Part shown: positions 1 to 35,113 of the stretch, in pieces
Numbering within the stretch: the stretch's first letter is position 1
How the letters are laid out: every line of letters starts with the position of its first letter
Source of the DNA: a virus
IMG/VR virus record: IMGVR_UViG_3300020442_003467
Location: 1 to 35,113 of that record
DNA length: 35,113 nucleotides
Reading direction: 5' to 3' (one strand)
Program-made: the position numbers and the translations under genes
Notes under the pieces: model-generated
The model's input: the letters and a program-made list of their open reading frames with translations, nothing else
Databases searched by the model: none
What the model was told of the DNA's origin: nothing

Positions 1-1335
1 GCTGCATCATCTGGAACCGTATCAACTGAACAAGCTCAAGCATCTGCTGGAAGCGCAACGCAATCTTCACAACAAGCTACAGTATCAACTGAACAGGCTC
101 AAGCTTCAGCAGGAAGTGCAACACAATCTTCTACAAGTGCTAGCACGTCTACTTCTTCAGCTACAGCTTCAGGGGATAGTGCAACTGCAGCAGCTTCATC
201 TGGAACTGTATCAACAGAACAAGCACAGGCTTCAGCGGGAAGTGCAACACAATCTTCACAACAAGCTACAGTATCAACTGAACAAGCTCAAGCATCTGCT
301 GGAAGCGCAACACAATCTAGTAATAGTGCAACTGCAGCAGCTTCATCTGGAACTGTATCAACTGAACAAGCTCAAGCATCTGCTGGAAGCGCAACAGCAT
401 CCAGTCAAAGTGCTGGACAATCGAGTACAAGTGCAAGTACTAGTACATCATCTGCGACTGCTTCTGGTAACAGTGCAACACAATCTAGTCAAAGTGCTGG
501 ACAATCGAGTACAAGTGCTAGCACGTCTACTTCTTCAGCTACTGCTTCTGGAAATTCTGCAACACAATCTAGTAATAGTGCAACGACTTCTACGCAGCAA
601 GCTCAAAACTCAGCCTCAAGTGCTACTTTAGCAGATTCATCTGGAACTGTATCAACTGAACAAGCTCAAGCATCTGCTGGAAGCGCAACACAATCCAGTC
701 AAAGTGCTGGACAATCTTCCACGAGTGCAAGCACATCTACTTCTTCTGCGACTGCTTCTGGTAACAGTGCAACACAATCTAGTCAGAGTGCTGGACAATC
801 TTCTACAAGTGCAAGTACATCTACTTCTTCAGCTACAGCTTCTGGTAACAGTGCAACACAATCTAGTAATAGTGCAACAACTTCAACTCAACAAGCTCAA
901 TCATCTTCTACAAGTGCAAGTACTAGTACATCATCTGCTACAGTATCTGGAACCTTTAAGACACAAGCTGAAGGATTTAAGACTCAAGCTGAAACATTTA
1001 AGACTCAAGCGTCAAGTTCAAAAGCAGAAGCAGAAGATCAAAAAGTTTTAACGATAGGATTTAAGACTCAAGCTGAAACATTTAAGACTCAAGCTGATAC
1101 AGCTAGATCAAGTGCTGTAGTTGCTAAGGGACAAGCTGAAACTGCAAAGACGCAAGCTGATGATGCTAAAGATGATGCAGAAAGTTTTGCGCAAGATGCA
1201 GACAATGCGAAGACTCAAGCAGAAACTGCAAAGACTCAAGCTGATACAGCAAAGACACAGGCTCAAACTGCAAAGACTCAATCTGAAACTGCAAGGACTC
1301 AATCTGAAAATGCAGCAACGGTTTCCACACAGCAA
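1..1335 (+). repeat. Ser/Ala/Gln-rich and heptad repeat region of the tail fibre gene
   Basis: Degenerate in-frame repeats. In 1-955, units such as ACTGAACAAGCTCAAGC and AGTGCAACACAATCTAGT recur many times. From about 955 to 1320, 21-base units of the type GCAAAGACTCAAGCTGAAACT encode heptads. This is where recombinational length changes would be expected. It also produces Leu/Gln/Lys-rich open frames on both strands that are not genes. Confidence 0.85.
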
Positions 1336-2343
1336 TCGGTATTAGGTTCTTCTGCACTTGTTAGAACACAGGGAGGTGCAGCTATCACTATGAGTGGTGG
1401 AGAGATAAACGTTCCTGATTCAACAAATCCTAAATTTCATGTAGATACAAGTGGAAATACAACAATTTCAGGATCGTTAAAGGTATTCGAAGGACAAGCT
1501 GGTGGTAGTGATTTCGGTATAGAGTTCAACAATGATGATTCTGGTGACATGTTTGTTAAATTCCAAGGGGCAAATCCAAAGTTAATATTGAATGAAGTAG
1601 ATAGTGGACTAACTATGGGAACTCCAGCTATTAGAATGGTTAGAGGAGGTGATGGTAATGGTTTTAGTTTCTCTGGTCAAACAGATGAAGGGGAACATGG
1701 TAAAGATTTCGGTCATTTTGTTATGGGTACATCTAATCAGCCAAGTGTTGGAGATGCAGAGAGAACTATAAAAATGATATTTGGTGGTAATTTGCACCAA
1801 TCCTCAACAGTTGGTGGTTATTACGGTCATAGTGGCGGAGCTGATGGAAACAGTAATGGGTATGCTATGGCTTTCAGAAGTGGCTCCAATATGATCAAGA
1901 TAAATGATCACCTTGGATCTGGTGGATATACATGGAGTTATCATTTAGATGTTGGTGGAACGATTAGGGCAACAGGAGACGTGATAGCATATTCGGATGG
2001 AAGACTAAAGCACAATATAGAGCATCTTACGGGCTCCCTAGCTAAAGTCTTGATGTTAGACGGTGTAACATACGAGTGGAAACAAAAACACGATCAATTT
2101 TCTACCCTTGAAGAAGATAAGTGGGGACATAATACTGGTCAACCAGAAGGTAGAAAATACGGATTTATTGCTCAAGATGTTGAAGATATTATACCGTATT
2201 CAATCAATGAGGATGAAGCTGGATACAAAAACATGAGTTACGGTCCATTAGTTGCAGTGTTAGTACAGGCTATGCAAGAGCAACAATCTGAAATAGATGG
2301 ATTAAAAGAAGATATTAAAAAAATAAAAGAAGAGGTAATGTAA
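1..2343 (+). CDS. Long tail fibre with C-terminal S74 chaperone domain (5' partial)
   Basis: The frame is open from base 1, so the N-terminus lies outside the window; the ATG at 1390 is internal. Residues 1 to about 318 of the fragment are a Ser/Ala/Thr/Gln repeat (STEQAQASAGSATQSS, SASTSTSSATASG). About 319-445 are Lys/Gln/Ala heptads (AKTQAET, AKTQADT) expected to form a trimeric coiled coil. A beta-rich receptor-type domain follows. The last ~116 residues are a peptidase S74 (endosialidase-type intramolecular chaperone) domain: the SDGRLK motif at 665-670 fits the Ser-Asp autocleavage site, followed by YGFIAQDVE and a terminal coiled coil. In this family the chaperone trimerises the fibre and then cuts itself off. 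Its stop overlaps the next ATG by one base. Family call is firm; receptor unknown. Confidence 0.9.
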   Translation, partial: AASSGTVSTEQAQASAGSATQSSQQATVSTEQAQASAGSATQSSTSASTSTSSATASGDSATAAASSGTVSTEQAQASAGSATQSSQQATVSTEQAQASAGSATQSSNSATAAASSGTVSTEQAQASAGSATASSQSAGQSSTSASTSTSSATASGNSATQSSQSAGQSSTSASTSTSSATASGNSATQSSNSATTSTQQAQNSASSATLADSSGTVSTEQAQASAGSATQSSQSAGQSSTSASTSTSSATASGNSATQSSQSAGQSSTSASTSTSSATASGNSATQSSNSATTSTQQAQSSSTSASTSTSSATVSGTFKTQAEGFKTQAETFKTQASSSKAEAEDQKVLTIGFKTQAETFKTQADTARSSAVVAKGQAETAKTQADDAKDDAESFAQDADNAKTQAETAKTQADTAKTQAQTAKTQSETARTQSENAATVSTQQSVLGSSALVRTQGGAAITMSGGEINVPDSTNPKFHVDTSGNTTISGSLKVFEGQAGGSDFGIEFNNDDSGDMFVKFQGANPKLILNEVDSGLTMGTPAIRMVRGGDGNGFSFSGQTDEGEHGKDFGHFVMGTSNQPSVGDAERTIKMIFGGNLHQSSTVGGYYGHSGGADGNSNGYAMAFRSGSNMIKINDHLGSGGYTWSYHLDVGGTIRATGDVIAYSDGRLKHNIEHLTGSLAKVLMLDGVTYEWKQKHDQFSTLEEDKWGHNTGQPEGRKYGFIAQDVEDIIPYSINEDEAGYKNMSYGPLVAVLVQAMQEQQSEIDGLKEDIKKIKEEVM

Positions 2344-2636
2344 TGGCATATAAATTTCCATACACAAGTTCATTTGGAACAACACACGATGAAGCTTACG
2401 CTAGAATAGCTCACATAACTGTTGGCAATATTCGTGGAGCTGAAACACCAGAAGCAAGTGGACAGTTGGCTATATATTCTTCACAAGAAGCAGCAAATCA
2501 GGGACTAAGAATGTTGGGTCTTTATGATTTTCAACATGTACCGATAGATAAAGCTGGTGGAAACTATATATCACAGTCTTATTCTAGTTTAAGAACAGTA
2601 ATAGCAACAGATTTTCCTGGTTCTTCAGAAGTTTAG
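2343..2636 (+). CDS. Small protein of unknown function, fibre locus
   Basis: 97 residues, begins MAYKFPYTSSFGTTHDEAYA. The ATG overlaps the stop of the S74 fibre gene, so translation is probably coupled. No signal peptide, membrane segment or known motif is visible. Ser, Tyr and Gly content and position suggest a virion or fibre-accessory protein, but that is inferred from context only. Confidence 0.7.
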   Translation: MAYKFPYTSSFGTTHDEAYARIAHITVGNIRGAETPEASGQLAIYSSQEAANQGLRMLGLYDFQHVPIDKAGGNYISQSYSSLRTVIATDFPGSSEV

Positions 2637-2644
2637 GTGATAAT

Positions 2645-3781
2645 ATGAAAATAGGAGTTACATTCGGTACAAGAGACCATTCGGAAACGGCACACAATAC
2701 TGGAATCTTACAGAATTCAGTTAACCTTGTCACGTGTTTAAATCATATACACGAAACGTGGTTGGTTCAAACTTGCTTTCCAATGGATAATAATAAAAAA
2801 TACGAATTCAACATTTATGATTACCCAGTTGTGGGAATAGATGAAATATTTAGGGACGAAAAGCTTTTTGGTTTTGATATGATGATTATTTTGGGTGGAG
2901 AGTTGGTAGATTCAGATCTGGAAAGTTTACAAAATGGAGGCGTAAAGGTCGTCTATTATAATTGTGGAGCAATGTATCAGCTCCATGTCATGGATGTTAT
3001 TTTTGGAAAAACAAAGGATGAAAAATATTGGAGAACCAGATACCAAAATTATGATGGAGTTTGGTGTATTCCCCAAAATTGGAAAAGAAATGAGTATTAT
3101 CAGAGGGTTTTATTTAGACAAGATGAAATACCAGACGTTCCATTTTTATACGATCCAACATTTATTGATAAAGGATTACATGCTTTAGATTCTAATTTTC
3201 AAAAAGCAGTGTACAAACCAAATAGAAGTGTAGGAAAACGACTTTCTATTATGGAATCTAATAGGGATTGGTTAAAAAATTATGTACAACCTTTGCTTAT
3301 CTCTGAATCAGTGTACCGTAAAAAACCAGAGTTAATAAGTCAAATATCAATAAACAATTTTGATGGGTTTAAAGATGTAAATTTAGATACACTTTTAGAA
3401 ACTATGGATGTATGGATGTCTAACAATACCATATCGTACGTAAATGGTTGGTTTCCAGTTTATGAATATTTAGAAACATACACAGATATTGTAGTTAGTC
3501 ATCAGAGAGATAACGAATTAAGTTATTATCCTTTAGATATTTTGTATTTAGAATATCCATTGGTGCACAATTACGGATTAATAAGGGACGCTGGTTATTA
3601 TTATGAAGATTGGAATTTTGATCAAGCAGAAGAAAAATTAGAAGAAGCTTTGCGCTTTCATGATACAAACTTAGATATATATAATCATAGAGCGAAAAAA
3701 GTTTTAGATCGATATTCACCGTTTAACGGAGACAATATCGATAAGTATAGTAAGTTAATAAAACAATACATAGGAGAATAA
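2645..3781 (+). CDS. DUF2827/GT-B-like putative glycosyltransferase
   Basis: 378 residues. It starts MKIGVTFGTRDHSET followed by GILQNSVNL, then a Rossmann-like stretch (FDMMIILGGELVDSDLESL, then VKVVYYNCGAMY). The second half contains VWMSNNTISYVNGWFPVYEY and an acidic region near SYYPLDILYLEYPLVHNYG, where GT-B enzymes bind the sugar nucleotide. The start and overall order resemble DUF2827 proteins, often found beside phage fibre genes and considered glycosyltransferase-like. AGGTGA precedes the ATG. Its place between fibre genes and a 2OG oxygenase suggests modification of a virion protein or host surface glycan. Family assignment is from memory; the substrate is unknown. Confidence 0.55.
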   Translation: MKIGVTFGTRDHSETAHNTGILQNSVNLVTCLNHIHETWLVQTCFPMDNNKKYEFNIYDYPVVGIDEIFRDEKLFGFDMMIILGGELVDSDLESLQNGGVKVVYYNCGAMYQLHVMDVIFGKTKDEKYWRTRYQNYDGVWCIPQNWKRNEYYQRVLFRQDEIPDVPFLYDPTFIDKGLHALDSNFQKAVYKPNRSVGKRLSIMESNRDWLKNYVQPLLISESVYRKKPELISQISINNFDGFKDVNLDTLLETMDVWMSNNTISYVNGWFPVYEYLETYTDIVVSHQRDNELSYYPLDILYLEYPLVHNYGLIRDAGYYYEDWNFDQAEEKLEEALRFHDTNLDIYNHRAKKVLDRYSPFNGDNIDKYSKLIKQYIGE

Positions 3782-3785
3782 AATC

Positions 3786-4061
3786 ATGGCAACTGTATCC
3801 AAAACATTGAGAATACCTGGAGAATGGACTCTTCAAGCAGGAACATTTGTTGGTGTAGCCGCAGATGAATCTGTATGGGCAACTGGATCGTTAAAGGATT
3901 ACCTAAACGAAGGTGATTGGATAGCGATGGAAGTTGGTTCAGAAACTCGATATGCACAAACATACGTTGTTGAAAAGGAGTACTTTACTGCAATACCAGC
4001 ATACACTGGTTCTAGTGATGCAACAGGAGTAGTGATCTTTTCTGGTTCTTATTCCGAGTAA
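3786..4061 (+). CDS. Small putative virion protein, unknown function
   Basis: 91 residues beginning MATVSKTLRIPGEW, with a good Shine-Dalgarno (AGGAG) 10 bases upstream. The sequence is beta-rich with aromatic residues (EWTLQAGTF, GDWIAMEV, TRYAQTYVV) and ends GVVIFSGSYSE. The SGSYSE ending resembles the SGS-type segments of marine phage fibre proteins. No enzymatic motif is seen. Small size and location suit a fibre-tip or baseplate accessory protein; this is inference. Confidence 0.65.
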   Translation: MATVSKTLRIPGEWTLQAGTFVGVAADESVWATGSLKDYLNEGDWIAMEVGSETRYAQTYVVEKEYFTAIPAYTGSSDATGVVIFSGSYSE

Positions 4062-4072
4062 CGGAGAATTAA

Positions 4073-5233
4073 ATGCCTGTTCCCTCCACTGGAGAAATTT
4101 CATTAGGCAAAATTGGAAAAGAACTCAGATCGACTGGTACTGGAGACGATTACGATAACGGACCCGATACGCAAAATGCAACAAGTCTAACGCAAGCCTC
4201 GACTGGTGCTATAGATGCACTAAACACGTCTAATTCATCGGCTAATAGACCTGATGGATCTACGCCTCATAATATGAGCGAATTTTATGCGTACGACCAT
4301 AATCTTGCAGGCTTAAGTCCTCCATCGGCTCTATCGTATATCTCATCAGCTACTAATACCATACAGTTTACGTTTGATGAACCTGCTGGTGCCACTAGAG
4401 TGTACTTTTTTCAAGGCCCTGATTCATCGATAACTGGTTGGAGTGAAGGAAGTCACGTAGTTATTAACGGTGCACAGTATGCCACAGTAAATGCTTCATC
4501 AACAACCTCAGTAACTGTAGGCGGTTCATCTTCTGATAGGTGGTATAATCCCTCTATTCCTAGTGAACAAATGATTGTATTGGGACCAAACGATTATTTG
4601 GATCTCAAGTATAAATCTTACGATGGTAGTACGTTTAGCGGGTTTAGTAATTCTATTAGAGGTTGGACCTTACCTGGATCAGCCACTAATCCTAATCAAT
4701 CAGCTGCTGAGACAGATGAAGTAGAAATAGAATGGGACGAACCAACTGGAGGAGCAAACTCGTATCAGATTTTCTTCGGTCCTAATGTGAATCCAACTGG
4801 AAATATGGTATCAGGAAGTCAAGAAATAGATTTAAGAACTGGTCTAACTGCAGGAGCAACTTATTATTTTAGAGTTAGAGCCGTTAATGGTGGAGGAAAT
4901 CTTGGAGCTTACTCTGCTAATTTCGACGTACAAACACTTCCTGCAACACCTACTGGATTAACTGGTACAGGATTTACCACATCTGTTGATTTAGATTGGA
5001 ATGATAACGCAATTGCACCAGATAATTACACAGTTCAGTATAAGCTATCAACTGCAATGAGTTACACTACATTTGCTACAGTAACTGCTTCAGAAGACCT
5101 TGTAACTGGCTTATCTTCTGGTTTAACTTATAATTTTAGAGTTAAGGCTAACAACGGAGCTGGATCATCAGGATATGCAACCACTACCGTATCTACCAGT
5201 GGTGGAGGTGGCGGAAAGCCAAAAGGACCTTGA
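4073..5233 (+). CDS. Fibronectin type III repeat virion protein
   Basis: 386 residues. The first ~75 residues (STGEISLGKIGKEL, then MSEFYAYDHN) are an N-terminal module seen in marine phage structural proteins. From about residue 80 come probably three FN3-like beta-sandwiches. The last two carry the diagnostic strands LTAGATYYFRVRAVN and LSSGLTYNFRVKANN. The C-terminus is a flexible Gly-rich tail (GGGGGKPKGP). FN3 domains in phages usually decorate tail or fibre proteins and may bind carbohydrate. RBS GGAGA. The stop overlaps the next ATG (TGATG). Likely a virion surface or fibre protein; exact position unknown. Confidence 0.8.
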   Translation: MPVPSTGEISLGKIGKELRSTGTGDDYDNGPDTQNATSLTQASTGAIDALNTSNSSANRPDGSTPHNMSEFYAYDHNLAGLSPPSALSYISSATNTIQFTFDEPAGATRVYFFQGPDSSITGWSEGSHVVINGAQYATVNASSTTSVTVGGSSSDRWYNPSIPSEQMIVLGPNDYLDLKYKSYDGSTFSGFSNSIRGWTLPGSATNPNQSAAETDEVEIEWDEPTGGANSYQIFFGPNVNPTGNMVSGSQEIDLRTGLTAGATYYFRVRAVNGGGNLGAYSANFDVQTLPATPTGLTGTGFTTSVDLDWNDNAIAPDNYTVQYKLSTAMSYTTFATVTASEDLVTGLSSGLTYNFRVKANNGAGSSGYATTTVSTSGGGGGKPKGP

Positions 5234-5901
5234 TGATTTTCGAACCTTTAAACTGTGCATTAAGTCATCTTGATATGGACGACCTTATTCCCGAACATAA
5301 TATTAGACAAAGGAGTATGACGGACTTTCTAATTAAACCAATCGATATGTATATGTTTGAAATGCCATGGGCTTCGAAGTTATTTTGTAAAGAGTTAATA
5401 GAAAAGGCAGAAGCAGCAGATCTATGGGGAAATTATGTTTCAGGTCCTTTGACACACGATACATTATTAAAGGATTTAGATAGTGAATTGGATGAATCTT
5501 ATACAAAACATCTTATCAGTATTATGTCAACAGTATGTATACATTTTTATGACTTAGCTCATGATTGGAAATTTACAGATGTTTTAAATTATGTGGTAAA
5601 ATATTCTCAAAACGATTTAGAATTAATGGAACCTCATCACGATACTACTGATTTAACTTTTAATATGCCACTTAATGATAAACAAGAATTTGAAGGTGGT
5701 GGTACGTATTTTGTTAGACAAAAATATTTACATTACGGAACGGTTGGAAATTTGACCGTTCATCCAAGTCAAATTACCCACAAACACGGTGCTAAACCAG
5801 TATTTAAGGGTGCAAGATATGCTTTAATTTCACTTTGTAGCAATGAAGATAAAGTAAGATATAATTCAATTAAGGAGAACAACAATGAAAACGACTTTTG
5901 A
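5233..5901 (+). CDS. 2-oxoglutarate/Fe(II)-dependent oxygenase (prolyl/lysyl hydroxylase type)
   Basis: 222 residues from the ATG at 5233. A TTG one codon upstream is possible, but the ATG overlaps the preceding stop and has AAGGA at good spacing. Fe(II) ligands are visible: H135-x-D137 in EPHHDTTDL, the distal His H185 in THKHGAKPV, and R195 ten residues later as the 2-oxoglutarate anchor. Between them lies FEGGGTYF, typical of procollagen-lysyl/prolyl 4-hydroxylase enzymes. The expected reaction is hydroxylation of a protein side chain with decarboxylation of 2-oxoglutarate. It sits between fibre genes and the endolysin, close to a putative glycosyltransferase, suggesting virion protein modification. 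Fold confident; substrate unknown. Confidence 0.85.
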   Translation: MIFEPLNCALSHLDMDDLIPEHNIRQRSMTDFLIKPIDMYMFEMPWASKLFCKELIEKAEAADLWGNYVSGPLTHDTLLKDLDSELDESYTKHLISIMSTVCIHFYDLAHDWKFTDVLNYVVKYSQNDLELMEPHHDTTDLTFNMPLNDKQEFEGGGTYFVRQKYLHYGTVGNLTVHPSQITHKHGAKPVFKGARYALISLCSNEDKVRYNSIKENNNENDF

Positions 5902-6361
5902 TGAAATAATAGACGTAGTTCTACATCATGAGGGTGGTTACGTTAATGACCCGAAAGATCCCGGTGGAGAAACCAATTATGGAATTTCTAAAAGGGCTTA
6001 TCCAGATGTAGATATTAAAAACCTTACAGAAGATGGAGCAAAGGATATTTATAGAAGAGATTACTGGGAAAAAAATCGTTGCGAAGACCTTCCAGAAGAT
6101 CTACGTCATGTCTATTTTGATATGTGTGTTAACATGGGAAGAGGTAGAGCAACAAAAATAATGCAAGAAACTGCTAATGCTAAGGGTGCAGGTTTGAAGG
6201 TTGATGGAGGAATGGGTCCAAAAACAATCGGAGCACTGCAAAATGTTCGACTTCAAAGAGTTCGTGCTTATAGAGTAAAGTATTATGCAAATCTTGTTGA
6301 GAGAAAACCAGACCTTGAAAAATTTTATTATGGCTGGTTTAAACGAAGCTTAGAAGTTTAA
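5885..6361 (+). CDS. Endolysin, GH108 muramidase with peptidoglycan-binding domain
   Basis: 158 residues, beginning inside the end of the oxygenase gene with its own SD (AAGGAG). The N-terminus has the GH108 signature HHEGGYVNDPKDPGG followed by ETNYGIS; Glu16 in HEGGY is the expected catalytic acid. The second half (LKVDGGMGPKTIGAL, then RVKYYANLV and FYYGWFKR) matches the PG_binding_3 domain that normally follows GH108. Length fits the ZliS/secretion-activator muramidase family. No signal peptide or transmembrane segment is seen, so release would need a holin or a virion-associated role; no holin is obvious nearby. Confidence 0.92.
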   Translation: MKTTFDEIIDVVLHHEGGYVNDPKDPGGETNYGISKRAYPDVDIKNLTEDGAKDIYRRDYWEKNRCEDLPEDLRHVYFDMCVNMGRGRATKIMQETANAKGAGLKVDGGMGPKTIGALQNVRLQRVRAYRVKYYANLVERKPDLEKFYYGWFKRSLEV

Positions 6362-6374
6362 CTGGAGAAATTAA

Positions 6375-6782
6375 ATGGCTTTAAAGGATGCACCAACACC
6401 AGAGATTAAACCATTAGGGAGTCCACAGGGGAGATTCGATACTTCTCCTTTGCATCAAACTCAACTTGGTGGCTTATTCAACCCAGACTTAGATAATTTA
6501 GCGTATGAAGGGGCTGGTGGATTAGAAAAGGGACCTATTTCAATAGACACAAGACTTGGAGATCAATTCAATGATCAATTAGATAAGCTTGCAAGGGAAG
6601 GTGTAGGAGGTTTACAGAGTGGATTTCCTGAAACTCCCAATCCAAAACTATATCCAAGCGAAGTTGATAAGGGTGTGATAGCGCAACCAGCTGGAACCAA
6701 GCACAATTCAGAGTCGACTACTTTGGGTACTGGAGCACCAGCTCAATTGGGTAAACCAGATCCATTTGCGAATTTAAAATAA
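6375..6782 (+). CDS. Small Gly/Pro-rich protein, unknown function
   Basis: 135 residues, SD TGGAGA before the ATG. It contains two imperfect internal repeats: LGGLFNPDLDNLAYEGAGGL and later LGDQFNDQLDKLAREGVGGL. The C-terminal third is low complexity (PAGTKHNSESTTLGTGAPAQ). There are no hydrophobic segments, so it is not a holin. It is the last gene before the first clear gap in this block. Could be an internal head protein or extended linker; function not recognised. Confidence 0.65.
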   Translation: MALKDAPTPEIKPLGSPQGRFDTSPLHQTQLGGLFNPDLDNLAYEGAGGLEKGPISIDTRLGDQFNDQLDKLAREGVGGLQSGFPETPNPKLYPSEVDKGVIAQPAGTKHNSESTTLGTGAPAQLGKPDPFANLK

Positions 6783-6783
6783 A

Positions 6784-6821
6784 AAAAGCATGTACTTTTA
6801 TGCTAGAATCGTGTAGATTCT
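6784..6821 (+). other. Two short consecutive hairpins in the gap before the fusion-enzyme gene
   Basis: AGCAT (6787-6791) pairs with ATGCT (6800-6804). Directly after it AGAATC (6805-6810) and GATTCT (6816-6821) form a 6-bp stem with a 5-base loop. No U-run follows, so it is not a convincing forward terminator. The second stem ends a few bases before the ribosome binding site of the next gene and may affect its translation. Confidence 0.35.
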
Positions 6822-6837
6822 ATTAAGTTGGAGAGCT

Positions 6838-9800
6838 ATGTCTAAATCATTTGGAAAGAATATTGCGTATAGTGTAATTTACGGGGTAGATGCTGTTGTA
6901 ATAGATGATGATTTTATAGAATCATTTATTCCAAAATCTAAAGTCTTGTCAGAAAGCAGTAAAGTTCAAGGAGTTTACAGCGATGAAGGATTGTACGACT
7001 TTTATAATGGGTTTAGTAGCTATAAAAAAGTTACAAAGGAAAAAGCAGCAAAGGTTTTGGGTTGGAAAATTGTTGACTATATTATAGATAAAAGGGCCAA
7101 CGATCCATTCTTTGAATTGAATATGATGGTAGATGATGGTTCTGGAATGAAGGGTAGAGCGAATACGGTTTCCTATGGCGGTACGGTATTAACTGGTGAT
7201 AAATCACTAGATTCAGGTGATTACAAGTATATGAAGGAGATGGATCAGATTGTTAACGCACTAGGATGGGATGTGATAAAATATATGGGCGTTGGTCCTA
7301 ATAGAAAGAGTAAAGTTGTAGTAATTCCTTCTAAGGATATGGAAAAGATGGCAGACAAAGTAAATGAATCTGTTATTCGTATTCGTTACAATGAAGAATT
7401 CGGTGCACCACCTGGAATGCTTCCTTCTCCAAGTAGAAAGGGTGTAAAGAAAGCGAAGAAGAGAAAAGATAGATCAATATATTCTGAACAAGAAAATAAT
7501 ATTGAAAAGTTGGTAGCAATTTATCCTGGTAGATTTCAACCCTTTGGACCACATCATAAGAAGTCATACGAATTTTTAAAGTCTAGATTTGATATTGTTT
7601 ATATAGCCACTAGTGATAAATCTGGAGGATCTAGACACCCAATGAATTTTTCCCAGAAGAAAAAACACATGATGAAAATGGGAATACCGTCTTCAGCTAT
7701 AGTAAAGGAAAGACAAGTATATGTTCCTAAAAAATTAATGTCAAAATTTGATGGAGATACAACTGCTTTTGTTTTTGGAGTTGGTGCAAAAGATGAAGGA
7801 AGATTAACTGGCGGAAAATATTTTAAACAGTATAGAAAAAATTATAATAGATTAAAGGGTTTTGATCATCATGGGTACACATTAGAAATACCACATACTA
7901 GCATACGAGTGGGTGGAATGGAAATAAGCGGTACAACAATGAGAAAACTTTTAGGCTCTGAAGAATTTGATATTAAATTAAAGAAAAAGTTTTTTAAGAA
8001 AATGTTTGGATATTTTGATCAGAAAACCTTTGAAATGTTTACTGGTGTTTTTAAAGAAGAAATAAAATTAGATGTAGAAATAGGTGATACAATTTTAGTT
8101 GGTAGATTTAAAAATAAAAAGATGAAGGTTAAGTCTATTGGAAAAGATAAACATGGTATGCCAACAATAAACGGAAGAAAAGTAGTAACATTTAGAAAAC
8201 TACAAGAAGATAAAAAAACATATAAAGCAATAAATAAAGATTCTGGAAAAGTAGCAACGTTCGATAGCGAAGCTGCAAGAGATGCTGCAATAGATAAAGG
8301 AACACATTCTTCAGTTGTAACCAAAAAACAAAAAGCTAAGAAAAAATTTAAAGCACCAAAAATTAAGATACCTAGCTTTGCTGATTTACAAAAGAAAAAA
8401 GCAGAAAAGAAAGCAAAGTATGGCAATAAACCACGTAAACCAAATATTGTTGATGGTGTAGATGTAATTAGAAACGAAGATGATTTAGAACATTTTAAAT
8501 ATAAGTTTACGAAAGAAGCTGAAACAGTTGATAATGTAAATGATTATGGCGACCGTGTAGCAGAACAGTATAGACGTCAAAAAGAAAATATGCCAGAAGA
8601 TCAACGTAGACAATTAGAAGACGATGCACAAAGCTGGAAAAAACTTGGAGGTTATGAAGCAATACAGGATGCAATAAGAAATGGTGAGATCTCAGAGCAA
8701 GATATAAGAGACAGAAACGAAAGAATGAGTGAAACTGCACATACAAGTGTGGTAAAAATTGAACAACCTATAGAACGTGGAATTGTTATTCCAACAGAAG
8801 ATGTCGATACATTTTTAGATAGATTTGTAGAGGGTGAAATGGTTGAAATACCAGATGAAAGTGGCCACGGTTCCAGTGGGTTTAGTTTAAGTGCACGTAC
8901 AGCTAGATTTTTTAGTAAACCAACAAACGATTATGAAGATGAAGCGTCTATTCTTATACGTATAGAACCAAACGAAAACGGTGAAGTAAGAGGTTTGTAT
9001 ATAGACGGAGAAGATAATGACTTTGCCAGTGAACAAGAACTAATAAGGAGTTCTAAATCTAAAGCAAAGGTTAAATCTATAGAAAGGGTAAAATATCCAA
9101 GTGGAAAAATGGTGATTATAGTAACGCTACAAGAACCAAATGAATTGACAGAATCCACAGTAGATTTGGTTGATAAAGAAGTTGGAGATGAGCTCTCTAA
9201 AAAATATTTGGAAGGACCTTTAAATCCAGATCCTGGAAGTGTAAAGGAAAATTATACATTTGGTAAAGATTGGATTCCAACAAGTTTAGCACAAAGAAAA
9301 AAGATGAAGAGAATTCATCAAAAATTAAATCGTAGTATAAGAGAACAAAAGGAGTTATTACTTATGGGAGGAGCCTATGGTCACATGGCACACCCGTTTG
9401 ATGATTATGGATTAACCTTCGGAGAACTGAAGGATATAATAGACTTAGGGTTACAGGGTAAATTAGACAAAGAAGAAGCCGTCACAGAAAAATTAGACGG
9501 TCAAAATATAATGATTTCTGCAATTGATGGTATAGCTGTTGCTGCAAGAAATAAGGGTGATTTAAAAAGAGGTGGTATGGATTTAAAGGGTGTAAGGGCA
9601 AAATTTGCAAATCACATACAGAGTGTTAAAGATGCATTTGTATTTTCTATGAAGGATATTGCGTCATCAGTTGAAAAAATGAGTAAGAAAGATCAAGAGT
9701 CGTTATTTGCTAACGGTAAAAACTGGGCAAACATAGAAATAATATATCCAGAAAATAAAAACGTTATAGATTATGATGGTCCAGCAACCATTGTTTTTCA

Positions 9801-10596
9801 TGGTATATTAAAATATAACGAAGCTTGGACTCCATCTGGAGAAGTAAAATCTGGAGGTGCAAAATTAGCAGCTATAATTAATAAAGTTAACAAGAATATA
9901 AAGACAAAGTTTGCATTTAAGGGTCCAAATGTAATTACTATGCATAAGGATAAAGATTATTCAGCTAAGAGGTCAAAATATATCGGCGCTTTGAACAAGT
10001 TACAGAATATATATAGATTAAAGGATAGTGATGAATTATCGTTATATCATCAACATTTTTGGTTGGAATACATATTAGCAGGAGCAAACTCCTCAGATTA
10101 CAAGAATATCCCAGACAATGTATTATATCCTCTTATGAAAAGATGGGCATTTTCTGATAAAAGTTATAAGATGACACAAATAAACAAGTTAAAGGACAAT
10201 CATCCAAAGTTTGTAGATTGGGTAAAATCAACAGAAAAATTAGATCATGCAAAAATGCTAAAGGATAATATGAGACCATTTGAAGAAATATTCTTTGGAG
10301 TTGGAGCAGAAATATTATCAAATGCTAGTAACTATTTAAGCGTTAATCCAAGTAAAACTGCAAAAAAACTAAGAGATGATTTGGCAAAGGCTGCTAAAAC
10401 TCTAATGGCCAAAAAGGATTTTTCTAATGTCGATAAACTTAAAGCACAATTGAAAAAACTAAAAGCAATGCCAGGATTAGAAAAAGCAGCACCAACTGAA
10501 GGATTAGTTTTCAAATATAAGGGTAAAGTTTATAAGTTTACAGGATTCTTTGCACCGATTAATCAAATTTTAGGATTAGAAAAATTTAGCAGGTAA
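6838..10596 (+). CDS. Multidomain protein: nucleotidylyltransferase + ADP-ribosyltransferase + RNA-ligase-like
   Basis: 1252 residues, SD TTGGAGAG. N-terminal ~200 residues unrecognised. Residues 226-372: HIGH-type nucleotidylyltransferase (GRFQPFGPHHKK at 231-242, with first motif His replaced but H240 kept; ISGTTMRKLL at 363-372), resembling NMN adenylyltransferases. About 415-465: a small SH3-like module (GDTILVGRFKNKK), then a Lys-rich linker. About 640-765: an R-S-E ADP-ribosyltransferase pattern (R647 in IERGI; FSLS at 682-685; E732-Q-E734), spaced as in the VIP2/Alt class. About 850-1250: ligase-type domain with K885 in EKLDG, NWANIEIIYP at 962-971 and EGLVFK at 1221-1226 with later Lys. 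Upstream of the terminase, it could be an Alt-like injected protein. The ligase and transferase motifs are strong; ART is a by-eye call. Confidence 0.75.
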   Translation: MSKSFGKNIAYSVIYGVDAVVIDDDFIESFIPKSKVLSESSKVQGVYSDEGLYDFYNGFSSYKKVTKEKAAKVLGWKIVDYIIDKRANDPFFELNMMVDDGSGMKGRANTVSYGGTVLTGDKSLDSGDYKYMKEMDQIVNALGWDVIKYMGVGPNRKSKVVVIPSKDMEKMADKVNESVIRIRYNEEFGAPPGMLPSPSRKGVKKAKKRKDRSIYSEQENNIEKLVAIYPGRFQPFGPHHKKSYEFLKSRFDIVYIATSDKSGGSRHPMNFSQKKKHMMKMGIPSSAIVKERQVYVPKKLMSKFDGDTTAFVFGVGAKDEGRLTGGKYFKQYRKNYNRLKGFDHHGYTLEIPHTSIRVGGMEISGTTMRKLLGSEEFDIKLKKKFFKKMFGYFDQKTFEMFTGVFKEEIKLDVEIGDTILVGRFKNKKMKVKSIGKDKHGMPTINGRKVVTFRKLQEDKKTYKAINKDSGKVATFDSEAARDAAIDKGTHSSVVTKKQKAKKKFKAPKIKIPSFADLQKKKAEKKAKYGNKPRKPNIVDGVDVIRNEDDLEHFKYKFTKEAETVDNVNDYGDRVAEQYRRQKENMPEDQRRQLEDDAQSWKKLGGYEAIQDAIRNGEISEQDIRDRNERMSETAHTSVVKIEQPIERGIVIPTEDVDTFLDRFVEGEMVEIPDESGHGSSGFSLSARTARFFSKPTNDYEDEASILIRIEPNENGEVRGLYIDGEDNDFASEQELIRSSKSKAKVKSIERVKYPSGKMVIIVTLQEPNELTESTVDLVDKEVGDELSKKYLEGPLNPDPGSVKENYTFGKDWIPTSLAQRKKMKRIHQKLNRSIREQKELLLMGGAYGHMAHPFDDYGLTFGELKDIIDLGLQGKLDKEEAVTEKLDGQNIMISAIDGIAVAARNKGDLKRGGMDLKGVRAKFANHIQSVKDAFVFSMKDIASSVEKMSKKDQESLFANGKNWANIEIIYPENKNVIDYDGPATIVFHGILKYNEAWTPSGEVKSGGAKLAAIINKVNKNIKTKFAFKGPNVITMHKDKDYSAKRSKYIGALNKLQNIYRLKDSDELSLYHQHFWLEYILAGANSSDYKNIPDNVLYPLMKRWAFSDKSYKMTQINKLKDNHPKFVDWVKSTEKLDHAKMLKDNMRPFEEIFFGVGAEILSNASNYLSVNPSKTAKKLRDDLAKAAKTLMAKKDFSNVDKLKAQLKKLKAMPGLEKAAPTEGLVFKYKGKVYKFTGFFAPINQILGLEKFSR

Positions 10597-10599
10597 AAT

Positions 10600-11154
10600 A
10601 TGAATAGTGAAGATAAAGCTCTAAAAGCCATATTAGAGGGAAAACCAGTTACTAAACGAGTAATGGTTGGTTATGAAGGTAAAAAACAAAAAAGCGGTGA
10701 TCAAAAAAGTAGATTAACTGATATTATGGCTGAGGCTAGAATGCCTATGTTTTGTCCTAAGTGTGACAAGATTATGAAAAATACAAAGTTAGATGGTAAA
10801 ATGTGGAGATTGTATGATCATTGTTTTGATTGTCAAATACAAGTAGAGCACAAAATGAGAATAGATGGTACATTTGAATTATGGGAAAAATCTAGGTATC
10901 TTAGAAATAAAGAATCAATTATAAAAGAACAGATAGGGTCAATAGAAGAGTGGAAAAATCAAGGAGATATGTCAGTAGTTGAACCAATTAATGTTGATAG
11001 TGGAGCTGTTCACATAGAAAAATATCAGAGAGATAGTAAACTTTTAGAAATAGCCGAAGAAGCATTGGTTGATTTAGGAGGAAGTCTCAAACAAATTAGA
11101 GAACGTATAAAGGAAGTCGATGCCGAGCTCGAAGCAAATAAAAGACCAGATTAA
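10600..11154 (+). CDS. Zinc-ribbon protein in the small-terminase position
   Basis: 184 residues, start 3 bases after the preceding stop. Four cysteines form a treble-clef/zinc-ribbon pattern: MFCPKCDK at residues ~50-57 and DHCFDCQ at ~76-82. A long charged helical C-terminus (SKLLEIAEEALVDL, then KQIRERIKEVDAELEANK) should form a coiled coil. The 3' end overlaps the terminase gene by 35 bases. In T4 the gene before gp17 is gp16, the small terminase; position and coiled coil fit a DNA-recognition partner, but the zinc ribbon is not typical and I see no sequence match to gp16. Confidence 0.7.
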   Translation: MNSEDKALKAILEGKPVTKRVMVGYEGKKQKSGDQKSRLTDIMAEARMPMFCPKCDKIMKNTKLDGKMWRLYDHCFDCQIQVEHKMRIDGTFELWEKSRYLRNKESIIKEQIGSIEEWKNQGDMSVVEPINVDSGAVHIEKYQRDSKLLEIAEEALVDLGGSLKQIRERIKEVDAELEANKRPD

Positions 11155-12691
11155 AACTGAATATGTAAAGTGTGCTTTAGATCCAGTTTACTTTATGCGG
11201 GAGTACTGTTTTATACAGCATCCAGTAAAGGGTAAAATGAAATTTGACCTATACCCCTTTCAAGAAAAAACATTACGGGATTTTAAAGAACATGACTATA
11301 ACGTAATATTGAAAGCAAGACAGCTGGGTATATCCACATTGTCTGCAGGTTACTCCCTATGGCTAATGAATTTTCATGCGGATAAAAATATACTTGTCAT
11401 TGCAACTAAGCAGGAGGTAGCTAAAAACCTAGTAACTAAAGTTAGGGTTATGCATAAAGAGTTACCAAATTGGTTGAAACAAGGATGTGCAGAAGATAAT
11501 AAACTTTCACTTAGATATAATAACGGTTCACAAATAAAGGCAATTTCATCAACTGGAGAGGCTGGTAGATCTGAAGCTCTATCACTTCTGATTATAGATG
11601 AGGCTGCGTTCATTAAAAACATAGACGAAATATGGGCAGCTTCTCAACAGACGCTAGCAACTGGTGGTAAATGTATTGCACTTTCTACTCCAAACGGTAT
11701 GGGTAATTGGTTTCATAAAACTTGGACAGATGCAGAAGAGGGAGCAAATAGTTTTAATTTTATACGATTACATTGGACAGTTCATCCAAACAGAGAACAA
11801 GATTGGAGAGATGAGCAAAATAAGTTGTTAGGTCCTGATATGGCAGCGCAAGAATGTGATTGTGATTTTATAAGTTCTGGTCAATCAGTAATTCCTGGAG
11901 AATTAATAAAAGAAATGCAAGATCATTCTGTTTGTACACCCATTGAAAAACGATATGAGGATGCTTTATGGATATGGAAACATCCAGAACCAAACAAAAA
12001 CTATTTACTGTCTGCTGACGTTGCAAGAGGAGATGGAGCTGATTTTTCAGCATTTCATATATTTGATTTGACAACTTTAGAACAGGTAGCCGAATATAGA
12101 TCTAAGGAAGATACTACGAGATACGCTGGAATATTGATGGCGATGGCTACAGAATATAACGATGCTCTTCTAGTTGTGGAAAATAATAACGTAGGATGGG
12201 CAGTATTACAAACCATTATAGATAGAGATTACAGAAATCTATTTTGGATGAAAAAAGACTTGAAATATGTAGATTCTAAAACACAATATACAAATAGGTA
12301 TAGAGGTGAAAATAAAATGATGGTACCTGGATTTACTACATCAAGCAAAAGTAGACCATTAATTATTGAAAATTTATCTAAGTTTTGTAGAGATAAATCT
12401 GTAAAAATAAACTCTATTAGAACTATAGATGAATTATATGTTTTCATATTTAATAATGGTAAGGCAGAAGCTTTAAAAGGATATAATGATGATTTAGTCA
12501 TGAGCCTAGCAATTGGCTTGTGGATAAGGGAAACAGCTCTTAGACTTCATGAAGAAAATCTAAGAGTCACTAGAGATACCATGGCAAAAATGGATGGTAA
12601 CTCTGGAGTCTACAAGTTTGAGGAAGAAGACGATTATGGTTGGGAACAACGAGTAGGCGATAAGAAAGAATCACTAACTTGGTTAATATAA
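11120..12691 (+). CDS. terL: Terminase large subunit (gp17-like)
   Basis: 523 residues (T4 gp17 is about 610). It packages phage DNA into proheads with an N-terminal ATPase and a C-terminal nuclease that cuts concatemers. ATPase: KARQLGIST at 65-73 is a deviant Walker A, with the Lys at the front rather than in GKT; LLIIDEAAF holds Walker B Asp160-Glu161; the coupling motif lies in ALSTPNG. Nuclease: LSADVARGDGADFSAFHIFD carries the first metal Asp (D300), with a later acidic cluster near YNDDLVMSLAIGLW. AAGGA precedes the ATG, which lies inside the upstream gene. It is followed one base later by the portal gene, so sheath and tube genes have been moved away from the T4 order. Confidence 0.95.
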   Translation: MPSSKQIKDQIKTEYVKCALDPVYFMREYCFIQHPVKGKMKFDLYPFQEKTLRDFKEHDYNVILKARQLGISTLSAGYSLWLMNFHADKNILVIATKQEVAKNLVTKVRVMHKELPNWLKQGCAEDNKLSLRYNNGSQIKAISSTGEAGRSEALSLLIIDEAAFIKNIDEIWAASQQTLATGGKCIALSTPNGMGNWFHKTWTDAEEGANSFNFIRLHWTVHPNREQDWRDEQNKLLGPDMAAQECDCDFISSGQSVIPGELIKEMQDHSVCTPIEKRYEDALWIWKHPEPNKNYLLSADVARGDGADFSAFHIFDLTTLEQVAEYRSKEDTTRYAGILMAMATEYNDALLVVENNNVGWAVLQTIIDRDYRNLFWMKKDLKYVDSKTQYTNRYRGENKMMVPGFTTSSKSRPLIIENLSKFCRDKSVKINSIRTIDELYVFIFNNGKAEALKGYNDDLVMSLAIGLWIRETALRLHEENLRVTRDTMAKMDGNSGVYKFEEEDDYGWEQRVGDKKESLTWLI

Positions 12692-12692
12692 A

Positions 12693-14477
12693 ATGGCAAA
12701 ACAAGATACATTTACTGATCGAATAAGAAGACTTTTTTCTTCCAACGTTATCGTAAGAAACGTAGGTGGTAAAAAGTTAAAAATAGTAGATACTAGTCAA
12801 ATGCAGGCTGGATCTAAAACATTAATGGACAGATATACAAAACTGTATACTACACAAGCTGGACACGGCGGGTACATGGGTTACAGTGGAGAATTGGCAA
12901 AAGCTCAGAGGATTTCTCTATTTAGAGATTATGAAGCAATGGATGATGACGCAATCCTGTCTTCTGCTTTAGACGTATACGCTGATGAATCAACAATGAA
13001 ATCTGAATATGGTAATGTATTAGAAATAAAGTCTAATAATACCCAAATACAAGAAATATTACACAATTTATTTTATGATATATTAAATATAGAATTTAAT
13101 CTTTGGCCATGGATTCGTAACATGTGTAAGTATGGTGATTTCTTTTTGAATTTAGAAATAGCTGAAAACTATGGAATTGTTAATGTGTTACCATTATCTC
13201 CATACGATGTTTCTAGAATCGAAGGAGCAGATCCTGAAAATCCAAATGAAGTTAAATTTATATTAGATGCAACTGATCCTAGAAATTATGCTGGAAATTC
13301 TAACAGAAAAGAATTTGAAAATTTTGAAATAGCTCACTTTAGATTGTTATCAGATTCAAACTATATACCTTATGGTAAGTCAATGGTTGAGGGTGGTAGA
13401 AGAGTTTGGAAACAATTGAGTCTTATGGAAGACGCTATGTTAATTCATAGAATTATGAGAGCACCAGAAAAACGAGTCTTTAAGGTTGACATTGGTAACT
13501 TACCACCTGGAGAAGTTGATTCTTACATGAAAAGAATTATTGATAAGATGAAAAAGGCTCCAGTTATAGACGAACAATCTGGTGAATACAATTTAAAATA
13601 TAATATGCAGAATCTAACAGAGGATTTTTATCTTCCAGTTAGAGGTGGAGATTCTGGTACCAATATTGAATCATTACCAGGATTGACTTATGAAGCAGTA
13701 GAAGATATTGAATATCTAAGGAACAAACTGTTAGCATCATTAAAAATACCAAAAGCATTTTTAGGATATGAAGAACAAGTTGGATCAAAAGCAACACTAG
13801 CAGCAGAAGATGTAAGGTTTGCTAGAACTATTGAAAGAATACAAAGGATTGTAATAAGTGAATTGACAAAAATTGCTGTGGCACACTTATATTCTCAGGG
13901 ATATACAGATTCGGCACTAGTAGATTTTGAATTGGAGTTAACAAATCCTTCTACAATATATGAACAAGAGAGATTAGATCTTTGGGAGAAAAAGAATACT
14001 ATCGCCAGAGATATGAAATCTGAAGCGTTAGTTTCCCAGCAGTGGATATATGACAACGTATTCAACTTTAGTGATGAAGAAGTAAAGAAGATTAAAGAAG
14101 AAGTAATTGAAGATAAAAAGCAGACTTTTAGACATCAATCTATTGAAGGTGAAGGACACGATCCAGCACAACCAGCTCAAGAAGGACAATTAAAAGGTGC
14201 AGAAGGCTCACAAAAAGGAATGGAAGACGAAGATAAGGATGAAAATGATAGAGATAAGGAAGACAGGGACACCTATGGAGTTAGAGATGTTTTAGGTAAA
14301 CATGACTATTTGCACTCTAATGAAAGAGGAGAAGATGATTCTATACGTCATAAGTTTAGAAAAAGTCCTTTAGCATTATCCCATTTTGATAAGATGAAAT
14401 CTCATTTTGAGAAAAAGGAGCAGAAGATACTGAACGAGGTTGAAGATATAGAGAAGGATTTAAAAGAAAAGTCCTAA
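12693..14477 (+). CDS. Portal vertex protein (gp20-like)
   Basis: 594 residues (T4 gp20 is about 524). Twelve copies form the ring through which DNA is packaged and on which the prohead assembles. Family-typical stretches are present: MDDDAILSSALDVYADEST, then YGDFFLNLEI, VLPLSPYDVSRIEG, ALLIH-type region EDAMLIHRIMRAPEKRVF, and the stem/crown segment LRNKLLASLKIPKAFLGYEE. The C-terminal ~110 residues are a highly charged extension (EGQLKGAEGSQKGMEDEDKD) longer than in T4. The ATG is one base after the terminase stop with no clear SD, suggesting coupled translation. Confidence 0.95.
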   Translation: MAKQDTFTDRIRRLFSSNVIVRNVGGKKLKIVDTSQMQAGSKTLMDRYTKLYTTQAGHGGYMGYSGELAKAQRISLFRDYEAMDDDAILSSALDVYADESTMKSEYGNVLEIKSNNTQIQEILHNLFYDILNIEFNLWPWIRNMCKYGDFFLNLEIAENYGIVNVLPLSPYDVSRIEGADPENPNEVKFILDATDPRNYAGNSNRKEFENFEIAHFRLLSDSNYIPYGKSMVEGGRRVWKQLSLMEDAMLIHRIMRAPEKRVFKVDIGNLPPGEVDSYMKRIIDKMKKAPVIDEQSGEYNLKYNMQNLTEDFYLPVRGGDSGTNIESLPGLTYEAVEDIEYLRNKLLASLKIPKAFLGYEEQVGSKATLAAEDVRFARTIERIQRIVISELTKIAVAHLYSQGYTDSALVDFELELTNPSTIYEQERLDLWEKKNTIARDMKSEALVSQQWIYDNVFNFSDEEVKKIKEEVIEDKKQTFRHQSIEGEGHDPAQPAQEGQLKGAEGSQKGMEDEDKDENDRDKEDRDTYGVRDVLGKHDYLHSNERGEDDSIRHKFRKSPLALSHFDKMKSHFEKKEQKILNEVEDIEKDLKEKS

Positions 14478-14493
14478 AAGTTAAATAACATAA

Positions 14494-14513
14494 TATTTAT
14501 AATCGAAATAATA
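14494..14513 (+). promoter_or_regulatory. Candidate phage late promoter (TATTTATAA motif)
   Basis: TATTTATAA, three bases, then AAATAATA, starting 40 bases before the TTG start of the next gene. The same block occurs at 21114 with identical conserved positions and in looser form at 24526 and 18182, each in an intergenic gap. Read on the other strand the core is TTATAAATA, which contains the T4 late consensus TATAAATA. No minus-strand gene is present, so the forward reading is favoured by position. Confidence 0.5.
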
Positions 14514-14533
14514 ACTTAGCTAAGGGGTTAATT

Positions 14534-15373
14534 TTGAAACATTCGAAGTTTAAAAATACCGGGCTCTTATTTGAGCTTTTAACAAGACAAATAACAGCAG
14601 ATATTTTAAATGAGGAAAGCAAATCTAAAGCAATGGCAATATTGCAAAAATGCTTCCATAAAAAATCTGAACTATTTAAAGAGAGTCAACTGTTCAGTGT
14701 TATCATTGATTCAAAATTCAAAGATACAGAAAAAGCTACTCATCTCGTTGAAAGTACAGTTAAGGCTTTCAAGGGTCATGTAAACCAAAAGAAACTACAA
14801 AGAGAAAAATACGAACTTATTAAACAAATAAAGGAAAATTTTTCAATAAACGATTTTTTACGTTCAAGGGTTTCCAACTATAGATTATTGGCAGCAATAA
14901 ACAATGTTTTATATCAGGATTTTTCCGATCCAGTTAAGAGTTCTAAAAACCATTTTACTGTTTTAGAGCACATGACTAGAAAAGAAGAGAAAGTTGAAGA
15001 AAAAACTGTAAAAACACTTAAAAAGGAAAATTCAGATCTAAGAGCATTGGCATATAAAATTTTAGTAGACAAATTTAATAACAAATATAAGGCTCTACTA
15101 CCAGAACAAAAAACAGTTCTAAAAGAATACGTAAACAATATTTCAAATACTAACGCCCTAAATGAATTTCTAGAATCCAAATTTACTGAAATATCATATA
15201 ACCTCAAAAAAATGTTACCTAAAATAAACAATAGGGTAATAAAGATAAAAATTAAAGAGTGTTTAAACCTTATAGCTAATAAACCAGTTAAGAGTGCAAA
15301 CTCCAATAATGTTTTGAAAATAATGAGATTTTATCAGTTAATGGAGGACGTTAAAATTGCAATCAAATCTTAA
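14534..15373 (+). CDS. Prohead-region protein of unknown function
   Basis: 279 residues with a TTG start supported by AAGGGG nine bases upstream; no ATG gives a comparable product. It is Lys-rich and almost wholly helical (FELLTRQITADIL at the start, LLAAINNVLYQDF mid-protein, FYQLMEDVKIAIK at the end). It lies between portal and prohead protease, where T4 has its small prohead core genes (67 and 68), but is much larger and shows no sequence match that I recognise. The likely role is in prohead core or portal assembly, inferred from location. Its end overlaps the next gene by 17 bases. Confidence 0.75.
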   Translation: MKHSKFKNTGLLFELLTRQITADILNEESKSKAMAILQKCFHKKSELFKESQLFSVIIDSKFKDTEKATHLVESTVKAFKGHVNQKKLQREKYELIKQIKENFSINDFLRSRVSNYRLLAAINNVLYQDFSDPVKSSKNHFTVLEHMTRKEEKVEEKTVKTLKKENSDLRALAYKILVDKFNNKYKALLPEQKTVLKEYVNNISNTNALNEFLESKFTEISYNLKKMLPKINNRVIKIKIKECLNLIANKPVKSANSNNVLKIMRFYQLMEDVKIAIKS

Positions 15374-15791
15374 GAAGCTTAGGGAAATGATACGAGAGTT
15401 GATTCGTAAAGAATTGGCTGAAGCGAGTGTTACTGGTAATATAGACGGCGGAGAAGGTCCTCCTAAAACACCTTATGCTTTTAGAGATCCTAAAGATGAT
15501 GATAAGGATGAAGATGATTTAAAACTTTCCGCTGGTATGAGTGTAGTTAAGGAAAATTATTGGCATTATAGAAATGATGAGTCTTTGTCAACAAAGCAAA
15601 AACTAGCTAAGTCCATGACGGAGATCAGAAATAGAATTACAGAGATTGAAAGATTAGTAAAATATAATGTTAAACTTAAGAATGAAATGAGATTCGAATC
15701 GGCTCAGTATATGAAGAGAACAAAAACTGCTCTTGGTAAAATTTCTGAAAAGTTGGTTAGATTATCTTTAAAAGTTAAGGATTTAGTATAA
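15357..15791 (+). CDS. Small prohead-region protein, unknown function
   Basis: 144 residues with a TTG start and a strong GGAGG eight bases before it, inside the end of the preceding gene. The N-terminus is a basic amphipathic helix (LKKLREMIRELIRKELAEA), then an acidic linker (DPKDDDKDEDD), then a long helical region (EIRNRITEIERLVKYNVKL). A helix-acidic-helix layout and position next to the protease fit a prohead core protein. The stop TAA overlaps the ATG of the protease gene. Confidence 0.7.
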   Translation: MQSNLKKLREMIRELIRKELAEASVTGNIDGGEGPPKTPYAFRDPKDDDKDEDDLKLSAGMSVVKENYWHYRNDESLSTKQKLAKSMTEIRNRITEIERLVKYNVKLKNEMRFESAQYMKRTKTALGKISEKLVRLSLKVKDLV

Positions 15792-16396
15792 TGAATAAAT
15801 CACTATTAGTTGATGTAATACCATTTGATATTACACCAGAAAAAATAAACGAATCCATTAGTGCCAACGGTGGAAGGTTGATTGTAAAGGGAGTTCTTCA
15901 AAGAGCGGAATCTCAAAACCAAAATGGTAGAGTATACCCTAAAGAAATTTTAGTACGTGAAGCTAAAAAATATACAGATGAATTTATAGAAGAAAGACGA
16001 GCAATGGGAGAGTTAGATCATCCAGATAGCTCAGTCGTAAATTTACAAAACGTTTCTCATAATGTATTAGAAATGCATTGGAAGGGGAATGATTTGCTTG
16101 GAACAGTTGAAGTATTGAGTACTCCAGCAGGAAACATATTAAAAGAACTGTTTAAGAGTGGAATAAAATTAGGAATTAGCTCCAGAGGATTAGGATCTAT
16201 TAAGCAAGAAGCAAAGGGTGATGAAGTACAAAATGATTTTGAACTTATCGCATTTGATTTTGTTTCAAATCCTTCTACACATGGAGCGTTTTTAAGTCCC
16301 GTTAACGAATCAAAAGGAAGTAAAGCCGTTTCAGCAAAATGGCAAAGAGTTGAGAGGGACATACGAAACATTTTAATGGGGAATCATAATGGCTAA
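15791..16396 (+). CDS. Prohead core protease (gp21-like, peptidase S73 type)
   Basis: 201 residues (T4 gp21 is about 212). It matures the prohead by cutting scaffold, capsid and internal proteins, usually after (I/L)xE. Catalytic motifs are visible: His77 in GELDHPDSS, Ser130/131 in LGISSRGLG, and an Asp in IAFDFVSNPSTHGAF. The early segment SQNQNGRVYPKEIL is typical of the family. It overlaps both neighbours by a few bases. Possible target sites are seen in the scaffold (IIGE near its C-terminus) and capsid protein (LIDE, residues 60-63). Confidence 0.94.
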   Translation: MNKSLLVDVIPFDITPEKINESISANGGRLIVKGVLQRAESQNQNGRVYPKEILVREAKKYTDEFIEERRAMGELDHPDSSVVNLQNVSHNVLEMHWKGNDLLGTVEVLSTPAGNILKELFKSGIKLGISSRGLGSIKQEAKGDEVQNDFELIAFDFVSNPSTHGAFLSPVNESKGSKAVSAKWQRVERDIRNILMGNHNG

Positions 16397-16895
16397 GAAA
16401 AATATCAAACTTAAAGATATTGTAAACGAAAATATTGGTGGTATGGTACCACTTAAACCATTAGGAAATATGTTTACTGAAGTAGATGGTCCTAAAAAAA
16501 TGGATACAACCAGTCTTCTTAAGATGGCTAAAGAATTAGTAGCAAAAGAAGAAGATGATAAGCTTATGACAAAAGAAGATTTAGTTGGTACAGTTAATAA
16601 TTTTTCATCTTATGGTCCTTCAATATACAAAAAGCATAATTTAGCAGAAGTTGGAGCTAAGTTTACTGAGATAGCAGCTGCAGCTCAAAAGCATGTAACT
16701 GAAGAAACAGCAGATTGGTTTGATAGAGTTACCGTTCAAAGAAATATGAATGACCTCAAAAAACAAGCTGGTCAATTTAATAAGATTGCTTCCGAAGCAC
16801 AAGCTCTTCAGGATAGAATGGCTGCTTTATACGAAGATATGGGAGGCATACTTAACAGATACTTCGATATTAACGAGTTGAACGAGGAAGACTAA
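16389..16895 (+). CDS. Prohead-region protein, unknown function
   Basis: 168 residues starting MAKKNIKLKDIVNENIGG, overlapping the protease gene by 8 bases with GGGGA upstream of the ATG. Mostly helical; the C-terminal third (DLKKQAGQFNKIASEAQAL, then MAALYEDMGGILNRYFDINEL) is likely coiled coil. The N-terminal basic helix followed by a Pro/Gly segment (MVPLKPLGNMF) looks like a cleavable leader of a prohead core protein. No known family recognised. Its stop overlaps the next ATG. Confidence 0.7.
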   Translation: MAKKNIKLKDIVNENIGGMVPLKPLGNMFTEVDGPKKMDTTSLLKMAKELVAKEEDDKLMTKEDLVGTVNNFSSYGPSIYKKHNLAEVGAKFTEIAAAAQKHVTEETADWFDRVTVQRNMNDLKKQAGQFNKIASEAQALQDRMAALYEDMGGILNRYFDINELNEED

Positions 16896-17941
16896 TGTTA
16901 CTCAAAGAATTTTATCAATCAATGTACGGTAAAATTATTGTTGAAAAGATAGACGACGATGCAGTTATTAAGTACAAAGATAACGATGGCGAACAAAAGG
17001 AAATGTCTGCTAAAGCTGCAAAACGAATGGCAGCAGATCATCCAGCCAAGATAGAGTACGATAAACAAGCAGATGGTGGAGATAAAGCTGCAAAGAAGTC
17101 AGTTAATATTTTTGATGAACCAGCAGATGAGCCTAAAGATCAACCAGCCGGTGATGATTTGGATAAACAAATAAAAGATACAGAATATTTATTTAATATG
17201 TATCGTACAAGTCCAGATCCTCAATATCAAGCTATGGCTCAAGGCGAATATGAAAAGCTACAAAAGTTAAAGGCCAAAAAAGGTGATAGTAAACCTGAAG
17301 CTTCCGGTGACGATGCCAAACAAATAGGTGGTCCAAACGGATTGGAAATAGATAGGGATGACATTGCAACAACATTGATGAATGATCCAGAAATTGCAGC
17401 TATATTGGGTGATGAAGATGACGTATATTGGGATGATGCTGATTTGGTTTCATCTAAGTGGGACGATACTACTATTGCATCTATAGATCCAAACTCACCA
17501 GAAACCATTGGAGATTTAAAGCAAAAGATTAGGGATTTTGAAGCCGAGCAAGGTGAAAAACAGGCTGCTCGTGATAATCAAGAATTTGAACCAGTTGAAA
17601 ACGATAAAGACATAAATAGAATGCAACAAGGAATGCAACAAGCAATTGGTGGAGATGATTACGAAGATGTACCAGATAGATTAGAATTACAGGGTAAAAT
17701 GAAAGCAGATAACGGTGAAACCATTATTGTATGGAAAGACACAGATGATGGAATGATGATGGGAGTTGATGCGGAAGGTAACGTATATGAAGACGGTGAA
17801 AAAGCACGTTACGGTATTGGAGTATCAACTGCTGGAAATGTATTCGGTGCAGATCAAAATAAGCAACGTAAAGCAGAAAACATTGTTCCAACTGGAACAT
17901 TTAGAAGAATTCAGGAAAATTATATAAAGAAAAATTTATAA
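16895..17941 (+). CDS. Acidic prohead-region protein, unknown function
   Basis: 348 residues, rich in Asp, Glu, Lys and Gln. The N-terminus (LLKEFYQSMYGKIIVEKI) resembles the short leaders of prohead core proteins. The middle is acidic and probably disordered (GDEDDVYWDDADLVSSKWDD). A small beta-rich segment follows near ETIIVWKDTDDGMMMGVDAEG. Composition and place between protease and scaffold suggest an internal head or accessory scaffold protein. No domain recognised. Confidence 0.7.
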   Translation: MLLKEFYQSMYGKIIVEKIDDDAVIKYKDNDGEQKEMSAKAAKRMAADHPAKIEYDKQADGGDKAAKKSVNIFDEPADEPKDQPAGDDLDKQIKDTEYLFNMYRTSPDPQYQAMAQGEYEKLQKLKAKKGDSKPEASGDDAKQIGGPNGLEIDRDDIATTLMNDPEIAAILGDEDDVYWDDADLVSSKWDDTTIASIDPNSPETIGDLKQKIRDFEAEQGEKQAARDNQEFEPVENDKDINRMQQGMQQAIGGDDYEDVPDRLELQGKMKADNGETIIVWKDTDDGMMMGVDAEGNVYEDGEKARYGIGVSTAGNVFGADQNKQRKAENIVPTGTFRRIQENYIKKNL

Positions 17942-17950
17942 GAGGTACAC

Positions 17951-18151
17951 ATGGCAATACAAGTTAAGGTTATAAACAACAAGTTTGAGCTAGCTCTCAG
18001 AAAATTCAAAAGAAAAGTAAAAGATTCTGGTATATTACACGAATTACAACAAAGACAGTTTTATGTAAAACCGTCAGCTGTTAAACGTGATAAGAATGCT
18101 AAAGCCAGATTGCGTGCACAGGTCCGTTCTCGTAAGGAACGCGAATCTTAA
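17951..18151 (+). CDS. rpsU: Phage-encoded ribosomal protein bS21
   Basis: 66 residues, SD AGAGGT. The core FELALRKFKRKVKDSGIL, then HELQQRQFYVKPSAVKRD and a Lys/Arg-rich tail, follows the bS21 pattern ALRRFKR...G.L.E.RRREFYEKP; cellular bS21 is about 70 residues. In the host, bS21 sits on the 30S platform near the anti-Shine-Dalgarno end of 16S rRNA and helps initiation. A phage copy may exchange into host ribosomes and favour phage mRNAs. Such genes are known in other marine phages. It is the last gene before the scaffold/capsid leader, so it is probably expressed late. Confidence 0.9.
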   Translation: MAIQVKVINNKFELALRKFKRKVKDSGILHELQQRQFYVKPSAVKRDKNAKARLRAQVRSRKERES

Positions 18152-18170
18152 AATATATCGCACTTTAATA

Positions 18171-18221
18171 TATTTTAATTATATTTATTTAAAATAATAA
18201 TGCACCTACATTCGTTAGGTG
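18171..18221 (+). promoter_or_regulatory. Gap before scaffold gene: AT-rich promoter-like motif and hairpin
   Basis: The 144-base gap 18152-18295 holds an AT-rich inverted repeat (TATTTTAA at 18171-18178, TTAAAATA at 18189-18196) overlapping a weaker copy of the TATTTAT motif (from 18182). A 6-bp GC-containing hairpin follows (CACCTA 18204-18209 loosely placed, pairing with TAGGTG ending 18221). There is no U-run after it, so a leader structure or weak terminator is equally possible. This precedes the two most highly needed structural genes. Confidence 0.4.
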
Positions 18222-18295
18222 TTTCGTGTTAATCGAATCAGATTAAAGTTCCCAATAACTTTAGAATAGTAAAAACCTCTATAAGGAGAATCCGT

Positions 18296-19423
18296 ATGGA
18301 TAAACTATTACAAGAAGCAATTGCTGACGCAAAAGCAGTACGCGAAACTGCATTAGCAAATGCTAAAATAGCTCTAGAAGAGGCCTTTACTCCACATCTT
18401 AAATCAATGCTTTCTAAAAAGCTACAAGCTGAAATGGAAGGCGAAGATGAGGAAAAAGAGGCACCCGCAGAAGGGTATGCCGATGAGGATGACGAAGAGG
18501 TCAACGAAGAAGCTGATTCTTCAGAAATTGGTGCTGCTGACAACAAAGAGCCAGCAGGTGACGCCGGTGATACTTCAGGTATAGGACAAGGTCCTGAGTC
18601 TGAAGGTTCTGATGAAGAAGGTGGAAACGAAGATGAAAACCTAGAAAAAGCCCCAGATCAAGCACTTGGTGAAAACGAAGAGCCTGGTATGGAAGACGAA
18701 GAGATGGAAGAAGCTCCAGACCAACCTATGAAAGAAGAGGAAGGAATGGAAGACGAAGACGAAATCGAAGAAGGCGAACACATGGAAGATGAAGATGAAG
18801 ACCTTGAAGAAGTCCTAAGACAGTTAGAAGCAGAAATGGGCATGGAAGACGAAGATGAAGAAGGCATGGAAGCTGAGTATCATCACGGCGAAGGAGAGCA
18901 CATGGAAGATGAAGACGAAGAGATGAAAGAAGAAGAAGGTATGGAAGACGAAGACGACGAAATTGATCTTGACGAAATCATCAAAGCACTAACTGAGGAA
19001 GAAGGTATGGAAGACGAAGATGAAGACATTAAAGAAGAGGAAGGAATGGAAGATGAAGAAGCATCTGAACTAGAAGAATACAAACAGACAGTTCAGTATC
19101 TTAAAGACAAGCTTTCAGAAGTTAATCTTCTTAATGCAAAACTTCTCTACACCAACAAGCTATTCAGAAGCAGAAACGTATCTGAAGCTCAAAAGATGAA
19201 AGTTATTGAGCAGTTTGACAGAGCAGCTAATGTTCGCGAAGTTAAACTTGTTTATAGCACATTTGCTGAGTCTATTAAACGTAAGTCTGTTAATGAGTCT
19301 GCTAAGCGTGTAAGTAAAGCTTCTAAACCTGTGGCATCAACCAAATCTGCAAATAAGTCTCAAATCATAGGCGAGAATACTGATTTCAGAGCTCGCATGA
19401 AGAAATTAGCTAACATTATTTAA
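18296..19423 (+). CDS. Prohead scaffold core protein (gp22-like)
   Basis: 375 residues (T4 gp22 is about 269). It forms the internal core on which the capsid assembles and is degraded by the gp21 protease. The N-terminus is helical (LLQEAIADAKAVRETALANA). The middle, about residues 45-260, is extremely acidic with about eight GMEDEDE/HMEDEDE-type repeats. The C-terminal ~110 residues are helical and basic (VEYLKDKL-type region, LLYTNKLFRSRNVSEAQKMK, ending FRARMKKLANII), as in marine T4-like gp22 proteins. SD AAGGAG. IIGE near the C-terminus fits a prohead protease cut site. The repeats account for its extra length. Confidence 0.9.
   Translation: MDKLLQEAIADAKAVRETALANAKIALEEAFTPHLKSMLSKKLQAEMEGEDEEKEAPAEGYADEDDEEVNEEADSSEIGAADNKEPAGDAGDTSGIGQGPESEGSDEEGGNEDENLEKAPDQALGENEEPGMEDEEMEEAPDQPMKEEEGMEDEDEIEEGEHMEDEDEDLEEVLRQLEAEMGMEDEDEEGMEAEYHHGEGEHMEDEDEEMKEEEGMEDEDDEIDLDEIIKALTEEEGMEDEDEDIKEEEGMEDEEASELEEYKQTVQYLKDKLSEVNLLNAKLLYTNKLFRSRNVSEAQKMKVIEQFDRAANVREVKLVYSTFAESIKRKSVNESAKRVSKASKPVASTKSANKSQIIGENTDFRARMKKLANII
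18660..19070 (+). repeat. Acidic (G/H)MEDEDE repeats in the scaffold gene
   Basis: About eight in-frame copies of a GGAATGGAAGACGAAGA-like block encode MEDE(D/E) segments separated by variable acidic spacers. Codons GAA/GAC/GAT alternate. The antisense frames read as Ser-rich proteins and are artefacts. Confidence 0.85.
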
Positions 19424-19436
19424 TTGGAGAAACTCA

Positions 19437-21026
19437 ATGTCTTATAACAAAGAAATAAAAGACGTAATGGGCGGATACAATCCACATAATGTGCTTTTAG
19501 ATTCCTCTCGTAAATTGGTTAATAAGTGGGAGCCTACCGGCTTACTTGAAGGCCTAAAAAACGAATCTGAGACAAGCGGAATGGCTGTATTGCTTGAAAA
19601 TCAGGCAAAGCAGTTGATCGACGAAGCTTCTCAGGTGGGAACTTCAGCAAACCAAGAACAGTGGAGTGGCGTTGCTCTTCCATTAGTTCGTAGGATTTTT
19701 GCTGAATTATCAGCACAGGAATTTGTTTCTGTTCAACCTATGAACCTACCAAGTGGTCTTATTTTCTACTTGGATTTCAAATATGGTTCAACCCAACAGG
19801 CTGGAAACTTGCATGCTAAAAATGCAGACCTTCATGGTGATACTTCCAGTTCTGGTGATCCTTCCGGCGGTCTATATGGCGGCGGAAAATGGGGTTACTC
19901 TATTAATGACGCAGTAGCAAGCGCAGCAGGAACTGTTGGCGCTGCTTCTTACGATGACATCCGTGGTGATGCGAATCTTTCTAGTTCACTAGCTGGACTT
20001 AAGAAAGTTTCTTTCACAGCACCTACTGATGGCGATATCGATGGAGCAAAAGCATGGGCAATTACTGGCTCTGCTGCTGGCGACATTGGAGTATTCTACC
20101 CAGCATTCACATCATACAGCGGTACTACTGTTAGTATGATTTTCTCTGGATCTTTATCCAGTTCACAATCAGTTGGTGTGCTTTATCATAAGCAACCAGC
20201 AGATACCTCTCGTGGCGATTTCGAAACCACATTTGCTTCAGAAGGATCTAATCCTGAAGAATCTAATGCTGGTATTCCAGAAGTTGACATTCAAATGCGT
20301 TCAGTCGCAATCACTGCTAAAACTCGTAAGTTGAAAGCTGTATGGACTCCTGAGCTTGCTCAAGATCTTAATGCTTATCATGCTGTCGACGCTGAAGCAG
20401 AATTGACTGCTATGCTTTCTGAGTATGTCACCATGGAAATCGACATGGAAATCATTGACATGTTAAAGCTTAACGCGAACGCTAAAACCGAGCGTTGGAC
20501 TGCGGCAGTTGGTGAAGAATGGGATGGCTCAAAATTTGTAGCAACAGCTGCTAACGCATCTGCTTACACAAAAGGCGAGTGGTTCCAAACTCTTGGTAAC
20601 AAGATACAGTCAGTATCTAATGCAATCCACAAGAAAACTCTTAGAGGTGGTGCAAACTTCATCGTGATTTCACCTGAAGTTGCTACAATTCTTGAGTCTA
20701 TTCCTGGATATGCTACAGATTCAGATGGTGATCCAACCAAGAACTACGCTATGGGCGTACAGAAAGTTGGTCTATTAAACAATAGATTTAACGTGTTTAA
20801 GAATCCTTACTTACAAGATGATCAGATTCTTGTTGGTTTCCGCGGAGCTCAGTTCTTAGAAACTGGTGCTGTATATGCGCCTTACGTTCCGTTGATCTTA
20901 ACACCTGTTGTTTACGATCCAACTAACTTCACCCCAAGACGCGGTGTAATGACTCGTTACGCTAAGAAGATGGTTCGCAACGAATTCTACGGCTTAGTTA
21001 ACGTATCTAGATCTGACTTAGTCTAA
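19437..21026 (+). CDS. Major capsid protein (gp23-like)
   Basis: 529 residues (T4 gp23 is about 521). It forms the hexamers of the head shell. The N-terminal ~63 residues are the cleavable propeptide; QLIDE then ASQVG gives an expected gp21 cut after Glu63, close to T4's Glu65. After it come VRRIFAELSAQEFVSVQPMN and LIFYLDFKYG, hallmarks of T4-like capsid proteins. Later signatures are IPEVDIQMRSVAITAKTRKL, FIVISPEVATILES and the end MTRYAKKMVRNEFYGLVNV. SD TTGGAGA. Codon use is slightly more GC-rich than neighbours, as expected of the most abundant protein. A strong terminator follows. Confidence 0.97.
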   Translation: MSYNKEIKDVMGGYNPHNVLLDSSRKLVNKWEPTGLLEGLKNESETSGMAVLLENQAKQLIDEASQVGTSANQEQWSGVALPLVRRIFAELSAQEFVSVQPMNLPSGLIFYLDFKYGSTQQAGNLHAKNADLHGDTSSSGDPSGGLYGGGKWGYSINDAVASAAGTVGAASYDDIRGDANLSSSLAGLKKVSFTAPTDGDIDGAKAWAITGSAAGDIGVFYPAFTSYSGTTVSMIFSGSLSSSQSVGVLYHKQPADTSRGDFETTFASEGSNPEESNAGIPEVDIQMRSVAITAKTRKLKAVWTPELAQDLNAYHAVDAEAELTAMLSEYVTMEIDMEIIDMLKLNANAKTERWTAAVGEEWDGSKFVATAANASAYTKGEWFQTLGNKIQSVSNAIHKKTLRGGANFIVISPEVATILESIPGYATDSDGDPTKNYAMGVQKVGLLNNRFNVFKNPYLQDDQILVGFRGAQFLETGAVYAPYVPLILTPVVYDPTNFTPRRGVMTRYAKKMVRNEFYGLVNVSRSDLV

Positions 21027-21050
21027 TAAGGCTAATCATATCAGTTGAAT

Positions 21051-21087
21051 AAAAAGGGGCTTCTTTTTGAGGCCCCTTTTTTTATTT
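21051..21087 (+). terminator. Rho-independent terminator after the capsid gene
   Basis: GGGGC (21056-21060) and GCCCC (21072-21076) form a GC stem extended by flanking A/T pairs, followed by a run of seven or more T. It lies 25 bases after the capsid stop and upstream of a promoter-like motif, so it should separate the head and neck transcription units. Confidence 0.92.
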
Positions 21088-21113
21088 TAATGGTTACAAC
21101 TTCGTTTAATTGA

Positions 21114-21133
21114 TATTTATAAAAGAAATAATA
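21114..21133 (+). promoter_or_regulatory. Candidate phage late promoter (TATTTATAA motif)
   Basis: TATTTATAA, three bases, AAATAATA, with all conserved positions the same as at 14494. It starts 42 bases before the ATG of the gp13-like gene and just after the capsid terminator, the expected place for a new promoter. Confidence 0.55.
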
Positions 21134-21155
21134 TGTTTAGAAGTTGGAGAACAAA

Positions 21156-22304
21156 ATGGCAGTAGCTATATGGGAAGGAAGTAGTACTTTTTCTTCAGGT
21201 CAAACTCCTTATGGATTCTATGATTCTGATAATGAGTTTACCTCGTCAGCTGATAACTTTGCAAATTGGGCAGCTAAACGATTAGGTTACCCTATCGTAG
21301 ACGTTGAACTTCAATCAGGTTCTTTCTACGCCTGTTTTGAGGAAGCTGTATCTGAGTACAGTGCCCAGGTTAATCAGTTTAATATAAGAGATAATCTACT
21401 TCACCTTAAAGGACAATCAACAGGGTCTAACTTAACCCAAAGGCAAGTTACACCTACACTAGGAAACGTAGTCAACATTAGTGCTCAATATGGTACAGAA
21501 GTTGGAGTAGGAGGGTTTGTAGACTGGAAAAAGGGAAGCATAGATGTTGTTAGTGGAAGTCAAGATTATGATTTAAAAACTTTATGGGCCAATGTTTCAG
21601 AATCTTCAAAGGCTATAGAAATAAAGAAAGTTTATCACGAAGCAAAACCAGCAGTTAACAAATACTACGATCCATATTCTACAACTGGTTATGGAACTGC
21701 TAATTTTGTAGAAGGGTTTGGTTTTGGTCAATTTTCTCCAGCTACATCATTTGTATTGATGCCAGTATTTGAAGACATTTTAAGATTGCAAGCTATAGAG
21801 CTAAATGATCAGATTAGGAAGTCACAGTATTCATTCACTCTGATTAATAATAAACTTAGAGTATTTCCTATACCCTTATCAGATTATAAGCTATGGTTTG
21901 ATTATATAGTAACAGACGATAGAAACGCATTAATGGGTGCAAACAGTGGATCAGTGGATGTTATTTCTGATTACTCAAATGCTCCTTATGATAATATGAA
22001 GTACGAACATATTAATGACGTTGGAAGACAATGGATCAGAAAATATGGATTGGCTTTATGTAAAGAACTTTTAGGTGGTATACGAAGTAAATTCGGTTCA
22101 ATACCAATTCCAAATTCAGAGGTTAATTTAGACGGTGATACTTTAAGATCTGAAGCTGCTACAGAAAAGGAATCTTTAGTTGCAGAATTAAGAGAAACTC
22201 TAGAACAAACCAGCCGAAAAGTTATGATGGAAGCTGATAGTGAGGAGAGCACAAGATTACAAGAGAAATTAAATAAAGTACCTCTTAGCATTTATATAGG
22301 ATAG
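21156..22304 (+). CDS. Neck protein (gp13-like)
   Basis: 382 residues from the ATG at 21156, which has TTGGAGA at ideal spacing; the in-frame TTG at 21144 lies within that SD and is unlikely. The N-terminal part (ANWAAKRLGYPIVDVEL, then FYACFEEAVSEYSAQVNQFN) and the C-terminal part (KYGLALCKELLGGIRSKFG, then LDGDTLRSEAATEKE) match the T4-like neck family that caps the filled head and joins the tail. It is somewhat longer than T4 gp13 (about 309). Position directly after the capsid gene, followed by gp14- and gp15-like genes, supports the call. Confidence 0.8.
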   Translation: MAVAIWEGSSTFSSGQTPYGFYDSDNEFTSSADNFANWAAKRLGYPIVDVELQSGSFYACFEEAVSEYSAQVNQFNIRDNLLHLKGQSTGSNLTQRQVTPTLGNVVNISAQYGTEVGVGGFVDWKKGSIDVVSGSQDYDLKTLWANVSESSKAIEIKKVYHEAKPAVNKYYDPYSTTGYGTANFVEGFGFGQFSPATSFVLMPVFEDILRLQAIELNDQIRKSQYSFTLINNKLRVFPIPLSDYKLWFDYIVTDDRNALMGANSGSVDVISDYSNAPYDNMKYEHINDVGRQWIRKYGLALCKELLGGIRSKFGSIPIPNSEVNLDGDTLRSEAATEKESLVAELRETLEQTSRKVMMEADSEESTRLQEKLNKVPLSIYIG

Positions 22305-22308
22305 TAGT

Positions 22309-22797
22309 ATGGCTGGTAGATTTATACGGAGTAGAGACATAGAGTTTTTCGATACCGTAAATAAAGAATTAGTAGGTGATCCAAAAACTAGCAAAGATGG
22401 TGTTATAAACCAAATTATTCACTTGTACAAGGTTGACGCTTACGAAACTGAAACTAATTTATATGGAGAAACTGCAGGCGGTGGTAAAGCTTGGAGCAAG
22501 GGCATAAAATTAGCATGTACAATTGAAGCCACGGATTTTGATTTTGAAGCAACAGAGTTTGGTCCAGATCTTAATCAGGATGCTACATTTTCATTTTTAA
22601 GACAATCACTTATTGATTCAAACGTTATTGTTGATATTGGAGATTACATAGAATGGAACTATGCATATTGGGAAATAAGTGCAGTAAACGAGAATCAGTT
22701 GGTTGGTGGACAATTCGATCGTAACCATTCTGTAGTTGCCACTGCTTATTTGACTGAAGTAACAAGATTGAACATTGAGAGAACTAGAGCGATATAA
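22309..22797 (+). CDS. Neck protein (gp14-like)
   Basis: 162 residues; T4 gp14 is about 256, so this is a compact version. Features shared with T4 gp14 are a central YETETNLYGET segment (compare FGED in T4) and a late GDYIEWNYAYWEISAVNEN stretch, matching the GDLIYF...LFEINWVEP region by pattern. Six copies of gp14 join gp13 to complete the neck. Start ATG 4 bases after the previous stop with a weak SD; the stop overlaps the next ATG. The call rests on the pattern plus gene order. Confidence 0.7.
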   Translation: MAGRFIRSRDIEFFDTVNKELVGDPKTSKDGVINQIIHLYKVDAYETETNLYGETAGGGKAWSKGIKLACTIEATDFDFEATEFGPDLNQDATFSFLRQSLIDSNVIVDIGDYIEWNYAYWEISAVNENQLVGGQFDRNHSVVATAYLTEVTRLNIERTRAI

Positions 22798-24077
22798 TGC
22801 CAAAAAAATTACCAAAAGATAGACAAACAAATGCTGACAAAGTAAATAGAGGAAGAGAATTATCTAGGTCCAACGACGTTACTAAAAATATGAACGTTGG
22901 GTTGTTGGATATAGATTCAGCAATATTTTATTATTTTGAAAACGTAATAAAGCCTAGAATTATGGAGGCTGGAGAGCAAGTAAAGGTTCCAGTTATTTAT
23001 GCAAATCCAGAAAGATGGGCAGCCATACAACGACAAGGGTATATTAGGGATAGAAAGCGTAAAATTATGGCTCCAGCTATTGCATTTAGAAGAACTTCTA
23101 TGCAAAAAGATGAGTCTATTCCAGTAGATAAATTAGATCCACAAAGTCCAAAATTATTTCAAACATTTCAATCTAGATATTCCGCAGAAAATAGATACGA
23201 TAAACTTTCTGCATTAAAGGGTATAATGCCAAAGAAGGAAATGTATGCAGTATCTGTTCCAGATTATGTAACACTAAGTTATGATTTTACAATTTGGACT
23301 AGCTTTACTGATCAGATGAATCAGGTTATAGAGAGAGTAAATTGGGCAGAAGGATCATATTGGGGAGAACCAGGAAAATTTAGATTTAGAACATCAATTG
23401 ATAGTTTTGATGATGCAAGTGAATATGAAGGAAATAGAAGAAATATAAAAACAAATTTTTCTGTTACAATCAGGGGATACTTACTACCTGAATCGTTTAA
23501 TCCGATAAACACAGAAAAATTTATAACACCCAAACAAGTAGTAATAGAGAATGAATCAGAATTAAATGTTTTACCAATAGTTGATATAGATTCAGATGGT
23601 GCCAAGTCAATCAGGGTTATTTCTACTGTAAATTCTGGTCCAACAACTAGAATATCTGGTCAGTTTAATACAATTAAATTAACAGCTGGACGAAATTTAG
23701 AGTTTACTAGTGGAAATGATTTTATTGAATATAATGGTGCAACAGAAGTAACAGATACTCTTAAGATTAAAGATGATGTTGTTTTCAATACAGTTACGGC
23801 TAGTGCTATTGAAGTAGGAGACAACATTACAATTAACGAGTTTAATGTTTCAGGTTCTATGGTAGTTTCTGGTTCTATGACCGTTAATGGACCAACAATA
23901 TTTAGACAGTTAGATTCTGGATCTGCTGGTCTTATAGTTTCTGGTACAATGAAGATTGCAGATGCAGCAATTGGTGAAGCAACGAAACGTGCAAAATTAG
24001 AGATTGCTGGATTAGGTGCATTAGGTAACATATCTGAAACAAACATCTTAGATTTGGGTGGAGATGCATTTGGATAG
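22797..24077 (+). CDS. Tail terminator/sheath stabiliser (gp15-like) with fibre-like C-terminal extension
   Basis: 426 residues (T4 gp15 is about 272). Residues ~1-245 follow gp15: VKVPVIYANPERW (T4 has IRVPITYASKEHF), YDFTIWTSFTDQMNQVIERV (T4 has YELSIFTRYEDDMFQIVEQI) and NIKTNFSVTIRGYLLPE (T4 has RIEWSLTFEVNGWMYPP). gp15 forms the hexamer ending the tail and contacting the neck. The C-terminal ~150 residues are different: beta-rich repeats (NVSGSMVVSGSMTVNGPTIF) ending AKLEIAGLGALG...LDLGG, a segment shared with the next gene. The extension would decorate the neck with fibre-like material. gp15 core fairly confident. Confidence 0.78.
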   Translation: MPKKLPKDRQTNADKVNRGRELSRSNDVTKNMNVGLLDIDSAIFYYFENVIKPRIMEAGEQVKVPVIYANPERWAAIQRQGYIRDRKRKIMAPAIAFRRTSMQKDESIPVDKLDPQSPKLFQTFQSRYSAENRYDKLSALKGIMPKKEMYAVSVPDYVTLSYDFTIWTSFTDQMNQVIERVNWAEGSYWGEPGKFRFRTSIDSFDDASEYEGNRRNIKTNFSVTIRGYLLPESFNPINTEKFITPKQVVIENESELNVLPIVDIDSDGAKSIRVISTVNSGPTTRISGQFNTIKLTAGRNLEFTSGNDFIEYNGATEVTDTLKIKDDVVFNTVTASAIEVGDNITINEFNVSGSMVVSGSMTVNGPTIFRQLDSGSAGLIVSGTMKIADAAIGEATKRAKLEIAGLGALGNISETNILDLGGDAFG

Positions 24078-24087
24078 GAGTTAAGTA

Positions 24088-24519
24088 ATGCCAGCAGTCC
24101 AGAAAACACTTACATTAAATATTACTGGTAGCGCTTCTCATAGTTTAGAAATAACAGGGAGTGATATACCAATTCCACCATTAACAGATGGTTATTCGGA
24201 TGTAATAGATTTTAACACAACTGATCCCATATTCAACACCATGGTAATTGGTGGTTTAAAATCGGATGAAGGATTAGACAAATTTTTTACAAACTCAATT
24301 AATGGAGACTTAACAGTCGGAGGATTGATAGTTTGTGGATCGGCTACGTTAAACCATGTACAACTTGATCATGAGAATATTTATTCTGGGAGTATGGAAA
24401 TTGTTGATGGATTAGTTCATGGACAAGTTGAACAGGCTAAATTAGAAATAGAAAATTTAGGAGCATTGGGAACAGGATCTTTAGATCTGATTGTAGATTT
24501 AGGCGACGGTTTTCAGTAA
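24088..24519 (+). CDS. Small fibre-like protein sharing the gp15-like C-terminal tail
   Basis: 143 residues, SD AGGAG. The start (LTLNITGSASHSLEITGSDI) is beta-rich. The middle has DLTVGGLIVCGSATLNHV and YSGSMEIVDGLVHGQ. The end, QAKLEIENLGALGTGSLDLI then VDLGDGF, parallels the last residues of the preceding gp15-like protein (RAKLEIAGLGALG, LDLGGDAFG). The shared module implies common assembly or a duplication. Likely a neck or whisker-type decoration; exact role unknown. Confidence 0.72.
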   Translation: MPAVQKTLTLNITGSASHSLEITGSDIPIPPLTDGYSDVIDFNTTDPIFNTMVIGGLKSDEGLDKFFTNSINGDLTVGGLIVCGSATLNHVQLDHENIYSGSMEIVDGLVHGQVEQAKLEIENLGALGTGSLDLIVDLGDGFQ

Positions 24520-24525
24520 TTGTAG

Positions 24526-24545
24526 TATTTATAACCAAATACAAT
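24526..24545 (+). promoter_or_regulatory. Candidate phage late promoter (TATTTATAA motif)
   Basis: TATTTATAA followed by CCAAATACAAT, 45 bases before the start of the first large fibre gene in a 51-base gap. The core equals those at 14494 and 21114; the downstream A/T block is only partly conserved. Confidence 0.45.
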
Positions 24546-24570
24546 TAGTGCGCATAATTGGAGAATATAA

Positions 24571-26751
24571 ATGGCCCAAATAATTAAACATAGACGGGGT
24601 ACACCGGAGCAGTTAAAGACTAAAACTCTTAATGCTGCTGAAATTGGTGTTTCTACTGGATCCCTTTTTAGTGGAACCCCAATAGTTCACATAGGTGATG
24701 GAGCAAATGCAGCTGGATACGTTGTAGGTAGACTTCATTACGGATCAACCCCACCAACATTAAATTCTGGTGATATCGGTGCATCATACAATGATATGTT
24801 ATTCCACGATACCGATAATTACATTTTATACAGAACGCATACAGATGGTAATGCGAATTTAAATTTAACAGGTAATATTGCGAATAGATACATAACCGGT
24901 AGCTTGGGCGTTTCCGGGATATTAAGCGCATCCTCTGATGTTTGGGTTGGAGGAAATCTACACGCAGTAGGAAGTGTTACATTCGAAGCAGGATCAAGTG
25001 GAAATATTACATTTGGTTCAGCTGCAGGTGATAACATTATTTTTACAGCTGATGTTAGTTCTTCTATAATACCAGATGGAACAGCCAAAAATCATGAATT
25101 GGGAAGTTCTGCTCAACAATGGGGAACAGTATATGCAACAGATTATTCAGGATCTGCAGCTACTGCTTCTCTTGGTAGATTAGAAGTTGATGGACCTCAC
25201 TTAACAGTAGACGATAAAGGAACTGTTAGTGGTTCTGGATTATCAACTGGATCTTTTGGATACTTAGTTGGTGATGGTGGTGGAATTACAAATCTTACAT
25301 CAGCAGCAATTTCAACTTATAGCAATACTGGCAACAATAGAATAATTACATCTGTAGATGCTAATGAAGTACAAGGTGAATCTAATCTTACATTTGACGG
25401 AAGTACTTTAGTAGTTACAGGAGCACAAACAGTTAGTGGAGTTGCATCTTTTGCATCTTCAATTGATGCCGAAGCTGGTATACAAATTACTGGTTCAACA
25501 TTTTTAAATGATGCCACAGCAGCAATAACACACCAAGGTGGTACAGGATTAGCAATAACCTCTACAGCAGGATATGTAGATGTTGAGTCTATTAGATTTA
25601 CTGGTGGAAATATTGGTATTAGTGGCGATACAGATTTATTAGATCTACAGAGTGCTTACTTAGCAATAAACGGTAGTTTAAGAGTAGACGATGGAGCAAC
25701 TATTGGTAATGATTCCGATACTGATTTATTAACATTAGCTACGAACAAACTTACAGTTGCAGGTGAAACTGAAACAACTACGTTAGATGTTAACGGAGGA
25801 GCGAATATTGCTGGCCATATTACTATTGATAAAACAGATGGCGCAAATATACAGCATACTGGAGCATCAGGAAACTTAACAATTAGTTCAGATAATGGAA
25901 GTGTTTTAGTTGAAGGATCTACATTTAATGGTAATGATTTAACAGTTCCAGGTAACTTTACAGTAAAAGGAACTACCACACATGTAAGTTCTAGTGAATT
26001 AGATATAGGCGATAATATTATAACTGTTAACGGATTTGGTAACGCAGCAGATGGTGGTATACAAGTTGTAGACGCTTCTGGTTCAGCTCACACTGGATCG
26101 ATGTTATGGAATGCAGCAGATGATTACTGGTATTCTGGAGTTAGTGGATCAACACATTATAGAGTTCCACAGCAAACATCAAATAGTGCATTAACAAATA
26201 ATAAAGTTCTAATAGCAGATTCTAATGGTAGAATAGAACCTTCTGCAAATATAACTGATGATGGTAGCACAATTGATGTTAACGATGTAGATATTACAAG
26301 TATAGATAAGTTAGAAGGTGTCGATACAAATACATTTATCGACATGGGTTCATCTGATACAATTGAGACCAAGGGTAATATTGTACCAAACGTTAACAAT
26401 GCAGATACTCTTGGTACAGATTCTAAACGATTCTCAGATTTATACTTAGATGGAAATGCAGATATTGATGGAACACTTCATGTAGAAGGAGCCGCAGACT
26501 TTGCAGGTGGATTACACGCCCAAGCAGGTTTACAGGTTAGTGCTTCAGCGTTAGAAATTGGAAGTGATTTAAAATTAAACTACTCTGCAACATCTACTCC
26601 TCGTATACTTTTCCAAGCAGCAGATGAAACTGTAGACTTCGTCGCAGCTCCAGCAAGTACAAACACAAACGGAGATACTGCTGGTGAATACGTAAGATGG
26701 GATGGATCTGCATTTGAAATGACTCAAACTATTGATGGTGGATCGTTTTAA
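24571..26751 (+). CDS. Fibre/structural protein with MAQIIK N-terminal module
   Basis: 726 residues. It starts MAQIIKHRRGTPEQLK with AAEIGVSTGS and VHIGDGAN, the N-terminal module common on phage tail fibre proteins. The body is a long series of beta-rich repeats (GSLGVSGILSASSDVWVGGN; DTDLLTLATNKLTVAGETE; KGTTTHVSSSELDIGDNII) and one SGSGLSTGSFGYLVGDG motif, consistent with a trimeric beta-helical fibre. The C-terminus (ETVDFVAAPAS, AGEYVRWDGSAFEMTQ) probably binds the next component. SD TTGGAGA. The next gene overlaps its stop. Confidence 0.83.
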   Translation: MAQIIKHRRGTPEQLKTKTLNAAEIGVSTGSLFSGTPIVHIGDGANAAGYVVGRLHYGSTPPTLNSGDIGASYNDMLFHDTDNYILYRTHTDGNANLNLTGNIANRYITGSLGVSGILSASSDVWVGGNLHAVGSVTFEAGSSGNITFGSAAGDNIIFTADVSSSIIPDGTAKNHELGSSAQQWGTVYATDYSGSAATASLGRLEVDGPHLTVDDKGTVSGSGLSTGSFGYLVGDGGGITNLTSAAISTYSNTGNNRIITSVDANEVQGESNLTFDGSTLVVTGAQTVSGVASFASSIDAEAGIQITGSTFLNDATAAITHQGGTGLAITSTAGYVDVESIRFTGGNIGISGDTDLLDLQSAYLAINGSLRVDDGATIGNDSDTDLLTLATNKLTVAGETETTTLDVNGGANIAGHITIDKTDGANIQHTGASGNLTISSDNGSVLVEGSTFNGNDLTVPGNFTVKGTTTHVSSSELDIGDNIITVNGFGNAADGGIQVVDASGSAHTGSMLWNAADDYWYSGVSGSTHYRVPQQTSNSALTNNKVLIADSNGRIEPSANITDDGSTIDVNDVDITSIDKLEGVDTNTFIDMGSSDTIETKGNIVPNVNNADTLGTDSKRFSDLYLDGNADIDGTLHVEGAADFAGGLHAQAGLQVSASALEIGSDLKLNYSATSTPRILFQAADETVDFVAAPASTNTNGDTAGEYVRWDGSAFEMTQTIDGGSF

Positions 26752-26942
26752 TGGATAAAAACTTTTCCAGAGATGCTAAAGATATGATGGATGATTTTGC
26801 CATAATGGGTAGAAAGTTTTCCAGGTTGGTTCAAGAAGCCTCAAATGAAGGCGATAGAAAAACCAATAGGCAATTTGGTAAAGCAGCAAACGCATATAAA
26901 AATTTTTTTAGCGAGTTGAAAAAGCTATATAAGCTTTTGTAG
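26751..26942 (+). CDS. Small helical protein between fibre genes
   Basis: 63 residues, charged and fully helical (DAKDMMDDFAIMGRKFSRLV, then KAANAYKNFFSELKKLYKLL). The ATG overlaps the stop of the large fibre gene, so translation is coupled. No cysteine, signal or membrane segment. It could be a fibre assembly chaperone or adaptor, as small helical proteins next to fibre genes often are; no family recognised. Confidence 0.65.
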   Translation: MDKNFSRDAKDMMDDFAIMGRKFSRLVQEASNEGDRKTNRQFGKAANAYKNFFSELKKLYKLL

Positions 26943-26949
26943 TAGTAAC

Positions 26950-26961
26950 GGGTATATACCC
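26950..26961. promoter_or_regulatory. 12-base perfect palindrome upstream of the second fibre gene
   Basis: GGGTATATACCC is a perfect inverted repeat 26 bases before the ATG at 26987 in a 44-base gap. It may be an operator or a small RNA hairpin; no U-run follows. No other copy noticed in the window. Confidence 0.3.
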
Positions 26962-26986
26962 ATTTAGATAGAGGAGCCGTTATATA

Positions 26987-29245
26987 ATGGCACAAATAAT
27001 TAAACTTAGACGTTCGTCTACGGCTGGTAAAGTTCCAACTACATCAGATTTAAATTTAGGCGAATTAGCAATAAACACCAATGATGGTCGAATATTCTTC
27101 GAAAAGAACGATGGCTCGGCCGCAATAAAACACGTTGTAACATCAGACTCCCAAACAACAGGATCAATTGAGATAACAGGAAACGTAAGCGGTTCAGCAA
27201 CCTCAACTGGTTCGTTTGGACATGTCAAAGCTGTCAGTTCTGTATTTACAAACCTTATAGAAAATGTTGCTGGAAGCTCTTTGAAGATAAAATCTCCTGG
27301 TAACGACATTATACTTGACACTGGGGATAACGATATTCAATTGTATTCTGGTGGTAGTGAGTTTGCAAGATTAACAAATGATAGTAATACCCTCGCTATA
27401 AAATCTTCAACGAGTAACGCTGATATAGTATTTAATGGAGTTGATTCAGGTGCTAATATAACAGCATTAAGATTAGATATGTCTGAAGCTGGTAAAGCGA
27501 TATTTAATTCAGATGTTAGTGGTTCAGCTACCTCAACAGGTTCGTTTGGTAGAGGGTTTATTGTAGATTCGTTAAATCTTAATAATAATGCAGAATTAAG
27601 ATTAGGACCAGAACCATATCATGCCAAATTAGAATATAATAATAACGGTAATTTAGATATAACCGGAAGAAGTGGTTTTGATGTAGATATAGTTCATGGT
27701 GACCTTATTCTTACTGAAGGTGGTATCAATGTAAAGGGTGATAATGTTAGAATAACTGGTTCATTATCTGTTAGTAATGAAATACAAACTGCAAATGATT
27801 TTATAGTAAATTCTTCAGGTCGAGTTGGTATAAACACTCTAGCTCCTGATTACAAGTTAGATGTTGCTGGAAATATGGGTGTTAACGAGTACATTTACCA
27901 TAATGGAGACTCTAACACATACGTTAGATTTCAAAATGATCAGGTTGATTTATCTGCAGGTGGAAATGTATTTCAAATAACGTCTACTTCTCTTAGTGGT
28001 TCTGGTACTAGTACTGGTTCATTTGGAAGATTAGAAGTTAACGCAAATACAATATCTATTGGTGGAACAGAACTATCTAAAACTGTTGCAGATAATATTA
28101 CAGGTTTAGATCAGGAATTGGGTACAGATGCTAAGCCTGCTTTTAGCGCGCTTACTGCTTCTAATGCTATTCATATAGGATCAACATCGTTTACCATATC
28201 TCAAAATGGTGATGGAGATGCTGAGATAGATACAGACTTAGTCGTTCTTGGAGACATAACTGCCCAGAATTATATTGTAAGTTCTTCAATAACTCACTTG
28301 ACACAATCATTCAGTAGTGGTTCAACGGTATTTGGAGATACAGGTGACGATACACATCAGTTTACAGGTTCATTATTTGTGTCTAATAGTTTGGCAATAA
28401 ATACTAATGGTAGTAGAGGTGCTATAGATGTAATGGGATCAGCTGCAATTCAAGGATTTTATGTTTCTGATTATGGAACTGCTGTTGCTTTACCAACTGA
28501 TATTGTACACTCAGGTGGAGGTGGTACATTCGATCCTCAAGTAAGAAACCTTAGAATGGGAACTTCTACTGGTGGCCCTATTTCGATTTATCCAAAATAT
28601 GATTATAAGTTTAATTTAGGAACAGCTCAAGATAATGATTTATTGGTGTTATCTGGTAGTAAGGTAGGAATTGGAACAACATCACCCGTATATGGTCTAG
28701 ATGTTAGAAATACAGGTTACTTTGCAACAGTAGCAGCTTCTAATCAATTAACATTGGGTGACACTACTAACGGAACAACATCTGCGTTTAATTCAGTTAA
28801 TAATACTTTAGCTATTAAACCAGATGGAAGCAATACACATCTTACAATTTCAACCACACAAATAAGTGGTTCAGGTGCTTCTACTGGTTCTTTTGGTCAC
28901 TTATTAGTAGATGGTCAAAAACCATTGACTCCTCGTCAGAAAGCCATAACTGGTACAACTACAACTGCTATAGATTTTAAGGATTCAAATAATTTTAAAG
29001 TTTCACTAACTGGTGATGTTACGATAAGTTCTAGTAATGAAGCCCATTCAATTGGTTCTTCTGGTATGATTGTTTTAGTTCAAGATGCATCTGGTGGTCA
29101 TACCGTGACCTTGCCTTCTTCTTTCAAAACTCCAAGGGGTGATGATATTGCTTTTACTTCTGGATCAAACGATATAAGTATTATTTCTTACTACGTAATT
29201 GATGGATCTAACGTCGCTATCAACTACATGGGTAATTTTTCATAG
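26987..29245 (+). CDS. Fibre/structural protein with MAQIIK module and STGSFG repeats
   Basis: 752 residues with the start MAQIIKLRRSSTAGK and LGELAINTNDGRIFFEK, the same N-terminal module as the gene at 24571. Four SGS(A/G)xSTGSFG motifs occur (near residues 68, 178, 340 and 630), each followed by a short beta segment. A KVGIGTTSPVYGLDV stretch is typical of fibre repeat regions. The C-terminal domain (IVLVQDASGGHTVTLPS, ISIISYYVIDGSNVAINYMG) is a conserved end of marine phage fibres. SD GAGGAG. Probably a trimeric fibre or appendage protein encoded beside its paralogue. Confidence 0.83.
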   Translation: MAQIIKLRRSSTAGKVPTTSDLNLGELAINTNDGRIFFEKNDGSAAIKHVVTSDSQTTGSIEITGNVSGSATSTGSFGHVKAVSSVFTNLIENVAGSSLKIKSPGNDIILDTGDNDIQLYSGGSEFARLTNDSNTLAIKSSTSNADIVFNGVDSGANITALRLDMSEAGKAIFNSDVSGSATSTGSFGRGFIVDSLNLNNNAELRLGPEPYHAKLEYNNNGNLDITGRSGFDVDIVHGDLILTEGGINVKGDNVRITGSLSVSNEIQTANDFIVNSSGRVGINTLAPDYKLDVAGNMGVNEYIYHNGDSNTYVRFQNDQVDLSAGGNVFQITSTSLSGSGTSTGSFGRLEVNANTISIGGTELSKTVADNITGLDQELGTDAKPAFSALTASNAIHIGSTSFTISQNGDGDAEIDTDLVVLGDITAQNYIVSSSITHLTQSFSSGSTVFGDTGDDTHQFTGSLFVSNSLAINTNGSRGAIDVMGSAAIQGFYVSDYGTAVALPTDIVHSGGGGTFDPQVRNLRMGTSTGGPISIYPKYDYKFNLGTAQDNDLLVLSGSKVGIGTTSPVYGLDVRNTGYFATVAASNQLTLGDTTNGTTSAFNSVNNTLAIKPDGSNTHLTISTTQISGSGASTGSFGHLLVDGQKPLTPRQKAITGTTTTAIDFKDSNNFKVSLTGDVTISSSNEAHSIGSSGMIVLVQDASGGHTVTLPSSFKTPRGDDIAFTSGSNDISIISYYVIDGSNVAINYMGNFS

Positions 29246-29270
29246 TGCTAGAGAGTAGGAGAGATGAGTA

Positions 29271-32200
29271 ATGCCAGGTGGATTTGGATTTTTTAAAGAG
29301 TTTAAGTTTAACACAACTTATACGACTTCTAGATCAACAACGACTACGTTTCAGACTACCACTACGTTTCAAACTACCACTACGTTTAATACCAGTAAGT
29401 CTACTACTACGACTTATAATACAACTACTTCGACAACTACAACGTATACAACAAATAGGTCGACTACTACAACATTTAATACAAGTAAGTCTACTACGAC
29501 TACTTACACCACAACGTTTGCAACAAGCAGAACAACTGAAACTACAAGATCTACTAATACTACTACAACGTATACAACTACGTTTGAAACTACACGCTCA
29601 ACGTCTACTAGTAGAAGTACAAATACAGTAACCCAATACACTACTACTTTTGAAACCTCTAAAAGTACGTCTACTAGTAGATCTACAACCACTCAATATA
29701 CTACGTTTTTCCCAACGTCTAGGTTGACAACTATACAAACAGTTACTCAGTATACAACTACGTTTGCAACTACACAAACAACAACTACAACATTTCAAAC
29801 TAACACAATTACTCAGTATACAACAACATTTGAAACTAGTAGATCTACAGATACAACAATTAATACGACTACAACTTATACAACTACGTTTGAAACGAGT
29901 AGATCTACGAATACTAGTAGATCAACAAACACAACTACTACTTATACCACTACGTTTGCAACAAGTAGGGCAACCAACACTATCATACAAACAAATACTA
30001 CAACCACGTATACAACATATTTTCAAACATCTAGATCTACAGAAACAAGTAAAACAACGAATACTGTTACTCAATACACTACTACTTTTGCAACGAGTAG
30101 ATCTACAACTACGACTATACAGACAAATACTGTAACTCAATACACTACAACATTTGCTACTAGTAGATCAACAAATACAATAATTCAAACTAATACCGTA
30201 ACGACGTATACGACATTTTTTGAAACTAGTAGAAGCACAAATACAAGTAGAAATACAAATACAACTACTCAGTACACTACTACTTTTGCAACCAGTAGAT
30301 CTACAACTACAACTATACAGACAAACACAACTACTCAATATACAACTACGTTTGCAACAAGCAAAACAACTGCGACAACATTTCAAACTAATACAGTAAC
30401 GCAATATACTACTACGTTTGCAACGAGTAGAACAACTGAGACAACATTTCAAACTAATACAATTACACAGTATACAACAACGTTCGCAACTAGTAAATCG
30501 ACATCAACATCCAGATCAACTAATACAACTACGACGTATACGACATCATTTCAAACAAGTAAAAATACGTCTACTAGTAGATCTACAACCACTCAGTATA
30601 CTACGTTTTTTAATACTAGTAGCATTACAAATAGAACTACAACAACTGTTTTTGTTACTGGGTTCGAAACGTCAAGTATTACGAATAAGTCTACTACAAC
30701 TACGTTTAATACAAGTAGAACAACATCTAGTATTACAAACAGAACTACAACGACTTCGTTTGAAACTACTACAACATTTAATACGTCAAGCATTACAAAC
30801 AGGACTACTTCCACTACTACTGTTTTTACAACTACGTTTAATACGAGTAGTATAACAAATAGAACTACTAGCACCACTACAACATTTAATACGACCATTA
30901 ATACATCTAGAACTACTACGTTCCAGACAACATTTAATACAAGTAGGTCTACAAATACAACTACTACCTACACTACTACGTTTGCAACGAGTAGAAATAC
31001 AAATACGACTACAACATACACAACAACATTTGCAACAAGTAGAACTACTAATAGAACTACAACTACACAGTATACGACTACATTTGCAACGAGTAGAAAT
31101 ACAAATACGACTACTACTTATACTACTACGTTCGCAACAAGTAGAACCACAAATAAAACTACAACTACTACGTTTACCACAACATTTAATACGTCAAGTA
31201 TAACCAACAGAACTACGTCAACAACAACTACATTTAACACCAGTAGCATTACTAATCGAACTACTAATACTGTTTTTACAACTACGTTTAATACAAGTAG
31301 CATTACAAACAGAACTACAAATACGACTACAACTTTTCAAACAAGTAGTATTACAAATAAGACTACTTCTACAACGACTACATTTAATACAAGTAGTATT
31401 ACAAATAAAACTACGTTGACCACATTCACTACTACGTTTCAAACATCTAGTATTACAAACAGAACTACGTCTACAACTACTACATTTAACACTAGCAGTA
31501 TTACAAACAGAACCACTAACACAGTGTTTACTACTACTTTTCAAACATCAAGTATTACGAATAGAACTACTTCGACAACCACGACGTTTGGAACATCTAG
31601 TATAACCAACAGAACTACGTCAACAACTACTACGTTTAATACGAGTAGTATTACTAATAAGACTACTTCTACGACCACTACATTTCAAACTAGTAGTATT
31701 ACAAATAAAACTACTAACACGGTATTTACTACGACATTCCAAACTAGTAGCATTACAAGCAAATCTACGACAACTGTTTTTGTTACAGGGTTCGAAACTT
31801 CTAGTGTAACAAATAAGACTACTTCTACGACCACTACATTTCAAACATCTAGTATTACGAGTAAAACTACTAACACTGTTTTTACTACTACTTTCCAAAC
31901 TAGTAGCATTACGCATCTAACTACTAATACGGTGTTCACTACTACTTTCCAAACTAGTTCAGGTACGAGTCATACTACGTCTACGACCACTACATTTACT
32001 ACTACTATACAGACAAACACAACTACTACGTATACCACAGAGTTCAATACTAGTAGATCGACTAATACTACGACTCAGTATACAACATATTGGCAGACAA
32101 GTAGGAGCACAAACACAAATACCCAATACACCACGTATTTTACTACTAGTAGGTCTACAAATACTAATACGCAATATACAACATATTTTAATACAAGTAG

Positions 32201-33824
32201 ATCTACAAACACAAATACACAATACACAACGTATTTTCAGACAAGTAGAACGACGCATCTAACTACTAACACAGTGTTTACAACTACGTTTGGCACGAGT
32301 AGTATTACAAATAGATCTACGTCCAGAACTACTACGTATCAAACTAGTAGATTGACTAATCATGCTACAACCACAACATTTAATACTACGTATGAAACAA
32401 ATAAAACTACAACTACTCAGTATACATCTCAATGGATAACTTACTATAGTACGAGCAGTAGTACGAGCAGTATTACTAATAGAAATACAAATACGACTAC
32501 AATTTTTACTACTACTTATAATACGAGTAGGTCTACTACTACAAAGTTTAATACCAGTACATCTCGCAATACGACAGAGAGTAGAAGCACTGTTACGAAG
32601 TATACTACAACTACTACGTTTACAACTACGTATACCACTACGTATAATACTACATTTCAAACAAATAGACAAACGTATAGGTACACTTATTTTTTAACAA
32701 GTAGAGCTACGGACAAAACGACTACGTATAACACATCTAGAACAACGACATACGCAACGTACTATACGACGTCTTGGAATACAGGTGGCTGTTTATGGGA
32801 GGGTCATTTCTTACAAATGGCAAATGATTCTAATGTCGAACTTGTGAATGCAACAGAGTGGACAACGGCACAAAACGACGAAGATCATGACATAACATTA
32901 TGGAGTGGATCTGGAGATGATGCTTATCCAATATCTGCAAGTTTACAATACGTAAAAAGTATACGTTTACCTGGATTACCAACTGGCTCAAATTTTGCAG
33001 ATGATGTATTTGAAAATTATGAGAATTGGAGAGGCACACAAGAACAAATAGATTCGGCTTCTATGTCTCCAGCATTTATAAAGGGAGTATTTAAGTCTTC
33101 GTTTGATGTGTATTATTCGATGTTCTTGGAAAACGGTAAAGAAATAAAATTTAGTTGGGATCATCCTACATTTATTAAGCGAGATGGAGAATATAGATTC
33201 GTATTAGCACAAGATATAACAACATCAGATCAGGTAATGGACATAAACAAGAATTTGATTGATGTTACTTCAATGTCTTTTCAATCCGAATCCATAAATA
33301 TGGTAGAATTAAATGTTGAAGAAAAAGACGTTTACTTCGTAGAAGATATTTTATTTCATAATGCATTCAAGTGTTTCATGCCAGATCAGTTGATTTCAAT
33401 GGCAGATGGAGAGTTAAAAGAAATACAATATGTTGATGTTGGAGAAATGATACTTGCTTGGGATGAAAATAGCAATTCAGTAAAAGAAAGTGAAGTTTGC
33501 GAAATACAAACAAAGATGCACGATGATGTATATGAAATGACATTAGCAAACGGAAAGAAATTAAAACCAACTGGTAACCACCCATTCTTAATTTTTGGAA
33601 AGGGTTGGTGTACGATTGATAAGTATGAGCTAAACCATGGTGGTGGAACAGGGGTGATAAACGTTGGGGATGAAGTATACGATGTATCGAGTGGAGTTCC
33701 CGAGAGAGTAAAGGTCACGAAGCTCGAGCCAATAGAGGGAGCATTTACAACGTATAACTTTATAGATACAGAGTATAAGACTATCATTGCAGATGGTATA
33801 ATTACACACAATACAGGAAAATAG
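29271..33824 (+). CDS. Giant Thr-rich repeat protein ending in two tandem Hint (intein-like) domains
   Basis: 1517 residues, SD AGGAGAG. After a short start (MPGGFGFFKEFKF), residues ~14-1170 are Thr/Ser repeats with Tyr/Phe at regular intervals; about half of all residues are Thr. The first type is ~22 residues (QYTTTFATSRSTTTTIQTNT), the second ~16 (TTTFNTSSITNRTTST), later QYTTYFNTSRSTNTN. Residues 1174-1364 and 1368-1514 are two Hint domains (own entries), after which only TGK remains before TAG. Regular aromatic spacing suggests a beta-solenoid or extended fibre; dense Thr/Ser could be glycosylated. Repeats at protein level use mixed Thr codons. Next to fibre genes, so virion or surface-associated is likely; function unknown. 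Confidence 0.85.
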   Translation: MPGGFGFFKEFKFNTTYTTSRSTTTTFQTTTTFQTTTTFNTSKSTTTTYNTTTSTTTTYTTNRSTTTTFNTSKSTTTTYTTTFATSRTTETTRSTNTTTTYTTTFETTRSTSTSRSTNTVTQYTTTFETSKSTSTSRSTTTQYTTFFPTSRLTTIQTVTQYTTTFATTQTTTTTFQTNTITQYTTTFETSRSTDTTINTTTTYTTTFETSRSTNTSRSTNTTTTYTTTFATSRATNTIIQTNTTTTYTTYFQTSRSTETSKTTNTVTQYTTTFATSRSTTTTIQTNTVTQYTTTFATSRSTNTIIQTNTVTTYTTFFETSRSTNTSRNTNTTTQYTTTFATSRSTTTTIQTNTTTQYTTTFATSKTTATTFQTNTVTQYTTTFATSRTTETTFQTNTITQYTTTFATSKSTSTSRSTNTTTTYTTSFQTSKNTSTSRSTTTQYTTFFNTSSITNRTTTTVFVTGFETSSITNKSTTTTFNTSRTTSSITNRTTTTSFETTTTFNTSSITNRTTSTTTVFTTTFNTSSITNRTTSTTTTFNTTINTSRTTTFQTTFNTSRSTNTTTTYTTTFATSRNTNTTTTYTTTFATSRTTNRTTTTQYTTTFATSRNTNTTTTYTTTFATSRTTNKTTTTTFTTTFNTSSITNRTTSTTTTFNTSSITNRTTNTVFTTTFNTSSITNRTTNTTTTFQTSSITNKTTSTTTTFNTSSITNKTTLTTFTTTFQTSSITNRTTSTTTTFNTSSITNRTTNTVFTTTFQTSSITNRTTSTTTTFGTSSITNRTTSTTTTFNTSSITNKTTSTTTTFQTSSITNKTTNTVFTTTFQTSSITSKSTTTVFVTGFETSSVTNKTTSTTTTFQTSSITSKTTNTVFTTTFQTSSITHLTTNTVFTTTFQTSSGTSHTTSTTTTFTTTIQTNTTTTYTTEFNTSRSTNTTTQYTTYWQTSRSTNTNTQYTTYFTTSRSTNTNTQYTTYFNTSRSTNTNTQYTTYFQTSRTTHLTTNTVFTTTFGTSSITNRSTSRTTTYQTSRLTNHATTTTFNTTYETNKTTTTQYTSQWITYYSTSSSTSSITNRNTNTTTIFTTTYNTSRSTTTKFNTSTSRNTTESRSTVTKYTTTTTFTTTYTTTYNTTFQTNRQTYRYTYFLTSRATDKTTTYNTSRTTTYATYYTTSWNTGGCLWEGHFLQMANDSNVELVNATEWTTAQNDEDHDITLWSGSGDDAYPISASLQYVKSIRLPGLPTGSNFADDVFENYENWRGTQEQIDSASMSPAFIKGVFKSSFDVYYSMFLENGKEIKFSWDHPTFIKRDGEYRFVLAQDITTSDQVMDINKNLIDVTSMSFQSESINMVELNVEEKDVYFVEDILFHNAFKCFMPDQLISMADGELKEIQYVDVGEMILAWDENSNSVKESEVCEIQTKMHDDVYEMTLANGKKLKPTGNHPFLIFGKGWCTIDKYELNHGGGTGVINVGDEVYDVSSGVPERVKVTKLEPIEGAFTTYNFIDTEYKTIIADGIITHNTGK
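29310..32780 (+). repeat. Thr-rich coding repeat array
   Basis: In-frame repeats of 48-66 bases built from ACN codons, with ACTAGTAG and TTT/TAT as recurring landmarks. About 29700-30600 holds the 22-residue type, about 30610-31970 the SSITNRT type and about 32040-32260 the QYTTYF type. Copies vary by synonymous codons, so long exact repeats are rare. Antisense frames read as Val/Leu- or Cys/Ser-rich and are not genes. Confidence 0.9.
32790..33362 (+). other. Hint domain 1 (intein/BIL-like) in the Thr-rich protein
   Basis: Encodes residues 1174-1364 (191 residues). It opens with Cys1174 in GGCLWEGHFLQMANDS (block A pattern C-L-x2-G-x-x-L-x-M-A). A block B-like FSWDHPTFIK carries the conserved His. 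It closes with VYFVEDILFHN (blocks F and G). The residue after the terminal Asn is Ala1365, not Ser/Thr/Cys, so normal splicing is not expected; this matches A-type bacterial intein-like domains, which mostly cleave. No endonuclease domain is visible. Confidence 0.72.
33372..33812 (+). other. Hint domain 2 (mini-intein-like) in the Thr-rich protein
   Basis: Encodes residues 1368-1514 (147 residues), three residues (AFK) after domain 1. Cys1368 begins CFMPDQLISMADGELKEI (block A). LKPTGNHPFLIFGKGW is block B with conserved Thr and His. It ends YKTIIADGIITHN, blocks F/G with the His-Asn pair, and the following residue is Thr1515, a valid +1 nucleophile. Size fits a mini-intein without endonuclease. 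All splicing residues appear present, but only Thr-Gly-Lys follow before the stop. Confidence 0.85.
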
Positions 33825-33825
33825 T

Positions 33826-35113
33826 GTGCCAGTAACTAGTAGACAAACGAGCAGAAATACATCAAGAACGACTACGTATAACACGTCTAGAACTACGGTT
33901 TTCAATACCTCGTGGAATACATCTAGGATTACCGTGTATACAACATATTGGAACACTACTAGGAGTACGAGTAGAACTACATCTAAGTCGACTAATAGAA
34001 GTACAGCTGTACAGCATAACACTACGACTGAGTATACGACTAGTACTACGTTTGCAACTGAAACTTTAAAGTCTACTACTACAACGTATACAACAAATAA
34101 GTCGACAACTAGAAGTACAAATACGACTACTACCTATACAACTACCTATACAACTACTTGGCAAACTTACAGACCGACAAGTACCATAACGAATAAGAGT
34201 ACGACTACTGTATATAATACAAGCAAAAGTACCAATCATAGTACGACCACTGAATACACTACGTATTTTCAAACTAGCAAAACTACAACATTCGTAACAC
34301 AATACACAACAACATTTGCAACTAGTAGAAGTACCAATCATAATACGATCACTGAGTATACAACATATTTTCAAACTAGCAGCATTACGAATAAATCTAC
34401 GAATACAACTACTTCGTGGCAAACTTCTAGCATTACGAACAAATCTACGAATACAACTACTTCGTGGCAAACTTCTAGCATTACGAATAAATCTACGAAT
34501 ACAACTACATCATGGCAGACCAGTAGTATAACAAACAAAACTACGTCTACGACTACTTCGTGGCAAACTTCTAGTATTACGAATAAAACTACGACAACTG
34601 AAACAACTTATAGCACTAATCGAAGTACTAACACGACTACTGAGTACACTACGTATTTTGAAACCAGTAGAACAACAAATAAAAATACTGTAACACAATA
34701 CACTACGTATTTTCAGACTAGCAGAAGTACAAATAGAAATACAACGACTGAGTATACGACATATTTTCAAACTAGTAGAAGTACAAATACTGTAACGCAA
34801 TACACTACGTATTTTCCAACAAGTAGAACCACTAATAGAGCTACAACGACCGAGTATACGACATATTTTCAAACTAGTAGAAGTACAAATAGAAATACAA
34901 CTACTCAATACACCACATATTTTCAGACAAGTAGATCTACCAATACTGTAACTCAGTATACAACTACGTTTGCAACTAGCAGAACTACTAATACAACGAC
35001 TCAGTATACAACTTCATTTGCAACTAGTAGATCTACTAACACTACGACCACGTATACGACATATTTTCAAACTAGTAGGACTACAAATAGAAATACGACT
35101 ACTCAGTACACTA
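33826..35113 (+). CDS. Thr-rich repeat protein (3' partial), possibly continuing the preceding gene
   Basis: 429 codons open to the window end with no stop. A GTG start at 33826 has AGGA (33815-33818) seven bases upstream and lies one base after the TAG of the preceding gene, so restart is plausible. The start (VPVTSRQTSRNTSRTTTYNT) resembles the segment just before Hint domain 1 (TTTYNTSRTTTYATYYTTSW). The body has ~18-residue units (TEYTTYFQTSRSTNRNTT) and 16-residue units (SITNKSTNTTTSWQTS). Its frame is +1 relative to the upstream gene; one base less in the AAAA at 33818-33821 would join the two as one protein. Function as for the upstream repeat protein: unknown, probably an appendage. 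Confidence 0.75.
   Translation, partial: MPVTSRQTSRNTSRTTTYNTSRTTVFNTSWNTSRITVYTTYWNTTRSTSRTTSKSTNRSTAVQHNTTTEYTTSTTFATETLKSTTTTYTTNKSTTRSTNTTTTYTTTYTTTWQTYRPTSTITNKSTTTVYNTSKSTNHSTTTEYTTYFQTSKTTTFVTQYTTTFATSRSTNHNTITEYTTYFQTSSITNKSTNTTTSWQTSSITNKSTNTTTSWQTSSITNKSTNTTTSWQTSSITNKTTSTTTSWQTSSITNKTTTTETTYSTNRSTNTTTEYTTYFETSRTTNKNTVTQYTTYFQTSRSTNRNTTTEYTTYFQTSRSTNTVTQYTTYFPTSRTTNRATTTEYTTYFQTSRSTNRNTTTQYTTYFQTSRSTNTVTQYTTTFATSRTTNTTTQYTTSFATSRSTNTTTTYTTYFQTSRTTNRNTTTQYT
34381..34572 (+). repeat. Four tandem 48-base units
   Basis: Units start at 34381, 34429, 34477 and 34525 and each encodes SITNKSTNTTTSWQTS or a close variant. The first two differ by a single base and the third departs only near its end, while the fourth differs at many synonymous sites. 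This indicates a recent duplication inside an otherwise codon-scrambled array. Confidence 0.9.

What the first reader, a model, noticed from the sequence alone, without database searches (positions are those of the whole stretch)
6838..10596. Possible NAD-centred three-enzyme fusion: nucleotidylyltransferase, ADP-ribosyltransferase, RNA ligase
One protein carries a GRFQP/ISGTTMR nucleotidylyltransferase (NMNAT-like), an R647/FSLS/EQE ADP-ribosyltransferase pattern and an EKLDG/EGLVFK ligase-type domain. NMNATs make NAD, ADP-ribosyltransferases consume it, and T4 ADP-ribosyltransferase ModB is known to attach NAD-capped RNA to proteins. A ligase in the same chain suggests RNA or NAD handling tied to host takeover, or tRNA repair. 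Location before the terminase fits an Alt-like protein packaged in the head. The combination is seen; the linked pathway is inference.
Basis: partly seen in the sequence, partly recalled or inferred. Interest (0 to 1): 0.85.

Follow-up and report, generated by a model that had tools for sequence, protein, structure and literature searches.

The report
Three-enzyme phage protein beside terminase gene
A marine T4-like virus of bacteria makes one long protein that joins an NAD-synthase-like enzyme, a protein-modifying ADP-ribosyltransferase and an RNA-ligase-like enzyme; it belongs to a large, undescribed family of mix-and-match proteins encoded next to the DNA-packaging motor and probably carried inside the virus head.

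Summary
AlphaFold2 on 22 relatives gives a confident model (pLDDT 83); the top PDB matches are R-S-E ADP-ribosyltransferases (Foldseek E 4.7e-7, Z up to 12.9), with R647, S683/S685 and E732/E734 at the catalytic motifs. No Pfam ART model finds it. The nucleotidylyltransferase is NMNAT-like by profile (E 2.5e-6), though its HxGH is GPHH. The C-terminal domain is RNA-ligase-like: 14/20 relatives hit Pfam RNA_ligase weakly, and all five ligase motifs are kept in at least 115 of 116 relatives; its fold was not tested.

The NAD-centred pathway is not supported. The conserved unit is nucleotidylyltransferase plus ligase (over 550 IMG/VR loci encode the ligase), with terminase downstream in 87/88. 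The ART is an optional cassette: relatives 85-89% identical in the ligase lack it, and others carry a kinase, HD, exonuclease, acyltransferase or protease domain. Best reading: an Alt-like, virion-packaged 'polyvalent' protein whose ART modifies host proteins at infection while the core acts on RNA ends or nucleotides. Packaging is inferred. New variant of a known kind.

The parts
6838..10596 (+). Whole gene: 1252-aa multidomain protein, N domain - nucleotidylyltransferase - SH3/KOW-like module - linker - ART - short module - ligase-like domain
   Evidence: module mapping
6958..7380 (+). N domain (residues 41-181), unknown fold, conserved in most relatives but shuffled in position (after the nucleotidylyltransferase in distant clades)
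7474..8067 (+). NMNAT-like HIGH-superfamily nucleotidylyltransferase (residues 213-410); GRFQPFGPHH at 7528-7557, ISGTTMR at 7924-7944
   Evidence: profile match to NMNAT MJ0541 E 2.5e-6; Pfam CTP_transf_like; PHROG 395 cytidyltransferase
8050..8205 (+). Small basic module (residues 405-456; KOW/SH3-like by eye only), recurs at other positions and as stand-alone 95-102 aa frames in relatives
8206..8532 (+). Lys/Pro-rich linker and start of the ART cassette (residues 457-565), shared by ART-bearing relatives
8533..9153 (+). R-S-E ADP-ribosyltransferase domain (residues 566-772): helices then core; R647 at 8776-8778, FSLS S683/S685 at 8884-8892, ExE E732-E734 at 9031-9039
   Evidence: alignment of 23 relatives; AF2 model pLDDT 82.6, pTM 0.82; Foldseek and VIA-align matches to ARTs
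9229..9363 (+). Short mobile module YTFGKDWIPTSLAQRKKMKRIHQKLNRSIR (residues 798-842), found at different positions in relatives
9337..10593 (+). RNA-ligase-like nucleotidyltransferase domain (residues 834-1252); EKLDG with K885 at 9487-9501, EGLVFK at 10498-10515
   Evidence: alignment; 14 of 20 relatives hit Pfam RNA_ligase, best E 4.2e-4; motifs in 115-116 of 116
5885..6361 (+). Endolysin gene upstream (context)
   Evidence: PHROG 315, E 3e-55
11120..12691 (+). Terminase large subunit downstream (context); downstream of this gene in 87 of 88 relatives with enough flank
   Evidence: PHROG 2, E 8.7e-53; synteny
12693..14477 (+). Portal protein (context)
   Evidence: PHROG 213, E 2.1e-64
19437..21026 (+). 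Major head protein (context)
   Evidence: PHROG 138, E 4.5e-77

Best explanation
It is an Alt-like 'polyvalent' effector: a multidomain protein encoded beside the head and packaging genes, probably packaged into the head and delivered with the DNA. Its conserved core (N domain, NMNAT-like nucleotidylyltransferase, RNA-ligase-like domain) most likely acts on RNA ends or nucleotides in the infected cell. The ART is an added cassette that would use NAD+ to mono-ADP-ribosylate host proteins, probably on arginine (ExE motif). Shown: intact gene, ART fold and catalytic motifs, NMNAT-like and ligase motifs, optional and shuffled modules, fixed place before terminase. Inferred: activity of each domain, late expression, packaging, injection, targets.
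For: ART fold and motifs. NMNAT-like profile match. Ligase motifs and Pfam RNA_ligase hits. Terminase downstream in 87/88, portal in 86/88, and head genes follow in the window. Interchangeable enzyme modules of disparate activity: kinase and HD, C45 acyltransferase and DEDD exonuclease, zinc protease. This is the defining style of polyvalent proteins (PMC5512222), and ARTs beside terminase or portal genes have been read as head-packaged (PMC9503650). NMNAT-like proteins were detected in purified virions of T4-like cyanophages (PMC10665884, PMC9602691, PMC9146016), and the S-SCSM1 one matches the profile made here.
Against: No virion proteomics for this family; the cyanophage proteins are only distant relatives without a ligase, and their authors allow carry-over. 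No MuF, portal or metallopeptidase domain, the usual packaging partners, was found in the protein. The ligase fold was not predicted and its Pfam scores are below cutoff. The GPHH change may alter or abolish NMNAT activity.
Confidence: 0.6

Rival explanations
1. RNA-repair enzyme made during infection, not packaged: the ligase-like core reseals tRNA cut by host defence nucleases, accessory kinase and HD domains heal the ends, and the ART is side cargo.
For: Best library label of the ligase is RNA_ligase. The kinase of L056/L057 resembles Zeta/AAA_33 and polynucleotide kinase. The HD of L038 matches the HD end of phage tRNA nucleotidyltransferase. Such repair sets are common in large phages (PMC7824862).
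Against: The gene sits in the morphogenesis cluster, not with early genes. Most members lack kinase or HD. An NMNAT-like domain is not a usual repair partner. The zinc protease, acyltransferase and ART accessories have no place in repair.
Confidence: 0.22
2. NAD-centred machine: the NMNAT-like domain makes NAD+, the ART spends it, and the ligase uses or attaches NAD-linked products (for instance NAD-capped RNA).
For: All three domains are in one chain in the window and L004-L006 and, reordered, in L150, L152, L155, L157 and L159.
Against: The ART is missing in nearly all relatives while the other two domains stay together. No NAPRTase in five longer relatives. GPHH in place of HxGH in most members. 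No sequence evidence for RNA attachment.
Confidence: 0.1
3. Mainly structural or DNA-binding head component whose enzyme domains are relics.
For: Fixed place before terminase; Lys-rich linkers and short basic modules; the GPHH change.
Against: Ligase and ART catalytic residues are kept across wide divergence, which relics would not show, and accessory enzymes come and go.
Confidence: 0.08

Closest known systems
Polyvalent proteins of phages and conjugative elements (Iyer et al. 2017, PMC5512222)
   Same: Several enzyme domains of unlike chemistry in one chain, mixed between relatives, ART among them, encoded near terminase and portal genes
   Different: Core of nucleotidylyltransferase plus ligase; text searches of that paper returned no cytidylyl- or adenylyltransferase and mention RNA ligases only as separate phage systems; no MuF or metallopeptidase found here
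Phage T4 Alt, ModA and ModB
   Same: ART with Arg, FxxS/SxS and ExE motifs in a T4-like phage; Alt is head-packaged; T4-type ARTs are among the viral fold matches
   Different: Sequence similarity is not significant; Alt and the Mods are not fused to a nucleotidylyltransferase or ligase; here the ART is a cassette inside a larger chain
NMNAT-like virion proteins of T4-like cyanophages (S-SCSM1 ORF91, S-SZBM1_140, S-CREM2 ORF154)
   Same: HIGH-superfamily nucleotidylyltransferase in a T4-like marine phage, seen in virion proteomes; S-SCSM1 ORF91 matches the profile made here
   Different: S-SCSM1 ORF91 has no ligase or ART match, lies between other virion-protein genes rather than directly before terminase, and has a GRFNPPTVGH motif
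T4 RNA ligase 2 / Pfam RNA_ligase (PF09414)
   Same: EKxxGxN motif I and the later ligase motifs
   Different: Scores below cutoff; long segment between motifs III and IV; fused to other enzymes
Microcystis phage Mel-JY01 'cytidylyltransferase like protein' (WWT39297.1)
   Same: Same nucleotidylyltransferase plus ligase-like core, upstream of terminase, 34-39% identical
   Different: 639 aa; no N domain found, no ART

Membership tests
R-S-E ADP-ribosyltransferases (C3/VIP2/Alt class) | ART fold | tested here: met
   AF2 model pLDDT 82.6; Foldseek PDB E 4.7e-7; VIA-align Z 12.9, rmsd 3.9 over 170 residues for the best
R-S-E ADP-ribosyltransferases (C3/VIP2/Alt class) | Arg on the first core strand, (S)xS motif, ExE or QxE | tested here: met
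   R647, S683/S685, E732/E734, conserved in 23 relatives apart from S685 in two
R-S-E ADP-ribosyltransferases (C3/VIP2/Alt class) | NAD+-dependent transferase activity | not testable with these tools
   Needs an assay
T4 Alt/ModA/ModB family | Significant sequence similarity to T4 Alt, ModA or ModB | tested here: not met
   Profile against T4 proteins: ModB ranks 1 of 55 but P 0.025; Alt and ModA no match
NMNAT (NadM/NadR-like adenylyltransferases) | Profile similarity and GTxxR signature | tested here: met
   MJ0541 E 2.5e-6; ISGTTMR
NMNAT (NadM/NadR-like adenylyltransferases) | HxGH catalytic motif | tested here: not met
   GPHH in the window and 47 of 71 relatives; HxGH in 22
RNA ligases (Rnl2-like, PF09414) | Motifs I, Ia, III, IV, V | tested here: met
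   115-116 of 116 relatives
RNA ligases (Rnl2-like, PF09414) | Curated Pfam score | tested here: not met
   17.7 bits against 27 for the window; 14 of 20 relatives match, best E 4.2e-4, and no relative's score was shown above cutoff
RNA ligases (Rnl2-like, PF09414) | Ligase fold | not tested
Polyvalent proteins | Disparate catalytic domains in one chain, shuffled among relatives | tested here: met
Polyvalent proteins | Genomic link to phage packaging genes | tested here: met
   Terminase downstream in 87 of 88
Polyvalent proteins | Carried in the virion and injected | not testable with these tools
   Needs virion proteomics of an isolate and an injection assay

The most novel reading that the evidence does not exclude
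The nucleotidylyltransferase-ligase pair is a new coupled enzyme, for example one that regenerates NAD+ from the NMN that an NAD-using ligase would release, or that puts a nucleotide on RNA ends and then ligates them, delivered from the virion together with swappable effector cassettes such as the ART.
Probability: 0.12. Interest if true: 0.85.

Novelty: new variant of a known kind. Interest (0 to 1): 0.62.

Why it matters
A family whose ligase is found at more than 550 loci in IMG/VR, with an isolated phage (Mel-JY01) carrying its minimal form, joins an NMNAT-like enzyme to an RNA-ligase-like one at a fixed place beside the packaging motor and swaps further enzymes in and out. It would extend the polyvalent-protein idea to marine T4-like phages with a new core, adds an ART family that Pfam does not recognise, and makes it testable whether such phages deliver host-modifying enzymes from the head.

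Tried and rejected
A first AlphaFold2 run on the ART with 4 near-identical sequences failed (pLDDT 36); it was repeated with 22 relatives. Pfam, PHROG and PDB sequence searches of the ART alone found no ART family, and tblastn in phage records found nothing. Two IMG/VR scans with ART linker or helix patterns found only the three near copies. Profile-profile comparison with T4 proteins was too weak to decide anything by itself (one search was run in the wrong alignment mode): ART to ModB ranks 1 of 55, ligase to Rnl2 ranks 2 of 55. PDB sequence profiles for the ligase gave only chance hits. KptA/Tpt1-type RNA 2'-phosphotransferase was considered and set aside, because the motifs here are R-S-E with ExE (KptA's active site is recalled from general knowledge, not tested). 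NAD salvage: no NAPRTase in five relatives' contigs. Cellular origin: only seven hits in genome contigs, all in metagenome-assembled genomes and possibly stray phage contigs. No paper on this fusion was found in the open library. The ART's nearest solved structures are toxins by fold only; no toxin function is claimed.

Full report
What is there. Window 6838-10596 is one frame of 1252 aa in a T4-like morphogenesis cluster: endolysin upstream; terminase, portal, head protease and major head protein downstream. The window is a 35-kb virus record.

The ART. Sequence libraries do not recognise it. Relatives were collected step by step from IMG/VR; 23 aligned sequences, 48-92% identical to the window, keep IERG, FSxS and ExE wherever they cover them (L179 and L185 have FSIR). 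With 22 of them AlphaFold2 gives pLDDT 82.6 and pTM 0.82. Foldseek's PDB hits are R-S-E ADP-ribosyltransferases from rank 1 (E 4.7e-7), VIA-align Z reaches 12.9, and the viral library returns phage ARTs, including T4-type enzymes and head-morphogenesis fusions. In the model R647 falls on the first core strand, S683/S685 on the FSxS strand, and E732/E734 just before the last three core strands. ExE usually marks arginine-directed ARTs (general knowledge; not tested here).

The nucleotidylyltransferase. The profile of 19 relatives finds archaeal NMNAT MJ0541 (E 2.5e-6), then other NMNATs and phosphopantetheine adenylyltransferases. The signature [IV]SGTxxR is kept. The other signature, HxGH, reads GPHH in 47 of 71 distinct relatives and HxGH in 22, so substrate and activity are open.

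The ligase-like domain. Motif I (EKxDG), Ia (ARN), III, IV (EGxxF) and V (KxTG) are present in 115-116 of 116 distinct relatives. 14 of 20 aligned members match Pfam RNA_ligase, best E 4.2e-4, weakly. T4 Rnl2 aligns through motif I but not significantly. RNA ligase is the best label; DNA-ligase or capping-type chemistry is not excluded.

Architecture. Module profiles over all loci show a constant pair, nucleotidylyltransferase and ligase, usually with the N domain, whose position is shuffled. The ART was seen in only 3 of about 97 open frames with both core domains from scans not aimed at it (before removing redundancy). Relatives with ligases 85-89% identical (L008, L010, L012) lack it. In distant ART-bearing clades, ART identity to the window (54-61%) is close to that of the ligase (44-50%) and nucleotidylyltransferase (48-53%), so the ART looks old in the family and often lost or exchanged. 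Elsewhere the gene carries a Zeta/PNK-like kinase or an HD domain, a C45 acyltransferase or DEDD exonuclease, or a zinc protease. Two short basic modules recur at different places.

Context. Terminase lies downstream in 87 of 88 relatives with enough flank, median 919 bases away. Microcystis phage Mel-JY01 has the minimal 639-aa form, annotated only as 'cytidylyltransferase like protein'.

Mechanism. The closest concept is the polyvalent protein: disparate enzyme domains in one chain, encoded with packaging genes, thought to enter the host with the DNA (PMC5512222). ARTs near terminase and portal genes are read the same way (PMC9503650). NMNAT-like proteins have been detected in purified virions of three T4-like cyanophages, though authors allow that they may be carry-over; one of them matches the profile made here (E 1.5e-6 in a four-sequence search). 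So packaging and an Alt-like role for the ART are likely but inferred. The role of the core is the main unknown; RNA-end repair is the leading specific guess, helped by the kinase and HD accessories.

Observation confirmed. The three labels hold with different strengths: ART strong, nucleotidylyltransferase good at superfamily level, ligase good on motifs only. The NAD-centred pathway is not supported by the family's architecture.

Noticed in passing
L159:2020-5688 and L159:7380-8153 (also L058-L060): The ligase looks split: the main frame lacks the motif I region (profile positions 1-61), while a separate downstream frame carries the N domain plus ligase positions 4-63 ending just after EKLDGQN; either a rearrangement scar or a ligase working in two pieces.
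   Followed up: partly
L058:3462-3767, L059:2995-3279, L060:789-1073, L061:826-1131, L139:7969-8277, L159:8156-8440: The small basic module (residues 405-456) also exists as a stand-alone 95-103 aa frame downstream, strongly conserved (82-84% identical to the window in the four compared), function unknown.
   Followed up: partly
L139:4177-7248; L118:1450-5058; L159:2020-5688; L056:7377-11084; L038:767-3832: Other members of the same gene family carry a DEDD exonuclease, an ATP-dependent zinc-protease domain, a C45 acyltransferase-like domain, a Zeta/PNK-like kinase and an HD domain respectively.
   Followed up: partly
window 5230-5901: 2OG-Fe(II) oxygenase-like gene (PHROG 61, E 1.6e-12) just upstream of the endolysin.
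   Followed up: no
window 116-1051 and 33825-35113: Both ends of the window read as repetitive low-complexity sequence (short repeated peptides in overlapping frames), perhaps parts of repetitive tail or fibre genes; not analysed.
   Followed up: no
window 10600-11154: 184-aa protein with a Cys-rich CPKC...CFDC stretch, no PHROG match, between this gene and terminase; a relative is present downstream in 79 of 88 loci.
   Followed up: no

Follow-up and report, generated by a model that had tools for sequence, protein, structure and literature searches.

What two adjacent genes made up largely of threonine-rich repeats contribute to a marine phage is the question raised by the end of IMGVR_UViG_3300020442_003467, a viral fragment of 35,113 bases that was treated as linear and is referred to here, at its whole length, as the window. 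The fragment derives from a T4-like phage of marine origin: a terminase, the Gp20 portal, a prohead protease, the Gp23 capsid protein and a tail-sheath stabiliser precede the fibre genes in T4-like order, and the capsid protein shares 53% identity with that of an uncultured 484-kb phage and 51% with that of Microcystis phage Mel-JY01. Directly upstream of the two genes lies a gene whose translation is tail-fibre-like (26987..29245, + strand; weak match to phrog_29752). It ends in a domain of about 140 aa (28823-29242, + strand) reading VTLPSSFKTPRGDD and, further on, VAINYMGNFS, which accompanies Thr-rich genes and is the proposed docking end of the fibre.

The first of the two genes, ORF A (29271..33824, + strand), starts with ATG and encodes a Thr-rich repeat protein of 1,517 aa with a tandem Hint C-terminus. 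Its N-terminal residues, MPGGFGFFKEFKF (29271..29309, + strand), form an anchor-like peptide of the pattern GF..K.[DE][FW]..T that is common to relatives and nearly the same in a close one, L141 (MPGGFGFFKKYQW); the Thr-rich repeat region follows (29310..32783, + strand), its units mostly of 16, 18 and 22 aa and always even in length. ORF B (33826..35112, + strand), a second Thr-rich repeat protein, starts with GTG and is still open after 429 aa at the window end. A Shine-Dalgarno-like AGGA (33815..33818, + strand) is found in the sequence 7 nt ahead of this GTG, overlapping the end of ORF A. ORF B begins MPVTSRQTSRNTSR, resembling the second Thr-rich genes of relatives, which begin MPNTSRST or similar; the two starts fit the first-gene type (ORF A, MPGGFGFFKEFKFNTT) and the second-gene type (ORF B, MPVTSRQTSR), respectively.

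Composition and alternation of the repeats

A sequence-only reading of the window had described all of 29271-35113 as repeat-coding, with more than 1500 repeat residues in two adjacent open frames. The residue count holds, the ORF A repeat amounting to 1,171 residues and ORF B to 429 (1,600 in total), and so does most of the extent, but 32784-33824 encodes tandem Hint domains that this reading had overlooked. Threonine does make up about half of the residues (47.7% of the ORF A repeat, 42.4% of ORF B); in the former it is accompanied by Ser (12.6%), Phe (7.2%), Arg (4.8%) and Tyr (4.4%), and Glu (1.3%), Gly (0.7%), Asp (0.2%) and Pro (0.2%) are scarce. The supposed paucity of charged residues other than Arg is broadly correct, save that Lys accounts for 1.9-2.8% of the Thr-rich repeats. 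Likewise, the unit lengths of 16, 18 and 22 residues given in that reading are the commonest rather than the only ones: from one TS[RKS] to the next, ORF A shows spacings of 16 (20 times), 18 (nine times) and 22 (seven times) along with 4, 6, 8, 12, 14, 20 and longer, all of them even and ranging from 4 to 46. The low Gly content agrees with the view that the repeats are not collagen-like, the Gly-X-Y repeats of a collagen-like fibre being absent; nor are there the Pro-containing repeats of a mucin in the strict sense.

Pfam and PHROGs profiles, in searches from which low-complexity sequence may be filtered, gave no match for the repeats of ORF A and ORF B or for the repeat ORF of a related locus (L003). 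In tblastn searches against cultured phages the repeats, being removed by the low-complexity filter, matched nothing, and the scattered weak blastn matches of the L003 repeats, mostly to staphylococcal phages with repeats, were judged to be due to chance. A search of the open-access literature found no description of such Thr-rich proteins.

The repeats follow a strict two-residue alternation. Counted from the start of ORF A, Asn (93/93), Val (19/19), Ala (18/18), Gln (45/46) and Glu (14/15) fall on one parity, and aromatic residues (124 of 138) and Arg, Lys and His (77 of 82) on the opposite one; Thr occurs on both (346/213). The parity score of ORF A is 366 of a possible 404, with a maximum of 62 in 2,000 residue shuffles, and that of ORF B is 153 of 177 (maximum 53 in 2,000 shuffles), compared with 10/694, 23/301 and 32/292 for control ORFs. 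In 149 distinct family ORFs among the matches listed, aromatic-to-aromatic spacings are even in 7,814 cases and odd, mainly 1 and 3, in 922. 16-aa units that agree in protein differ pairwise 9, 8 and 76 times at codon positions 1, 2 and 3; the ORF A repeat is real coding sequence and, since such units differ mostly at silent sites, its protein pattern is under selection.

With Gly and Pro all but missing, an alternation of this kind would point to extended beta strands whose two faces differ. For the beta-solenoid proposed earlier, this supports the beta structure but not the solenoid: an AlphaFold model of 176 repeat residues contains regular strands of 10-13 residues, but its pLDDT of 40 (pTM 0.32) is too low to single out a solenoid or another fold. 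How a strictly alternating sequence devoid of Gly and Pro folds is a question for structural biology. An ice-binding array, likewise proposed, was considered and found no support here; such TxT arrays have a short coil of constant length with TxT on a single flat face, and ORF A has Thr on both parities and units of variable length.

Hint domains at the C-terminus of ORF A

The last 346 aa of ORF A (32784-33824, about 1.04 kb) are not repeat but two tandem intein-like domains of the Hint type. Hint-2 (33372..33812, + strand), which reads CFMPDQL...KPTGNHPF...DGIITHN/T (slashes mark domain boundaries), is firmly identified from its sequence: it matches Pfam Intein_splicing (9.3e-11, 42.2 bits; cutoff 35.8) and NCBIfam TIGR01445 intein_Nterm (33.2 bits; cutoff 24.5), its N-terminal Cys being present, and in the PDB the Pho RadA intein (5.4e-4) and the BIL domain 2lwy (0.002). 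Hint-1 (32790..33362, + strand), delimited by alignment as GG/C...FSWDHPTF...VEDILFHN/A, is a likely rather than a certain Hint domain because it has no strong database match (MJ0781 2jmz, E=0.084; BIL domain 2lwy, E=0.15). It shares a LENGK.IK...HP block with Hint-2 (E=2e-4) and aligns with it at the Cys1, HP and HN landmarks. The motifs of bacterial intein-like (BIL) domains, namely Cys1, a TxxH-type block and HN, are present in both. A Pfam search for Peptidase_S74 at the ORF A C-terminus gave none and returned Hint/intein families instead.

The ends of the two domains differ. In Hint-2, HN is followed by Thr as in inteins (IITHN/TGK), and in Hint-1 by AFK, without the +1 Cys, Ser or Thr. 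After Hint-2 only TGK remains ahead of the stop, in place of a second functional extein; cleavage would be the more natural outcome for ORF A, since no more than three residues follow HN for classical splicing to join. Among the matches listed, six Thr-rich genes carry Hint at their very C-terminus. Four relatives (L007, L024, L065 and L071) each end in one Hint domain, with HN/K, HN/N or HN/R, and in a fifth (L097) the locus breaks off ahead of HN. Cys1 and the block-B His are conserved in all aligned Hint domains, and HN in the six that were read to the end, namely both of the window's and those of four of the five relatives. The Pfam scans gave no homing endonuclease domain above their cutoffs.

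ORF A resembles BIL/Hint proteins in its Cys1, block-B His and C-terminal HN, in its sequence match to 2lwy and in that Hint is fused C-terminally to a long repetitive protein of surface type; it differs from them in having two such domains, one behind the other, following a Thr-rich phage shaft, and a three-residue tail after Hint-2. Searching with the Hint part by tblastn brought up other phages' inteins and virion proteins and no close relative, and a search for loci related to this part found none; the huge-phage Hint match LR756508 was set aside, there being no Thr-rich ORF in its locus.

The Thr-rich genes and their neighbours in related loci

The earlier suggestion to search marine viromes for the repeats proved fruitful. 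A degenerate repeat pattern retrieved at least 120 stretches carrying an ORF of this type from IMG/VR, and a single contig, itself phage-like, from 84,980 bacterial and archaeal genomes; judged by this pattern, the family is widespread in viral contigs. Among the matches listed, the IMG/VR set yielded 158 copies of Thr-rich ORFs, the longest of them 2,873 aa and open-ended, with two or more in 40 of 122 loci; where a locus has two, the genes between them are often methyltransferase-like. First genes frequently begin with a short peptide of the pattern GF..K.[DE][FW]..T, a loose form of which fits 50 of the 85 starts listed, a number that includes truncated ORFs. By sequence pattern, the C-terminal modules in the same matches are S74-like in 15 ORFs, Hint in six and CxRGC[IM] in eight, with 42 ORFs ending as shaft only, nine in another motif and 72 unclassified, the last including truncated ORFs and second genes. 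Pfam confirmed the S74 module of one of them, in L084 (26.6 bits; cutoff 22). S74 is the endosialidase-type intramolecular chaperone of tail fibres and tailspikes, which cleaves itself and serves trimerisation. Relatives of ORF A carry S74 at the C-terminal place that S74-ended fibres and tailspikes give it, and likewise in a fibre locus; ORF A has two Hint domains there, and its shaft repeats do not resemble those of tailspikes known so far.

A profile HMM of the fibre end, built from no other seed than the C-terminal 140 aa of the window fibre, detected this domain in the gene immediately upstream at 56 of 71 Thr-rich loci among the matches listed, and 65 of 66 domain matches are C-terminal. 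Another gene is upstream in the remaining 15 of 71, some of which belong to another subgroup, with MAIKIWDGD starts. When 34 loci were fetched by similarity to the window fibre, the end domain was found only in L141, the sole one with a Thr-rich ORF, and was absent from the 33 without a visible Thr-rich ORF, many of them cut at contig ends, which makes absence weaker than presence in this comparison. In four structural genes in a row, from capsid to sheath-stabiliser, two close relatives, L141 and L142, share about 80% identity with the window (77-86%). L141 has the same fibre end as the window and a Thr-rich gene cut, like the window's, by the contig end. The fibre of L142 shares its first 80 residues with the window's, has an S74-like end (by eye) and precedes the tail sheath, and that locus has neither a Thr-rich ORF nor a transferase; an S74-ended fibre thus sits at the same locus in a close relative. 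As the contrast between the two shows, the Thr-rich genes are a swappable cassette of the receptor locus and not a fixed part of the phage group.

Downstream of the Thr-rich genes, one family of about 300 aa, gathered by iterative HMM from one seed sequence, is encoded within three genes in 84 of 88 distinct loci among the matches listed, and immediately next in 82 of the 88; the 88 are those with any ORF downstream, 25 further loci ending too early. In these loci it occurs at no position other than downstream. A first, less strict count among the matches listed, using an alignment built from the next genes themselves, placed it on the same strand as the Thr-rich gene in 89 of 89. The window ends inside ORF B, ahead of any glycosyltransferase gene. 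Searched by sequence, the family gave nothing useful in Pfam or the PDB, and it corresponds to PHROG 26179, where its function is unassigned; the fold search alone was informative. The L003 copy is modelled by AlphaFold with a pLDDT of 92.5 as a GT-B fold over the protein length, and the folds closest to it are those of three Kdo transferases, KpsC, WbbB and KrkA (Z of about 9-10 across some 220 residues), foremost KpsC (VIA, Z 10.1, 218 aligned, 3.9 A). By its modelled fold the family is a KpsC/WbbB-like glycosyltransferase. The KPHP and SE motifs conserved in it, like the GT-B fold, are shared with the CMP-Kdo transferases KpsC and WbbB (GT107/GT99) and with CMP-sialyl/polysialyl transferases, from which it differs in its 10-13% identity and in adjoining a fibre gene, not capsule genes. 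Two other genes of the window, for an Fe2+/2OG oxygenase (5230-5901) and a DUF2827 protein (2645-3781), were considered as fibre-modifying enzymes and no link to the fibre was found.

In cultured phages a short counterpart exists. A tail fibre, a Thr/Ser/Tyr-rich ORF of 215-217 aa and the same transferase family are encoded consecutively in Caulobacter phages Lullwater (gp41, with gp42 as the transferase) and BL198 (gp046, with gp047 as the transferase), and a 116-aa Tyr/Thr-rich ORF precedes the transferase homologue of Cr30. These ORFs are like the window family in their place between tail fibre and transferase and unlike ORF A in being short (116-217 aa), with 20-27% Thr and no strict alternation; because that alternation is lacking, they are counterparts by position and not proven homologues.

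A candidate mode of working and its rivals

ORF A and ORF B most likely extend the tail fibres of this phage as a rod-like adhesin or extension. They would be long, beta-structured fibres of a receptor-recognition locus, encoded between the tail-fibre gene and downstream structural genes, with the virion as their probable location. The long appendage of the sequence-only reading gains support from its place immediately behind a fibre gene among the structural genes, the linked fibre C-terminal domain, the S74 and Hint modules of relatives and the cassette swap. The N-terminal GF..K.[DE][FW] peptide of ORF A may dock on the C-terminal domain of the upstream fibre, a proposal which we consider evenly balanced and which draws on the co-occurrence of the two, in the manner of a separate adhesin capping a tail-fibre tip. 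The gp38 proteins of T2/S16-type phages are such adhesins; their gene directly follows that of the fibre, to whose end they are presumed to attach. The Thr-rich proteins share this gene position and the proposed docking, and differ from gp38 in having beta-type repeats (up to 2,873 aa among the matches listed) and no Gly-rich segments. The repeats would form an extended shaft whose alternating residues face opposite ways, Thr, aromatic residues and Arg/Lys on one face and Ser, Thr, Asn, Gln, Val and Ala on the other. If folded, the shaft of ORF A would measure roughly 60-100 nm, taking 12-20 residues per nm (PMC3556154). The Hint domains, occupying the place of the relatives' S74 self-cleaving trimerisation chaperone, would excise themselves and the C-terminus, by Asn cyclisation at HN and through a thioester at GG/Cys.

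The KpsC/WbbB-like enzyme, as a putative CMP-sugar transferase, could then decorate Thr and Ser of the fibre; the window's own copy of the gene is predicted just past the window edge. We hold such glycosylation to be nearly as likely as not. Of the mucin-like, heavily modified fibre proposed earlier, the modification is indirectly supported by this linkage in relatives and the mucin-like character is not, given the scarcity of Pro. There is precedent in mycobacteriophages, whose capsid and tail-tube proteins are glycosylated by a phage-encoded route, as cited in PMC12619734 (Freeman et al. 2023), with other proteins and other enzymes than in the Thr-rich loci. An appendage combined with at least one of docking, self-processing and glycosylation is, in our judgement, rather probable. 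Counting against it are the low pLDDT of the repeat model, the Caulobacter counterparts with their looser pattern, the 15 loci in which a different gene lies upstream, and the Vibrio phage homologues described next.

The transferase may instead alter host surface sugars and exclude other phages, the fibre being real but unmodified and the two linked only as parts of a common host-recognition island. This alternative, which we find doubtful, has on its side that such a role was argued for glycosyltransferases of the pelagimyophage host recognition cluster (PMC7029224) and that the homologues of Vibrio phages KVP40 and D484 lie away from fibre genes, so that a fibre is not a necessary target of the enzyme; from loose association within an island one would not, however, expect the tight linkage of one kind of gene, almost always immediately next and always downstream where found. 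The same linkage, a Thr plus Ser content of about 60% and the low pLDDT of the repeats would also accord with a disordered, mucin-like brush in which dense O-glycans hold the Thr/Ser chains extended. A brush has no need, however, of a strict alternation that runs through 1,171 residues and keeps aromatics and Arg to one side, and the scarcity of Pro together with the occurrence in relatives of S74, a module of folded fibres, make it improbable.

Even-spaced aromatic ladders in a beta sequence rich in Thr, Asn and Gln could stack as cross-beta, and curli-related genes are present in pelagimyophages (PMC7029224), which might suggest a functional amyloid or a surface protein secreted from infected cells and standing outside the virion; given that no secretion signal was seen by eye at the ORF A N-terminus, and given the position in the structural cluster, the tight coupling to the fibre end domain and the swap against an S74-ended fibre, we regard this as very improbable. 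The Hint domains, lastly, might be decaying mobile inteins with no role in the fibre, as the +1 residues of Hint-1 and of the relatives (Ala, Lys, Asn or Arg) would allow, but this appears unlikely in view of their recurrence at the very C-terminus of six Thr-rich genes, where an intein joins nothing useful, the conservation of Cys1, the block-B His and HN, and the result of the endonuclease scans.

Returning to the tail-fibre extension, these loci may encode, although we think it less likely than not, a widespread and previously undescribed class of appendage, in which a long Thr-rich alternating beta fibre would come with its own CMP-sugar glycosyltransferase (and in some loci a methyltransferase-like gene between the Thr-rich genes), a dedicated fibre end for docking and interchangeable S74 or Hint self-processing C-termini; if true, this class would be a sugar-coated phage tail fibre. 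In abundant marine phages most of the parts that recognise receptors lack annotation, and the recurring module of fibre end domain, Thr-rich shaft and glycosyltransferase is now recognisable in metagenomes. The cultured Caulobacter phages with a short counterpart allow one to ask whether the phage enzyme glycosylates tail fibres and, in turn, whether such glycosylation would change adsorption, diffusion or recognition.

Other genes of the window

The window opens with a 5'-truncated fibre gene (1-2343) that ends in the self-cleaving chaperone module S74 and carries long Ala/Thr/Gln/Ser repeats of 21 residues and multiples thereof, with TRF periods of 63, 84, 126 and 294. Fibre genes and an fn3 protein flank the gene of a DUF2827 protein at 2645-3781 (Pfam, 1.3e-68). 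A lysozyme-like endolysin combining GH108 and PG_binding_3 is encoded at 5885-6361, and a 1,252-residue open reading frame (6838-10596), for which searches of Pfam, PHROG and NCBIfam returned zero matches, lies directly ahead of the terminase genes.

Surroundings of the transferase family

A small repetitive Ala/Thr/Gly-rich protein (MLGFxAxSE...) recurs one or two genes past the KpsC/WbbB-like predicted glycosyltransferase in, among others, the compared loci L023 (1014-1682), L028 (9201-9860), L067 (4946-5512) and L076 (5145-5762). Vibrio phages carry homologues of the transferase family, KVP40 gp0256 and D484_0305 (L128, L129), which have no fibre context and lie near queuosine and NAD-salvage genes.

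Hint-like segments in other loci

In Stenotrophomonas phage DLP6 (KU682439.2), an unannotated open frame at 1-1655 of locus L130, extending to the record start and matching nothing in a Pfam search, ends in a Hint-like (intein-like) segment, SHN|V, and is directly followed by a transferase homologue. Methyltransferase-like genes of 350 codons, such as that at 1824-2870 of locus L039, are sited between Thr-rich genes. Their products display a weak Intein_splicing match close to the C-terminus and possibly represent another Hint fusion in these loci.

Follow-up and report, generated by a model that had tools for sequence, protein, structure and literature searches.

Inteins are usually regarded as parasites of conserved enzymes. 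Why should two intein-like Hint domains stand one behind the other at the end of a giant, threonine-rich, fibre-like protein of a marine phage? The question is raised by the sequence analysed here, a whole IMG/VR record of 35,113 bases (the window), which is itself probably a genome fragment. Family matches to terminase, portal, head protease and major capsid protein indicate a T4-like phage origin, and the nearest relatives of the capsid protein are found in the uncultured phage LR756508 (484-kb), Microcystis phage Mel-JY01 and Flavobacterium phage immuto. An earlier note on this DNA had described a cleaving and a splicing Hint domain that might release, ligate or cross-link the Thr-rich chain, and as a whole that interpretation is partly supported by the present analysis. 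Beyond it, sequence comparison points to a different descent of the two domains, to the same layout in a second phage, and to single Hints as common features of fibre and tail proteins in related phages.

Architecture of the threonine-rich protein

Re-translation reproduced exactly the open reading frame, the residue numbers and the coordinates that had been reported for the two Hint units (Table 1). The protein encoded by gene A starts with MPGGFGFF and is Thr-rich up to residue 1173, with no Cys at all between residues 13 and 1171; the two Hint domains follow, separated by AFK, and the chain ends in TGK and the stop codon. The host protein is as unusual as had been noted, a Thr-rich fibre with no conserved enzyme site. 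Its Thr-rich part keeps a two-residue register (29307-32789), which is also seen at 33826-35113 and in genes A and B of the second phage described below. One parity is occupied by Thr, Phe, Tyr, Arg and Lys, the other by Thr, Ser, Asn and Gln, and the register never slips over more than 1000 residues, a regularity that suggests one long beta-strand pattern.

Table 1. Features of the gene A and gene B region; each Hint row runs from the first base of its Cys codon to the last base of its Asn codon (L042, second phage)
Feature	Position	Strand	Basis
Gene A, Thr-rich fibre-like protein, 1517 aa, C-terminal end formed by two Hint domains	29271..33824	+	ORF translation
Thr-rich chain, residues 1-1173, N-extein of Hint1, C-end ..SWNTGG	29271..32789	+	translation
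Hint1, fibre-type, BIL-like, Cys1174-Asn1364, +1 Ala	32790..33362	+	profile matches, model, tree
Hint1 block B motif SWDHP (Ser1295, His1298)	33153..33167	+	alignment
Ala-Phe-Lys linker joining Hint1 to Hint2 (L042: Gly-Pro-Phe)	33363..33371	+	translation
Hint2, class 1 mini-intein-like, Cys1368-Asn1514, without endonuclease	33372..33812	+	profile matches, model, tree
Hint2 block B motif Thr-Gly-Asn-His	33570..33581	+	alignment
Hint2 C-extein Thr-Gly-Lys (L042: Ser-Gly-Gly-Lys)	33813..33821	+	translation
Gene B, second Thr-rich gene, GTG start, extends past window end	33826..35113	+	ORF

The two domains are recognised with different ease. Hint2 matches the NCBIfam model intein_Nterm TIGR01445 at 29.5 bits (curated cut-off 24.5) and the Pfam families Intein_splicing (2.3e-7) and Hint (3.3e-6). 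By sequence Hint1 is weaker, with 1.1e-3 against Pfam Intein_splicing and, limited to its C-terminal half, 3e-7 against PHROG 38766, a virion structural protein family. A Hint match within residues 1174-1364, on which the earlier note had staked its reading, was thereby found. Block A of Hint1 is degenerate, its block B has Ser in place of Thr, and before modelling its first 23 residues could be placed in two ways in the alignment. MAFFT put block A as a deletion, which would make Hint1 an N-terminally truncated Hint; this was ruled out by an AlphaFold2 model of both domains together, built from a 10-row alignment (pLDDT 71 on average, below 50 in loop 21-52 and about 90 in the Hint1 core). 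Residues 1-191 of the model, corresponding to Hint1, superpose on the Tetrahymena BIL2 structure 6y75_B with a Z of 17.3 (1.6 A, 135 residues), and Cys1174 falls on residue 1 of that chain. Hint2 modelled alone reached a pLDDT of 90.3 and matched the same chain with a Z of 22.6 (1.5 A, 142 residues); both values come from input alignments that contained related Hints and from a predictor that had seen inteins. Since each model matches inteins and BIL domains of solved structure along its whole length, with the Cys on the intein Cys1, Hint1 and Hint2 are each a complete Hint domain, from Cys1 to the C-terminal Asn.

The residues at the putative active sites agree with the assignments made before. 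Hint1 has Cys1 and a C-terminal His-Asn and no +1 nucleophile (Ala here, Gly in the relative), which is the set of type A BIL domains, and Hint2 has the full class 1 splicing set of Cys1368, T-G-N-H, His-Asn1514 and Thr1515. No endonuclease family was matched by Hint1 (191 aa) or Hint2 (147 aa), as had been claimed, and neither falls among the homing endonuclease-bearing inteins. In place of the conserved host site of a class 1 intein, Hint2 is flanked by a variable 3-residue linker and a tail of 3-4 residues.

The pair had been placed "inside or at the end" of the fibre. It ends its ORF, but the Thr-rich sequence then resumes in a second gene, whose start lies one base past the gene A stop in a different frame. 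The second phage contains a complete relative of this gene B (L041, 1277 aa) that starts with ATG after the same 1-base spacing, and because the spacing is shared, gene B is read as a separate gene coupled to gene A. A Shine-Dalgarno-like AGGA (33815-33818) lies within the codons of the TGK tail, and the TGK or SGGK codons likely provide the ribosome site of gene B.

Other genes of the fibre region also caught our attention. A repetitive Ser/Thr/Ala-rich frame (SATQSSQSAGQSSTSASTSTSSATASGN..) enters at the window's left edge (1-1390), ahead of a fibre gene that ends in S74, and a DUF2827 gene (2645-3781, Pfam 1.3e-68) lies amid the fibre genes. In relatives, glycosyltransferase-like genes, recognised by eye, adjoin the Hint proteins. 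The DUF2827 gene product might modify the Thr-rich chains.

Recurrence and descent of the pair

A search of viral contigs with the start-peptide pattern revealed a sister contig, IMGVR_UViG_3300020472_003494 (L041/L042), with the same tandem layout, so that the double arrangement does occur in a related phage protein, as the earlier note had suggested looking for. The order in L042 is MPGGFGFF, Thr-rich chain, Hint1 (223 aa), GPF, Hint2 (147 aa), SGGK, stop, one base, and the ATG of gene B. The tandem form is represented by these two sequences only. Two further sequences (L010/L038) have the start of gene A in common, and there the contig ends inside the Thr-rich part. A single-protein search of viral contigs and an alignment search of genome contigs returned zero relatives, likely because the patterns were drawn from fast-changing parts.

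Between the two phages Hint2 is 66% identical, and with a dN of 0.26 against a dS of 1.76 it is evidently under purifying selection; for Hint1 the identity is 35%, the dN 0.58 and the dS 1.13. The catalytic residues common to both phages are Cys1, the block B His and His-Asn in Hint1, and Cys1, TxxH, His-Asn and a Ser/Thr at +1 in Hint2. The class 1 set of Hint2 is identical in L042 but for Ser at +1, the codon being ACA in the window and TCA in L042, with a hydroxyl residue in both. Given the degenerate block A, the Ser for Thr in block B and the faster evolution, the chemistry of the window Hint1 may be weakened.

In a tree of 24 Hint domains, whose long branches make the placements inside each side unsure, Hint1 clusters with the Hint1 of L042 and the fibre Hint of LR756508 (support 96/95), within a clade of fibre-type phage Hints. 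Hint2 falls on the side that holds the inteins of terminases, portals and helicases. Fibre-type and intein-type domains are separated by a split of moderate support (85/78), which occurs once in all bootstrap trees. Judged by this tree, the tandem combines two lineages, and a tandem duplication as the origin of the pair is ruled out. L054 and gene 204 of Salicola phage SCTP-2 were considered as additional tandems and rejected, their Hints being ordinary inteins in a terminase-like and a RecA-like protein, respectively; the RecA-like protein of SCTP-2 has two (L158:4981-6951). In LR756508 the portal carries several inteins and the head protease a single one (L051:5761-9921, 16475-18202).

Hint domains on other phage virion proteins

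A Hint is present in 20 of the 34 contigs that have the upstream fibre gene. In most of them it is encoded close to the tail sheath gene (e.g. L004, L029), within a protein some 440 aa long that is composed of an N-terminal domain, the Hint and an Fn3-like end, the Fn3 label being read from the sequence and from the names of structural matches. A scan found 211 viral contig stretches that encode a relative of this family, and such proteins (L055-L069, L076-L155) belong to many uncultured marine phages; beyond the Hint part, no match to the family was found in a cultured phage. All 67 distinct Fn3-type ORFs checked have Leu at -1, Cys1, TxxH and Lys at +1. From +1 onwards they read KGG, KGS or KEQ in 65 of the 67, and KGG in the two that the motif had overlooked.

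Cys1 and His-Asn are likewise invariant across the 15 fibre-type rows of the alignment. A C-terminal Hint with 2-10 residues behind it is found on virion proteins, collagen-like or of another kind, of Erwinia jumbo phages, NCTB and LR756508, and other fibre-type Hints end in HNK, HNKK, HNKH or HNKVD. Cultured phages with a C-terminal Hint include those with the Erwinia Alexandravirus gp105 family and Dickeya phage AD1. One tail-region protein of the window (4073-5233) has an Fn3-like end where its homologue in a close relative (L071:9149-10300) has a C-terminal Hint, and from this difference Hints seem to be exchanged between virion proteins. In another phage, a protein of 791 aa (L070:5957-8329, minus strand) has two clear C-terminal Hints and a degenerate third ahead of them by Pfam, with linkers AP and RLPPT, an HNK end and an N-terminal part that is ATP-grasp-like by eye.

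Searches of the open-access literature found no mention of Hints in tandem or of a Hint as the end module of a fibre. The use of Hints on phage fibre and tail proteins is widespread and apparently unreported, and the tandem is real and conserved in two phages. Two Hint lineages are stacked on one virion fibre, and single relatives with near-invariant catalytic residues occur on tail or adhesin proteins of many uncultured marine phages. If these domains are active, Hint chemistry would be used in building the phage particle, and they would be a source of new cleaving or ligating domains.

A candidate self-processing tail, its alternatives and known systems

From the separate domains, their fold, their recurrence and their descent, we infer an activity, an order of events and a purpose: the Hint pair would process the C-terminus of its own fibre, which we consider probable though far from assured. 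Type A BIL domains, with His-Asn and no +1 nucleophile, form an N-terminal thioester and cleave by Asn cyclisation, and they can also ligate, through attack of the freed amine on the thioester (PMC4031507). Having Cys1 and His-Asn without a +1 nucleophile, Hint1 fits this chemistry. The last 344 residues would then form a two-part self-processing tail, in which Cys1174 attacks the carbonyl of Gly1173 to give a thioester and Asn1364 cyclises, cutting the chain behind itself. Hint2 would leave by cleavage or by splicing, the latter joining AFK to TGK, a product of merely a 3-residue linker and a 3-residue tail. After its exit, Hint1 would open the Gly1173-Cys1174 bond and release the Thr-rich chain 1-1173 with a defined C-terminus. 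In favour of this course are the fit of both folds to solved Hint domains, the catalytic residues kept in both phages and the short-tailed C-terminal Hints that recur on collagen-like tail proteins. The Fn3-type Hints speak against a trimming role, for they lie mid-protein, where a cut would split the adhesin and not trim its end.

The same thioester could have another fate. Passed from Gly1173 to an amine, that of a lysine side chain or of a newly made N-terminus, it would join the fibre end covalently to a virion protein or to a fibre chain. Tetrahymena BIL2, the top structural match of both Hint1 and Hint2, is reported to form an isopeptide bond with lysine (PMC8616854), and the Lys at +1 of every Fn3-type ORF and in the HNK-type ends would suit such a reaction. 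However, BIL2 is just one among many Hint domains of similar Z, the tandem proteins have Ala or Gly at +1, their linker has no conserved lysine and the acceptor protein is hypothetical. Cross-linking of the fibre to other virion proteins, as raised in the earlier note, is possible, and we regard this particular route to it as unlikely though credible. It is tempting to speculate further that fibre-type Hints are widespread ATP-free ligases of tailed phages, which would transfer a thioester at the fibre or adhesin end to an amine (the +1 Lys in the Fn3 type) and so create branched, isopeptide-linked virion fibres, the splicing-type Hint of the tandem timing or protecting the step; in so broad a form the idea is unlikely.

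The position of Hint2 in the tree, among terminase, portal and helicase inteins, could also mean that only Hint1 is a working fibre module and that Hint2 is just a mini-intein, selfish or a relic, that has settled in the tail behind it. The terminase intein of Acinetobacter phage ME3 (L156) aligns with Hint2 on through HN-TGK, where it is part of a P-loop extein, and inteins are also present in the portal and head protease of a related phage, LR756508. The TGK tail may be a captured extein remnant, or it may just encode the ribosome site of gene B. Hint2 is, however, the better conserved of the two domains, which is not what one expects of a passenger in a tail of three residues; it has no endonuclease, and the contig searches found no intein-free homologue of its host protein. 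We consider this origin distinctly unlikely. Both domains might instead be chemically dead and act as a folded cap or assembly aid, like the S74 chaperone domains that end neighbouring fibre genes (by eye also in L004, L011, L022 and L029). The degenerate block A of Hint1 and its Ser for Thr would agree with this, but Cys1, the block B His and His-Asn have been kept despite low identity in both domains and in the fibre clade, and loss of all activity is very improbable. We give hardly any credence to a frameshift at the gene A stop that would fuse A to B and let an internal Hint pair splice two Thr-rich chains together, for although the Thr-rich frame resumes one base past the stop in the same relative frame in both phages, gene B starts from a codon of its own (GTG; in L041 ATG) behind a Shine-Dalgarno-like site, the M-P at its beginning is conserved, and ordinary coupled genes suffice as an explanation.

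The self-processing fibre tail that we favour can be set beside four known systems. BIL2 of the Tetrahymena BUBL1 polyubiquitin locus is structurally closest to both domains, but it is eukaryotic and has ubiquitin-like flanks, where the tandem has a Thr-rich chain and a second Hint, and nothing conserved in the tandem proteins corresponds to its lysine acceptor. With type A BIL domains Hint1 shares the Hint fold, Cys1, the C-terminal His-Asn, the lack of a +1 nucleophile and a variable host protein; it differs in being carried by a phage fibre, three residues ahead of a Hint of another lineage. Hint2 resembles the class 1 mini-inteins of phage terminases and DnaB in its Cys1, TxxH, His-Asn, Ser/Thr at +1 and absent endonuclease, whereas it lies outside a conserved enzyme site and has a C-extein of 3-4 residues and another Hint as its N-extein. 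Finally, Hint1 is of the kind found at the C-terminus of collagen-like tail proteins (PHROG 38766; Erwinia Alexandravirus gp105, phage NCTB 136), matching the Hint part of PHROG 38766 and sharing the short tail after His-Asn. Those proteins carry a single Hint each, on a collagen-like and not a Thr-rich stalk, and in NCTB a separate Hint gene comes next.

Follow-up and report, generated by a model that had tools for sequence, protein, structure and literature searches.

Translationally coupled gene pairs are co-directional, are separated by a gap or overlap of a few nucleotides, and have the Shine-Dalgarno sequence of the downstream gene within the end of the upstream one (PMC10666635, PMC6728339). 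Very short intergenic distances favour coupling (PMC10666635), and distances of −4 or −1 nt are the commonest (PMC10666635, PMC6728339). At the programmed +1 frameshift site of prfB an AGGGGG-like Shine-Dalgarno sequence is located six nucleotides before the stop, and the slippery sequence is CTTT, the stop TGA and the following base C (PMC12421855). Among phage proteins, the virion structural protein gp110 of Erwinia phage pEa_SNUABM_2 has a repetitive shaft and a C-terminal Hint domain which ends in HN-T and a short tail.

The window analysed here is an entire IMG/VR contig of 35,113 nt, and its source is a T4-like phage. It contains two consecutive Thr-rich genes, A and B, which probably encode virion proteins. 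An earlier note on this DNA described a stop and a frame change at the exit of the second Hint domain of A, which direct reading confirmed at the same coordinates, and gave three readings without choosing any of them; the first one, a restart at GTG 33826, was right. The site is almost certainly a junction of two co-directional genes, where A ends with TAG 33822 and B starts independently at GTG 33826. The junction resembles those of coupled pairs in gene direction, in its short gap and in the position of the second Shine-Dalgarno sequence, but the gap is +1 nt instead of −4 or −1 and the start codon is GTG; coupling is predicted here.

Anatomy of the junction

The features of the locus, all on the + strand, are as follows.

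29271..33824, +, gene A, encoding Thr-rich repeats followed by two Hint domains at the C-terminus (ORF of 1517 aa, stop TAG 33822-33824; gene A also occurs in relatives)
29271..32789, +, repeat section of gene A, Thr-rich, made of tandem units of about 48 nt or multiples of this; its last residues are ...SWNTGG
32790..33362, +, Hint domain 1 (D1): from Cys1 TGT 32790, right after Gly-Gly, to LFHN (Asn 33360-33362); based on relatives, alignment, model and Foldseek
33363..33371, +, AFK linker joining D1 and D2 (sequence reading)
33372..33812, +, Hint domain 2 (D2): from Cys1 TGT 33372, with TGNHP, to ITHN (profile matches)
33799..33801, +, TAA closing the frame of gene B, 27 nt upstream of its GTG start
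33813..33824, +, TGK tail of three residues and stop TAG of gene A (short tails follow HN in 28 of 29 phage Hint loci)
33815..33818, +, AGGA, the Shine-Dalgarno sequence of gene B within the last codons of gene A, 7 nt before GTG (same placement in L010, L022, L035 and L037)
33826..35113, +, gene B, encoding the other protein of Thr-rich repeats and starting at GTG 33826 (MPVTSRQTSRNTSR), based on the N-termini of 18 relatives with their own ATG and on gap statistics

Gene A ends with the codons CAC 33807 (H), AAT 33810 (N), ACA 33813 (T), GGA 33816 (G), AAA 33819 (K) and TAG 33822-33824, the last four bases before the stop (33818-33821) being a run of A. The stop had been placed three residues beyond HNT, which was a small miscount: it is three residues from His-Asn but two from HNT. 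As had also been described, Thr-rich coding then resumes in another frame, and this is gene B, which begins with GTG 33826-33828 and CCA GTA ACT AGT AGA (PVTSR) and is still open at the contig end after 429 aa. No other usual start codon is present between the TAA at 33799-33801 and this GTG. The sequence GTGTG gives a second GTG at 33824, whose frame runs for three codons before it is closed by a stop; similarly ambiguous starts have been described in E. coli (PMC9841429).

The pattern NTG-CCN-NNN-ACN-Ser-Arg occurs on the + strand of the window only once, exactly at 33826, and not at all on the − strand. When AGGA-N4-9-RTG-CC..TSRxT was searched for in 2.9 million viral contigs, 10 contigs matched, two of them with Thr-rich genes of the same family and the other eight by chance. 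A pattern scan for more B starts gave, besides the known family, chance matches only.

Ribosomes would terminate translation of A at the TAG and restart one base further on at the GTG, with the help of the AGGA. Gene B would thus be read from a Shine-Dalgarno sequence embedded in the last codons of A, probably in part by ribosomes which have just completed A (termination-reinitiation), while fresh initiation at GTG 33826 is also possible. The frame change would then be merely the consequence of a 1-nt intergenic gap. We infer that the genes are coupled in vivo and that both proteins are produced. In the same contig the terminase and portal genes are likewise separated by +1 nt, and Shine-Dalgarno-like purines precede most of the other genes. 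The junction itself is ordinary.

Genes A and B in related phages

Relatives were found by scanning viral contigs of IMG/VR for Thr-rich motifs, which revealed a phage family in which the Thr-rich genes A and B follow one another. The family has no name in the libraries used. Gene B starts at an ATG of its own in 18 relatives, where a stop 6-18 nt further upstream closes its frame, and the encoded protein begins with M-P-[NLQ]-T-S-R in 17 of these and with MGLTSR in the remaining one. The window agrees with (GTG) M-P-V-T-S-R-Q-T, differing in the use of GTG for ATG, and in the position of the second gene a few nucleotides from the preceding stop it is like other paired phages (L003, L020, L037, L048, L057 and others), in which this gene begins with MPxTSR. 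The distance from the upstream stop to the start of B was determined for 24 relatives, several of them near-duplicates, so that the counts overstate independence: it was +1 nt in ten, +2 in six, +3 in one, −8 in six and +16 in one. Stop and start are thus co-located within about 10 nt in 23 of the 24 (−8 to +3 nt), and the +1 nt of the window is the commonest value. A restart at GTG 33826, which had been proposed on the basis of the well-spaced AGGA, is strongly supported by these B starts and by the 7-nt spacer, and the true start of gene B is fixed.

A programmed +1 ribosomal frameshift at AAA-TAG, with AGGA as a prfB-like stimulator and an A-Hint-B fusion as the product, was another of the earlier readings. 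It would account for the Shine-Dalgarno-like AGGA right before an in-frame stop and for a downstream ORF in the +1 frame, and in the purines before the stop the site is indeed like prfB. However, the window has AGGA three nucleotides before the stop, AAAT, TAG and a following T, and so departs from prfB in the spacing, the slippery codon, the stop itself and the next base; none of the features checked agrees with a prfB-type site. In addition, the genes of the relatives are separate, with gaps of −8 to +16 nt. As these separate genes span all three frame relations, there is no conserved frameshift site, and we consider programmed frameshifting very improbable.

Three upstream contexts of gene B were found among the relatives: gene A directly, a methyltransferase-like gene, or a methyltransferase-Hint gene. 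In most of the paired phages A and B are separated by a methyltransferase-like gene, whose product may or may not include a Hint-like domain. The ORF preceding B, which is complete in L010, L020, L022, L035 and L037 and a contig-end fragment in L030, has an N-terminal methyltransferase-like domain (weak Pfam matches) and a C-terminal Hint-like domain. The following such proteins, with the Hint-like domain C-terminal, are located between the two Thr-rich genes.

L020:4321-5373, methyltransferase-like protein with Hint-like domain
L022:882-1943, the same
L035:693-1730, the same
L037 4901-5938, −, the same
L010 8088-9149, −, the same

The Hint-like domains of these proteins do not have a terminal His-Asn, and the ORFs end with ILIKNGGKDA*, ILIRKGGADA* or ILMKGGSDG*. 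The domain of L016, L035 and L037, identical in sequence in the three, is related to the Hint region of the window (local phmmer 3.6e-6), and that of L020 matches it weakly (0.0017). The start of gene B precedes the end of the methyltransferase-Hint ORF by 8 nt, at a relative frame offset identical to that of the window, and the Shine-Dalgarno sequence of B, e.g. GGAGGAAAAG-ATG or AGGAGGATCTG-ATG, lies within the last Hint codons. The ACAGGAAAATAGT-GTG of the window has the same arrangement, with the stop slightly shifted. After methyltransferase-Hint ORFs the B protein begins with MPNTTTT or MANTTTT, which represents another type of N-terminus within the family. With this arrangement in the relatives, the AGGA and the frame change are explained without recoding. 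A comparison of homologous loci had been proposed earlier, and an unrelated gene behind the Hint domain was regarded as ruling out fusion or frameshift; in spirit this is what was found, as in L010, L020, L022, L035 and L037 a Hint-terminated ORF is followed by a separately started Thr-rich gene.

In the third earlier reading the A4 run has one base wrong, through sequencing or assembly, and this masks a giant Hint-interrupted protein; such an error is supported neither by the window nor by the relatives, in which A and B are separate. A single indel would join the frames, and the Thr-rich gene A of L010, a contig of the same family, is indeed broken by a change of frame. Against this, 544 homopolymers of four or more are found within intact ORFs of the contig, a start codon, a Shine-Dalgarno sequence at 7 nt and the family N-terminus MPxTSR would all have to occur at the break by chance, and no A-B fusion was seen among the relatives holding both genes. 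The single long Thr-rich ORF of L043 has an internal GTG, but its ends differ from those of A and B, and for this reason it was left out of the fusions. An error is thus an unnecessary explanation and a very unlikely one. Still less credible is a recent genuine mutation which split a once-fused A-B gene, leaving a pseudogene-like or phase-variable tail: the sequence alone, with Thr-rich repeats on both sides, does not argue fully against this, but wherever both genes were seen in a relative, A and B are separate and the N-terminus of B is the same. The separation is therefore most simply ancestral. The boundary between independently started genes removes the tempting but wrong claim that the site is one of recoding or that a giant protein is interrupted by inteins, and it places the contig in the phage family with paired Thr-rich proteins.

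None of the paired phages found in IMG/VR carries a gene A with two fused Hint domains like that of the window, and as no close tandem-Hint relative was found, the comparison holds no direct orthologue of the exact junction. A tblastn search of a phage collection with the Thr-rich parts gave no matches, for which the low-complexity filter may be the cause.

Tandem Hint domains of gene A

The repeat part of gene A comprises about 1170 residues. At 32790-33812 two complete Hint domains follow in tandem with AFK between them, and both belong to the Hint superfamily, D2 by profiles and D1 by relatives and fold. The two-domain region matched Pfam Intein_splicing above the cut-off (6.8e-11). D2 alone was just below it (2.3e-7), but matched NCBIfam intein_Nterm above the cut-off (7.8e-8), and among solved structures its sequence is weakly related to, for example, the RadA intein and a bacterial intein-like (BIL) domain. 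Relatives of D1 reach E-values of 2e-16. AlphaFold with 16 sequences gave a good model for D1 and a weak one for D2, whereas with 5 sequences the result was poor (pLDDT 36). The D1 model is confident over most of the domain, and its best Foldseek matches are BIL domains and inteins. Single-sequence searches of IMG/VR with D1 alone and D2 alone gave no relatives.

D1 appears BIL-like, with GG|C ... FHN|Ala, the Hint fold, Cys1 and HN, and no nucleophilic +1 residue; BIL domains lack the +1 nucleophile (PMC7664689). D2 begins with Cys-Phe-Met-Pro and has the residues of a splicing intein: Cys1, TGNHP as block B (Thr-x-x-His), HN, and Thr at +1. In place of a functional C-extein only TGK precedes the stop. 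D2 looks appended, because in other phages the proteins related to D1 terminate directly behind the D1-type HN.

HNT had earlier been taken as the ideal start of a C-extein. The residues HN|T are present in D2, but this was misleading, as Hint ORFs of phages normally stop soon after HN. Searching with a profile of D1 and two phage relatives yielded 29 viral Hint loci, and in 28 of them 0-18 residues separate the Hint match from the end of the ORF; many of the 29 are from related Erwinia-type phages, and the loci are not 29 independent cases. Typical ends are HN-VHGK*, HN-TDIVAKAEKT* and HN-KGSNDNPFD*, and usually the stop is within about 10 residues of HN. Since such an end is the norm in phages, Thr after HN and a short tail are not signs of a missing extein. 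HN-TDIVAKAEKT* is the C-terminus of the Erwinia phage collagen-like shaft with Hint, and gp110 of pEa_SNUABM_2 differs from gene A in its collagen-like shaft, single Hint domain and ten-residue tail.

In the relatives gene A ends with an S74-like domain, with a poly-Gly tail ending CxRGCx, or with something else. The S74-like C-terminus is above the Pfam cut-off in L041 and just under it in L047 and L057. The window has GG|Cys and the two Hint domains at this position. Within the family, three kinds of module (Hint-like, methyltransferase-like and S74-like) are interchanged in the surroundings of the two Thr-rich genes. The tandem Hint, S74-like and poly-Gly-Cys modules could all be processing or attachment modules. 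A more specific but improbable prediction is that the tandem Hint is a self-cleaving C-terminal processing domain, which would release a Thr-rich fibre with a Gly-Gly thioester end to be joined to another virion protein, possibly B. If so, A and B would be separate as genes and their proteins linked by protein chemistry. A literature search gave no paper on Hint domains combined with Thr-rich repeats in phages.

Phage setting of the contig

The portal protein of the window is about 51-56% identical to the portals of Microcystis phage Mel-JY01 and Flavobacterium phage immuto. In the examined regions of the nearest portal relatives (Mel-JY01, immuto and LR756508) no Thr-rich pair was found. The portal of the uncultured phage LR756508 (L006:30764-34924) has several intein-like domains inserted, whereas that of the window is uninterrupted.

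The beginning of the window (1-2343) encodes a Ser/Thr/Ala/Gln-rich repeat protein, truncated by the contig start, with an S74 chaperone domain at the C-terminus (9.1e-14). A DUF2827 protein (1.3e-68) is encoded at 2645-3781, surrounded by structural genes. Ribosomal protein bS21 (66 aa; Pfam Ribosomal_S21, 8.8e-15) is encoded at 17951-18151 on the + strand, also amid structural genes, and Mel-JY01 has an annotated RpsU at roughly the same place.
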